The notes under the pieces were generated by a model. It was not told the DNA's origin and did no database searches. It worked only from the letters and a program-made list of their open reading frames with translations. A DNA stretch of 44,155 nt from Cytophagia bacterium CHB2 (lineage in GTDB: Bacteria > Zhuqueibacterota > Zhuqueibacteria > Zhuqueibacterales > Zhuqueibacteraceae): positions 1 to 44,155 of the forward strand of contig SZPB01000009.1 in NCBI GenBank assembly GCA_030263535.1, read 5' to 3'. This document shows positions 1 through 44,155 of this stretch, in pieces. Positions within the stretch are counted from its first letter, which is position 1. Each line of letters begins with the position of its first letter. A program made the position numbers and the translations under genes.

Positions 1-1
1 G

Positions 2-1729
2 TATAAAATTTTTCCCGAACGGTTTCGCAATGGCGATCCCAAGAATGATCCAACCATAAACGATATTGAAGGCGCATATCCGCATGACACCTCTTCGCCG
101 TGGCAAATTCATCCCTGGGCCGCGGATTGGTATGAGCTGCAACCGTATGAACGCAAAAATGGAAAAGATATTTGGTTCAATTTACAGCGCCGGCGTTACG
201 GCGGCGATTTGCAGGGCATACTGGATAAACTCGATTACTTGCAGAAGCTCGGCATCAATGCGATCTATTTAACGCCGGTCTTTGAATCGCCTTCCATGCA
301 CAAATACGACGCCGCCACGTATCATCACATTGATCCGAATTTTGGCCCGGCTCCGGAATGGGACCGCAAGATCATTGCAAGCGAAACCGGCCATGACCCG
401 ACGACCTGGAAATGGACGTCCGCGGACCGCTTGATGCTGCATCTGATCAACGAAGTGCATCGCCGCGGCATGCGCATCATTTTCGACGGCGTGTTTAATC
501 ACATTGGCTTGAATCATTGGGCATTTCGCGATGTGGCGCAGCGCCAGCAGGCTTCCCGTTATCGCGATTGGTTCAAAATACTCTCATGGCAGAACGCCAA
601 AACCGGCGAGAGTTTCCAGTATCAAGGCTGGTGGTCATTGAAAGAGTTGCCGGAATGGCGGCAGGATGAAAACGGCATCGTTACCGGGCCGCGCGACTAT
701 ATTTTCGCTATCACCAAGCGCTGGATGGATCCCAACAACGACGGCGATCCCGGCGACGGCATTGACGGCTGGCGGCTCGATGTTGCCGCGTGTGTGCATC
801 ATCAGTTTTGGAAACGCTGGCGCGAGCACGTGAAGAGCATCAATCCGGAGGCTTATCTCACGGGTGAATTGATCGATCCGATTGCTGAATTGCAGCCCTA
901 CCTGCAAGGCGATGAATTCGACGCCGTGATGAATTACAACTTCACATTTGCCTGTTCAGAATATTTTATGAATGAACGCACGCGCATACCGGCAGGCGAA
1001 TTCGACCGGCGCTTGCGCGAGTTGCGCGAGGCGTTTCCGCGCGACGTGGCTTTTGTCATGCAAAATCTGCTCGACAGCCATGATACCGATCGTTTTGTCT
1101 CACGCATTATCAACCGCGACAAGAGATCGATGCGTGACTGGATGGACTATTACAAATGGTCATGCGGCAACGGCGCCGACTATGACGGGCGCAAGCCGAA
1201 TGCGGCAGAACGCCAAGTGCAAAAGCTGCTCGCGCTGTTTCAAATGACGTACCTCGGCGCGCCGATGATTTATTATGGCACGGAAGCCGGCATGTGGGGC
1301 GCGAATGATCCCAGTTGCCGCAAGCCGATGGTGTGGGAGGATCTGGACTACGCCGAGGCCGGCTACTTGCCAAACGGCGAACAGCGCGCACATCCCGAAA
1401 CGGTTGCATTCGATCAGGATCTTTTTGAGCATTATCGCAAGCTCATTCGTGTGCGCAACACCCATCCGGCGCTGCAGGTCGGCAATTATCATACACTGCT
1501 CGCGGATGATGCGCGCGATCTGCTGGCTTTTTCACGATCACATGAAAATGAAAATATGGTTGTGGTCGTCAACAACAGCGGCGCAGATCAGCGCGTCATT
1601 GTGCCGGCGCTTCAAAACAGCGTTTATGGTGATCTCCTCGAAGATAATCATCGGTTCGCCTCGAATAGTGAGCAGCTCGAAGTCGACTTGAAAGCAAAAT
1701 CAGGCAGGATATTAATTCGGCGGGGGTGA
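2..1729 (+). CDS. GH13 alpha-amylase-family hydrolase (neopullulanase/cyclomaltodextrinase-like), 5' end outside window
   Basis: The reading frame is open from base 2, giving 575 visible residues; the start and probably the N-terminal beta-sandwich domain lie off the left edge. The visible part begins in the (beta/alpha)8 barrel (YKIFPERFRNGD). The four GH13 conserved regions are present: DGVFNH (Asp about 162), GWRLDVA (nucleophile Asp about 260), LTGELID (acid/base Glu about 289) and SHDTDR (Asp about 361), followed by a C-terminal beta domain. The family hydrolyses alpha-1,4 (and sometimes alpha-1,6) glucans or cyclodextrins. The long insert after the first strand and the YKIFPERF opening favour the neopullulanase/cyclomaltodextrinase group, but substrate cannot be fixed from sequence. 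No signal peptide can be judged. It is the only plus-strand gene at this end and converges on an outer-membrane-protein gene. Confidence 0.93.
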   Translation, partial: YKIFPERFRNGDPKNDPTINDIEGAYPHDTSSPWQIHPWAADWYELQPYERKNGKDIWFNLQRRRYGGDLQGILDKLDYLQKLGINAIYLTPVFESPSMHKYDAATYHHIDPNFGPAPEWDRKIIASETGHDPTTWKWTSADRLMLHLINEVHRRGMRIIFDGVFNHIGLNHWAFRDVAQRQQASRYRDWFKILSWQNAKTGESFQYQGWWSLKELPEWRQDENGIVTGPRDYIFAITKRWMDPNNDGDPGDGIDGWRLDVAACVHHQFWKRWREHVKSINPEAYLTGELIDPIAELQPYLQGDEFDAVMNYNFTFACSEYFMNERTRIPAGEFDRRLRELREAFPRDVAFVMQNLLDSHDTDRFVSRIINRDKRSMRDWMDYYKWSCGNGADYDGRKPNAAERQVQKLLALFQMTYLGAPMIYYGTEAGMWGANDPSCRKPMVWEDLDYAEAGYLPNGEQRAHPETVAFDQDLFEHYRKLIRVRNTHPALQVGNYHTLLADDARDLLAFSRSHENENMVVVVNNSGADQRVIVPALQNSVYGDLLEDNHRFASNSEQLEVDLKAKSGRILIRRG

Positions 1730-1747
1730 GTTTTATGATGCCCCATT

Positions 1748-1770
1748 CAGCCACGGCGAGGCCGTGGCTG
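1748..1770. repeat. GCCACGGC palindrome, copy 1 (REP-like or terminator stem)
   Basis: A perfect inverted repeat of 10-base arms (CAGCCACGGC and GCCGTGGCTG) around a GAG loop sits between the convergent GH13 and outer-membrane genes. There is no U-tract on either side, so a simple rho-independent terminator is not obvious. The same core, GCCACGGC...GCCGTGGC, recurs twice at 30613-30666, which argues for a dispersed palindromic repeat family that may still act as a bidirectional transcript end. Confidence 0.7.
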
Positions 1771-1785
1771 AACTCATTTACTTCA

Positions 1786-2337
1786 TCACAAGCGGTAACC
1801 GAGCATGAACGCGACTTCGATGTTCTTGTTGGTCCACGCCGCGGCGTCGCGTCCATTGCTGAAGATGTAGTTAAAAAATTCATACCGGAAAGAAATTTTT
1901 TGATTGATGGCGACTTTCGTGCCCGCGCCAAATCCATAGGTGAGGCTGTTCTCGCCATAGAATCGCGTCAATCCGAGATGAAAGGCAAGGTACGGTTCGA
2001 CTTTGCCGCTGGGAAAATATTGAACGGCGCGCGCGCCATGAAATACTACACGATCTGAACCGGCCACCAAGGCGGCGCCGTCCAATTGCCGCTTGAGGAA
2101 TTCCTGTTGGGCGCGGGCGAATCCCAAAACGGCCCCCACGCCAAAACGGCGATCAATACTGTAAAAATAGCGCAATCCTACATTAAACGATGTTTCAAAA
2201 CGATCGGGGGCATAGAAGCCGATATAAGGCGCGATTTCATGTACGGCCGCTGAAGGCGTCTGACTGAAACTCGCATTCATGCCCAAGAACATCATTGCCA
2301 GTACCACACAGAGTTTAAGATTTCTTCTTCCGTTCAT
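1786..2337 (-). CDS. Exported outer-membrane beta-barrel-like protein
   Basis: 183 residues. The first 26 form a typical signal peptide (basic MNGRRNLK, hydrophobic CVVLAMMFLGM, cleavage near SFSQ). The mature part alternates short amphipathic strands with Gly/Tyr/Phe turns (for example GFYAPDRFETSFNVGLRYFY) and ends in an aromatic strand (AFMLGYRL), as in small outer-membrane barrels of the OmpA/OmpW type. No enzyme motif is visible. It is followed upstream by two further exported proteins of similar style on the same strand, so the three may form one transcription unit. The family cannot be named further; confidence is high for export and moderate for the barrel. Confidence 0.7.
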   Translation of the reverse strand: MNGRRNLKLCVVLAMMFLGMNASFSQTPSAAVHEIAPYIGFYAPDRFETSFNVGLRYFYSIDRRFGVGAVLGFARAQQEFLKRQLDGAALVAGSDRVVFHGARAVQYFPSGKVEPYLAFHLGLTRFYGENSLTYGFGAGTKVAINQKISFRYEFFNYIFSNGRDAAAWTNKNIEVAFMLGYRL

Positions 2338-2401
2338 CCGTTGTCCTTACGATTCAACAAATTATCCGCATCGGCCAGGCTTGAGGTTGGCTTCAACAGG
2401 C

Positions 2402-3157
2402 TTAGATCTTTGACCAATCAACGCCGATGGTGATGCCCACCGTGAATTCCACAAAATTAACCAAACCCTGATTGGCGAAGGCGTTAAATTGGCGCAAATC
2501 TGCGCGCAGCCAATTGTTGCCGCGCAAATGGCGTTGCACTCCCAGACCATAGTTGATAACCATATTCGAACGCGCGTCATTGTTCGCCGCGCTCAGGGGC
2601 ACGGTGTTGATCACGCCGGCGCCCGCCGTCAACCATCCATCGTAGCGCAGCTTGAGCGGCCTGAGATATCGCACATTCCCATACAAAAGATAAAATGAAG
2701 CGACCTTGCTGGTGGCGTATTGCAATGTGGTTTCAATATCCATCCGCGGCAGATTGCGATACGAAATTTTTCCCACATAAGTAAACGCACTGCTGAAAGC
2801 GCCAAGGTGGAACGAGATGCCGCCGGGCGGCAACGGCTCCGGCGTCCACAACGTGGCCGGGCGCTTCGGTTTGCGATTCAGCTCCGGATTCTTCCCCAAA
2901 TAAATCCAGCCTTTGCGCTCATCACGACTCGCAAGTTGAATCCACAAACCGCGATTCTGCAGAACACGCACCGTATCGCCCGCTGCAAGTATGGCGAGTT
3001 TGCGACTCGTCGTGCTCGGCATTTCATATAATGGCGTTTCTTTATCTTTCAACACAGCGATTTGCGCCTGCGCTGTAAAATTGCATCCCAACATTATGAG
3101 CACAGCGCAATATACGCCACGCTTTAACAATTCTTGTGTGCGGCAAAACCGATTCAT
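2402..3157 (-). CDS. Exported protein with N-terminal SH3-like domain and C-terminal barrel-like region
   Basis: 251 residues. The N-terminus (MNRFCRTQELLKRG then a hydrophobic stretch ending TAQAQ) is a signal peptide of about 32 residues. Residues about 33-90 look like a bacterial SH3 domain (YEMPSTTSRKLAILAAGDTVRVL, GLWIQLA, KGWIYLGKN), a fold often used to bind peptidoglycan or peptides. A Pro-rich linker follows, then about 140 residues of alternating beta strands resembling a small outer-membrane barrel (WLRADLRQF, FVEFTVGITIGVDW). A periplasmic SH3 joined to a barrel would suit an outer-membrane protein contacting the cell wall; that is inference. It lies between two other barrel-like genes on the same strand. 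Confidence 0.65.
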   Translation of the reverse strand: MNRFCRTQELLKRGVYCAVLIMLGCNFTAQAQIAVLKDKETPLYEMPSTTSRKLAILAAGDTVRVLQNRGLWIQLASRDERKGWIYLGKNPELNRKPKRPATLWTPEPLPPGGISFHLGAFSSAFTYVGKISYRNLPRMDIETTLQYATSKVASFYLLYGNVRYLRPLKLRYDGWLTAGAGVINTVPLSAANNDARSNMVINYGLGVQRHLRGNNWLRADLRQFNAFANQGLVNFVEFTVGITIGVDWSKI

Positions 3158-3199
3158 GGATACTCAAGCACCGTCGTGTTGCGATCAATAGTCATGTAT

Positions 3200-3826
3200 T
3201 CAAAATGCCGCGGAAAACCCCGCACCCCATTGATAAAAAGGCCGCCAGGCCGGGCGCGTCGAATTGCGCTCCAATTCAGCAATCGCGCCTCTGACGAAAT
3301 GTTGTTTCACCTCCGCCAACGCAGAGAAGCGTGAGCTCAAACGCCAGCGCAAACCCGCCCCCCAAGCCGGTGCGAATTTGTTTTCATGCGGCGACTGCAG
3401 GGTGATTTCACCCAAAGCGCCTGCCGTAAAACGAAAGGCGCGTGGGCTTAAATGCAGCCAGCCAGTTTGGAGATCAACAAAAACCTCCACAGGCAAAACC
3501 TTTGTCGGTTGCAGCGCCGCACGCGTGGCCACAAAAACTTGATATGCGGCTGCACCGGTTTCATGTTCGCCATCGATCAGCTCCAAAGACTTTGTTGTGC
3601 GCGCATGGGAAAAGCCAAAAACAACGGCCAGCCGAGTGCCGACAAGCGAACGCCCCACAGCGACGGCCACGCCTTCTCCTGCTTCATAACCCAGATCTGC
3701 ATGAAAACGAGCGGCCAAAACCTGAGCCGTTACAAACCATGGAAATTGTGCCTGATTATGTTGGGCGAGCACGGAAACAGATGGGCAAAGCCAAAGAAGG
3801 CTCACAGCAATTGCACGAAAATACAT
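3200..3826 (-). CDS. Exported barrel-like protein of unknown function
   Basis: The frame opens at 3895 but the ATG at 3826 is preferred because it starts a clear signal peptide (MYFRAIAVSLLWLCPSVSVLAQ); this gives 208 residues. The mature sequence is rich in alternating hydrophobic and polar residues with frequent Gly and aromatic residues (FPWFVTAQVLAARFHADLGY, WGAGLRWRLSSRFSALAEVK) and ends in Phe (WGAGFSAAF), consistent with an outer-membrane barrel. No catalytic motif was recognised. It is the first of three exported genes read toward 1786. The 250 bases upstream (3896-4149) hold no gene or strong structure that I can see. Confidence 0.55.
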   Translation of the reverse strand: MYFRAIAVSLLWLCPSVSVLAQHNQAQFPWFVTAQVLAARFHADLGYEAGEGVAVAVGRSLVGTRLAVVFGFSHARTTKSLELIDGEHETGAAAYQVFVATRAALQPTKVLPVEVFVDLQTGWLHLSPRAFRFTAGALGEITLQSPHENKFAPAWGAGLRWRLSSRFSALAEVKQHFVRGAIAELERNSTRPAWRPFYQWGAGFSAAF

Positions 3827-4149
3827 TTCACGCTTCGATTCAGGTTGGACACGCAGACGATTTTTCCGGGTCGAGCTGTAAGCGGCTGTGATCAATCGTA
3901 TTGACCTGGAGCAGCTAAATGCAAAAATGAAATTGAGTGTCAGGCGGGGCAGTCAAATCATTTTCGCGAGCAAGGCCTGCAGAAACACAACTTGTAAATT
4001 AACCTAAGCGATAAGCAGGCGGGCCAACATGCCCGGGACTGATCCCAAATAACCCGGCTTCACGGATGCAAATTTTTGGCCATCGCGGAGGAGGGCTGGA
4101 GGCAGGAAAAAATTTGCGGTTGGGATTTGAGGTGTAAACTCTGGGCGAG

Positions 4150-4923
4150 TTACAACAAAACTTGCACAAGCAGCATCAAGCAAAACCCATATGTAAACGC
4201 CCAGGCAATTTTTGCGGGCTTTTCATCGTGCAGAGCGTCAGGAATAATTTCAAGCAGTATGAGAAACATCATGGCGCCCGCAGCGAACCCCATGAGCACG
4301 GGCATCAGCGGCTGAAAAAACCAGGAAGCCATGGCGGCCGGCAGCGCCGCCATCGGTTGCGGCAGGCTCGTGAGCACCGCAGCCCAGAAACAACGCATAA
4401 TGCTTGCGCCCGTGGCGCGCATGGGCAATGCCACGGCCAGGCCTTCTGGAATATTGTGAATGCCAATGGCAAGCGCGATGTAGGAACCCAGATGAGTCGA
4501 GTAAAGTTCTTCCGAAGCATACCCCACACCCACGGCAACCCCTTCAGGAATGCTGTGTATACTCATCGCGAGAAAGATGAGAATTTCCGTGCGCCCGCCC
4601 CAGCGTTTCCACGAAGCCTGGCTCAGGCGTTCTTCACTCAAATAACGATTCGAACTCCACAAAAATACCGACCCGAGCAGGATGCCGGCGAGCACGGGCG
4701 CAACCCTTGAGAGGCTCATCTCCGGCTGCGCCATTTGCAAGCCCGGCAGAATGAGATTATAAACCGAAGCGGCAAGCATCAAACCGCCGGCAAAGCCGTA
4801 GCCGAGGCCGGTGTGCTTCTGCAAGTCAAAATGCTTGAGCAACAAGGGCAACGCGCCCAAGCCGCAGGCCAGGCTCGCCAACAGGCCGGCAATGAGGCTT
4901 TTGACTAGAATTTCAAGCGGCAT
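4150..4923 (-). CDS. ZIP-family divalent metal transporter
   Basis: 257 residues with about eight hydrophobic segments. Two metal-binding signatures lie on consecutive helices: HSIPEGVAVGVG and HNIPEGLAVALP, the HxxPEG pair that forms the binuclear metal site of ZIP transporters (GufA/ZupT branch). The family moves Zn2+, Fe2+ or Mn2+ into the cytoplasm; which metal cannot be read from the sequence. A His/Asp-rich loop is absent. The gene follows the DUF4159 gene with 21 bases between and is probably in the same transcript. Length is normal for bacterial ZIP proteins. Confidence 0.9.
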   Translation of the reverse strand: MPLEILVKSLIAGLLASLACGLGALPLLLKHFDLQKHTGLGYGFAGGLMLAASVYNLILPGLQMAQPEMSLSRVAPVLAGILLGSVFLWSSNRYLSEERLSQASWKRWGGRTEILIFLAMSIHSIPEGVAVGVGYASEELYSTHLGSYIALAIGIHNIPEGLAVALPMRATGASIMRCFWAAVLTSLPQPMAALPAAMASWFFQPLMPVLMGFAAGAMMFLILLEIIPDALHDEKPAKIAWAFTYGFCLMLLVQVLL

Positions 4924-4944
4924 ACATCGTTCGCCATAAGAACC

Positions 4945-5607
4945 TCAAGCAGCCATCGCATACATCACAATATTCACGCCGAATTTCGTATTGTCCTCCG
5001 CCAGCCAACGCTTGTTGCGAAAATCATAATCCCATTCACAGCCGTAATCTTTATTGCTGTACAACACAGCAATCCTGTTGTCGATGATGATGGCTTTGAG
5101 ATAGTCATGCACAAGATCATCGCCCCAGCCGTTCAACTCGAACGAGGTGGTTGGCGGGCCATTATTAAAATCAAAAAACGCATGATAGAGTTCATGATCA
5201 TTCGGTATTTTTTGCAGCGCCTCCTTGCCAAAAATCTCCGCCATTTGGGTTTCAAAGGATTGCGCAAATAATCCGTCAATGTCATGATTGCAGTCATCGA
5301 CGAAAACAAAGCCGCCGTGACGCACATATTTCTCAAAATGATCCGCCTCCCGTTGCGCAAATTGCACGAGTTTGTGACCGGAGAGATAACAAAAAGGCGC
5401 GTACAGCATTTCCGGATCGGCGAGCGAAACGATTTTTTCGTGGGGATCAACCTCGACGGTGGTGTACTCAATCAACGAGTTGAGCAGATTGGAGGGCATG
5501 CGTTGATCAACATCCCAATCCCCGGACATGTATTGCAAACGCGTGAAGAAAAAATCCGGGCGGCGGAGTTCCAAATTGCGCGGGGTGAAATTCGATGCTT
5601 GCGTCAC
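4945..5607 (-). CDS. DUF4159 domain protein
   Basis: 220 residues starting at a GTG; an in-frame stop 12 bases upstream fixes the start close to here. The pattern (FTPRNLELRRPDFFFTRLQY, the later FVFVDD segment, FGVNIVMYAMAA at the end) is that of DUF4159, a Rossmann-like fold related to the glutamine-amidotransferase-like domain and often seen near MoxR/DUF58 or cell-envelope genes. The usual signal peptide is absent, so it may act in the cytoplasm. Function is unknown. It is followed by the ZIP gene; upstream there are 240 bases without a convincing gene before the next minus-strand gene ends at 5848. Confidence 0.75.
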   Translation of the reverse strand: MTQASNFTPRNLELRRPDFFFTRLQYMSGDWDVDQRMPSNLLNSLIEYTTVEVDPHEKIVSLADPEMLYAPFCYLSGHKLVQFAQREADHFEKYVRHGGFVFVDDCNHDIDGLFAQSFETQMAEIFGKEALQKIPNDHELYHAFFDFNNGPPTTSFELNGWGDDLVHDYLKAIIIDNRIAVLYSNKDYGCEWDYDFRNKRWLAEDNTKFGVNIVMYAMAA

Positions 5608-5847
5608 GTTGCATCCACGTTACTGGTTCAATGTTTTCGTGATCCTGCGGCTATTCAAAACCAAGCTCGTGCCGTTTCCTGCATGGTCACAAGATAGCAA
5701 AAAAAGGACGCGGGACAATATTGATTTGATCGTATTGCAAAACTTCTACCCGATCCAAAAACTGATTGACGGAAGCCGGGCGACTCTTTTTTGCCTTGGG
5801 ATAACGGCGGGGCGATGACTTGAGACGGGCGCCAAAGGGATTTGCTT

Positions 5848-6720
5848 TCACAAATGCAGCGCTAACTTCGCCTTTTGAGGCAGTGCGCGATAAATGGCCT
5901 TTGCGTCGTCGCGGTGCAGTTCCAGCGCAATCCAAAACCGGTGTTGCGGCAGCTTTTTTTGTGACAACGAATCCGCCGCAGCGCGCGCCGTGTTCCACGT
6001 GCGTTGTGTGTCATACCACAGTTTTTGCACCCGCCCCTCCCACGAGGGCGTTTGCTCCTGCTCCACAACAATGGTGAGATTACGGTCGAATTCCCAGGTG
6101 AAATGTACGTCGCGATCCTCCAGCGAGATTTCAGTCTTGCGTTGCTCCGCTTCAATGGTGTCTTTCGGCGCTTCAATCACACGAATCGGCGCTTTCGGAA
6201 GCGTGGCCAGCTCGCGTTGTAAAACAAAAGGGCTGGCGAGCCAAAAGCGGAGGCGGCCTTTGGCGCGGAGGTGATCCAATGCGCGGCTCATTTCGTATCG
6301 AATGATCTTACACTGCCGCATCGGCACACCTTTGACTTCCAACGCGGCTAGACTATCGGTCAAATTAATCACAAGCCCGATGGAATCGCCCCGGCTCATT
6401 TGCTGCCGGGCTTTCCAATATGCCTCTTCGATATCGAGCGTTAAGCGCCGTTGTGCCAGCGCCTGTTTTTCTGCCTCGTCCTCCGGTTCTTTGAGTCTGA
6501 CATGGTGAGTCGTATCAGCGATCATCGCGGCGGGCGGCGGTTCTTCAAAGGTGTGCTGCCGAACCGGCAGTGCGACGGCAAGAACAAACAGTGTGAGCGG
6601 CAGGGGAAGCAAAAAAAGGAAAAAGAGCATTTGCCGTTTGCGATTACCCGCCAGCAATCGTACAAAAGGCATAAAGGGCTTGGCAAGAACGTTACCAATT
6701 TTTTTCAAAAAGCTGCTCAC
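5848..6720 (-). CDS. Membrane-anchored protein of unknown function in an L,D-transpeptidase cluster
   Basis: 290 residues from a GTG start. Residues about 30-50 form one transmembrane segment (MLFFLFLLPLPLTLFVLAVA) after a basic N-terminus, so most of the protein should lie in the periplasm. The rest is charged and mostly helical, with a segment DIEEAYWKARQQMSRGDSIG and a repeated theme of short beta/alpha elements; no known catalytic motif was found. It begins 23 bases after the end of an L,D-transpeptidase gene and shares its membrane topology, so a role with that enzyme in the cell wall is a reasonable guess. I do not recognise the family. Confidence 0.75.
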   Translation of the reverse strand: MSSFLKKIGNVLAKPFMPFVRLLAGNRKRQMLFFLFLLPLPLTLFVLAVALPVRQHTFEEPPPAAMIADTTHHVRLKEPEDEAEKQALAQRRLTLDIEEAYWKARQQMSRGDSIGLVINLTDSLAALEVKGVPMRQCKIIRYEMSRALDHLRAKGRLRFWLASPFVLQRELATLPKAPIRVIEAPKDTIEAEQRKTEISLEDRDVHFTWEFDRNLTIVVEQEQTPSWEGRVQKLWYDTQRTWNTARAAADSLSQKKLPQHRFWIALELHRDDAKAIYRALPQKAKLALHL

Positions 6721-6743
6721 AGGGCTGCGCTATTCTCCGAAAT

Positions 6744-7547
6744 TCAGTAGATAAAAACTTTCGATCCCAGTTCCAAATTTTGATAGACAATGCGCAGATC
6801 TTCGTCGCCTAAACGCACGCAGCCATGGGTGACCGGCATACCGAGCAGGCGCTGATAAAGTGTGCCATGCACCAAATAACCGTTGCCAAAAGATAGCGCG
6901 TAATCGCCGAGCACGCCCGCTTCAAAGCGCTCCGGTGAGTTGGGCGGAGGCACGGGCCGGCCTTCCTCAATAAAGGCCCAATCCGGCATACGCCAGACCG
7001 GGTTTTTAATCTTGCCTTGAATGCGAAACATGCCACGCGGGGTCGAGAAAATCCACTGGCGATCGTCTTGCGCTTTCAGCAAGACATAGCTGCCGGTGGA
7101 GCACAGGCCTTCGTGAATCAATTTGTTTCCGGACATCACATAAATGCGATTGCCGGAAGAGTTGACAATGAGATACGGCTGGCGCGGAATCAGCGCATTC
7201 ATTTTTCTCTGCAAACTGCTGAGCCGTCTTTCCGCTTGCTGAATTTCTCGTTTGAGTCTTGCAATATCCATCGTGCGCGTTTCCAGCGAAAATTGCGACT
7301 CCGGCAGGATGGCGAAGACCCATTCACGCAACGTTGGCGCCGTGAAAAGAATGATGATCGAGAGCACAAGCCCGGTGAGGAAGCCATAAAGAATCACGCG
7401 CAACGTAGAAGCTGGCGCGGCAGGCGGCGAGGCCGCAGCAACCAATGGAGACACGCCCTCATCGGTTGGCGCCAAATCGGCGTGAAGGCTTGGGCGGCTG
7501 TTTTTTTCTTCAGCAGCGTTCTGCGAAGTGTGCTTAGACGTTATCAT
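6744..7547 (-). CDS. Membrane-anchored L,D-transpeptidase (YkuD domain)
   Basis: The ATG at 7547 is preferred over a TTG at 7559; this gives 267 residues. A Pro/Ala-rich cytoplasmic tail precedes one transmembrane helix (LYGFLTGLVLSIIILF, about residues 45-65), a short coiled coil (IARLKREIQQAERRLSSLQR), then a YkuD domain. The active site is complete: HGTLY followed by PVTHGCVRL with the catalytic Cys about 25 residues from the C-terminus. Such enzymes form 3-3 cross-links in peptidoglycan or attach proteins to it from the periplasmic side. The protein ends directly after the catalytic domain. It lies between a second, different L,D-transpeptidase and a membrane protein on the same strand. 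Confidence 0.92.
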   Translation of the reverse strand: MITSKHTSQNAAEEKNSRPSLHADLAPTDEGVSPLVAAASPPAAPASTLRVILYGFLTGLVLSIIILFTAPTLREWVFAILPESQFSLETRTMDIARLKREIQQAERRLSSLQRKMNALIPRQPYLIVNSSGNRIYVMSGNKLIHEGLCSTGSYVLLKAQDDRQWIFSTPRGMFRIQGKIKNPVWRMPDWAFIEEGRPVPPPNSPERFEAGVLGDYALSFGNGYLVHGTLYQRLLGMPVTHGCVRLGDEDLRIVYQNLELGSKVFIY

Positions 7548-7687
7548 GGCTGTTGGCAATTACATTCAGCTTGAATGATCGTCCTGATCGCAGATAGTGC
7601 ACAAAGATATTGCAAACTGAGCTAGAAAATAATACAGCAGTTTTCACATGCAAGGGTATTTCATACCCGCTACTTCATCGATTCGCG

Positions 7688-9088
7688 TCAATCTCCGCTC
7701 GTAGACCTGTGACCATTGGCGGGCAACCCTTTCAGCGATCCCACGATGGTGACCGGCGTTCCCACCGCCGACCACTCATAAATCTCATCCATATGGCGAT
7801 TTTCCAATGCGACGCACCCGGCCGTCCAATTCACGCCTTTGCCGCCTTCTCCATGAACTTCAATCAATCCACCGATCGAGGCGAAACGCGACAATTCCCC
7901 TCTTTTCTGAGCCTCACCAAAGCGTTGGCGATCTTCGTGATTGGGATAATCGATCTGCAAGGCTTTATAGTAAATCGTTTGTTTGTCGGCTTTTTTCTTA
8001 ATCACGCGATAGCGCCCCTCGGGGGTTGCATTATCGCCGCGCTGACGTTTGTGACCGAGCCACCCTGGGCCAAGCTCAACGGGATATTCCGCGCGCAATT
8101 GGCCATCGGCATAAACAAAGCAGCGATGCGCCATTTTATCGACGATAATCGCGGTGCTGTCGGTTGCAGCCGACCACGCAATGGTTTCATTCACCCAGCG
8201 TTGCCATACCGGCACCTGGCGCAGATAAGCTTCCAGCGTTGCTTTCGTGGTGCTCCATGCGCCGTTCACCAGCGGCTCGGCGGTCTGCAATTTTGCTTTC
8301 GCCGTGAGAAAATCCCGGCGCCAATGCGCAAACTTGCTTTCAATAACAATCAACTCGCTGGCAACAAATTTTTGCCAAAGCGCTTTGTTGACGGGAATGC
8401 GCTTGGCCTGGTTACGGAAGTCTTCCACGGTTTGCTGCAAGCGTGCAATGCCGAAGGTGGTGAGCAGTTCCAGCGAGTCGCGCCGCGCCACGGCAAGCGT
8501 GCCCGCGATGCGGGCGCAGATCTGCGCGCTTTCCGCAAACTGATGCGTCGCTTGAAAATCACGATTCCAAAACCATTTGCGATTTTCATTTTGCCAGGCG
8601 GCACGCGCCTGCTCCAGGTAATACTCCGCTTGCTGCATCACTTCTGGCGCATAGCTCGCGGCTTCGCGATGCCGCGCTTCACTCACGGCCAGGCGCGCTT
8701 GTTCATAAATTTCCGTGGGCACGGGCGACTTTAAACGAACAATTGCGACGCCGACCGCCATCAGGAACATCGCGGCGAGTATTCCGGCCAGAATCCGTTT
8801 ACGTCCCAAGTGCAGCCGGATCGGCTGTATGAACGTGTTGAGAAAATGCCACGCTTCACGGCTTTTGCGCCGAAGCGTTTCGAACCAATGTTTCAGCACC
8901 GGGTAGGTTTCTTTCAGATGAACCTTGAAAGCGCTCAACCGCTTTCGGCTCCCGGCTCGCAGGGTTTCGATGGTGCGCCCCAACACCGGCTTGATGCCGT
9001 TGAGCAACAGGCTCATTCGCCGTAACGCGTTACGGTTTCTCATCCTGAGTTTCTCGGAAAGAGAGCGGTGAATGATTCGGAAAGTCAT
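7688..9088 (-). CDS. L,D-transpeptidase with long helical stalk and YafK-like active site
   Basis: 466 residues. A basic region of about 95 residues precedes a transmembrane helix (ILAGILAAMFLMAVGVAIV). Residues about 130-290 are helical and resemble the DUF4398 pattern (EARHREAASYAPEVMQQAEY). The last 150 residues form a YkuD-like catalytic domain (DNATPEGRYRV, LQIDYPNHEDR, EVHGEGG, WTAGCVALENRHMDEI) with catalytic Cys about 425. The catalytic loop reads TAGC where classical enzymes have SHGC; this variant, with PEGxY and YPN motifs, fits the YafK (DpaA) branch, of which E. coli DpaA releases Braun lipoprotein from peptidoglycan. The start could also be an internal ATG at 9043. The gene follows a DUF4398-type lipoprotein. 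Confidence 0.88.
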   Translation of the reverse strand: MTFRIIHRSLSEKLRMRNRNALRRMSLLLNGIKPVLGRTIETLRAGSRKRLSAFKVHLKETYPVLKHWFETLRRKSREAWHFLNTFIQPIRLHLGRKRILAGILAAMFLMAVGVAIVRLKSPVPTEIYEQARLAVSEARHREAASYAPEVMQQAEYYLEQARAAWQNENRKWFWNRDFQATHQFAESAQICARIAGTLAVARRDSLELLTTFGIARLQQTVEDFRNQAKRIPVNKALWQKFVASELIVIESKFAHWRRDFLTAKAKLQTAEPLVNGAWSTTKATLEAYLRQVPVWQRWVNETIAWSAATDSTAIIVDKMAHRCFVYADGQLRAEYPVELGPGWLGHKRQRGDNATPEGRYRVIKKKADKQTIYYKALQIDYPNHEDRQRFGEAQKRGELSRFASIGGLIEVHGEGGKGVNWTAGCVALENRHMDEIYEWSAVGTPVTIVGSLKGLPANGHRSTSGD

Positions 9089-9206
9089 ACGGGAGGATAC
9101 GCTTTACAAATAGAAAACCTCGGCCGGCGATCAAATGTTTTACCTGTTTGAGGTCAAATACAATCGCCGGTCGAGGCAGAAATGGGGAATTGACAGAGAT
9201 AATCCG

Positions 9207-9812
9207 TTAGCTACGTGCACCCATTTTTTTACCGATTGCGCTTTCCAATTCGCCGATCACGGAGTCGATTTTGCTCGCCGCGGCTTGCACTTTGTCGCGG
9301 GCCGTCAGAAAATCACCGCCGGTCAGCGCCGTTTGCGCTTCACTCAAACCGGATTCCACGGCATTGATGTCGCCCTGAATCAATTCCAGAGCAGCTTTGC
9401 CCTCTTTGCCCTTGGGCGCCTTGGCCATCAATTTTTTGGCGTCTTCGATTTTGGTCGTAACTTGGGCAATCAAGGCTTCCGCTTCCGCTTTCACGGTTTC
9501 CTTGTTGGTGGCAGCGGCATCTTTGGCTGAGTTGAATGCGGCAACAGCCGAGTTCAACAAGGCGGCAGCGCGATCATAGTTGCGCATCAGCGCAAACTTG
9601 GAATTCTGTTGTTCCACCTCAGCTTGCGCGGCACTCAAGGAGTCTTTCGCGGCGTTGAATAAATCCGCGGCGTAGCGATTCGCCTCAGCGGTTTGCGCCG
9701 CTTGCATCGCCGCATCTGCGTCTGCCAATAGCTGCGTGGGCGGTTCTTTGCAGCCCATCACAAACAGCAACATCACGATGCCGAGAGAACTCAAAAGAGT
9801 CTTGGCCTTCAT
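9207..9812 (-). CDS. DUF4398-like coiled-coil lipoprotein
   Basis: 201 residues. The N-terminus is a lipoprotein signal (MKAKTLLSSLGIVMLLFVMGC, lipobox VMGC with Cys 21). The mature part is almost wholly Ala/Glu/Lys/Gln-rich helix with heptad character (AADLFNAAKDSLSAAQAEVE), as in DUF4398 lipoproteins, and ends IGKKMGARS with a Lys pair near the C-terminus. A textbook ribosome site (AGGAGG at 9821-9826, 8 bases from ATG) suggests strong expression. It heads the minus-strand run containing two L,D-transpeptidases, one of which carries the same helical pattern. A structural, Braun-lipoprotein-like role joining outer membrane and cell wall is an inference. Confidence 0.85.
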   Translation of the reverse strand: MKAKTLLSSLGIVMLLFVMGCKEPPTQLLADADAAMQAAQTAEANRYAADLFNAAKDSLSAAQAEVEQQNSKFALMRNYDRAAALLNSAVAAFNSAKDAAATNKETVKAEAEALIAQVTTKIEDAKKLMAKAPKGKEGKAALELIQGDINAVESGLSEAQTALTGGDFLTARDKVQAAASKIDSVIGELESAIGKKMGARS

Positions 9813-9820
9813 AAAAATTA

Positions 9821-9826
9821 CCTCCT
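9821..9826 (-). promoter_or_regulatory. Strong Shine-Dalgarno of the lipoprotein gene
   Basis: Read on the minus strand the sequence is AGGAGG followed by TAATTTTT and the ATG at 9812. It is among the best ribosome sites in the window and fixes the start of the lipoprotein. Confidence 0.8.
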
Positions 9827-9863
9827 AAAAGTTAATATGTGTGAAAAGTGCCTCACATTTTGA

Positions 9864-9880
9864 CTTGCACCAAGTGCAAG
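9864..9880. repeat. Short perfect palindrome upstream of the lipoprotein gene
   Basis: CTTGCAC and GTGCAAG flank a CAA loop, 52-68 bases upstream of the lipoprotein start. It may be a regulator-binding site or a 5'-leader hairpin. The whole stretch 9813-10241 (429 bases) contains no convincing gene; apart from this palindrome and the ribosome site I see nothing defined in it. Confidence 0.5.
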
Positions 9881-10241
9881 TATATTTTCTCAAACCGAGG
9901 TACGGCGCCCTAATTTTAGGGTTAAGCCGCACGGCATAGCACACCGGCTTGCCACACAAACAATCGGTAGCCGAATCAATTGTTCGAAAACTGCAACCGG
10001 GGCGTTCGTGCTGCAAGCTGAAAGATATTCTTATCGAGCGAGGTGATGCCAGGGATAACGACTATCCTTTTGAAGAGTTATCGCTTGTAGAGAAGCGACC
10101 AGCAAAACGGGGGAGATTGAAGTGCAATGCGCAAACTCTTCTACGCTTTTTCCTCTTGACTCCGGGCAATTCAGCTTGGCGGCCTTTCAAATTGACCGAG
10201 AATCTAAATAAACAAAGCCTAAAAAGCAAGTGAGATAATTT

Positions 10242-11222
10242 TTACTCAAAATCGCGCTGCAGATATTTTTCCAATTCAATGTGATCTTCCGACCGCTCCT
10301 GAATTTTGCGCACAAGCTTTTCGTTGAACTCGCGCGCCATATGATGACCGGCGATTTTGAGCAATTGATTGAGCGCGATGACTTCCGCAATAACTGTGAT
10401 GTTCTTTCCGGGAAAAATCGGCAATTTGACATACGGCATTTCAACTTCCAAAATGGTAGTTTTTTGTTCATCAATGCCGATGCGCTCATAATCTTCTTTG
10501 CTATCCCACTCTTCCAGATGCACTTCGACCTCGATACGCTTCTGTGCTCGGATCGAGCGAATGCCGAAAATGCTGCGCACGTCGATAATGCCAAGGCCGC
10601 GGATTTCCATGTGATGCTGCAGCAGTTCCGTGCCCTGCCCAATCAGAATGCCGGCGGCTTTGCGGCTGATTTGCACGACGTCATCTGCGACCAGACGATG
10701 GCCGCGTTCAACAAGATCCAGCGCAATTTCGCTTTTGCCGATGCCGCTGCGTCCCGTGAAGAGCACGCCGATGCCATAGACGTCAACGAGCGAGCCATGC
10801 ACTGTAATTTTGGGCGCGAACTTTTCATCAAGATATTCGCCCAGCAAATGCGTCAGCTTGGTGGTCTTGAGCGAGGTGCGAAAAATCGTAATGCCGCGCT
10901 TGTTCGCCAATTCCACCATCTCGTGAGGCGGGCGGTTATCATCGGTAACGATGAGACACGGGATATCGAAATTCAACACGGGCTTGAGAGTCTTCATCCG
11001 TTCGTGCGGCGTCATCTCGTCCAAATAGCGCAACTCCGTATTGCCGAGAATTTGCACGCGATCATAGGTAAAAACTTTGGTGAAACCGGAAAGCGCCAGT
11101 CCGGGGCGGTGCAAATCGGCGTCTTTGACGACACGCCGAAAACTGTACGTACCGTTGACAATCTCGAGCAATAACCGTGTGTGTGTTTCGTTGTAAAGGG
11201 TACCGACGGTGAGATTTTCCAT
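10242..11222 (-). CDS. hprK: HPr kinase/phosphorylase
   Basis: 326 residues, normal length. An N-terminal regulatory domain (1-130) is followed by the catalytic domain with Walker A GRSGIGKS (157-164), VADDVV (178-183) and the HprK signature EIRGLGIIDVRSIFG (206-220). The enzyme phosphorylates Ser46 of HPr and reverses the reaction with phosphate, controlling carbon use in the cytoplasm. No HPr or PTS gene is in the window, as is common outside Firmicutes. Start ATG 11222 has AGGAG eight bases upstream. It follows hpf, with a strong hairpin between the two genes. Confidence 0.96.
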   Translation of the reverse strand: MENLTVGTLYNETHTRLLLEIVNGTYSFRRVVKDADLHRPGLALSGFTKVFTYDRVQILGNTELRYLDEMTPHERMKTLKPVLNFDIPCLIVTDDNRPPHEMVELANKRGITIFRTSLKTTKLTHLLGEYLDEKFAPKITVHGSLVDVYGIGVLFTGRSGIGKSEIALDLVERGHRLVADDVVQISRKAAGILIGQGTELLQHHMEIRGLGIIDVRSIFGIRSIRAQKRIEVEVHLEEWDSKEDYERIGIDEQKTTILEVEMPYVKLPIFPGKNITVIAEVIALNQLLKIAGHHMAREFNEKLVRKIQERSEDHIELEKYLQRDFE

Positions 11223-11308
11223 CGATCTACTCCTGCGCCGAAATCAGGTGATTGAAAAGAGATATGCTCTTCGCGGGTTTCTTCAAGAAAGTCGTTCTCT
11301 ACTCGTGC

Positions 11309-11348
11309 AAAACATGAAAGCTGCTCGAAGATCGAGCAGCTTTCATGT
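11309..11348 (-). terminator. Hairpin between hpf and hprK, probable rho-independent terminator
   Basis: A perfect 17-base inverted repeat (arms 11312-11328 and 11332-11348, three-base loop) begins 12 bases after the hpf stop. On the minus strand it is followed by a short T run (TTTT, the first T in the stem) and GC. The stem is unusually long; it would end hpf transcription partly or wholly before hprK, or protect the hpf mRNA 3' end. The short U-tract makes complete termination uncertain. Confidence 0.7.
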
Positions 11349-11359
11349 CACAATCGGTT

Positions 11360-11698
11360 TTACATCGCCGCGACTCTGCGCGTGTCAAATTCTCGTTCTG
11401 CTTTGCCATTGCCGCGCTTGTGCAGGCGTTCTTTATATTTCTTCACCTGCCGTTCAAGCTTGTCAACCGCAAGGGTAATCGATTTTCGGATATTCTCGCT
11501 CTTCTCCGTGGCCGCCAATCGTTGACCATACACTTTCAGCAATACTTCCGCCACCTGCGTTTGTTTCTCCCACGAAAGAATCACTTCTCCTTCGATGATG
11601 CCATCGTAATACTTCTCCAATCGGGCGACCTCTTGCCGGGCAAATGCTTTCAGAGGTTCAGGCGCGGTAAAATGGCGGGCCGTGATGTGGAGTTTCAT
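11360..11698 (-). CDS. hpf: Ribosome hibernation promoting factor, short form
   Basis: The frame opens at 11809, but the ATG at 11698 is clearly the start: it has AAGGAGG at 11704-11710 and begins with the family's MKLHITARHF. This gives 112 residues, the short HPF/YfiA form without the C-terminal dimerisation domain of long HPF. The beta-alpha-beta-beta-beta-alpha fold is recognisable (EVARLEKYYDGI, VILSWEKQTQVAEVLLKVYG, SITLAVDKLERQVKKYKERL). It binds the 30S subunit in slow growth and inactivates ribosomes. It lies between xerC/D and hprK on the same strand, a pairing common in many bacteria. Confidence 0.93.
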   Translation of the reverse strand: MKLHITARHFTAPEPLKAFARQEVARLEKYYDGIIEGEVILSWEKQTQVAEVLLKVYGQRLAATEKSENIRKSITLAVDKLERQVKKYKERLHKRGNGKAEREFDTRRVAAM

Positions 11699-11703
11699 TG
11701 CTG

Positions 11704-11710
11704 CCTCCTT
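11704..11710 (-). promoter_or_regulatory. Shine-Dalgarno deciding the hpf start
   Basis: The minus-strand sequence AAGGAGG lies 5 bases before the ATG at 11698 and shows that translation starts there and not at the upstream in-frame codons back to 11809. Confidence 0.75.
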
Positions 11711-11865
11711 AAAAATAGGGGTTCGAGGAGAATACAGACCTCCAAGCATGGATTGATTGATCTGTCCTGTCATCCTGTTGAAGGGTGAGTGCAGGCAAAA
11801 ACAGCACATTTCAAGAATTCCGATAAGCCTCCTTGATTATTTTGTGTGTTTCGCTGTGCCACAGG

Positions 11866-12897
11866 TTAAGACGACTTTTCTTTGGAAAGAGTTTTGCCGC
11901 TGCTCCGGCTTGTTGTGGTTTGCTGCTGCGCGGCTGCAGGCGCCCCCGCTGCTCTTCCCGCCTGCGCGCGCGGATGCGCCAATTGATAAACTTTTTTTAA
12001 GCGTTCTGCTGTGACGTGGGTGTACACTTGCGTCGTGCTCAGACTGCTGTGCCCCAACAATTCTTTCACCGCCATCAAATCCGCGCCTTCGTCGAGCAAA
12101 TGCGTCGCAAAGCTGTGCCGCAACACGTGTGGGTGCGCCTTGTCGCTATCGGCAACTTGTGTAAGATAGCGCCGCACGGCTTGATAAACTTGCATTGCGG
12201 ACATGCGCTCACCGTGCTGATTGAGAAAAAGCGCTTTTTCATCCGCTGCTTGTTTTATGGACTCCCGCACCCGCAGCCATTCGAGCAACGCCAGTCTTAC
12301 AGCGCGGCCCATCGGCGCAATTCGTTCTTTCCCGCGTTTGCCCAACACACGTATCTGCAAATTTGAGAAATCAAGCGCTTCGATATTAAGCTCGACCAAT
12401 TCCTGCCGGCGCAAACCCGCGCCATAAAACAACTCCAAAATTGCGCGATCGCGCACGCCTTCTGCTTGTGTGAGATTCGGCAGGCGCAACGCTTTGAGCA
12501 GGGCATCTGCCGGCAGAAATTTCGGCAAGCGCTTTGGCTCCTTTAATGAAACAAGATTCGCCGCCGGATTGTTCGACATCAGGCCTTCGCGCACCAAAAA
12601 AGCAAAAAAAATCCTCACACTTACAAGCTTGCGATTGATCGTTGCCGGCGCCAGTCCGGCTTGTGAAAGCGAACTTAAATATCGCCTGACCACAGCGCGT
12701 GAAATTTTGGCAATATCAGGCTCTTCACCCAGGAACTCTCCGAAATGAGCCAAATCACCTTCACGTGTTTCAAGCGTGCGCGGCGCAGCGCGGCGTTCGG
12801 AACGGAGAAAGAGCAAAAAGTTATCCACCTGCTGCCGGAAATGATCAGCCGGCGGCAGGTTCGAAGTAGTCTTCATTGGGCGCGGATTCAAGCTCAT
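11866..12897 (-). CDS. Tyrosine recombinase of the XerC/XerD type
   Basis: 343 residues. An N-terminal SAM-like DNA-binding domain (about 20-115) precedes the catalytic domain with all expected residues: Arg in GAGLRRQEL (about 163), Lys loop LGKRGKER, HVLRH (His257, Arg260), LGHSS (His283) and the nucleophile Tyr292 in VYTHV. Xer recombinases resolve chromosome dimers at dif before division. A low-complexity tail of about 35 residues (Ala/Gln/Ser/Thr-rich) extends past the usual end. Starts at 12897 or 12876 both lie inside the topA 3' end, so the gene is translationally linked to topA. Being chromosomal and next to topA it is more likely housekeeping than an integrase; XerC versus XerD cannot be told. 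Confidence 0.93.
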   Translation of the reverse strand: MSLNPRPMKTTSNLPPADHFRQQVDNFLLFLRSERRAAPRTLETREGDLAHFGEFLGEEPDIAKISRAVVRRYLSSLSQAGLAPATINRKLVSVRIFFAFLVREGLMSNNPAANLVSLKEPKRLPKFLPADALLKALRLPNLTQAEGVRDRAILELFYGAGLRRQELVELNIEALDFSNLQIRVLGKRGKERIAPMGRAVRLALLEWLRVRESIKQAADEKALFLNQHGERMSAMQVYQAVRRYLTQVADSDKAHPHVLRHSFATHLLDEGADLMAVKELLGHSSLSTTQVYTHVTAERLKKVYQLAHPRAQAGRAAGAPAAAQQQTTTSRSSGKTLSKEKSS

Positions 12898-15100
12898 GTT
12901 TGCACTTGGGGCAGCGAATGTGCAGGCCTTTGGCTTGCGTATAGCGTTCTTCCGTGTAGGAATTGCCGCACTCCGGACATGGCATTTTTAGCGGCTTATT
13001 CCACGTCACAAAATCGCAGTCCGGATAGCGGCTGCACCCATAAAATGTTTTGCCGCGTTTCGAGCGGCGTTCCACAATTTGCCCAATACCACCATCTTTC
13101 GGGCAGGCCATCCCGATCGGGTACGGTTTCGCCGTTTTGCAGTCAGGATAACCGCTGCACGCGATGAAACGGCCGTAACGACCGACTTTGACCACCATCT
13201 CTTTGCCGCAGTTTTCGCAAATCTCGCCGGTCGCGACCTCTTGCACATCAAGCGGGCGCGTGAATTTGCATTCGGGATAACTGCTGCACGCCATAAAGCG
13301 GCCATTGCGGCCCCACCGAATGATCAAAGGATTGTTGCATTTTGGGCAAAGTTCATCCGTCGTCTCTTGCAGTTCATCTTTGATGTCGTCTTTGCGCGCT
13401 TCTGCTTCTGTTACCGCGCGATTGAACGGCTGATAAAACTCCTGCACGACTTCGCTAAAATCTTTTTTCCCGGTTTCAATTTTATCCAGTTCATCTTCCA
13501 TGAATGCAGTGAACTCGACATTGAAAATTTTCGGGAATTGCCGGATGAGGATCTTGTTGACGGTTTTGCCCAACTCGGTCGGCGCGAGCTGGCGGCCTTG
13601 CTTGTCCACGTATTTTCGCGCGGTCAGCGTGCTGATAATCATGGCATACGTGCTCGGGCGGCCGATGCCCAAAGCATCGAGTTCCTTGATCAAGCTGCTT
13701 TCGCTGTATCGCGCCGGCGGCTTGGTAAAATGCTGCTCCGGGTGAAGATCGAGCAGCGCTAGAATCTCGCCGACGGTGAGCGCGGTCGGCACGTTCGAGT
13801 TTTCGCCGTTCTCTTCGTCTTCATCTTTATCGCGGAAATCGTCATAAGCTTGCAAAAAACCGCGAAAGACAATCACCGAGCCTGATACACGCAATAAAAA
13901 CCGGCCTGCTGTGATGTCGATCGAGGTTTGATCATAAACCGCGGCTTCCATCTGGCTGGCTAAGAAACGTTGCCAAATCAATTCATAAAGTTTGAATTGT
14001 TCCTCGGTGAGAAATTTCTTGATCGCCTTGGGTGAATGTTTCATCACGGTCGGGCGTATGGCCTCGTGCGCATCCTGGGCGCCGGCTTTGGCTTTATATT
14101 TGGGCGGGGTTTTGGGCAAATATTCCATGCCGTAATCGCGCGCGATCAACTCGCGCACGGCTTGCACGGCTTCCTCGGCGACGCGAATCGAGTCCGTACG
14201 CATGTACGTAATCAAGCCGACGCTGCCCTCTTCGCCCAGCTCGATGCCTTCGTACAGTTGCTGCGCGATGATCATGATGCGTTTCGCGGAGAAGCCCAGG
14301 CGTTTTGAGGCCTCTTGCTGCATCGTGCTGGTGGTGAACGGCGGGGCCGGCTGCCGGTTCACTTTTTTCTTTTTAATCTCGGCTACTTTGAACTCTTGAT
14401 TGCGCAACTCGCCGGCAATCGTTTGCGCCTCACTCTCGCTGCGCAATTCCGGTTTTTTATCATCGATTTTGACGAGGTTCGCGAGAAACGGCGAGGTTTT
14501 CTTGCCTTTCAACTCGGCGGCAATCGTCCAATATTCTTCGGGCACGAAGGCGTCAATCAAAGCTTCGCGCTCGCAAATGAGGCGCAGCGCAACCGACTGC
14601 ACGCGGCCCGCACTCAACCCGCGAAAAATCGTACGCCACAACAGCGGGCTGACTTGATAGCCGACCAGGCGATCCACGACGCGACGCGCTTTTTGGGCGT
14701 CCACGAGATTATCATCGATCGGCATGGGCGCATGCAGCGCTTCTTTCACGGCCTTTTCGGTGATCTCGTTGAAGCGCACGCGAAAAATATTCTCGTTGCG
14801 CGTTGCGATCTCATCCGCGAGATGGCGCGCAATAGCTTCGCCTTCACGGTCCGGGTCGGTGGCGATAAAAACTTTATCAACATCGGAAGCGACCTTGCGC
14901 AATTCGGTCAAAACCTTGCCCTTGCCGCGAATGGTGATGTATTCCGGCTCGAAACCATCGTCAACCGCCACCGCCAACCGCTGTTTGGGTAAATCCTTGA
15001 TATGGCCAACCGACGATTTGACGGTAAAATCCTTGCCTAAAAATTTTCCAATCGTTTTCGTTTTTGCAACCGATTCTACTATAACTAGTGCTTTTGCCAT
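12845..15100 (-). CDS. topA: DNA topoisomerase I
   Basis: ATG at 15100 (MAKALVIVESVAKTKT) is chosen over one 45 bases upstream because it matches the family start and has AAGGTT before it; this gives 751 residues. Toprim residues are visible (IVES Glu; DPDREGEA), as is the active-site Tyr in ITYMRTDSIR. The C-terminus has four Cys4 zinc-ribbon-like modules (CPKCNNPL, CENCGKEM, CPKDGG...CSRYPDC, CPECGN...CPKC); the third is degenerate in its first half. The enzyme relaxes negative supercoils behind RNA polymerase. Its 3' end overlaps the recombinase start. Confidence 0.96.
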   Translation of the reverse strand: MAKALVIVESVAKTKTIGKFLGKDFTVKSSVGHIKDLPKQRLAVAVDDGFEPEYITIRGKGKVLTELRKVASDVDKVFIATDPDREGEAIARHLADEIATRNENIFRVRFNEITEKAVKEALHAPMPIDDNLVDAQKARRVVDRLVGYQVSPLLWRTIFRGLSAGRVQSVALRLICEREALIDAFVPEEYWTIAAELKGKKTSPFLANLVKIDDKKPELRSESEAQTIAGELRNQEFKVAEIKKKKVNRQPAPPFTTSTMQQEASKRLGFSAKRIMIIAQQLYEGIELGEEGSVGLITYMRTDSIRVAEEAVQAVRELIARDYGMEYLPKTPPKYKAKAGAQDAHEAIRPTVMKHSPKAIKKFLTEEQFKLYELIWQRFLASQMEAAVYDQTSIDITAGRFLLRVSGSVIVFRGFLQAYDDFRDKDEDEENGENSNVPTALTVGEILALLDLHPEQHFTKPPARYSESSLIKELDALGIGRPSTYAMIISTLTARKYVDKQGRQLAPTELGKTVNKILIRQFPKIFNVEFTAFMEDELDKIETGKKDFSEVVQEFYQPFNRAVTEAEARKDDIKDELQETTDELCPKCNNPLIIRWGRNGRFMACSSYPECKFTRPLDVQEVATGEICENCGKEMVVKVGRYGRFIACSGYPDCKTAKPYPIGMACPKDGGIGQIVERRSKRGKTFYGCSRYPDCDFVTWNKPLKMPCPECGNSYTEERYTQAKGLHIRCPKCKHELESAPNEDYFEPAAG

Positions 15101-15338
15101 GTCTAACCTTGCAACGATCTTGTTCGATTTAGGTGAAATAAACATCCAACGATCTCCGGACGCATGCGCATCCAGAAAAGACCCGTACGACTTTGATTAA
15201 AACAAAAGATTACTTGATAGGGTGCGTGAGAATGGCGAGGGCCTGCGTTTCAACAAGAACGCAACGGTAGTTTGCGTTGGCAAAGAGGCGTGCCCGATGG
15301 AAAGGAACGATCGGCGCGCGCCGATCCGGCAATTTGAC

Positions 15339-15806
15339 TCAATGAATAACATGCTTGTCTTCAAACCACACAAAGGCTTTCTCATGCGAGCCCTCAGCGT
15401 TGAACCAGTGATGAGCCACGAGGGTCTTGATGTCCGCCAGCGAAATGCTGGACACGCCCGCCATCATGGCGCGCTCGATCACATGCTCCATCTCAAGATC
15501 ATTGAGCAGGCGCAATTGTTTGAGTTGCAGCAGGTAACCGTAGGCTTCCGAGGAAATAATCGCGCGTTCGGCGTCGTGGAGAATGCGAAAGGAGCCTGGC
15601 CTTGTCGAGCCGGCGCTGTACAACAATTCTTCGGATTCGTTTTCGTAGCGCTCGAACAACCAGGAAAAGGCGAAGCTGATTTCCGTCTGCGAGTAACCGC
15701 GCTGGAGGAGATCGCGGGAGATCAACTCGAGACGCTCGGGATTGGATTTTTTGCCGCGGATTTCGGCCATGATATAGACCAAAATCTCGACGACGCGCTC
15801 ATTCAT
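15339..15806 (-). CDS. DUF494/Smg-family protein
   Basis: ATG 15806 is preferred, with GGAGGA at 15815-15820 and a better match to the family start (MNERVVEILVYIM) than the upstream frame opening at 15845; 155 residues. The pattern fits DUF494 (Smg): a short helical N-terminus, GYLLQLKQLRLLNDLEMEHVIERAMM and a C-terminal DIKTLVAHHWFN. The family is often found next to topA or dprA, as here. Function is unknown. About 190 bases of mixed sequence separate its stop from the next start. Confidence 0.88.
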   Translation of the reverse strand: MNERVVEILVYIMAEIRGKKSNPERLELISRDLLQRGYSQTEISFAFSWLFERYENESEELLYSAGSTRPGSFRILHDAERAIISSEAYGYLLQLKQLRLLNDLEMEHVIERAMMAGVSSISLADIKTLVAHHWFNAEGSHEKAFVWFEDKHVIH

Positions 15807-16065
15807 TAATATATTCCTCCAAAACCCCCTGACTTCTCCGTTCAAGTTGGCGGCAATCTACGAAAAAAATTTCGAAAAGCAAGAGGTTTTACCGATTTTT
15901 AGCGAATATTAAATTATTGCGGCTTCTAGCCGCGGCAGAACCATGCCTCAAAAAATTTCAAAACTGTCATGCTCAGAAATTTTCTTGGCATGTGTCATTC
16001 TCGATTCATCACAAACATAGTTCAACACTTTTCAGAGAACGACGATAAAACGTGAATGACCGTAA
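15807..16065. other. AT-rich intergenic region between secA and the smg-like gene
   Basis: No gene is seen in these 259 bases. Two possible secA 3' structures are present: a small stem GCGGCT/AGCCGC (15919-15933) and an imperfect inverted repeat with CATGCC...GGCATG ends (15942-15959 and 15976-15992). Neither is followed by a U-tract on the minus strand, so they are not called as terminators. The promoter of the smg-topA run probably lies here. Confidence 0.4.
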
Positions 16066-19000
16066 TCAGGCTTCGGCGCCATGACATTTCTTGTACTTTT
16101 TGCCGCTGCCGCACGGACAGGGATCGTTGCGCCCGATTTTTTGATCGAGCACAACCGGCTGCGGCTTGCCGGCAGGCTGCGCTTGCGCCGGCATGGCGCC
16201 GCCGCTTCGTGCAGTGAACCCCATGCCGGCGGACGGTTGATGCACCGTCGTCATCTGTGGAGGTGTACGCCGGCGCATGGGCGGTGGTTCCGCCAACTGC
16301 GCTTTAATGACAAGCTCGAGCACTTGCTCATCGATCTGGCCGAGCATCTCTTTGAACATACGAAAGCCCTCGCCTTTGTATTCGATCAGCGGGTCTTTTT
16401 GGCCGTAGGCGCGCAAGCCAATGCCTTCTTTCATTTGATCCATTTCGTAGAGATGCTCGCGCCACTTTTCATCAATTGCGCGCAACATGGCGTAACGTTC
16501 CAGTTGGCGCATTAATTTCGGAGTAAGCTGCTTTTCTTTGCGTTCATAAACCTCTGTTGCCAGACGCGTCAATTCGTCCTGTAACTCGGAGCGCTCCACT
16601 CCCGGCTTGCTGCGCAATTCGTTGGGAATCACCATCAGGAACGCCTTTTGAAAAGCATTTTGTAAACTCTCCCAATCCCACTCGTCTGGATGATCTCCGG
16701 AGGCATAGAGATTCACCCTCTCGCTGACATAATTCGAAATGATGGCAAGGATTTCATCGCGCAGGTTTTCACCGCGCAGCGCATTGCCGCGGCGATCATA
16801 GACGACTTCGCGTTGCTGATTCATGACATCGTCGTATTCGAGCAAATGCTTGCGAATCGAAAAATTGTGGCCTTCGACCCGCTTCTGGGCACGCTCGATC
16901 GAGCGGGTGACCATGCGATGGGTGATAACTTCGCCATCTTCTACGCCAAGTCGGTCCATCACCGAGGCGATGCGATCCGTGCCGAAGAGCCGCATCAAAT
17001 CATCTTCCAGCGAGAGATAAAAACGCGAGGACCCGGGATCGCCCTGGCGGCCGGCGCGGCCGCGCAATTGCCGGTCAATGCGCCGCGATTCGTGCCGCTC
17101 CGTGCCGATAATGTGCAAACCGCATGGCACATTGTCATAACATTTGTATTCTTGCAGATGCGGACAGGCCTCTTGATTCGGCTTCGCCTGCACTAACGCA
17201 CAATTCGGGTGAACCACAACGCCCCGGCCCAGCTTGATATCCGTGCCGCGACCGGCCATGTTGGTGGCAATCGTCACGGCGCCCGGCTCGCCCGCGCGCG
17301 AAATGATTTCCGCTTCCTGTTGATGGTACTTCGCATTCAGCACTTGATGCGGCACGCCCTTGCGCTTGAGCATGCGCGATAGAGTTTCTGAAACTTCCAC
17401 GCTGATGGTTCCCACCAGCACCGGGCGCTTTTTCGCGTGCAGCTCCGTGATTTCTTCAATCACCGCGTTATACTTCTCGCGCCGTGTTTTATAGATTTGA
17501 TCTTCATGATCGATGCGCCGAATTTTTTCGTTGGTCGGAATCACGACAACGTCCAGCTTATAAATATCGCCGAACTCCATCGCTTCCGTTTCCGCCGTGC
17601 CCGTCATGCCCGCCAGCTTGTGATACATGCGAAAATAGTTTTGCAGCGTGATCGTGGCCAGCGTTTGGGTCTCTTCACCAACGCGCACATTTTCCTTGGC
17701 TTCAATTGCTTGATGCAAACCGTCGGAATAGCGCCGCCCCGGCATCAAACGGCCGGTGAATTCGTCGACGATCAACACCTTGCCCTCGTTCACCACATAC
17801 TCGACATCGCGCTCATAAAGCGAATAAGCGCGTAAAAGCTGCGAAATGCTGTGCACGCGATCGCTTTTGTCGGCATATTCCTGTTGCAGCTTGGCCTTTA
17901 GCTCTTCCTTTTGCGGCACGGTCAATTCGTCGTCCTGATTGATCTCATGAATTTTCTCGCCCAGGTCCGGCAGGGTAAACATTTCCGGCTCGTTGGGAGA
18001 AAGAAATTCACGGCCCTTTTCCGTGAGATCGATGGTGTGATGTTTTTCATCGATGGCAAAATAAAGCTCATCATCAATCTCCGGCATGCGCTTGTCGCGC
18101 AGAAAATCGCTTTCCACGTGACGGATGAGTTTTTTCGTGCCGGCTTCCTGCAACGCTTTCATGAAGCGTTTGTTCTTGGGCGCGCCGCGCTCGGCGCGCA
18201 ACAACTTGATGCCGGCCTCATATTCCTGATCCTTATCCCCGCTCGCGAGCAGCTTTTCCGCTTCATTGACGAGTTGCGTGACGAGTTGATTTTGCGCTTG
18301 CACGATTCGTTCGACGCGCGGTTTCATGGCGGCGTATTGATCGTTGCCGGCGTGCTCCACCTGGCCGGAGATGATGAGCGGCGTGCGCGCTTCGTCGATC
18401 AACACCGAATCGACTTCGTCGACGATGGCAAAGTAATGGCCGCGCTGCACTTGATCTTCCGGCCGGATCGCCATGTTGTCGCGCAAATAATCAAAGCCGA
18501 ATTCGTTGTTGGTGCCGTAGGTGATGTCGGCGCGATAGGCTTCCTGGCGCTGCGGCGGATTCATCTGATTGGTAATGAAAGCCGGGCGCAGGCCGAGAAA
18601 TTTAAAAATTTCTCCCATCCATTCGCAGTCACGTTGCGCGAGATAGTCGTTCACCGTGACAAGGTGGGCGCCTTTGCCGGCCAGCGCATTGAGATAGAGC
18701 GGCATCGTTGCCACCAAGGTCTTGCCTTCGCCCGTTGCCATCTCCGCGATTTTACCCTGGTGCAACACAACCGCGCCGATGAGCTGGACATCGAACGGCA
18801 CCATGTTCCATTCAATTTCCTGCCCAACGACTTTCCAGCGTTTGCCGCACAACCTCCGGCATGCTTCCTTCACCAAGGCGAAGGCTTCGGGCAAAATCTC
18901 GTCCATCATTTCTTTGATGGCCCGGCGCTCTTCTTCCTCGGCTTCTGCCAGGCGGTTGCGAATTTGCTCCATCGACATGTTGTCGAACGTTTCGATCGCT

Positions 19001-19263
19001 TCTTCCCCAGCAATGTCGCGGCCGTTGTCGGAAGCTGTTACCTCTTCGCGGCGCAACAGTAAATTCAATTGCGCGATCGCTGCGACGACCTCCCCTGTCG
19101 CTTCTTTGATTTTTTGACGCAATCCCTCCGAGCGGGCGCGCAGTTCGTCATCGCTGAAATCGCGCAACGTCGGATAAATGCGATTGATCTCTTCGACGAT
19201 CGGTAGAATGCGTTTGATGTCGCGTTCGTGCTTATTGCCAAACAGTTTTGCTATCAGATTCAT
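16066..19263 (-). CDS. secA: Protein translocase ATPase SecA
   Basis: 1065 residues, longer than the 900 of E. coli. Walker A MATGEGKT lies at about 175-182 (102-109 in E. coli) because some 65 residues, mostly charged helix (residues 57-122), are inserted before [10 protein letters not shown]. Other motifs: [36 protein letters not shown] and [11 protein letters not shown]. Between the last two is a Cys-bearing insert ([25 protein letters not shown]). The C-terminus is the zinc/SecB-binding [14 protein letters not shown]. It drives export through SecYEG. The inserts are like those in Bacteroidetes-type SecA. Confidence 0.97.
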
Positions 19264-19406
19264 GAAACTCGACTCGCTGATTCGTTTGTCCTAAATCAAA
19301 TCCACCATTCTTGGTGCAGGTTTAATCGTTGGCCGGGATTAACCCAACCCTTCGGTTTCAAATTTTATGACTGCTGCTACTTCTATTTTCGTTTTGCGAA
19401 AGCCCA

Positions 19407-19565
19407 TCATCGCGGCACGTCCCGCTTTGGCCCGTCGCTCAAGCCCCGGCCTTTCTTGCGAATCTGGCCGGCTTTGCGCAAATCGATCAGGGCGGCGTCG
19501 AGAATGCCGTTAACAAAACGCCCGCTTTTTTCCGTGCTGAATTTTTTGGCGATCTCAATCGCTGC
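19407..19565 (-). pseudogene. 3'-terminal fragment of nusB (partial duplicate)
   Basis: On the minus strand this stretch encodes [16 protein letters not shown] and on to [12 protein letters not shown], nearly the same as the C-terminal third of the complete NusB at 20458-20931. It lacks the rest of the gene and a start; an open frame runs into it from a TTG at 19634 inside the HNH gene. At DNA level 19436-19562 matches 20481-20607 with 9 differences in 127 bases by my count. The protein tail after the repeat differs ([10 protein letters not shown] against SEGGRKEK). It is most likely a leftover of a duplication or of insertion of the HNH cassette. Confidence 0.85.
19436..19562. repeat. Direct repeat, nusB-derived, copy at the far side of the HNH cassette
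   Basis: 127 bases in the same orientation as 20481-20607, about 93% identical by hand alignment. The two copies bracket the HNH endonuclease gene and its upstream partner. Confidence 0.85.
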
Positions 19566-19590
19566 ACGGATGATTCGCAACTCTGCAATT

Positions 19591-20007
19591 TCATTGCGGC
19601 TGCCAGCCGGCCCGGATCCAATTTTTTCTAACAATCAAAGCCAGGTCGTTATTCAATCGCAATGCCAACACGGTGGCGCGCCCAATGGCAGTTATGCCAA
19701 TGATCTCAACGCCATCCACACTCCAAGAGAAATGATCTTCCCAACGCTGTTGGCGTGGATTGAATAATGGGACTTGTTCGCCGGTTTGATAATCTATACC
19801 TTCCGTTTGCGTCCATTTATATTGATTGCAGAATTCACAAGCGAGACAGAGATTTCCTTCATCATCACTCCCGCCTTTCGCGACGGGCAAAATATGATCG
19901 ATCTGCAACTACCCGAACACATAACTCTGCGGGCTGTGATAATATTCACAACGATTGCCGGCCCGTTGCTGCACGTTTTGGCGGGTGCTTTCAGAAAGCT
20001 TAGTCAT
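19591..20007 (-). pseudogene. HNH endonuclease, interrupted by an in-frame stop
   Basis: Reading from ATG 20007 gives MTKLSESTRQNVQQRAGNRC, then EYYHSPQSYVFG, a TAG stop at 19909-19911, and continues in the same frame with QIDHILPVAKGGSDD, CLACEFCNQ and RWEDHFSW to TGA at 19591. The family (short McrA-like HNH proteins, about 135-150 residues) normally has CEYC in the first zinc knuckle; here the second Cys is Tyr. Downstream HNH residues (DHI, Asn-Cys-x-x-C) are kept. A shorter product from a TTG at 19908 would lack the first knuckle. The ATG overlaps the stop of the partner gene as ATGA. A degraded nuclease is likely. Confidence 0.85.
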
Positions 20008-20399
20008 GCCGGCGCGGGTTTTCGCAAACCTCGTTGCACCGCCTCAGATAAAGCTTCTGATTTGCGCAGTTGTTTTAGTTGATAAATTTGCATCAACGCC
20101 AACAACTCATAGCGTTCGTCCGCCGCCAACTCTTCCTGCTTTCCCCTGGCCTGCAATTCAGTGAGGCGCCGGTGTTGCGCCGGTTCCATTTTCATATCGG
20201 CCAAATGCAAAACGTCCGCATCGGTCAAGCTTGAAATCGGCGGATAATCGCCGTTTTCCGGCAAATGGCCCAATGCCGGCCACATCATTTCCAAAGCATC
20301 AGCCAATACCGTATTAACATCCCGGCGCGTCATTGACCCAAAGCGCTTTGCATGCTCGACCAAATTCTCCGGCAATGTAAGAGTCACTTCGATTGTCAT
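20004..20399 (-). CDS. Partner protein of short HNH endonuclease (antitoxin-like)
   Basis: 131 residues starting MTIEVTLTLPENLVEHAKRF. The N-terminus resembles ribbon-helix-helix-type or CopG-like antitoxins (short strand, then helix LVEHAKRFG and RRDVNTVLADALEMM); the rest is helical with a conserved-looking ERYELLALMQIYQLKQLRKS near the end. From memory this protein occurs directly before short HNH endonuclease genes in cyanobacteria and other bacteria, often with an ATGA overlap, as here (20004-20007). A regulatory or antitoxin role is inferred from that arrangement, not shown. It is intact although its partner is broken. Confidence 0.75.
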   Translation of the reverse strand: MTIEVTLTLPENLVEHAKRFGSMTRRDVNTVLADALEMMWPALGHLPENGDYPPISSLTDADVLHLADMKMEPAQHRRLTELQARGKQEELAADERYELLALMQIYQLKQLRKSEALSEAVQRGLRKPAPA

Positions 20400-20457
20400 G
20401 GTGCACCGCCTTATTAAAAAATAAAATTTTGTGTTGCATTCTTTGCGAGCTGCGCGG

Positions 20458-20931
20458 TTACTTCTCTTTTCGGCCGCCCTCGCTCAAGCCGCGCCCCTTC
20501 TTGCGAATCTGGCCGGCTTTACGCAAATCGATCAAAGCGGCATCGAGAATGCCGTTAACAAAACGCCCGCTCTTTTCCGTGCTGAATTTTTTGGCGATCT
20601 CGATCGCCTCGTCGATGGACACTTTGGGAGGGATGTCTTCGAAGTACAAAAACTCGCAGATCGCCATGCGCAGGATGAGTTTGTCCAAAATCGCGATACG
20701 GCTGAACTCCCAATTCACCGCTTTCTGTTTGATGAGATGGTCGTACTCTTCACGATGTGCGACGGTCTGGCGAAACAGATCTTCCGCAAATTTTAAAACC
20801 GGCGCAAGCTCTTCTTGGCTGAGAATCACATCCGCGACAATCGCGTCCGGCTCGTTTTCCGACAACTCGTGCGCATAACAAGCCTGCAACGCCAACTCTC
20901 GCGCCCGACGCCGATCACTCAAGGGTGACAT
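20458..20931 (-). CDS. nusB: Transcription antitermination factor NusB
   Basis: 157 residues with the all-helical NusB pattern: RRRARELALQACYAHEL at the start, WEFSRIAILDKLILRMAICEFLY in the middle, [21 protein letters not shown] and [12 protein letters not shown] near the end. With NusE it binds boxA RNA and supports rRNA antitermination. The gene is complete although its last third is duplicated at 19436-19562 beyond the HNH cassette. On the minus strand a TATAAT sits at 20980-20985, about 49 bases before the ATG, but no good -35 was found. It follows an acyl-CoA dehydrogenase gene after 110 bases. Confidence 0.95.
   Translation of the reverse strand: MSPLSDRRRARELALQACYAHELSENEPDAIVADVILSQEELAPVLKFAEDLFRQTVAHREEYDHLIKQKAVNWEFSRIAILDKLILRMAICEFLYFEDIPPKVSIDEAIEIAKKFSTEKSGRFVNGILDAALIDLRKAGQIRKKGRGLSEGGRKEK
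20481..20607. repeat. Direct repeat inside intact nusB 3' end
   Basis: This is the copy of the 127-base repeat that belongs to the complete nusB gene; see 19436-19562 for the other copy. Differences are scattered single bases, mostly transitions. Confidence 0.85.
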
Positions 20932-21041
20932 ATGTATGACAAAGAATAAAGTTACAGATCAAACGATCCCTAAAGCACAATTATAATTCGAACGCTCGAA
21001 AACCGGTCTAATATAATGAAGTCTCGCTTTAGAGCAAACTT

Positions 21042-22181
21042 TTATTTCAATAAACTGCGCGCAATGACAAGCTTCTGAATTTCCGAAGTGCCTTCGTAAA
21101 TTTCCGTAATTCGGGCATCGCGCATGATGCGTTCCACGGGATAATCCTTCAAATAGCCGGCGCCGCCGTAGATCTGCACCGCTTTCACGGCACAATCCAC
21201 CGCAACTTGTGAGGCATACAATTTGGCCTGCGCTGCCGCCGTCGCATAATCCCGGCCTTCATCTTTTGTCGCAGCCGCGCGATACACCAGCAAACGCGCC
21301 GCGTCGATGTGCGTCGCCATATCCGCAAGCATGAATTGAATCGCTTGAAACTCGGCGATCGGTTTGTCAAATTGCACGCGCTCTTTGGCGTATTTTAGCG
21401 CAGCATCAAGCGCGCTCTGCGCAATGCCCAGCGCCTGTGCGGCAATACCGATCCGGCCGCAATCCAAAATCTTCATGGCGATATTAAACCCTTTGCGTTC
21501 CTGCCCCAGCAAATTTTCCGCCGGCACTTTGACATCGTCAAAATTCAACATTGCGGTATCGCTGCTGCGAATGCCGAGTTTCTTTTCTTTTTTGCCAACA
21601 GAAAAGCCCGGACTGTTCTTCTCGACAAGGAATGCGCAAACCCCTCTATGCCCGGCGGCTTTATCAATGGTGGCAAACACGATGAAACGATCGGCATTCA
21701 CGCCGTTGGTGATGAAATTTTTTGTCCCATTGATCACATACGAATCGCCTTCACGCCGCACTGTGGTTTGCATGTTGCTGGCATCGCTCCCGGAACCCGG
21801 TTCCGAAAGACAATACGCGCCGAGCAATTCGCCTTGGGCCAGTGGAATCAAATGTGTTTGCTTTAAATAATCCGATCCGAATAATTCCAGGCCATAACAG
21901 ACCAGGGAGTTATTGACAGAAACGATAGCCCCCGTGGAGGCGTCGACGCGCGAGAGTTCTTCAATCACGATGGCATATGACACCATATCCGCGCCCTGCC
22001 CGCCGTATTCGACTGGAGTGTTGATGCCGAGATAGCCGAGACGCCCCAATTCTTTCACCTGGCGGTGTGGAAATTTTTCCTGGGCGTCGCGCTCGGCGGC
22101 GTCCGGGGCCAGTTCGTTTTCGGCAAAACGGCGAATCTCCTCGCGAATATGCTTTTGTTCGTCGGTCAAATTGAAATCCAT
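21042..22181 (-). CDS. Acyl-CoA dehydrogenase (short-chain type)
   Basis: 379 residues, standard length. FAD/substrate motifs are clear: AYCLSEPGSGSDASNMQT (signature 1), YVINGTKNFITNGV, QIYGGAGYLKDYPVER and the catalytic Glu about 363 in EIYEGTSEIQ. The position of that Glu fits the short/medium-chain (butyryl-CoA-like) group. It oxidises acyl-CoA to trans-2-enoyl-CoA, passing electrons to an electron-transfer flavoprotein that is not in this window. It follows the 3-hydroxyacyl-CoA dehydrogenase gene on the same strand after about 110 bases and shares its pathway. Confidence 0.95.
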   Translation of the reverse strand: MDFNLTDEQKHIREEIRRFAENELAPDAAERDAQEKFPHRQVKELGRLGYLGINTPVEYGGQGADMVSYAIVIEELSRVDASTGAIVSVNNSLVCYGLELFGSDYLKQTHLIPLAQGELLGAYCLSEPGSGSDASNMQTTVRREGDSYVINGTKNFITNGVNADRFIVFATIDKAAGHRGVCAFLVEKNSPGFSVGKKEKKLGIRSSDTAMLNFDDVKVPAENLLGQERKGFNIAMKILDCGRIGIAAQALGIAQSALDAALKYAKERVQFDKPIAEFQAIQFMLADMATHIDAARLLVYRAAATKDEGRDYATAAAQAKLYASQVAVDCAVKAVQIYGGAGYLKDYPVERIMRDARITEIYEGTSEIQKLVIARSLLK

Positions 22182-22292
22182 GTCTCCACTCTCTCTTTCA
22201 TTTCAAAATTTACCGCCCGGGCGATCAGCTAAACAACTTGTGCACGTCAAAGAATTGTCGGGGCATTCAATGCAAATCGCGGGGCGGTGATA

Positions 22293-23141
22293 CTATTTGG
22301 CATACTCATAAAAACCTTTGCCTGCCTTGCGCCCGAGATGCCCGGCAGCCACCATTTTGCGCAGCAACGGGCACGGGCGATATTTATCGTCGCCGATTTG
22401 CGTGTGCAAAACGTTCATGATGTGCAGACAGACGTCCAGGCCGATAAAATCCGCCAGCGTCAGCGGGCCCATGGGATGATTCATGCCGAGCTGCATCACG
22501 CGATCAATGGCTTTAGGCTCGGCGACGCCCTCCATCACGCAATAAATCGCTTCGTTGATCATCGGCATGAGCACGCGATTGGAAACGAATCCGGGATAAT
22601 CATTCACCGCCACCGCGATTTTGCCGAGCTTCTCAGCCAATTGCATGATGCTCGCAAACGTCTCGTCGCTTGTCGCCAAACCGCGAATCACTTCTACCAA
22701 CTTCATCACTGGCACGGGATTGAAAAAGTGCATGCCGATAACTTTTTCCGGTCGCTGCGTCGCGGCCGCCAGCTCCGTGATTGAAATGGAAGACGTGTTG
22801 CTCGCCAAAATGGTTTTAGGCGGGCAGAGCGTATCGATCTCCGCAAAGATTTTCTTTTTCAGGCCGGCATCCTCCGTTGCCGCTTCGACGACAAGTTCGC
22901 AGGTATTCAGGCTTTGCAAATCGGTGGAAGCGGCGATGCGAGCAAGAATCCCGGCCATGTCGTCATTGGTAATCTCCCCTTTCTTGATTTGCCGCGCAAG
23001 ATTGTTTTTAATGGCAGCCAGCGCGCGATCAAGGAACTCCTGCTTGATATCCACCAACGTAACCGCGCAGCCGGATTGCGCAAACACATGAGCAATGCCG
23101 TTGCCCATGGTGCCGCCGCCAATGACGCCGATGCTTTGCAT
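22293..23141 (-). CDS. 3-hydroxyacyl-CoA (3-hydroxybutyryl-CoA) dehydrogenase
   Basis: The ATG at 23141 ([20 protein letters not shown]) is preferred; the sequence GAGGTGAGG lies before it, and a GTG at 23156 would add only five residues. This gives 282 residues, the size of the stand-alone Hbd/PaaH type. The Rossmann motif GGGTMG, the catalytic region NTSSIS and [17 protein letters not shown], and the C-terminal domain ([29 protein letters not shown]) are complete. It converts 3-hydroxyacyl-CoA to 3-ketoacyl-CoA with NAD+ in the cytoplasm. A HEPN gene ends 13 bases upstream of this start, placing it between this gene and the thiolase. Confidence 0.95.
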
Positions 23142-23152
23142 GCGCTTTCGCC

Positions 23153-23617
23153 TCACCTCTTTGGAGTCTTCAGCTTATTTTCGTATGTGTGAATGCCCTC
23201 GCGGATACGACGGCACAGGTCTTGTGATTTTTCGCAATCAGCAATCATTGTGATCGCCTGGCCTGCCGATGCCACCAACAGCGCCGCTGTTGCTTGCGAA
23301 TGAAACTCCTGGGAATGCAAATCATAATCCGCGACACGGCGACGATCGTAAAGGCGATGCAATATCCGGTAAAGCTGCTGGCCTTCGATCACGCCTGAAT
23401 TATTGATACGACCTTGCAACTGACCATGCGCTTGTGGGCCAATCGACGCCTCAAATCCCAAACCGGACAGAAAGGCGACACAACGATGAAAGACCGCGTA
23501 ATAAGCACGATTGGTCGCAGTGCGATAAGCCGCTTCAGAGGGCGCTTTGAGCAATTGCTGAGCAATTTGCAAAAAGTCGTCGCCGCGCATTCTCAAAATC
23601 CCCCGGCTACGAGACAA
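23153..23617 (-). CDS. HEPN domain protein
   Basis: 154 residues, all helical. The HEPN signature is visible: [20 protein letters not shown], with the R-x6-H motif (RAYYAVFH) that forms the RNase site in active HEPN proteins. The second conserved region, [13 protein letters not shown], is also typical. HEPN proteins usually act as ribonuclease toxins with a nucleotidyltransferase antitoxin; here the partner overlapping by 25 bases upstream is a different, unrecognised protein. The gene lies between thiolase and 3-hydroxyacyl-CoA dehydrogenase, which is unrelated in function, so it looks inserted. Activity is untested. Confidence 0.88.
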
Positions 23618-24054
23618 ATCATCGCGCCTTTTTCAATGGGAACTTGTTTGATCATTTCTCTGTCGAATTGATTCGTCTGAGCCAGCACTTCCTCGACGGT
23701 TCCAGAAACGGCGGCTTCAATCGTGATCCAACTGTTGTTTTCCAGCTCCGGATCAATGACGTATACAAACTCGATTTTCTTCACTGCGGCAAAACAATCG
23801 TACACCAATCGAACGGCTGTTTCCAAGTGTGGGAGCAAATCATTGACGACAGCGAACTGCCAAACTTCCCTGGAAACTTGATAACCGCCAATTTGACGAG
23901 CCGGAAGCGCGGATTTTTTTTCAGCCGGAGGCTGCCGCTGAACATGATAGGCAGCCATCGGCTCTGCCACTTGGTTTGCTGGAGGCGTCGTTTCCCGTTG
24001 ATAAGAAACGGGTTCATCTTCTGGCGGCTGCGGTTTTGGTCGCTGCATGTTCAT
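23593..24054 (-). CDS. Unrecognised partner of the HEPN protein
   Basis: The frame is open from 24183 but the ATG at 24054 is preferred because it forms an ATGA overlap with the thiolase stop; this gives 153 residues. The first 60 residues are Pro/Gln-rich and probably disordered (MNMQRPKPQPPEDEPVSYQR). The rest looks like an alpha/beta domain (LPHLETAVRLVYDCFAAVKK, IEFVYVIDPELENN, SWITIEAAVSGTVEEVL). It lacks the GSx10DxD motif of MNT antitoxins that usually accompany HEPN. It overlaps the HEPN gene by 25 bases, so the two are co-translated. A role as cognate antitoxin or regulator is inferred from position only. Confidence 0.7.
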   Translation of the reverse strand: MNMQRPKPQPPEDEPVSYQRETTPPANQVAEPMAAYHVQRQPPAEKKSALPARQIGGYQVSREVWQFAVVNDLLPHLETAVRLVYDCFAAVKKIEFVYVIDPELENNSWITIEAAVSGTVEEVLAQTNQFDREMIKQVPIEKGAMICLVAGGF

Positions 24055-25256
24055 ATCCTCGAGTAGCCCGCATTTTCCACAATCACCGTCGAGGCTTCGC
24101 CGCCGCCGATGCAAATCGCCGCCATGCCGTATTTCTTTTTGTATTCTTGCAGCACATGAATCAAGGTGACGAGAATGCGGCACCCGCTCGCGCCAATGGG
24201 ATGACCCAGCGCCACGGCGCCGCCGTGCACATTCAGTTTTTCCAGGGGAATGCCGAGTTGCTGCTGCGCCGCGAGCGCAACCACGGCAAAGGCTTCGTTG
24301 ATTTCAAAAATATCGATTTTATCCAATGAAAATGCCGATTTCTTGAGAATCTTGTCAATCGCATCGATCGGAGCCATCGTAAACCACTCCGGCTTTTTCG
24401 CAGCAGAAGCTTGACCGACGAGTTTTGCCTGCGCCTTGACGCCCAACTTCTCGGCAATCTCTCTGGCCATCACCACCACCGCGGCAGCGCCATCATTTAT
24501 TTTGGAGGCATTCGCAGCGGTGATTGTACCTTCTTTGTCAAATGCCGGACGCAACGCCGCCATTTTTTCGAAGTTGGCCTTCTTTGGTTCTTCATCATCG
24601 GCAATCAAAATGGGATCGCCTTTTTTCTGCGGCAGGGGTACGCCCACGATTTCTTTTTGGAATAAACCGTTTGCCTGCGCCGCTTGCGCGCGTTTGTAGC
24701 TCGTTATCGCGAATTCATCTTGCCTGCCGCGCGGGATGTTGCATTCGGCTGCGCACAGTTCTGCCGCATTGCCCATGTGAAAATCGTTGTAGACATCCCA
24801 TAAACCGTCTTTGATCATGCTGTCAACCAGCTCGCCGTGGCCGAGGCGATAGCCGTCGCGCGCTTTGCTCAACAGATATGGTGAATTGGACATGCTTTCC
24901 ATACCGCCGGCCACGACAATATCGGCATCGCCAGCCATGATGGCTTGCGCCGCGAGCATCACCGCTTTCAAACCGGAGCCGCAGACTTTGTTGATCGTCA
25001 TGCACGTCACCTCGACCGGCAAGCCTGCTTTGATTGCCGCTTGCCGCGCCGGGGCCTGTCCCACGCCGGCTGGCAGCACGCAGCCCATGATGACTTCATC
25101 AACATTCTTGGGATCGAGTCCGGCTCGCCGCACCGCTTCTTTCACCACCAGCGCGCCCAATTCAGTGGCAGAGAACGGCGCCAATGCGCCTTGAAACGCG
25201 CCTATCGGCGTGCGGCATGCACCGGCGATAATGACTTCACGAAACGGCGTTGGCAT
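24051..25256 (-). CDS. Acetyl-CoA C-acyltransferase (thiolase)
   Basis: 401 residues. Active-site Cys about 92 (NKVCGSGLKAV), GGMESMSNSPYLL, the His loop NVHGGAVALGHPIGASG and the second Cys in ICIGGGEAS are all present. It cleaves 3-ketoacyl-CoA with CoA in beta-oxidation or condenses two acetyl-CoA in the reverse direction. Its start has AAGGAG nine bases upstream. It is followed by an ATGA overlap to an unrelated accessory gene pair. Together with the neighbouring dehydrogenases and hydratase it makes a near-complete beta-oxidation set. Confidence 0.96.
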   Translation of the reverse strand: MPTPFREVIIAGACRTPIGAFQGALAPFSATELGALVVKEAVRRAGLDPKNVDEVIMGCVLPAGVGQAPARQAAIKAGLPVEVTCMTINKVCGSGLKAVMLAAQAIMAGDADIVVAGGMESMSNSPYLLSKARDGYRLGHGELVDSMIKDGLWDVYNDFHMGNAAELCAAECNIPRGRQDEFAITSYKRAQAAQANGLFQKEIVGVPLPQKKGDPILIADDEEPKKANFEKMAALRPAFDKEGTITAANASKINDGAAAVVVMAREIAEKLGVKAQAKLVGQASAAKKPEWFTMAPIDAIDKILKKSAFSLDKIDIFEINEAFAVVALAAQQQLGIPLEKLNVHGGAVALGHPIGASGCRILVTLIHVLQEYKKKYGMAAICIGGGEASTVIVENAGYSRI

Positions 25257-25324
25257 GAGGAATTCTCCTTTCCAAAAAACTATGCAACAGCATTTTGTGC
25301 AATGATAACTTGTTAAGCCTCAAA

Positions 25325-25380
25325 CAAGCGACAAACAACCAGGAACAAGCAACCAGCAACGAGCAACAAGCAACCAGCAT
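25325..25380. repeat. Heptanucleotide tandem repeat, eight units (GTTGCTN family)
   Basis: On the plus strand eight 7-base units run without gaps: CAAGCGA, CAAACAA, CCAGGAA, CAAGCAA, CCAGCAA, CGAGCAA, CAAGCAA, CCAGCAT. The array ends exactly at the stop codon of the metallo-hydrolase. The reverse complement unit is (G)TTGCT(N). The same unit occurs at 31054-31088. Confidence 0.85.
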
Positions 25381-26225
25381 CAAGAGTCAATATTCACCGG
25401 CTCAATCTTCCAATTCCCCTCTACCCGCTGCAAATATCCCGCTTTGATGCGCGCGCCGTGCTCGAAAATCAACAACCATTGTTCTTCGAATGCTTGCTGT
25501 AACACTCTTGGTTTAACCTGCATCGTCTGCGCCGGGAACACATCATATCCCATCACATAGACGGTTCTGAGATGAGAAACCGTCGGCACCAAATCCGCCA
25601 GGAAACAAATCGTGCGACCGGCGGTTTTGATTTTGATGATGGCATGATCCTGCGTATGCCCGCCAGTGACAATGCTTTCGATTCCGGGCATAACTTCCCC
25701 CGTGCCTTCCAAAAATCTTAAAACGCCGTGCTGATGCAGCGGCACAAAATTCTCCTGCAGATAACTCGCACGGCTGCGCGGGTCGGGGTGCAGGCCGTAT
25801 TCGTAGTTGCCGCGCTGGCAGAAATATTGGGCATGCTGAAACGTCGGCTCCAACTCTCCGTCTGCATTGCGGCGCGTGCTCCAGCCGATGTGGTCGAAGT
25901 GCAGATGTGAAAGAATGACGTGGGTGATTTCTTCGGGCTGGAGGCCATGCCGGGCAAGCTCATCCAACATGGTATGCTCGCGCTGCACCGCATAGATGCC
26001 GGCAAATTTCCGGTCAAATTTATCGCCGATACCGCAATCAATGAGAATTTTCTCTTCGCCGCGGAGAACGAGCAGCGAATTCAATCCCAGCAGAATGCGG
26101 TTCTTCTCATCCGGTGGATCGTGACGCTCCCACAGCACACGCGGCACCACACCGAACATCGCGCCGCCGTCGAGGCGAAACGTGCCGTCGGAGAGCAGGA
26201 AGATGTCAACGTCGCCGAATTTCAT
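25380..26225 (-). CDS. Metallo-beta-lactamase-fold hydrolase
   Basis: 281 residues. The zinc-binding signature HLHFDHIGW and the second His in TGGHTQDH, with the preceding VILSHLH, define the fold. The sequence type (LLSDGTFRLDGGAMFG at the start, GYDVFPAQTM, YVMGYDVFP) is like the YtnP/AttM-related hydrolases. Substrate unknown; a thioesterase- or lactonase-like role beside acyl-CoA genes is plausible. Its ATG forms an ATGA overlap with the upstream Toprim-like gene, so it is translated together with the ATPase module although it may belong to the acyl-CoA operon. An eight-unit 7-base repeat begins at its stop codon. Confidence 0.88.
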   Translation of the reverse strand: MKFGDVDIFLLSDGTFRLDGGAMFGVVPRVLWERHDPPDEKNRILLGLNSLLVLRGEEKILIDCGIGDKFDRKFAGIYAVQREHTMLDELARHGLQPEEITHVILSHLHFDHIGWSTRRNADGELEPTFQHAQYFCQRGNYEYGLHPDPRSRASYLQENFVPLHQHGVLRFLEGTGEVMPGIESIVTGGHTQDHAIIKIKTAGRTICFLADLVPTVSHLRTVYVMGYDVFPAQTMQVKPRVLQQAFEEQWLLIFEHGARIKAGYLQRVEGNWKIEPVNIDS

Positions 26226-26848
26226 TTGGACTGTTCAATCAAAGACATTGGGGGGCGTCCGAACCATTTCACCAAAGCAGATTTAAAATCAGAGAAGCTT
26301 CTGTCTCTGCAATTTTTCAAAGTGACTGTAGATGCCAAATTTGCATATATAGCCGCGGAGCGGCGCAGATGTGATTTTTTAAGAGCATCTTCCATGGCTG
26401 CCTTTGGATCTTTCGGTTTCAAATTTTCATCTCGTTCATAGTGCGAGAGTATTTCCTTGAGCTGCTTTTCCGACAATCCCAAAGATCTCGAAACATTGGG
26501 AGAGTCAGCCCAAACCCAGATTTCCAACTCTGGGTCTAAAACCACGACTTGATTTCTTTCATTCCAGCCTGCTTGATCAAGGCGCTCTTTTACAATCTGC
26601 TGGATTTGTCGTGCTGATTCTTTTGAGCCACATCCATCACGATCAAACATTACCAGGGCAAAACGATAAAGCCGCTGGAATGGCCGCAAGAAATCTTGGC
26701 ATTTGCCAAAAACGCCAGCATCTCTTTCTGGATGAACAAAAATTTCAAATGAGGGCGTTAGTATACCGAGAGCTGGTTCACGCATTAACAATTTTTCAGT
26801 CGCGGCTCGCATCTGACTGTCTGCAGCCAGAATAATCAAATCCTTCAT
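26222..26848 (-). CDS. Toprim/DUF4276-like partner of an AAA ATPase
   Basis: 208 residues, not assigned to a named family with certainty. Features: an N-terminal strand then helix (LIILAADSQMRAATEKLL), an acidic motif after a hydrophobic strand (ALVMFDRDGCGS, Asp69/Asp71), and a conserved-looking VVLDPELEIWVWAD (Glu107, Glu109). This order of acidic strand ends resembles degenerate Toprim-like proteins such as DUF4276/DUF4435. The gene overlaps the upstream ATPase gene by four bases (ATGA) and the downstream metallo-hydrolase by four. Low G+C, like the ATPase. Pairs of this kind, for example PARIS, act in phage defence; that function is inferred here. Confidence 0.7.
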   Translation of the reverse strand: MKDLIILAADSQMRAATEKLLMREPALGILTPSFEIFVHPERDAGVFGKCQDFLRPFQRLYRFALVMFDRDGCGSKESARQIQQIVKERLDQAGWNERNQVVVLDPELEIWVWADSPNVSRSLGLSEKQLKEILSHYERDENLKPKDPKAAMEDALKKSHLRRSAAIYANLASTVTLKNCRDRSFSDFKSALVKWFGRPPMSLIEQSK

Positions 26849-28131
26849 CCCAGAACTCCAGAGGCAAAAAGAACACTGAGATTAACTTCACCCCTCCAGT
26901 CCTTTAGTTTTGGATGTTCCGTTCCGACAATAACATCTGTCGCCCCAGTCAGCGTTTTACCGAAACAGAGAATTTGCTCTAACCTCGCCAAACTAAGAAA
27001 AATCGGTGAATGGCTTGCCACTAAAATTTGATTATCATACACCGAAGAAAGCGATTCATAAACTGCTTCAACGGCTCTTGGGTGCAATCCATTTTCGGGC
27101 TCTTCAATTAAATAGATTGATCCTTCTGAAGGCAAATAGGCAATTAACGTCAATGCTAACAGTCTCAACGTTCCATCTGAAACCAACCATGACGGTACAC
27201 GGGTTCCCGTTTGATAGATAACCTCGAGAAATAAATGCCGATCCTCTTGCCGCTCCTGAACCTCAATTGCTTGAATATCAGGCAAGGCTGTTTGTACATG
27301 TGCAAGCCATTGTTGATAACGGTTTGAATCTTTTTGCAGTTCGCGTATAGCCAAGGGTAAATTCGAACCATCTGGAACAAAACGTTTTGGCGTTAAAGGC
27401 GAACAGGGTTGGCGCATAGCTAAACTGTTCAACGCTAAAACCTGAATGCCTTCCATAAGAAGCCTTTTTGCCCACGTCGAAACGGGAAATTTTTGCTCAT
27501 CTTCAGGTAGATTTGCCAGCGACGATTTCCGTGGCCCTAGTCTGAATAAATTATTCCAATCACCTGACTCGGCTTTGAACCAATCATTCCCCGATTCGCT
27601 GATTTTATTAACAACCTTCCGCCAGCCCATCGGAGAATGCTTGCGTGGTGCAACCAAAATTGAATCTACGACAGGATTTTCACGTGGAAAACCAAGAGAC
27701 AGTTCTATTTGGGGTGCCTGACTCTCAGGTTGACGTCGATAGGATTTCTTCCCCTCATCTGACTTTAACCAAAAAACTTCATTTAAGAGTGCGGCTTCAT
27801 TTTCAGATGAATAACCCAAAGCTATCTCGTAACGGCATTGTGTGTAAGCGCCATTGTTCTTCAAGCCATACAAACGTTCGGGTAATGCAAATTCAATTGC
27901 CAACTCAAAGCGATTACCGAGCCGATTCCAGGTCATTTCTTCAATCGAACGCGCACGCCGGCGAATACTTTCCTCCGGTCCAAATTTCAACATGTCACCG
28001 ACGAAGGCAACAGCATCTAAAAATGTTGTTTTGCCACTCGCATTTGGTCCGATCAATATGTTGAAAGGAGAAATTTTTTGGCTCAAACAGCGCAGCGAGC
28101 GATAATTGAGAGCTTCAATTAGGCAAATCAT
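26845..28131 (-). CDS. AAA15/AAA21-type ATPase, SMC/ABC-like (defence-associated type)
   Basis: 428 residues. Walker A IGPNASGKTTF (27-37), ABC-type signature region VSDGTLRLLALTL (about 318-330), Walker B SIYLIEEPENGLHP (about 338-351) and the switch His in ASHSPIFL (about 374) are complete, so the ATPase should be active. The middle region lacks long coiled coils, which points to the AAA15/OLD-like class rather than RecF or SMC. There is no Toprim domain at its own C-terminus; instead the next gene, overlapping by ATGA, encodes a Toprim-like protein. One 60-base line (27001-27060) has 22 G/C against 33 in a line of the neighbouring dehydrogenase, so acquisition by transfer is likely. Confidence 0.88.
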   Translation of the reverse strand: MICLIEALNYRSLRCLSQKISPFNILIGPNASGKTTFLDAVAFVGDMLKFGPEESIRRRARSIEEMTWNRLGNRFELAIEFALPERLYGLKNNGAYTQCRYEIALGYSSENEAALLNEVFWLKSDEGKKSYRRQPESQAPQIELSLGFPRENPVVDSILVAPRKHSPMGWRKVVNKISESGNDWFKAESGDWNNLFRLGPRKSSLANLPEDEQKFPVSTWAKRLLMEGIQVLALNSLAMRQPCSPLTPKRFVPDGSNLPLAIRELQKDSNRYQQWLAHVQTALPDIQAIEVQERQEDRHLFLEVIYQTGTRVPSWLVSDGTLRLLALTLIAYLPSEGSIYLIEEPENGLHPRAVEAVYESLSSVYDNQILVASHSPIFLSLARLEQILCFGKTLTGATDVIVGTEHPKLKDWRGEVNLSVLFASGVLG

Positions 28132-28144
28132 ATTGTGTCGTCAC

Positions 28145-29290
28145 CTATATTTCCTTCAACACTTCCCGGGAAATAATAATCCGCAGCACTTCGCTGGTGC
28201 CCTCGCCAATCTCCATGAGCTTGGCATCGCGCCAGTAACGTTCGACCGGATAATCCATGAGATAGCCGTAGCCGCCGAATATCTGAATGGCTTTGCTGCA
28301 GGCGCGCATCGCCATTTCGCTGGCAAAGAGCTTGGCCATAGCCGCTTCTTTGACGAAATTCTTGCCGGCGTCGCGCAGTTGCGCAGCATGATGCACCATC
28401 AAGCGCGCGGCATGAATCTCCGTGGCCATGTCCGCCACGAACCAGCGGATGGCTTGAAAATCTGCGATCGGCTTGCCGAAGGCCTTACGTTCCATCGAGT
28501 AAGCAGAACCTTTGTCCAATGCCGCCTGCGCCAGACCCACAGCCATCGCGCCAATGCCAATGCGGCCGCCGTCGAGAATTTGCATGGCGTACTTAAAACC
28601 TTCGTTTTCCTCGCCGAGCAAATTTGCCGCCGGTACTTTGCAATTATCAAACGAAACCTGCCGCGTATCGCTCGCGCGCAAGCCGAGTTTGTTTTCTTTC
28701 TTGCCGATGATTACGCCGGGGAACTCGCGCTCGACAATAAAGGCGCTGATGCCGCGGGTTTTGGAGACTTGCGCATTGGTTTTGGCGAATACGACATAGG
28801 TGCCGGCATACCCGCCGTTGGTCACGTACATTTTGCTGCCGTTCAAAATGTAATGATCACCCTGGCGCGTCGCGGTGGTGGAGAGCGCGGCGGCATCGGA
28901 GCCGCTGTGGGGCTCGGTCAGGCAGAACGAGCCAAACTTTTTGCCGGTCAGCAAATCGGGCAGATATTTCTGTTTCTGAGTTTCGTTGCCAAACAGGTAA
29001 ATGGGTGTGGCGCACAGCGAGCAATGCGCCGCGACGGATAGCGTGGTGGCGCCGCAAACCCGCGCCAGTTCCTCGATCATCAACACGAATGAAACCGTGT
29101 CGAGATCGCCGCCGCCGTATTTTGAGGAAAAGGGAATGCCGAGAAAACCCAATTCCCCCATCTTGCGCAAATTTTCCGCGGGGAATTCCATGGTTTGATC
29201 GATTTCGGCGGCCTTGGGTTCGATTTCATTTTTGGCAAACTCGCGCACCGTGTCGCGAATCATGAGCTGCTCATCGGTAAAATTCAGCAT
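28145..29290 (-). CDS. Acyl-CoA dehydrogenase (second paralogue)
   Basis: 381 residues. Motifs: SFCLTEPHSGSDAAALST, YILNGSKMYVTNGGYAG, QIFGGYGYLMDYPVER and EIGEGTSEVLR. The last retains Glu (about 363) where isovaleryl-CoA dehydrogenases usually have a small residue at this site, so a straight- or short branched-chain substrate is more likely than isovaleryl-CoA. It is clearly related to, but distinct from, the enzyme at 21042. The gene precedes the AAA ATPase by 13 bases, and the enoyl-CoA hydratase lies upstream on the same strand with a broken small gene between. Confidence 0.95.
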   Translation of the reverse strand: MLNFTDEQLMIRDTVREFAKNEIEPKAAEIDQTMEFPAENLRKMGELGFLGIPFSSKYGGGDLDTVSFVLMIEELARVCGATTLSVAAHCSLCATPIYLFGNETQKQKYLPDLLTGKKFGSFCLTEPHSGSDAAALSTTATRQGDHYILNGSKMYVTNGGYAGTYVVFAKTNAQVSKTRGISAFIVEREFPGVIIGKKENKLGLRASDTRQVSFDNCKVPAANLLGEENEGFKYAMQILDGGRIGIGAMAVGLAQAALDKGSAYSMERKAFGKPIADFQAIRWFVADMATEIHAARLMVHHAAQLRDAGKNFVKEAAMAKLFASEMAMRACSKAIQIFGGYGYLMDYPVERYWRDAKLMEIGEGTSEVLRIIISREVLKEI

Positions 29291-29361
29291 GAGGTTCTCT
29301 CACATTAGGTGTTTAAAAGAATTCAGCAATCGAGAAAAAAAACACAACGCCGCAGGGAGGC

Positions 29362-29716
29362 CTAAACTCTCTGCAAAAAATTCTCCACAACGAAAATTTT
29401 CCGCAAGCGAAACTGCAGCGGGCTTGCCACCAGGGTGATGGCTTTCATACTCTCCATGCCGGAGACAAACCAGGGTTCTTTGCAGGCCGGGATTTCCAGA
29501 ATCCAGCGCGGCGTATCGAGGTGCAGCTCATCACACAAATTAATGAGCAGTCGCGGCCAACAAAGCATCGTATCTCTCACTGCTCAATTCATAAGGCTGT
29601 GTAATGGCTGAAGGGTCTTTGTAATAGCGAAAGTCATCAACAAAATCCATCAAGGCAACGGCCCAGTTCGACGGATCGGCTTCGATGCGTTGTTTGGTTT
29701 CGCGCAGCGCCGTCAT
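29362..29716 (-). pseudogene. Small unknown gene split by a one-base frameshift
   Basis: Two overlapping minus-strand frames appear to be one protein. The first runs from ATG 29716 (MTALRETKQRIEADPSNWAV, WAVALMDFVDDFRYYKDPSA) to TAA at 29540. The second is open from about 29580 to 29362 and carries on with CDELHLDTPRWILEIPAC, CKEPWFVSGMESMKAI and KIFVVENFLQRV. I remember intact proteins of about 115 residues with both halves in this order. The shift lies near GCGACTGCTCATTAATTTG (29537-29555). Function unknown. A sequencing error or translational slippage cannot be excluded. Confidence 0.65.
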
Positions 29717-29731
29717 GATTCGAAAAAATAT

Positions 29732-30520
29732 TCATTCACTTCTAAAAACCGGCTGTCGCTTTTCGCCAAAGGCCGCCAGCGCTTCACGCCGGTCGTTCGT
29801 CGGAATGATGCGGCGATAGCATTCCAGCTCATAGGCCAGCCCCTCGGTTAATGACAATTCCAGGCCGCGGCGCATGGCCTCCTTCGCAGCCTGCACGGCG
29901 AGCGGGCCGTTTGCTGCGATCTTCTCCGCCAGTTGCATTACCGTGTCCAGCAAATCTGCCTCCGGCACGACACGATTTGCGAGACCTTGTTCCAAACACT
30001 CCCTTGCACTAAACAATCTTGCGGTGGCAATCCATTCCATGGCGCGGGCATAGCCGATCAGCCGCATCAGCCGTTGCGTGCCGCCGGCGCCGGGTATGAT
30101 CGCCAGCGCGGTTTCGCGCAAGCCCATGGTCGCATTTTCACTGAGCACGCGCATGTCTGCGGCGAGCGCGAGTTCCATGCCGCCGCCCAGCGCCGAACCG
30201 TGCACCGCCGCAATCGTAGGCACATTAATTTCTGCGATCGCCTGCACAGCGCCGCGAATGCCCTGCACCACAATCTCGACCTGACTCTCCGGAATCTCTT
30301 TGCGCTCTTTGAGATCAGCGCCGGCGCAAAAATGTTTGCCTTCGCCGCGCACAATCAAAACCCGGAGTTTTTTGTCAAGAATATCCTGATTCGCATGTTG
30401 CGCCGCGACAGCAATCTCGCTCACAAGCCGGCGGCCCAGCGCGTTTACCGGAGGACGATCAATTGTGAGACATCCAACACGATCCTTGATTTCGTATTTT
30501 ACAAATTCAAGTTCAGACAC
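29732..30520 (-). CDS. Enoyl-CoA hydratase/isomerase family protein
   Basis: 262 residues from a GTG with AAGGT before it. The crotonase fold is clear: CAGADLKER forms the first oxyanion-hole region, SALGGGMELALAADMRV the second, followed by IPGAGGTQRLMRLIG, with Glu in ETALAIIPGAGG. These residues fit a hydratase that adds water to 2-enoyl-CoA, completing the beta-oxidation set with the dehydrogenases and thiolase in the window; a methylglutaconyl-CoA hydratase is a possible alternative given the nearby carboxylase. Upstream (30521-30716) are 196 bases with two hairpin repeats. Confidence 0.93.
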   Translation of the reverse strand: MSELEFVKYEIKDRVGCLTIDRPPVNALGRRLVSEIAVAAQHANQDILDKKLRVLIVRGEGKHFCAGADLKERKEIPESQVEIVVQGIRGAVQAIAEINVPTIAAVHGSALGGGMELALAADMRVLSENATMGLRETALAIIPGAGGTQRLMRLIGYARAMEWIATARLFSARECLEQGLANRVVPEADLLDTVMQLAEKIAANGPLAVQAAKEAMRRGLELSLTEGLAYELECYRRIIPTNDRREALAAFGEKRQPVFRSE

Positions 30521-30612
30521 AATGTACCTTTTTGTAGCCTGGAGTCTGTGTTGTCACTTCTTGGGATGCCAACGCTCCTGATGAGTTTTGCCATTCAAGC
30601 TCGGTAATGTTC

Positions 30613-30666
30613 AGCCACGGCTTGGCCGTGGCTTGACCACAGTAAATGCCACGGCCAAGCCGTGGC
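30613..30666. repeat. Paired GCCACGGC palindromes (REP-like), copies 2 and 3
   Basis: Two hairpins, AGCCACGGC-TTG-GCCGTGGCT (30613-30633) and GCCACGGC-CAA-GCCGTGGC (30648-30666), are also reverse complements of each other over 19 bases, giving nested palindromes of the kind seen in bacterial interspersed mosaic elements. The core matches the single copy at 1748-1770. They lie between the enoyl-CoA hydratase and AtuA C-terminal genes. Confidence 0.8.
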
Positions 30667-30716
30667 CGATCAAACCGGGGTTACCGATTCTGATTATCAA
30701 GTTTCACAAGAAGTCA

Positions 30717-31049
30717 CTATAGAATGAGTTCATCCGGCGCTTCAATCTCCATCTGCAACAAGCCCAGGCCATGCGTCTTGCCCTGCGCATCGCTCTTCAG
30801 GCTTTCCGAACCGCCGCCGCCCAGCGAATCATGCAAAATGAAATTCAGCGCCATGATGCCGTCCACTTCGTAGCGTTCGACCTCGCCCCGGCAAATCTCA
30901 CGAAAGTGGCTTTTTACCTTGTCCGGTGTAAGCGTTTTTTTAAGCAACTCATAGCCGGCGCGATCATATGCGACGATGCCGACATTGCTGGCGTCGCCTT
31001 TGTCGCCGCTGCGCGCATAGGCGATTTGGGAGAGATGAATTAGTTTCAT
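30717..31049 (-). CDS. AtuA C-terminal-like domain protein
   Basis: ATG 31049 (MKLIHLSQIAYARSGDKGDA) is the start; the frame further upstream only translates the 7-base repeat. 110 residues. The motif ARSGDKGDASNVGI, then GEVERYEVDGIMALNFIL and a Gly-rich SLGGGGSESLKSDAQGKTHG, matches the small domain that forms the C-terminal part of AtuA-type proteins. It probably works with the DUF1446 protein at 32690, which carries the other part; the GlmU-like gene separates the two. AtuA proteins accompany acyclic terpene and acyl-CoA carboxylase pathways; biochemical activity is not established. Confidence 0.9.
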   Translation of the reverse strand: MKLIHLSQIAYARSGDKGDASNVGIVAYDRAGYELLKKTLTPDKVKSHFREICRGEVERYEVDGIMALNFILHDSLGGGGSESLKSDAQGKTHGLGLLQMEIEAPDELIL

Positions 31050-31053
31050 AATC

Positions 31054-31088
31054 GTTCTTGGTTGCTTGTTGCTGGTCACTCGTTGCTG
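31054..31088. repeat. Heptanucleotide tandem repeat, five units (GTTGCTN family)
   Basis: Plus-strand units GTTCTTG, GTTGCTT, GTTGCTG, GTCACTC, GTTGCTG lie just upstream of the AtuA C-terminal-like gene, followed by an inverted copy that makes a stem CGTTGCT/AGCAACG (31081-31100). The same unit, on the opposite strand, forms the array at 25325-25380. Confidence 0.75.
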
Positions 31089-31111
31089 GAGCGAGCAACG
31101 AGCATCTTGCT

Positions 31112-32623
31112 TCATTTCTTCTCCAGCGAATGCAACGAATCCAGCCCCTCCGGCAACGGCAACACCCAGCGCACCGGTTGCACCGTGCCGTCTTTGCGCA
31201 CCAGCCGCTCGACATATTTGTACTTCAACACGGAACGCTCGACCCAGACATCGTCATCGATAATGGTGCCAAAAATATAACTGGTGCCCTTGATGAGCAC
31301 ATTGTTGCCGATGCGGGTGGGATACTCATCCGAGCCGGTCATGTTGACGCCGGATTCGATCTGGCAATTCTCGCCGATGATCAAATTACCTTTAATGATG
31401 TTGCCTTGAAAAATGGCAGAGTTTCGGCCGATAACCAGCTTTTGATGCGCATACGAGCTGAGAAAGACATTTTCATGAATCACAACATTCTCCCCCAGCT
31501 CGATGTTGCCCTCGAGGGTGGCGCGGCTTTTGATCACAACGCCCTTGTTCAGGCTGACGTGCGGGCCGATATGCACGCCTTTGCCGACGACGATGTCCAG
31601 CGGCGCGCGCGCGATGTCCATGCCGATGATCTGCTCGATCACTTCATCCGCAATGAAAAAATCATCTTTGTCATCGATGGTGATAATGTCTTTCAGGCGA
31701 TCATATGCCTTGTCGCGCGCGATTTTCTCCATCTCCTTCAACACGCTTTTATTGTTGAAACCCATGACGGTGGAGTAGTCGCTGGCGCGCGAGGCTTTGA
31801 CGGAGAGGCCGTGTTGGTTGAAAATGGCAATCAAATCGGTAATGTAAAGTTCGCCCTGGGCATTGTTGGTTTGCAACGTTTCGATGTATTTCGCCAAGAG
31901 CGAAAATTTAAAAGCATACACGCCCGTGTTGAACTCGGGTATATTGAGCAATTGTTCACGCGAGAACTCGTATACGCGATTATTGTAAGTGATGCGATGC
32001 GGCTGATCCGGCTTGAGCGCGAGAATGTCGCGATGCTCCATGATCGCGATGACTTTGTCATAATCGCCGCCCGCGGATTTGCCCTGCGCGTCCTTTTGCG
32101 GGACGCGAATGATGCGGCCGTAATAATTTTCCTCGGGTTTGCCCTGGTAATCCGCGGTCAACACCATCATGTCGCAAACGTTGCGCTCGAAATCATGGCG
32201 CAAATCGCGAATGGCGCGGCTGTTCAGCAATCCCATGTCGCCGGGAAAAACGTATATCGCGCCGTTGAAATGCTCCGTGATCAAACCTTGCAAGCCCACG
32301 CGCACGGCATCGCCCGTGCCGCGCTGCTCCGATTGCAACACAAACACCCGATGCGGCGCCGCGCCCAGCGCTTGCGCAACATCAAGCGCCTTGATGCCGA
32401 CGACGATGATTTGATTTGCCGTTTCCAAGCCTTCGCGCGCCGCGTTGGCAACACGTGTGACCGTGGGCACGCCCCAAATCATGTGCAGCATCTTGGATTT
32501 TTCCGATTTAATACGCTTGCCATGGCCGGCGGCCAAAATCATGGCAACGTTCAGGCCTTGTGCATCGATCGGAGACGATAATTCCTGCAATTTCACGTGC
32601 AATTCCCAGTCCTGGTCCTTCAT
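31112..32623 (-). CDS. GlmU-like sugar-nucleotidyltransferase with left-handed beta-helix
   Basis: ATG 32623 with AGGAAGG seven bases upstream is preferred over a TTG two codons earlier; 503 residues. The N-terminal domain has the nucleotidyltransferase signature MILAAGHGKRIKSEKSKMLH (about 28-47) and QSEQRGTGDAV. From about 340 the sequence runs in hexapeptide repeats (VVGKGVHIGPHVSLNKGVVI, IELGENVVIHENVFL), a left-handed beta-helix. It resembles GlmU or related UDP-GlcNAc pyrophosphorylases, which make UDP-GlcNAc for the cell wall and lipopolysaccharide. The GlmU acetyltransferase His was not found, so a nucleotidyltransferase with a structural beta-helix is possible. It lies between the two AtuA-type genes. 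Confidence 0.85.
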   Translation of the reverse strand: MKDQDWELHVKLQELSSPIDAQGLNVAMILAAGHGKRIKSEKSKMLHMIWGVPTVTRVANAAREGLETANQIIVVGIKALDVAQALGAAPHRVFVLQSEQRGTGDAVRVGLQGLITEHFNGAIYVFPGDMGLLNSRAIRDLRHDFERNVCDMMVLTADYQGKPEENYYGRIIRVPQKDAQGKSAGGDYDKVIAIMEHRDILALKPDQPHRITYNNRVYEFSREQLLNIPEFNTGVYAFKFSLLAKYIETLQTNNAQGELYITDLIAIFNQHGLSVKASRASDYSTVMGFNNKSVLKEMEKIARDKAYDRLKDIITIDDKDDFFIADEVIEQIIGMDIARAPLDIVVGKGVHIGPHVSLNKGVVIKSRATLEGNIELGENVVIHENVFLSSYAHQKLVIGRNSAIFQGNIIKGNLIIGENCQIESGVNMTGSDEYPTRIGNNVLIKGTSYIFGTIIDDDVWVERSVLKYKYVERLVRKDGTVQPVRWVLPLPEGLDSLHSLEKK

Positions 32624-32689
32624 AGTCAAGCCTTCCTCAAGTTGTGTGTTCTTTGGTTGTAATCAGGCAAAATCATGAATCAAATATTT

Positions 32690-34072
32690 TCAAAATGCCA
32701 TAACCTCCACTTGCGGTCGAATTTTACCTTTACCCACTAACGCCGGCCAATAACTAATAATGTCCGTCGCTTTCGGGCGGCCGCCGGCAAAGCCGGTCAC
32801 GCCCGGCGGGCCGCTGGTGACGAGTGGAACGATTTCCATACCGAAGCGATCGACCCTGGCTTTGTCATGACTTTTGACGCCCACGCGCAAAACGATTTCC
32901 GCAGGATCAACCGGCGCGACAATGCCAGCATGACAAACGCCGCTGCCTAGAAATTCCACCAACCGTTCGTCTTCGGTAAACGTACAATCATCAAGCGCAA
33001 GCCGTTCCCAAATCATCTCGGCACAAAGCCGGGCTTTGGCCAGCGCTTCCGGGCCGGAGATCACGAGTTGGCCAACGGCTTTGTAGCCGTTGTGATAACT
33101 GAAACTCACTTTCAAGCTTTCCGTGGGCGCGCTGCCTTTGATGCCATACACGCGCACACGATCGGCCCCTGCTTGCTCGAGCTTGATCGTGGTAAAATCC
33201 GCGACAACGTCCGGCGTGAGATAACGCCGCGGATCACCCATTTCATAAACGAGCTGAGACGCGACTGTTTCAATACTCACTTTGCCGCCGGTTTGGGCAT
33301 GCTTGGTGATAAAAAATTCTCCGGAGGCATGTGCTTCGATGACAGGATAGCCGATGCGAGCATAGTCTGCAATCTCGCGCCAATTGCTGTAATTCGCGCC
33401 GGTGCATTGCGCGCCGCATTCCACAATGTGCCCGGCAACTGTGCCCGCCGCGAGTTTGTCATAGTCCTCGGGCTGCCAGCCGAATTCATAGATCATTGGG
33501 CCGAGCACGAGTGAAGGATCCGTGACGCGGCCGCAGATGACGATATGCGCGCCTTGCGCCAGGGCTTCGGCAATGGGAAACGCGCCGAGATAAGCATTGG
33601 CCGAAGAAATTTTGTCTTTAATCTCGTTAAGCGAACGTCCGTCATCGAGGTTCTTGAAAACTTCGCCGGCAGCCTGCAGCTCATCGATCCGGTCGAGAAT
33701 ATCATCGCCGGTAACGGTGGCGACCTTGAGATTGCTCAGCCCGAGTTTTTTGATCACCTGCCCGGTCGCGCGCGCGCACGCCGCGGAATTCACCCCGCCG
33801 GCGCTCGCGATGATCTTGATGCCCTTCTCGTGGCATTCTGGCAGGATGCGTTCAAGCATTTGAATGAAGTCCGTGGCATACCCTGCTTCGGGATTCCGGC
33901 TCTTGAGCTTCTGCATGATGCTCATCGTCACCTCGGCGAGGTAATCGAGCGTGAGATAGTGCAGCGGCCCTTCGCGCACCAGCCGCACCGGCCCGAGAAT
34001 CGAATCGCCCCAAAAGCCCTGGCCGTTGGCGATGAGGAGAGGAGAGGTTGCGTTCATGTGAGTTTTCTGCAT
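32690..34072 (-). CDS. AtuA-family protein (DUF1446)
   Basis: 460 residues from ATG 34072, or 455 from ATG 34057. The family pattern is clear: NGQGFWGDSILG, VREGPLHYLTLDYLAEVTMS, ASAGGVNSAACARATG, CGRVTDPSLVLGPMIYEFGW, AAGTVAGHIVECGAQCTGAN and GSAPTESLKVSFSYHNG. AtuA proteins are linked to acyclic terpene and acyl-CoA carboxylase pathways, with no established reaction. The matching small C-terminal domain is a separate gene at 30717. A 68-base piece of this gene's 5' part recurs at 34891-34958, on the other side of the VapBC genes. Confidence 0.93.
   Translation of the reverse strand: MQKTHMNATSPLLIANGQGFWGDSILGPVRLVREGPLHYLTLDYLAEVTMSIMQKLKSRNPEAGYATDFIQMLERILPECHEKGIKIIASAGGVNSAACARATGQVIKKLGLSNLKVATVTGDDILDRIDELQAAGEVFKNLDDGRSLNEIKDKISSANAYLGAFPIAEALAQGAHIVICGRVTDPSLVLGPMIYEFGWQPEDYDKLAAGTVAGHIVECGAQCTGANYSNWREIADYARIGYPVIEAHASGEFFITKHAQTGGKVSIETVASQLVYEMGDPRRYLTPDVVADFTTIKLEQAGADRVRVYGIKGSAPTESLKVSFSYHNGYKAVGQLVISGPEALAKARLCAEMIWERLALDDCTFTEDERLVEFLGSGVCHAGIVAPVDPAEIVLRVGVKSHDKARVDRFGMEIVPLVTSGPPGVTGFAGGRPKATDIISYWPALVGKGKIRPQVEVMAF
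33912..33979. repeat. Direct repeat inside intact atuA 5' part
   Basis: 68 bases matching 34891-34958 in the same orientation with 4 differences by my count (94%). The two copies bracket the VapBC pair. Confidence 0.85.
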
Positions 34073-34096
34073 TATGCTGCTTCAATGGTTTTCATA

Positions 34097-34555
34097 TCAT
34101 TCGTCAAATCTTCTACCGCGCAGTGCGTTTTGAATATTGCGGCGATTCGGCACGCTTATCAAACCGAACTGGCGAAAGTGCTCATCAAGCGTGAAGGCGG
34201 AATCAAGCGACAACTTGCGCATGAGAGCGAAACTCGTGCAATCCGTAAAGCTGAAAGTTTTATCCCGATATTTTTTGAAAATCGCCCAAGCTTCATTCTC
34301 GATGGCGTTGTCCACCGCAAGAGTTGAGGTGACCTTGCTCGCGCGCACGTACTCGCCAAATTCTATCGCGCTCAGGTGATCGACTCTGATGCGCAAGAGC
34401 GTGAGCGTTTCGTCAACTACATAATTCGAAGTAAAAATAAAGCTCCCTTTTCGTTTGAGATCGGCCAATGTGCGCTTTGCGATTTTGTGAAAGGGATCGT
34501 CTTTATCGTACAACGCTTTCCACGCGCTCGTATCGACAAACACTCTGCTTCTCAC
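34097..34555 (-). CDS. PIN-domain ribonuclease toxin (VapC-like)
   Basis: 152 residues from a GTG start that forms a GTGA overlap with the antitoxin stop. PIN acidic residues are in place: Asp8 (VFVDTSAW), Glu49 (VVDETLTLL), Asp105 (FSFTDCTSFALM) and Asp124 (FTLDEHF), so the Mg2+-dependent RNase site should be intact. The upstream gene encodes a matching antitoxin. VapC toxins cleave tRNA or rRNA when the antitoxin is lost. The pair lies between atuA and an atuA fragment and looks like an insertion. Confidence 0.9.
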   Translation of the reverse strand: MRSRVFVDTSAWKALYDKDDPFHKIAKRTLADLKRKGSFIFTSNYVVDETLTLLRIRVDHLSAIEFGEYVRASKVTSTLAVDNAIENEAWAIFKKYRDKTFSFTDCTSFALMRKLSLDSAFTLDEHFRQFGLISVPNRRNIQNALRGRRFDE

Positions 34556-34860
34556 GCCTTGCCTCCGTACAAATAGCGGTCGTGCTCAATCGCGCTGTCG
34601 TCGTTTTTTCTGCCCGAAGCGGCCTTCCCCACCAACTTCCATAAGGGGTCGTTCAAGTAATCTTTTTTTGAAATCTTTGGTGTGGTCTGCGGCGGCAATT
34701 CGACCAAATGATAGATGACGTGCACGAGCGCTTCATACGTTGGCCGCGAGCTGCTTTTTAGCTTACGCAGCAAGCGCAGCTCTTGCGCAAAGAGGTCAAC
34801 GTCATTTTGCGCGCGTTGGCTCTGCGCGCGTTTGCGCGGCTTTGATAATATTTTTTTCAT
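34552..34860 (-). CDS. VapB-like antitoxin
   Basis: ATG 34860 is preferred: it overlaps (ATGA) the stop of the preceding short frame; 102 residues. A basic N-terminus (MKKILSKPRKRAQSQRAQ) and a helical middle (SSRPTYEALVHVIYHLVEL) are followed by a C-terminal toxin-binding tail DPLWKLVGKAASGRKNDDSA and HDRYLYGGKA, which is a common ending in antitoxins of PIN toxins. It should neutralise the PIN toxin encoded next and repress the operon. The exact VapB family is not certain. Confidence 0.82.
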   Translation of the reverse strand: MKKILSKPRKRAQSQRAQNDVDLFAQELRLLRKLKSSSRPTYEALVHVIYHLVELPPQTTPKISKKDYLNDPLWKLVGKAASGRKNDDSAIEHDRYLYGGKA

Positions 34861-35027
34861 GAACAAGGCTCCGAATTTTGTTTGCAAGCATGCATAATGC
34901 TCATCGTCACCTCGGCGAGCTCATCGAGCGTGAGATAATGCAGCGGCCCTTCGCGCACGATCCGCGCGGTGATCTCCTGAAGCAGTTCCTCGGTGATGCC
35001 GAAAATGTTTTGCTCAACGACGGCCAT
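34857..35027 (-). pseudogene. Truncated atuA-like fragment upstream of vapBC
   Basis: A 56-codon frame from ATG 35027 (MAVVEQNIFGITEELLQEIT) continues with VREGPLHYLTLDELAEVTMS, the same sequence as residues near 32-53 of the intact AtuA protein, then changes to HACKQNSEPCS and stops at 34857, overlapping the antitoxin start as ATGA. DNA 34891-34958 matches 33912-33979 at 64 of 68 bases. The fragment lacks all other AtuA domains. It may be a remnant from the insertion of the vapBC genes, although the stop/start overlap means it could still be translated as a leader. Confidence 0.75.
34891..34958. repeat. Direct repeat, atuA-derived, copy upstream of vapBC
   Basis: This is the second copy of the 68-base repeat described at 33912-33979. 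Confidence 0.85.
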
Positions 35028-35157
35028 CGGCCACGCTCATAATTTGCCTGACACGCGAAACCGGGCATTCGCTGGAAGAATCTCCCCAAAAGCGAGATCA
35101 CTTTGCGCAAGCCCGGCTTCGGCGCGTGCTTCTTGCGATTTCACAAAAAGGGTTTAC

Positions 35158-35448
35158 CTACTTGTTGAATTTCGAAAAAGCGCTTTTGAACGCGCCTTTC
35201 AGCTCGGTCCAACTTTTTTCGGCGCCAGCTTTGATGTCGTCCCAGGCTTCATCACTGGCTTCCTGCAATTGATTGAATTTCACCATGGCCGCATCTTTCT
35301 TGGCGCGCAGCTCGGTGATTTGTTCCTCAATCTCGGCCTTGGCGCCGGCTTTGGCTTGATCGGCCTTGACCTTCAATTGATCAAGCTCGACGTCCCAATC
35401 TTGCAGTTGCGCTGCCAGCTTCTGCAGATACGATTTTTTTTCTTCCAT
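35158..35448 (-). CDS. Small coiled-coil protein (sll1863-type stress protein, tentative)
   Basis: 96 residues with strong heptad character throughout: MEEKKSYLQKLAAQLQDWDV, ELDQLKVKADQAKAGAKAEI, EEQITELRAKKDAAMVKFNQ, EASDEAWDDIKAGAEKSWTE, ending FKSAFSKFNK. There is no signal peptide or Cys. The sequence pattern resembles sll1863-type coiled-coil proteins linked to stress in cyanobacteria, from memory. AGGAA lies about eight bases before the ATG. No functional tie to its neighbours is visible. Confidence 0.75.
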   Translation of the reverse strand: MEEKKSYLQKLAAQLQDWDVELDQLKVKADQAKAGAKAEIEEQITELRAKKDAAMVKFNQLQEASDEAWDDIKAGAEKSWTELKGAFKSAFSKFNK

Positions 35449-35508
35449 GACAGGGTTCCTTTCGTTTAATGGTGATATTGGCCCGCTCTTTTGGGCAAAC
35501 GTTTTGAA

Positions 35509-35831
35509 TCAGATGCAGAATTGGAGACGCAATGACTGAGGTTTAGTCGCCAGCCGAAAAATTTTATTCATCTGCCGCGCCAGGGCTTGAAAATATTTCA
35601 GCCACTCTAGCAACGGCGCCGGACGAGGGATAAACTCTTTTTCATCTCCTGCGGCGCGAACGCTCTCAAGATAGAGTTGAATAGCCTCAGCAATATTTTT
35701 TTGGCCTGAGATAAAGTGCGGCCTTGCGAAGCTACGTCAAGCTCCAGGCACAAGGCAGAATAAAGCCAGCCCTCCTTTTCGATTAAAACATGCAAATCAA
35801 GCGGCTTTATATTCCCGTTTTTTCTATTCAT
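35509..35831 (-). pseudogene. HicB-like antitoxin with a one-base deletion in an A run
   Basis: From ATG 35831 the sequence reads as a HicB-type domain (LHVLIEKEGWLYSALCLELD, VASQGRTLSQAKK). After seven As (T run at 35696-35702) the frame changes. With eight As it would continue KNIAEAIQLYLESVRAAGDE, then WLKYFQALARQM, as expected for this family, to a TGA at 35509. The shifted product ends after 74 residues. No HicA toxin gene is next to it. Possibilities are a true frameshift, RNA-polymerase slippage restoring the frame, or an assembly error at a homopolymer. Confidence 0.75.
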
Positions 35832-35881
35832 GTTTCATCGCGTTTTTCATTCAACCTTCACTAACCGGTTTGCGATCTGCA

Positions 35882-37546
35882 TCACATCCGCATCACGCCG
35901 GTGCGATACTCGCCCACCTCCGGCCGAAGCGCCGCCATTTCCAACCCTGTAATCAGCGTCTGTCGCATTTCCCGCGGATCGAGAATGCCATCGACCATCA
36001 GGCGCGCAGAGGTGAAATAAGGCGAAGCTTCTTCATTGTATTTTGCCACCAGGCGTTTGCGGAATGCACTTTTTTCTTCAGGCGAAAGTTCTTTCTTCGT
36101 GAGCAAAACCGTGTCCGCCGCAATGCCGCCATCCATCACCGCTAATTTAGCCGTTGGCCACGCGAAAATCAAGGCCGGGTCATAAGCCTTACCGCACATG
36201 GCATAGTTGCCCGCGCCAAAACTGTTGCGCACAATTACCGAGAATTTCGGCACCACGGCATTGGCCTGCGCATTGACGAATTGCGCGCCGTCTTGAATAA
36301 TGCCGCCGCTTTCCGCTTGCTTGCCGACCATGAAGCCGGTGACGTCATGCAAAAAGAACAGCGGAATACGTCGCTCGTTGCACAGCATGATAAAATGCGT
36401 CGCTTTGTTCGCCGAGTCGGAGTAAATCACATTTCCCATCTGCATCTGCGGCGGCTGCGGCCGGCCAAGATGGTCCGGCGGCATTTGCCGCTTCACCGGC
36501 ATGCCTTGATTGGCCACGATGCCGGCGGAAAAACCGCCAATGCGGGCAAAAGCGGTGACGATGGTTTTGCCGTATTCCGGTTTGAATTCTTCAAAACGGC
36601 TGCCGTCAACAAAGCGCGCGATGATCTCGCGCATGTCATATGTTCTCGTGGCATTTTCCGGCAGAATCCCGAGCAATTCTTCGGGATCGTAAGCCGGTGC
36701 CTCGGTTGCAATGCGTTCGAACGGCGAAGGCCGCGAATAATTCAACAAAGCCATTTGATCGCGAATAAACGCGAACGCTTCATCTTCTGTGTCGAAGCGA
36801 TAGTCCGCCACTCCGGAAATGGCGTTGTGCATGCTCGCGCCGCCGAGCGTTTCGGAGTCGACGACTTGTCCCACGGCGGCTTTCACCAAAAACGGCCCGG
36901 CGAGATACATGCTCGAATGTTCGGTGATCATCGCGAGTTCGCTCGACATGCCGGGCAGATACGCGCCGCCGGCCACGCAGAACCCGAACACCACCGCTAT
37001 TTGCGGAATGCCTAGGGCCGCCATTTTCGCGTTGTTGCGGAAGATGCGGCCGAAATGCTCGCGATCGGGAAAAATTTCGGCCTGGCGTTCGAGATTCACG
37101 CCGGCGGAATCAACCATATAAATGATAGGCAGATGGTTTTCCATCGCGATTTCCTGCGCGCGCAGATTTTTTTTGCAGGTAATCTCCACCCACGCGCCGC
37201 TTTTCACCAACGGATCGTTGGCGACGATCACCGCGAGCTTGCCGGAGACGCGGCCGATCTGCACGATGGTGCCGGCGGAAGGATAACCGCCGGGAATGTC
37301 TTGATACATGTTCCACGCGGCAAACAAGCCGATTTCGAGCGGCTCACTTCCCGGGTCGAGAATGCGCCGGATTTTTTCTCGCGCCGGATATTTACCGCGC
37401 TTGGCGAGTTTCTTTACGGCTTCAGCAGAGGGTTCGCGGATTTCTTTTTCCCGCAGATTCAACTCGCTGAGTAATCTTAAAAAATTACTGCGGCGTTTCT
37501 TGTATTCTTCGGATTTGGTGTCGAGTTGGGAAGGGAAGAGTTTCAT
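35882..37546 (-). CDS. Acyl-CoA carboxylase beta (carboxyltransferase) subunit
   Basis: 554 residues, the usual size for propionyl-/methylcrotonyl-/geranyl-CoA carboxylase beta subunits. Both crotonase-like halves are present, with VDSAGVNLERQAEIFPDRE, GFCVAGGAYLPGMSSELAM, GGASMHNAISGVADY, HDVTGFMVGKQAESGG and RNSFGAGNYAMCGKAY. It transfers carboxyl from biotin to acyl-CoA. The HNAISGV pattern and closeness to AtuA-type genes favour the methylcrotonyl/geranyl type over propionyl, though this is not decisive. No biotin carboxylase subunit is in the window. Confidence 0.94.
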   Translation of the reverse strand: MKLFPSQLDTKSEEYKKRRSNFLRLLSELNLREKEIREPSAEAVKKLAKRGKYPAREKIRRILDPGSEPLEIGLFAAWNMYQDIPGGYPSAGTIVQIGRVSGKLAVIVANDPLVKSGAWVEITCKKNLRAQEIAMENHLPIIYMVDSAGVNLERQAEIFPDREHFGRIFRNNAKMAALGIPQIAVVFGFCVAGGAYLPGMSSELAMITEHSSMYLAGPFLVKAAVGQVVDSETLGGASMHNAISGVADYRFDTEDEAFAFIRDQMALLNYSRPSPFERIATEAPAYDPEELLGILPENATRTYDMREIIARFVDGSRFEEFKPEYGKTIVTAFARIGGFSAGIVANQGMPVKRQMPPDHLGRPQPPQMQMGNVIYSDSANKATHFIMLCNERRIPLFFLHDVTGFMVGKQAESGGIIQDGAQFVNAQANAVVPKFSVIVRNSFGAGNYAMCGKAYDPALIFAWPTAKLAVMDGGIAADTVLLTKKELSPEEKSAFRKRLVAKYNEEASPYFTSARLMVDGILDPREMRQTLITGLEMAALRPEVGEYRTGVMRM

Positions 37547-37597
37547 GCAGGCTCCGTCAAGGGAAAGCGATTTCTTCGCGTTGCGTACCGGCGCGGG

Positions 37598-37993
37598 TTA
37601 CTTCTTCACGATCGGACGTTGATCACTCCAACTGAGGCGCGGGCCATCGAATAACAGGGACAATAGATTTAGAATATCCCGTCCCAGAACCCCCCATTCT
37701 TGATCGATCAGTAAGTACTTCCCTCTGAATGTCCGTTCGAGAAAGAGCAACTCCAATTGTGCGGCAGAAGCGAAGCTTGTACGGCCATCGAAACCTTCCA
37801 ATTCGTAGATTTCTTCAGAGACCGCAGCCATTCCGAGTTGATTGACGGAGGCGCGAGGCAACAACGTCACATCAGAGCCCGAATCAAGCAGCATGGGAAT
37901 ACCAGGCAAGAGGCCGCCGCTGTTTGGATTCCGTAATGTGACTCGCGCCAATGGCGCGGGCGGATTGAACCACATACTATCATACGTTGGCAT
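37598..37993 (-). CDS. Retropepsin-like aspartic protease domain protein
   Basis: ATG 37993 is preferred over 38008 because an AAGGG lies upstream and the overlap with the previous gene is shorter; 131 residues. The fold is marked by MLLDSGSDVTLLPRASV (Asp-Ser-Gly active site), the flap-like LEGFDGRTSF and a C-terminal GVLGRDILNLL. One such subunit would have to dimerise to be active. Proteins of this kind are frequent beside small proteins like the next gene; a toxin-antitoxin or protein-processing role is unproved. Confidence 0.8.
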   Translation of the reverse strand: MPTYDSMWFNPPAPLARVTLRNPNSGGLLPGIPMLLDSGSDVTLLPRASVNQLGMAAVSEEIYELEGFDGRTSFASAAQLELLFLERTFRGKYLLIDQEWGVLGRDILNLLSLLFDGPRLSWSDQRPIVKK

Positions 37994-38195
37994 CAGAAGG
38001 CCCTTCAATCACTTCCTTGACGAAATCTTTAGCCTGTTCCGGATGCGCCAACCGCGGGCTGTATACATGCGCGACACGTTTCGGATCCAATTCCGGAAAG
38101 ATGACGTACACCCTGGCCTTCTCCGGTAACCGAACGCCCTCTACCAGCCGGATCAAACCGTTGTCAACAATTCCTTCATAAGCCAATACTTTCAT
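37980..38195 (-). CDS. Small protein paired with the retropepsin (DUF104-like)
   Basis: ATG 38195 has GAGGTG six bases upstream; 71 residues. The sequence (MKVLAYEGIVDNGLIRLVEG, VRLPEKARVYVIFPEL) has the short beta-barrel pattern of DUF104/AF2212-type proteins, which are probable antitoxins. It overlaps the start of the protease gene by 14 bases, so the two are co-translated. Function not established. Confidence 0.75.
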   Translation of the reverse strand: MKVLAYEGIVDNGLIRLVEGVRLPEKARVYVIFPELDPKRVAHVYSPRLAHPEQAKDFVKEVIEGPSDANV

Positions 38196-38254
38196 CGTGC
38201 ACCTCGCTTTCATCATCGAAATGATGGCGCTTTGCAGCCAACCATTCATCTCTT

Positions 38255-38473
38255 TTATTCCAGGTTAAGACGCCGTGCAATTTCTTCCAAACCCTCGCCG
38301 CGCTCACCACGACCAACCGCCTTCTTTTGAGTGAGTAACCGGTCACGCACCGATTTGCGCACGCTCAAACCTTCGTCGGGATCGCCTAACAATTCCAGCA
38401 ATTTTTGTTCGATGAGCCTTCCCAGCATATCTTGCAGCTCGTCCTTTGTCATTTGAGAAACGGTGGTTGCCAT
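38255..38473 (-). CDS. Small helical protein, antitoxin-like
   Basis: 72 residues from an ATG with a strong AAGGAG site. The protein is helical and charged: MTKDELQDMLGRLIEQKLLE, LLGDPDEGLSVRKSVRDRLL, ending GEGLEEIARRLNLE. The GDPDEGL motif recurs, from memory, in short proteins next to toxins. It precedes the DUF104-like and retropepsin genes on the same strand and follows recJ; the three probably form one transcript. No motif of known function. Confidence 0.7.
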   Translation of the reverse strand: MATTVSQMTKDELQDMLGRLIEQKLLELLGDPDEGLSVRKSVRDRLLTQKKAVGRGERGEGLEEIARRLNLE

Positions 38474-38502
38474 TTTTTCTCCTTCACGTTTGAAATCAAA
38501 CT

Positions 38503-40206
38503 CTACCGAATATCCTTCACCCGCAATTGAATCGTCGTGCGGCCCTGCCAGGTGTTTTCTTCGACGAGATAGGCAAGATCGACGTCGCTGCGGCCCTCAG
38601 TGAGCCGCGCGCGCAAATCGCCCAGATTGAAACCGATGCAATCCAGGCGCTTGTTGCCCTGCATGACGTTGAAGCGCAAATGGTTGTTGCCGACGATCTG
38701 CGGATTGCCGATCACCCGCAGGCCGCGCGAGACGAACACCGGCCGCATATTTTGGGGACCGTAAGGCGCCATGACTTTCAGGAATTTCATGAAGCGCTCG
38801 TTGATGTCCGAAAATTCGATTTCGCCGTCGATGAGCAAGCGCGGCTTCAGCATATCTTCTTTAATAACGCCGGCCGCGACTTGCTGCAGTTTTGCGCGCA
38901 GCTCCGCAATGTTTTCGGTGCGAATGCTCAAGCCCGCGGCGTATTTGTGGCCGCCGTAGGCCAGCATCAAATCCTGGCATTGCGTCAGCGCCGCGTGAAT
39001 ATCGAATCCCGGAATGCTGCGCGCCGAGCCTTTGCCAACGCCATTGTCCGTGGAAATCAAAACCGTGGGCCGGTAAAATTTTTCAACCAGGCGCGACGCC
39101 ACAATGCCGATCACGCCGGTATGCCAGGCCTCGCGATTCAAAACAATGACGGAATCTTTAACCGGATCGCATTGCGTGGAAATCAAATCCAGCGCTTCGC
39201 GAAACGTGCTGTCATCGATGTTGCGGCGCTCGCGATTCTCCGCATCCAGCACGCAGGCTATGCTTTGCGCTTCGTCGGTGTCGTTCGAGGTCAACAACGC
39301 CACTGCGCGATTGGCATCGCCCATGCGGCCCACGGCATTGATGCGCGGCGCCAGAATGAAAACGATGTGTCCGGTGCCGAGATCACTACCTTGCAAGCTG
39401 CACACGTTGATCAGCGCTTTCAGACCGATGTTCTCCGTAGCATTCAACCGCTCGACGCCCGCTTTCACCAGCACGCGATTTTCATCTGCCAACGGCACGA
39501 TGTCCGCCGCGCTGCCGATGGCCACAAGATCGACATGGCGCAACAGCTTGCTGTGATCTTGCTGCAAATGGCTGAACAACGCCTGCATCAGCTTGAACGA
39601 AACGCCGACGCCGGCTAGCTCTTTAAACGGATACGGGCAATCGCTGCGCTTGGGATCGAGCAACGCAACTGCCGCTGGCAATTGCGGCCCGGGTTGATGA
39701 TGATCGCACACGATCACATCAATGCCAAGTTGGCGGGCGTAGCGAATCTCTTCCACCGCCGAAACGCCGCAATCAACTGCAACAATTAACGTAATGGCTT
39801 GCGCCGCCGCTTTCTCAATGCCTGTGAGGGAAAGGCCGTAGCCCTCGCGCAGCCGTTCAGGAATATAGTGTGGCACCTCATAACCCAGACTGCGAAAAGC
39901 AAGTTTGAGCAGCGCCGTGCTGGTAACGCCGTCGACGTCGTAGTCGCCGTAGATCAGCATTTTCTCGTTCTGTTCCAGCGCCGAGGCGATGCGTCGCACG
40001 GCAGGCTTCATGTCCGCCATTAAAAACGGGTCATGAAGGCGCTCGAGATCGGTGCGAAAGAAATTGCGCGCATAGGCGGCGGAATCAATGCCGCGATTGA
40101 GCAAAACCCGCGCGATAATCGGCGGCACGCTCAACTCCTGCGCCAGGCGCAAAACCGATTCGTGCGGTGTTGCCTCGATGAATTGCCATTGTAACGTCAT
40201 GATCAT
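38503..40206 (-). CDS. recJ: Single-stranded-DNA-specific exonuclease RecJ
   Basis: 567 residues. The DHH core is complete: GDYDVDGVTS (87-96), AVDCGVSA, CDHHQPG (167-173) and the DHHA1 motif GGHKYAAG (418-425), followed by an OB-fold region. Start at 40206 or the in-frame ATG six bases later. RecJ degrades single-stranded DNA 5' to 3' in recombination and mismatch repair, using Mn2+ or Mg2+. The gene lies downstream of a DUF4160/DUF2442 pair on the same strand. Confidence 0.96.
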   Translation of the reverse strand: MIMTLQWQFIEATPHESVLRLAQELSVPPIIARVLLNRGIDSAAYARNFFRTDLERLHDPFLMADMKPAVRRIASALEQNEKMLIYGDYDVDGVTSTALLKLAFRSLGYEVPHYIPERLREGYGLSLTGIEKAAAQAITLIVAVDCGVSAVEEIRYARQLGIDVIVCDHHQPGPQLPAAVALLDPKRSDCPYPFKELAGVGVSFKLMQALFSHLQQDHSKLLRHVDLVAIGSAADIVPLADENRVLVKAGVERLNATENIGLKALINVCSLQGSDLGTGHIVFILAPRINAVGRMGDANRAVALLTSNDTDEAQSIACVLDAENRERRNIDDSTFREALDLISTQCDPVKDSVIVLNREAWHTGVIGIVASRLVEKFYRPTVLISTDNGVGKGSARSIPGFDIHAALTQCQDLMLAYGGHKYAAGLSIRTENIAELRAKLQQVAAGVIKEDMLKPRLLIDGEIEFSDINERFMKFLKVMAPYGPQNMRPVFVSRGLRVIGNPQIVGNNHLRFNVMQGNKRLDCIGFNLGDLRARLTEGRSDVDLAYLVEENTWQGRTTIQLRVKDIR

Positions 40207-40257
40207 GCCTTTGCGGCTAGGTATGAAAAAAGAGAAGAATTCGAAAACGGCGCCCCG

Positions 40258-40858
40258 CTAAGCTAATTCCGTTGCTATTTTCACGGTCGCGGCTTCTTTT
40301 ATGCTGACATCCGGCAATGAATAAACGAAGTCAGGACAAAAATCAGCGCCATTGAGCCCAAAAATCGAACCAGAAATATCATCCACAGCAACCAGACTGA
40401 AATACTTCGGGTCATGAAGCGGCTCGAAGATCGGACCGTTCAGATACGGCATTACGTCAAATACCCTGATCTCGCCGTTGCGAAAAGCGACTTTTGGACA
40501 AAAATTTTCGAGGGGCGTGCCATCTTTAAAATATAATGTGGCATTGTATTGCTCCGGCGGTTCGATCTTCAATAACGTTTCGCCTTTTTCTAGCCCGATT
40601 CCAATTCCTTATCAGCTCGTCGCGATGAAGCACAGCCCATTCTCGGACAAGGCGTAAGGTCCGCGCCGACAATTTCCCTTCCATGACTTCGAGTGGTTGA
40701 ATGTTCATGGTCGCACCATATTCACCATAGTAAACGTGAATGTGCGGTGTGGGATGATCGTTATGGAACATATAAATCGAAATACCGAAAAAATGAGAGA
40801 TTCTTGGTACTTGCAATCCCCTTGTATTGTGGCCGCTCGCCGTTATGAACCCGACCAT
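40258..40858 (-). pseudogene. DUF4160-DUF2442 pair, apparently fused and frameshifted
   Basis: Frame one (ATG 40858 to 40526) is DUF4160 (VPRISHFFGISIYMF, HPTPHIHVYYGEYGA, LVREWAVLHRDELIRNW) with an abnormal tail, RKRRNVIEDRTAGAI. Frame two (to 40258) is DUF2442-like (LYFKDGTPLENF, NGEIRVFDVMPYLNG), with only a TTG at 40572 to start it. Removing one A from AGAAAAAGG near 40608 joins them as NWNRARKGETLLKIEPPEQY, and LLKIEPPE is the normal end of DUF4160. The first strand of DUF2442 seems lost, so the join may be a fusion. DUF4160/DUF2442 pairs are widespread, probably toxin-antitoxin-like. Domain calls are surer than the gene model. Confidence 0.7.
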
Positions 40859-40911
40859 AGTAAAAATTTAATCTCCTAATTTCAAGCGAAAATCTCGAAC
40901 AAACTTCATGT

Positions 40912-40939
40912 TTGCTATTCAAAAACGAAATTTTATATT
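40912..40939 (+). promoter_or_regulatory. Possible promoter of ddl
   Basis: TTGCTA and TATATT separated by 16 bases, ahead of ddl on the plus strand. It matches the consensus at four and five of six positions. The leader would be about 110 bases. The segment 40859-41056 contains no gene and separates divergent genes. Confidence 0.35.
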
Positions 40940-41056
40940 GCCGTGTCTGTTTGCAGGCGGAGCTATGACGGAGCAACCGCGCTGAGAAGGCATGCCAGCG
41001 CTTGTCATGCAGCCGGCCGGTGTGCCACACAAACTGTATAACCAACGGATCATTCC

Positions 41057-42244
41057 ATGAAAAAAATCCGTGTTTGCGTCATCTTTGGCGGGCGCTCGGG
41101 CGAGCATGAAGTCTCTCTGGTGTCCGCCACCTCGGTAATCGAAGCATTAGATAAAAACAAGTACGAAGTTATTCCGGTCGGCATTACCAAGTCCGGGCGC
41201 TGGATTGGCGGCAACAATGCCCTGGCGCTGCTGAAAAGCGGCGCGGAAGCGAGTCACTCGCTCGCCATGGTGGCGCCGGATCCCAACGAGCATCGCCTGG
41301 TTGCAACGGCACCCGCCGACCTGGACAGCGCGGGAATGATGTCTGAGGAAAAAATCGATGTTGTGATACCGGTTTTGCATGGGCCGCTCGGGGAAGACGG
41401 AACCATGCAAGGCTTGCTGGAACTGGCCAATTTGCCCTATGTCGGCAGCGGCGTGCTGGGCTCCGCGGTGTGCATGGATAAAATCGTGCAAAAGGCGCTT
41501 TGCCTGCAAGCCGGCATTCCGGTGGTGGATTATCTTTGGTTGCACGCCGTTGATTGGCATAGCGAAAAATTTGAAACCGTGCCGCAGGTCGCGCATTCGC
41601 AGCGCCTGAGCGGCAAGAACCAAAACGAAATTCTGCAAACCATCGAGGACACGCTCGGCTTGCCGGCGTTTGTGAAACCCGCCAACATGGGTTCGAGCGT
41701 GGGCATCAACAAAGCGCGGGATCGCGCGCAACTGGTTGCCGCGATCGAAGAGGCGGCGCAGTATGATCATAAAATTTTGATTGAAGCCGCCATTGCCAGC
41801 CCGCGCGAAATCGAAGTGAGCGTGCTCGGCAATTTACACCCCAAGGCCTCGGTGTGCGGCGAGATCGTGCCCTCGAATGAATTTTATGACTATAATGCCA
41901 AGTATGTTGACGGCGCCTCCACGCTGTACATTCCCGCCGATCTCCCCCCGGCGCTCTCGCAGAAAATCCGCGACACCGCGATCATGGGTTTTCTCGCCTG
42001 CGATTGCCAGGGTCTGGCGCGCGTTGATTTCCTGCTCGAACGCGATTCGGATACGTTTTATCTGAACGAGCTCAACACCATTCCGGGTTTTACCCAAATC
42101 AGCATGTACCCCAAATTGTGGGAGGCGAGCGGTGTGCCGTACGCACAACTGCTCGATGAACTGATTCAACTCGCCTTCGCCCGGCATCATGCCAAAAGCA
42201 AGCTTGCCACTTCCTATCAGCCCAAACAGGATTGGTTCAAATGA
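41057..42244 (+). CDS. ddl: D-alanine--D-alanine ligase
   Basis: 395 residues, at the long end of the family. ATP-grasp features are complete: [17 protein letters not shown] at the start, [28 protein letters not shown] and [20 protein letters not shown]. It joins two D-alanines for the peptidoglycan pentapeptide. Extra residues around 75-95 and a C-terminal extension of about 25 residues explain the length. It starts the plus-strand block at the right end, divergent from the DUF4160 pair. Confidence 0.96.
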
Positions 42245-42430
42245 TGATCTTCGAGATTCATCATACCTGATGAAGTCCCTTGCATTACAAAACTCGTCGC
42301 TTGGCCGCTATTGGAGAAAAGCCGGCAAGCGGCCGCGCTGATTTTTTGACAATCGAAAGAGAAACACAACAAACCGCATTGTGTTTAAGAAATTTTTCAG
42401 CAGATCCAACATTGCACGGAGAGGTTCACT

Positions 42431-43921
42431 GTGATCCAATCCGAATCACAATCATCCCGCCGTGAGGCCGCTCTCAAAGCGTTGCAAGAAGAAAATCAGG
42501 GTTTGCAGCGCGCGGTGGGCGAACTGGCGCTGTTGAACGATCTTGCCCGTGAGATCGGCGCTTCGCTCAATTCAGAAGAGATCATGCAAACCATCATCCG
42601 GCGCTCGTTGCGCGCTGTCGATGCCGAGCAGGGCGTGATTACATTGATCGACCAGCACGCTTCGACGCCGATGAAAACCCTGGTGCGCACGCGCGTCAGT
42701 TCCGGCGGGCAGCAGGCGTTTCATCTCGAACAAAGTCTACAAGGCTGGATGCTGCTGCACAAAAAGCCATTGCTGATCAACGATCCGGCGAATGACGAAC
42801 GCTTTCACGGGGTGGCGTGGGAACAATCCATTCGCTCGCTGCTCTGCGCGCCGCTGCTCATCAAGTCGGAATTGAAGGGCATTCTCACGCTCTACAACAA
42901 GAAAAGCGGGCAAGAATTCACCGCGGAAGATCAACGCTTGCTGGGCATCATCGCCGCGCAATCGGCGCAGGTGATGGAGAACGCGCGGTTGTATAAGCAA
43001 CTCGAACAATACAATCGCACGCTGGAAGAGAAGGTGCAACAACGCACCGCCGAGCTGCAGGATAAAAACCTCGAGCTGACGCAAACGCTGCAACGCTTGC
43101 GCGAAACGCAGAACCAGCTCGTCACCCAGGAAAAGCTCGCCTCGCTCGGCCAGCTCACCGCCGGCATCGCGCATGAGATCAAAAATCCGTTGAATTTTGT
43201 GAATAATTTTGCGGTGTTGTCGATCGAGTTGGCGAAGGAACTGAGGGAGGAGATTGTAAGACGTAAGGCGAAAAACATAAATGAGGATGATTTTACGGAT
43301 ATTGAAGAGATTCTCTCAACGCTGGAACAAAACGCGGAGAAGATCAATCATCACGGCAGGCGCGCGGACAGCATCGTGAAGAGCATGATGCAGCACGCGC
43401 GCGGCTCTTCCGGCCAGCGCGAGTTGGCGGATATCAATCAGTTGCTGGAGGAAGCGGTAAATCTCACCTATCACGGACTGCGCGCCAATGATGCCTCGTT
43501 CAATGTCACGATTGAAAAAAAGTTCGACAGCACCATCGGGCCATTGAGTGTCATTCCGCAGGATTTGAGCCGCGTGTTTCTCAACCTCTTCAACAATGCC
43601 TGCTATGCGGCGCATGAGAAGAAGAAACTGCATCCCGCCGGCTTCGACCCCGTGATCTCGGTTTTTACCAAGAACCTGGGCAGCCAAATCGAAATCCGCA
43701 TTCGCGACAACGGCAACGGCATTTCGCAAGATATTCGCGACAAAATTTTCAACCCATTTTTTACGACAAAACCGGCCGGGCAAGGCGCAGGTTTGGGATT
43801 GTCGATCAGCCATGATATTATCGTGCAGCAGCACAAAGGGGAGATTGAGGTGGAAACGGAGCCGGGGAAGTTCACGGAATTTGTAGTGCGGCTGCCGAAA
43901 GATCGCAGCGTTCAAAGCTAA
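42431..43921 (+). CDS. Soluble GAF-domain sensor histidine kinase
   Basis: 496 residues from GTG with GGAGAGG upstream. An N-terminal helix, a GAF domain (about 35-185, with GWMLLHKKPLLINDP and LLCAPLLIKSELKGILTLYN), a coiled coil (190-235) and a kinase core follow. The phospho-acceptor is His248 in GIAHEIKNPLNFV; the ATP-binding part has LNLFNNACYAAHEK, IRDNGNGIS and FFTTKPAGQGAGLGLSIS. No membrane segment, so it senses a cytoplasmic signal through GAF. The GAF-plus-HWE-like pattern fits KSB1/Bacteroidetes kinases. No response regulator is adjacent; a Ser/Thr kinase gene starts 144 bases downstream. Confidence 0.94.
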   Translation: MIQSESQSSRREAALKALQEENQGLQRAVGELALLNDLAREIGASLNSEEIMQTIIRRSLRAVDAEQGVITLIDQHASTPMKTLVRTRVSSGGQQAFHLEQSLQGWMLLHKKPLLINDPANDERFHGVAWEQSIRSLLCAPLLIKSELKGILTLYNKKSGQEFTAEDQRLLGIIAAQSAQVMENARLYKQLEQYNRTLEEKVQQRTAELQDKNLELTQTLQRLRETQNQLVTQEKLASLGQLTAGIAHEIKNPLNFVNNFAVLSIELAKELREEIVRRKAKNINEDDFTDIEEILSTLEQNAEKINHHGRRADSIVKSMMQHARGSSGQRELADINQLLEEAVNLTYHGLRANDASFNVTIEKKFDSTIGPLSVIPQDLSRVFLNLFNNACYAAHEKKKLHPAGFDPVISVFTKNLGSQIEIRIRDNGNGISQDIRDKIFNPFFTTKPAGQGAGLGLSISHDIIVQQHKGEIEVETEPGKFTEFVVRLPKDRSVQS

Positions 43922-43944
43922 CGCAGGAGGCGTGAAATATTCAT

Positions 43945-44003
43945 GGCCGGCGCCAGCGCAACAATTCAAAACGCCGGCCTTCATTCGCGGTCGTGCTGGC
44001 GCC
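43945..44003. repeat. Overlapping inverted repeats after the histidine kinase gene
   Basis: GGCCGGCG (43945-43952) pairs with CGCCGGCC (43972-43979), and GGCGCCAGC (43949-43957) pairs with GCTGGCGCC (43995-44003). Because they share bases the two hairpins exclude each other. No U-tract follows, so this is not called a terminator. Confidence 0.45.
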
Positions 44004-44065
44004 TCAACGAACGGAAAGCAACAGTTTCACGCCACACGAGACTGAAGAAACCGGAAAGATAAATC

Positions 44066-44155
44066 ATGATTGGCCAAACAATTCTTCACCACAAAATCAC
44101 AGAAAAACTCGGCGAAGGCGGCATCGGCGTGGTCTACAAAGCCGAAGAGACCAAG
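44066..44155 (+). CDS. Serine/threonine protein kinase, N-terminal part (3' end outside window)
   Basis: Thirty codons remain at the right edge: [20 protein letters not shown] followed by [10 protein letters not shown]. This is the start of a Hanks-type (PknB-like) kinase: the Gly-rich loop is [12 protein letters not shown], and the invariant Lys would lie just outside. GGAAAG eight bases before the ATG supports the start. With the soluble histidine kinase upstream it suggests a signalling block. Length and sensor domains cannot be seen. Confidence 0.88.

Follow-up and report, generated by a model that had tools for sequence, protein, structure and literature searches.

Defence pairs with an OLD-type ATPase

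The methylation-associated defence system (MADS) is the multi-gene, methylation-based system to which databases assign genes of the MAD3 and MAD4 families. Other described systems combine two comparable proteins. In PARIS (AriA/AriB, class 4 OLD), the Toprim RNase AriB is kept bound by a hexameric ABC ATPase until phage triggers such as Ocr cause its release (PMC12409363). Dyads of this kind, called OLD-ABC/TOPRIM, have also been described in BREX and DUF499 (Hma) systems, where they serve as backup effectors (PMC12839542). For the archaeal OLD-family protein Cran1, a change to a housekeeping role has been reported (PMC12796447).

A MAD3-MAD4 pair in a fatty-acid-oxidation operon

The window, i.e., the whole stretch of 44,155 nucleotides that was analysed (contig SZPB01000009.1 of Cytophagia bacterium CHB2), carries on its reverse strand two genes for which an earlier note had proposed a possibly new defence pair, with MAD3-MAD4 of MADS as one hedged guess. 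The first gene (26845-28131) codes for an ATPase of 428 amino acids and ends in a 4-base ATGA stop/start overlap (26845-26848) with the gene of a 208-residue partner (26222-26848). A second ATGA overlap (26222-26225), also present in G001 and G002, connects the partner gene to that of an MBL-fold hydrolase (25380-26225) and forms the junction with the host operon, whose upstream gene codes for an acyl-CoA dehydrogenase (28145-29290). Both host genes were identified by Pfam and the dehydrogenase gene is syntenic in relatives without the pair. The two reading frames and their overlaps are located precisely as first described.

The guess about the families was right, since both proteins exceed the curated equivalog cut-offs of NCBIfam: the ATPase scores 485.4 bits against NF047739 (MAD3; cut-off 420) and the partner 200.7 bits against NF047734 (MAD4; cut-off 160). 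That the pair might be new is not supported, because both families already have names and dyads of the OLD-ABC/Toprim class have been described before (PMC12839542, PMC12409363). It is of a known kind (MAD3-MAD4, HEC-01, or OLD-ABC with a Toprim-like partner) and constitutes a real, horizontally acquired and selected cassette.

MAD3 is an OLD/PtuA-type ABC ATPase and not an AAA+ protein. Pfam returns only a generic AAA_21/AAA_15 match, and its AlphaFold2 model (pLDDT 91) matches PtuA, retron ATPases, Rad50/SMC heads and OLD in Foldseek searches at E-values of about 1e-10. As had been read from the sequence, the Walker A, signature, Walker B and switch histidine motifs are all present, and their key residues are invariant in 70 homologues. 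The Walker A motif GPNASGKT (residues 28-35; 28027-28050) contains the invariant G28, N30, G33 and K34, and the ABC signature SDGTLRLLALT (residues 318-328; 27148-27180) the invariant S318, D319, G320 and R323. In the Walker B region IYLIEEPENGLHPR (residues 339-352; 27076-27117), which includes YLIEEPE (residues 340-346), E343, E344, E346, N347, G348, H350 and P351 do not vary, and neither do the switch His374 (27010-27012) and S375.

Although both proteins belong to MADS families, the methyltransferase, the specificity subunit, the kinase, MAD7 and MAD8 are absent beside the pair, which stands alone in a metabolic operon. Since these components are missing, the locus is not a MADS system. 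The 37 other proteins of the window matched five PADLOC families, with no mad gene among them. Elsewhere in the genome the mad1, mad5 and mad8 models do find matches, but they also do so in most control genomes and are therefore generic, and the mad7 model matches neither the genome nor the controls. With HEC-01, the Hma-embedded candidate, the pair shares the best PADLOC assignment of the ATPase (HEC-01A, 3e-38) and the assignment of the partner to HEC-01B (1e-8), in addition to mad3 and mad4, and close relatives lie between HmaB and HmaC; however, there is no Hma locus in the window and most relatives are found outside Hma too. PARIS has the same arrangement of an OLD-type ABC ATPase and a small Toprim-type effector in separate adjacent genes, and the ATPase also matches AriA (1.6e-33). 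The difference from PARIS is in the partner, for which PADLOC gives no AriB match and in whose family the second Asp of the DxD motif is not conserved.

Fold and acidic centre of MAD4

The AlphaFold2 model of MAD4 (pLDDT 94.7) shows the order β1-α-β2-α-β3-α-β4, followed by helices. This alpha/beta order, together with acidic residues ending β1 and β3, fits that of Toprim domains. Foldseek searches against the PDB and BFVD gave nothing below an E-value of 1e-3; the best matches, at 4e-3 to 6e-3, are weak, and the weak matches include GajA, a RloB-like protein and primase Toprim domains, and the partner is not wholly without Toprim-like structural matches. The MAD4 profile matched no sequence of a solved structure up to an E-value of 1. 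As no Foldseek match falls below 1e-3, a proven Toprim fold was rejected as a description of MAD4.

The partner has no Pfam match at an E-value of 0.1 and does not reach the gathering score of DUF4276 (PF14103). However, hhalign of the MAD4 profile with a DUF4276 profile, made from DUF4276 proteins of related genomes, gave 96.7% in a full-length, collinear alignment over 185 columns, whereas reversed, column-shuffled and unrelated controls gave at most 0.3%. The aligned motifs correspond to each other. Asp10 (26819-26821), at the end of β1 and at the Toprim/DUF4276 Glu position, is Asp in 66 of 71 homologues and matches the Glu of EGxTE in DUF4276. Asp69, which ends β3 within FDRDGCG (26627-26647), is invariant (71/71) and matches the β3 Asp. 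The PELExW motif (PELEIW, residues 106-111, after β4; 26516-26533) matches HExEAW; P106, E107 and W111 are present in all 71 homologues, and position 109 is Glu in 66 and Asp in the remaining 5. MAD4 resembles the partners in ATPase/DUF4276 pairs in this alignment and differs from them in the lack of a direct Pfam match and in its first acid, which is Asp and not Glu-Gly. None of the papers searched mentions DUF4276.

The two acidic motifs that had been read as Toprim-like are therefore conserved at D69, P106, E107 and W111, but not at D71, the second acid of FDRDGCG, which is Asp in only 5 of the 71 homologues and Glu in 46. Consequently, FDRDGCG is not a classical Toprim DxD motif. The Toprim-like nature claimed for the partner agrees with both its predicted topology and its remote homology to DUF4276, and less so with the Foldseek E-values. 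From the model and the profile alignment, we conclude that MAD4 is probably a Toprim-like, DUF4276-related protein with a variant acidic centre. Since the second DxD Asp is not conserved and no structural match is stronger than the threshold given above, MAD4 can be regarded only as a putative nuclease.

A separate observation concerns L128 (9287-11880), where a DUF4276 gene, with an ATPase match just before it, is situated directly upstream of MAD3-MAD4, so that two apparently related pairs stand in tandem.

Insertion site and history of the cassette

The cassette is an insertion at the junction between the acyl-CoA dehydrogenase and MBL genes. In five genomes of the same order (G003, G005, G007, G008 and G009) the dehydrogenase gene is followed by the MBL gene with no pair between them, and in G005 the stop codon of the former abuts the start codon of the latter. 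G001, a member of the same genus, carries an intact pair at this junction, and in G002, also of this genus, the pair is reduced to a fused pseudogene in which MAD3 residues 1-262 run into MAD4 residues 62-200 and the otherwise invariant W111 is altered. This distribution indicates that the cassette was acquired no later than the root of the sampled genus and decayed afterwards in one species. A MAD4 match is present in 6 of the 82 genomes of the phylum.

Base composition also sets the cassette apart. Both genes have a G+C content of 43.9%, versus 55.3% in the acyl-CoA dehydrogenase gene and 54.4% in the MBL gene, and their GC3 values are 0.38-0.39 versus 0.65-0.69 in the flanking genes. The low G+C content initially noticed for the ATPase thus holds gene-wide, but the value of 37% then given came from a single 60-base sample. 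The synonymous divergence of the pair between G000 and G001 is comparable to that of neighbouring genes. For the same two genomes, dN/dS (NG86/YN00) is about 0.06-0.10 for MAD3 and 0.18-0.19 for MAD4, values that are rough because dS is saturated; they indicate that both genes are under purifying selection between these two species.

In G081, a second genome of the same species, the absence of MAD4 was considered as variation within the species and rejected as such, since the match stops inside the acyl-CoA dehydrogenase gene at an apparent contig break; being broken at the site, G081 is uninformative about the presence of the pair. In G003, from a sister genus, the dehydrogenase and MBL junction holds other inserts, namely a 68-aa ORF and what seems to be the beginning of a PIN toxin in truncated form (MAVVIDTNIIFSMLVAK...; no Pfam match; L042, 6060-6394), which suggests that the junction may be a recurrent landing site.

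Distribution and genomic contexts of the relatives

Relatives were collected by scanning 84,980 species genomes with the MAD3 profile and taking the best 80 loci, which belong to more than 20 phyla. MAD4 is found in 74 of these 80, nearly always directly downstream of MAD3, and 71 of 76 testable junctions show a 4-base NTGA stop/start overlap. The divergences of the two proteins are correlated (Mantel r 0.66; best of 1000 permutations 0.22). The pairing of MAD3 with MAD4 is obligate: the genes do travel together in many genomes, and the pair is conserved well beyond close relatives and acyl-CoA genes. In the tree, the genus of the window is placed far from the other copies of its own class, and same-class copies appear in unrelated clades, as expected for horizontal spread. 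At the E-values used, relatives of the ATPase were found in no phage record and in only two plasmid records, both of them distant.

About 11 of the 80 best loci cluster with HmaA/HmaB/HmaC-type genes (DUF499/BREX-related), these Hma loci being gene clusters of which the members of five were checked against models. The pair is placed between HmaA/HmaB and HmaC in L129, L081 and L102; the full order in L129 is helicase, DUF1156 methylase, MAD3, MAD4 and DUF499 ATPase. Other copies are associated with restriction-modification genes. For instance, in L080 (138-8012) the pair lies inside a type I restriction operon (HsdM-HsdS-MAD3-MAD4-HsdR), in L116 a type III methylase gene ends 4 bp upstream of it, and in L126 a IIG enzyme gene precedes and overlaps a MAD3 gene, with no recognised MAD4 there. 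The tree requires at least eight changes between Hma and other contexts. The defence role originally proposed is thus suggested by association, through the Hma loci and the neighbouring restriction-modification genes.

Most of the sampled relatives stand alone. Hma genes are missing from 32 of the 35 loci whose flanks extend for at least 5 kb in either direction, and only a handful of the 115 neighbours of non-Hma pairs match PADLOC at 1e-10. Some pairs are found within 50 bp behind core genes, such as those coding for icd, RNase E/G, gyrB or an epimerase. The window does not constitute a defence island, since the neighbours of the pair are core genes (SecA, topoisomerase, NusB and others). 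Rfam has no match in the window. The expectation that the pair would lie in defence islands is therefore borne out by some relatives, in Hma and restriction loci, but not by the window or by most stand-alone copies, which lack defence neighbours.

The L102 locus, which contains Hma genes and MAD3-MAD4, also carries a 390-aa ORF (8519-9691) with matches to DarT and then DarG, each below its cut-off, resembling a fused DarTG-like toxin-antitoxin.

Possible functions of the pair

The locus is a stand-alone MAD3-MAD4 cassette, acquired horizontally and seamlessly lodged in a fatty-acid-oxidation operon, and is likely to have a PARIS-like defence function based on a sensor ATPase and a nuclease. 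Horizontal mobility is indicated by the same-class copies in unrelated clades, the five pair-less members of the order and the atypical G+C content. The host operon probably now drives expression of the cassette, and the two would be linked through position and expression rather than through function. By analogy with the control of AriB by AriA in PARIS, the most likely mechanism would be that MAD3 senses a sign of infection, e.g., a phage protein or an anti-restriction activity, and controls MAD4, a presumed metal-dependent nuclease whose release or activation would stop growth or phage replication. The recruitment of the pair into several restriction-type loci suggests the guarding of restriction; stand-alone copies might guard unlinked systems or sense phages directly. 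Unlike many mobile defence genes, copies were found in no phage records and are rare on plasmids, which counts against this explanation, as do the setting of the window outside defence islands, the small number of PADLOC matches among nearest neighbours of stand-alone pairs, and the unconserved second DxD Asp. No assay of a stand-alone MAD3-MAD4 pair was found.

It is rather unlikely that the pair has been domesticated, i.e., that it has lost its activity in defence and been recruited, like Cran1 (PMC12796447), to a housekeeping task such as replication, repair or growth control. Such a role would be in line with the vertical inheritance of the pair in two species, where purifying selection keeps it, with the gyrB, icd and RNase E/G genes that immediately precede some stand-alone copies, and with the fact that most neighbours are not defence genes. 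However, the patchy presence in the phylum, the decay in G002 and the repeated changes of context point to the turnover typical of accessory defence genes.

The pair might also behave as a toxin-antitoxin-like addiction module, in which MAD4 would be a toxin held by MAD3 and the module would persist by killing cells that lose it, with no specific sensing of phages. Translational coupling and strict co-occurrence fit this idea, as does the presence of other small toxin-like genes (HEPN, PIN) in the same operon and junction. It seems quite unlikely, since a 428-aa ABC ATPase with invariant catalytic motifs is unlike simple antitoxins, the repeated placement inside restriction-modification and Hma systems argues for a sensor role, and the pair is nearly absent from plasmids. 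It is highly improbable that the pair works in fatty-acid metabolism as a component of the acyl-CoA operon. This reading is already largely refuted by the pair-less sites in five other genomes of the order and by the unrelated contexts of relatives in more than 20 phyla, despite the seamless position and the overlap that couples the pair to the MBL gene by ATGA in three species.

Returning to the defence cassette, a broader proposal can be made tentatively. MAD3-MAD4 might be an autonomous two-gene immune unit of more than 20 bacterial phyla that is carried within host operons, for the most part as a chromosomal cassette standing alone, and whose Toprim-variant catalytic centre (D69, E107, possibly K144 and K149) is partly common to DUF4276; MADS, Hma and restriction operons would then be secondary hosts that have repeatedly picked it up. 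The remaining interest of the locus resides in this stand-alone state, common to most relatives sampled in spite of the database label, and in the link between MAD4 and DUF4276. Should the pair act on its own, its MADS label would mislead annotation, one part of MADS could be tested in the form of a two-gene unit, and MAD4 could be studied together with the DUF4276 partners as a single nuclease-like superfamily. The locus also provides a case of a defence-type cassette kept under selection within a core metabolic operon, outside any defence island.

Other small modules in the window

A second two-gene insert (23153-24183, reverse strand) is present in the same operon, between the thiolase and 3-hydroxyacyl-CoA dehydrogenase genes. 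It codes for a HEPN-like protein (PF05168, E 9e-4) and an unknown 196-aa ORF; it is shared with G001 and has no match at this junction in G002 or other relatives. Further away, also on the reverse strand, a PIN-domain gene (PF01850, 1e-14) right after a 111-aa partner ORF (34100-34887) is likely to form a toxin-antitoxin pair, and a DUF4160/DUF2442-like gene pair (40261-40858) is probably a small module of the toxin-antitoxin type. Finally, a dispersed simple repeat of the AGCAACCAGCAACGAGCAACA type (25327-25385) is located between the MBL and thiolase genes, with many matching places in G081.
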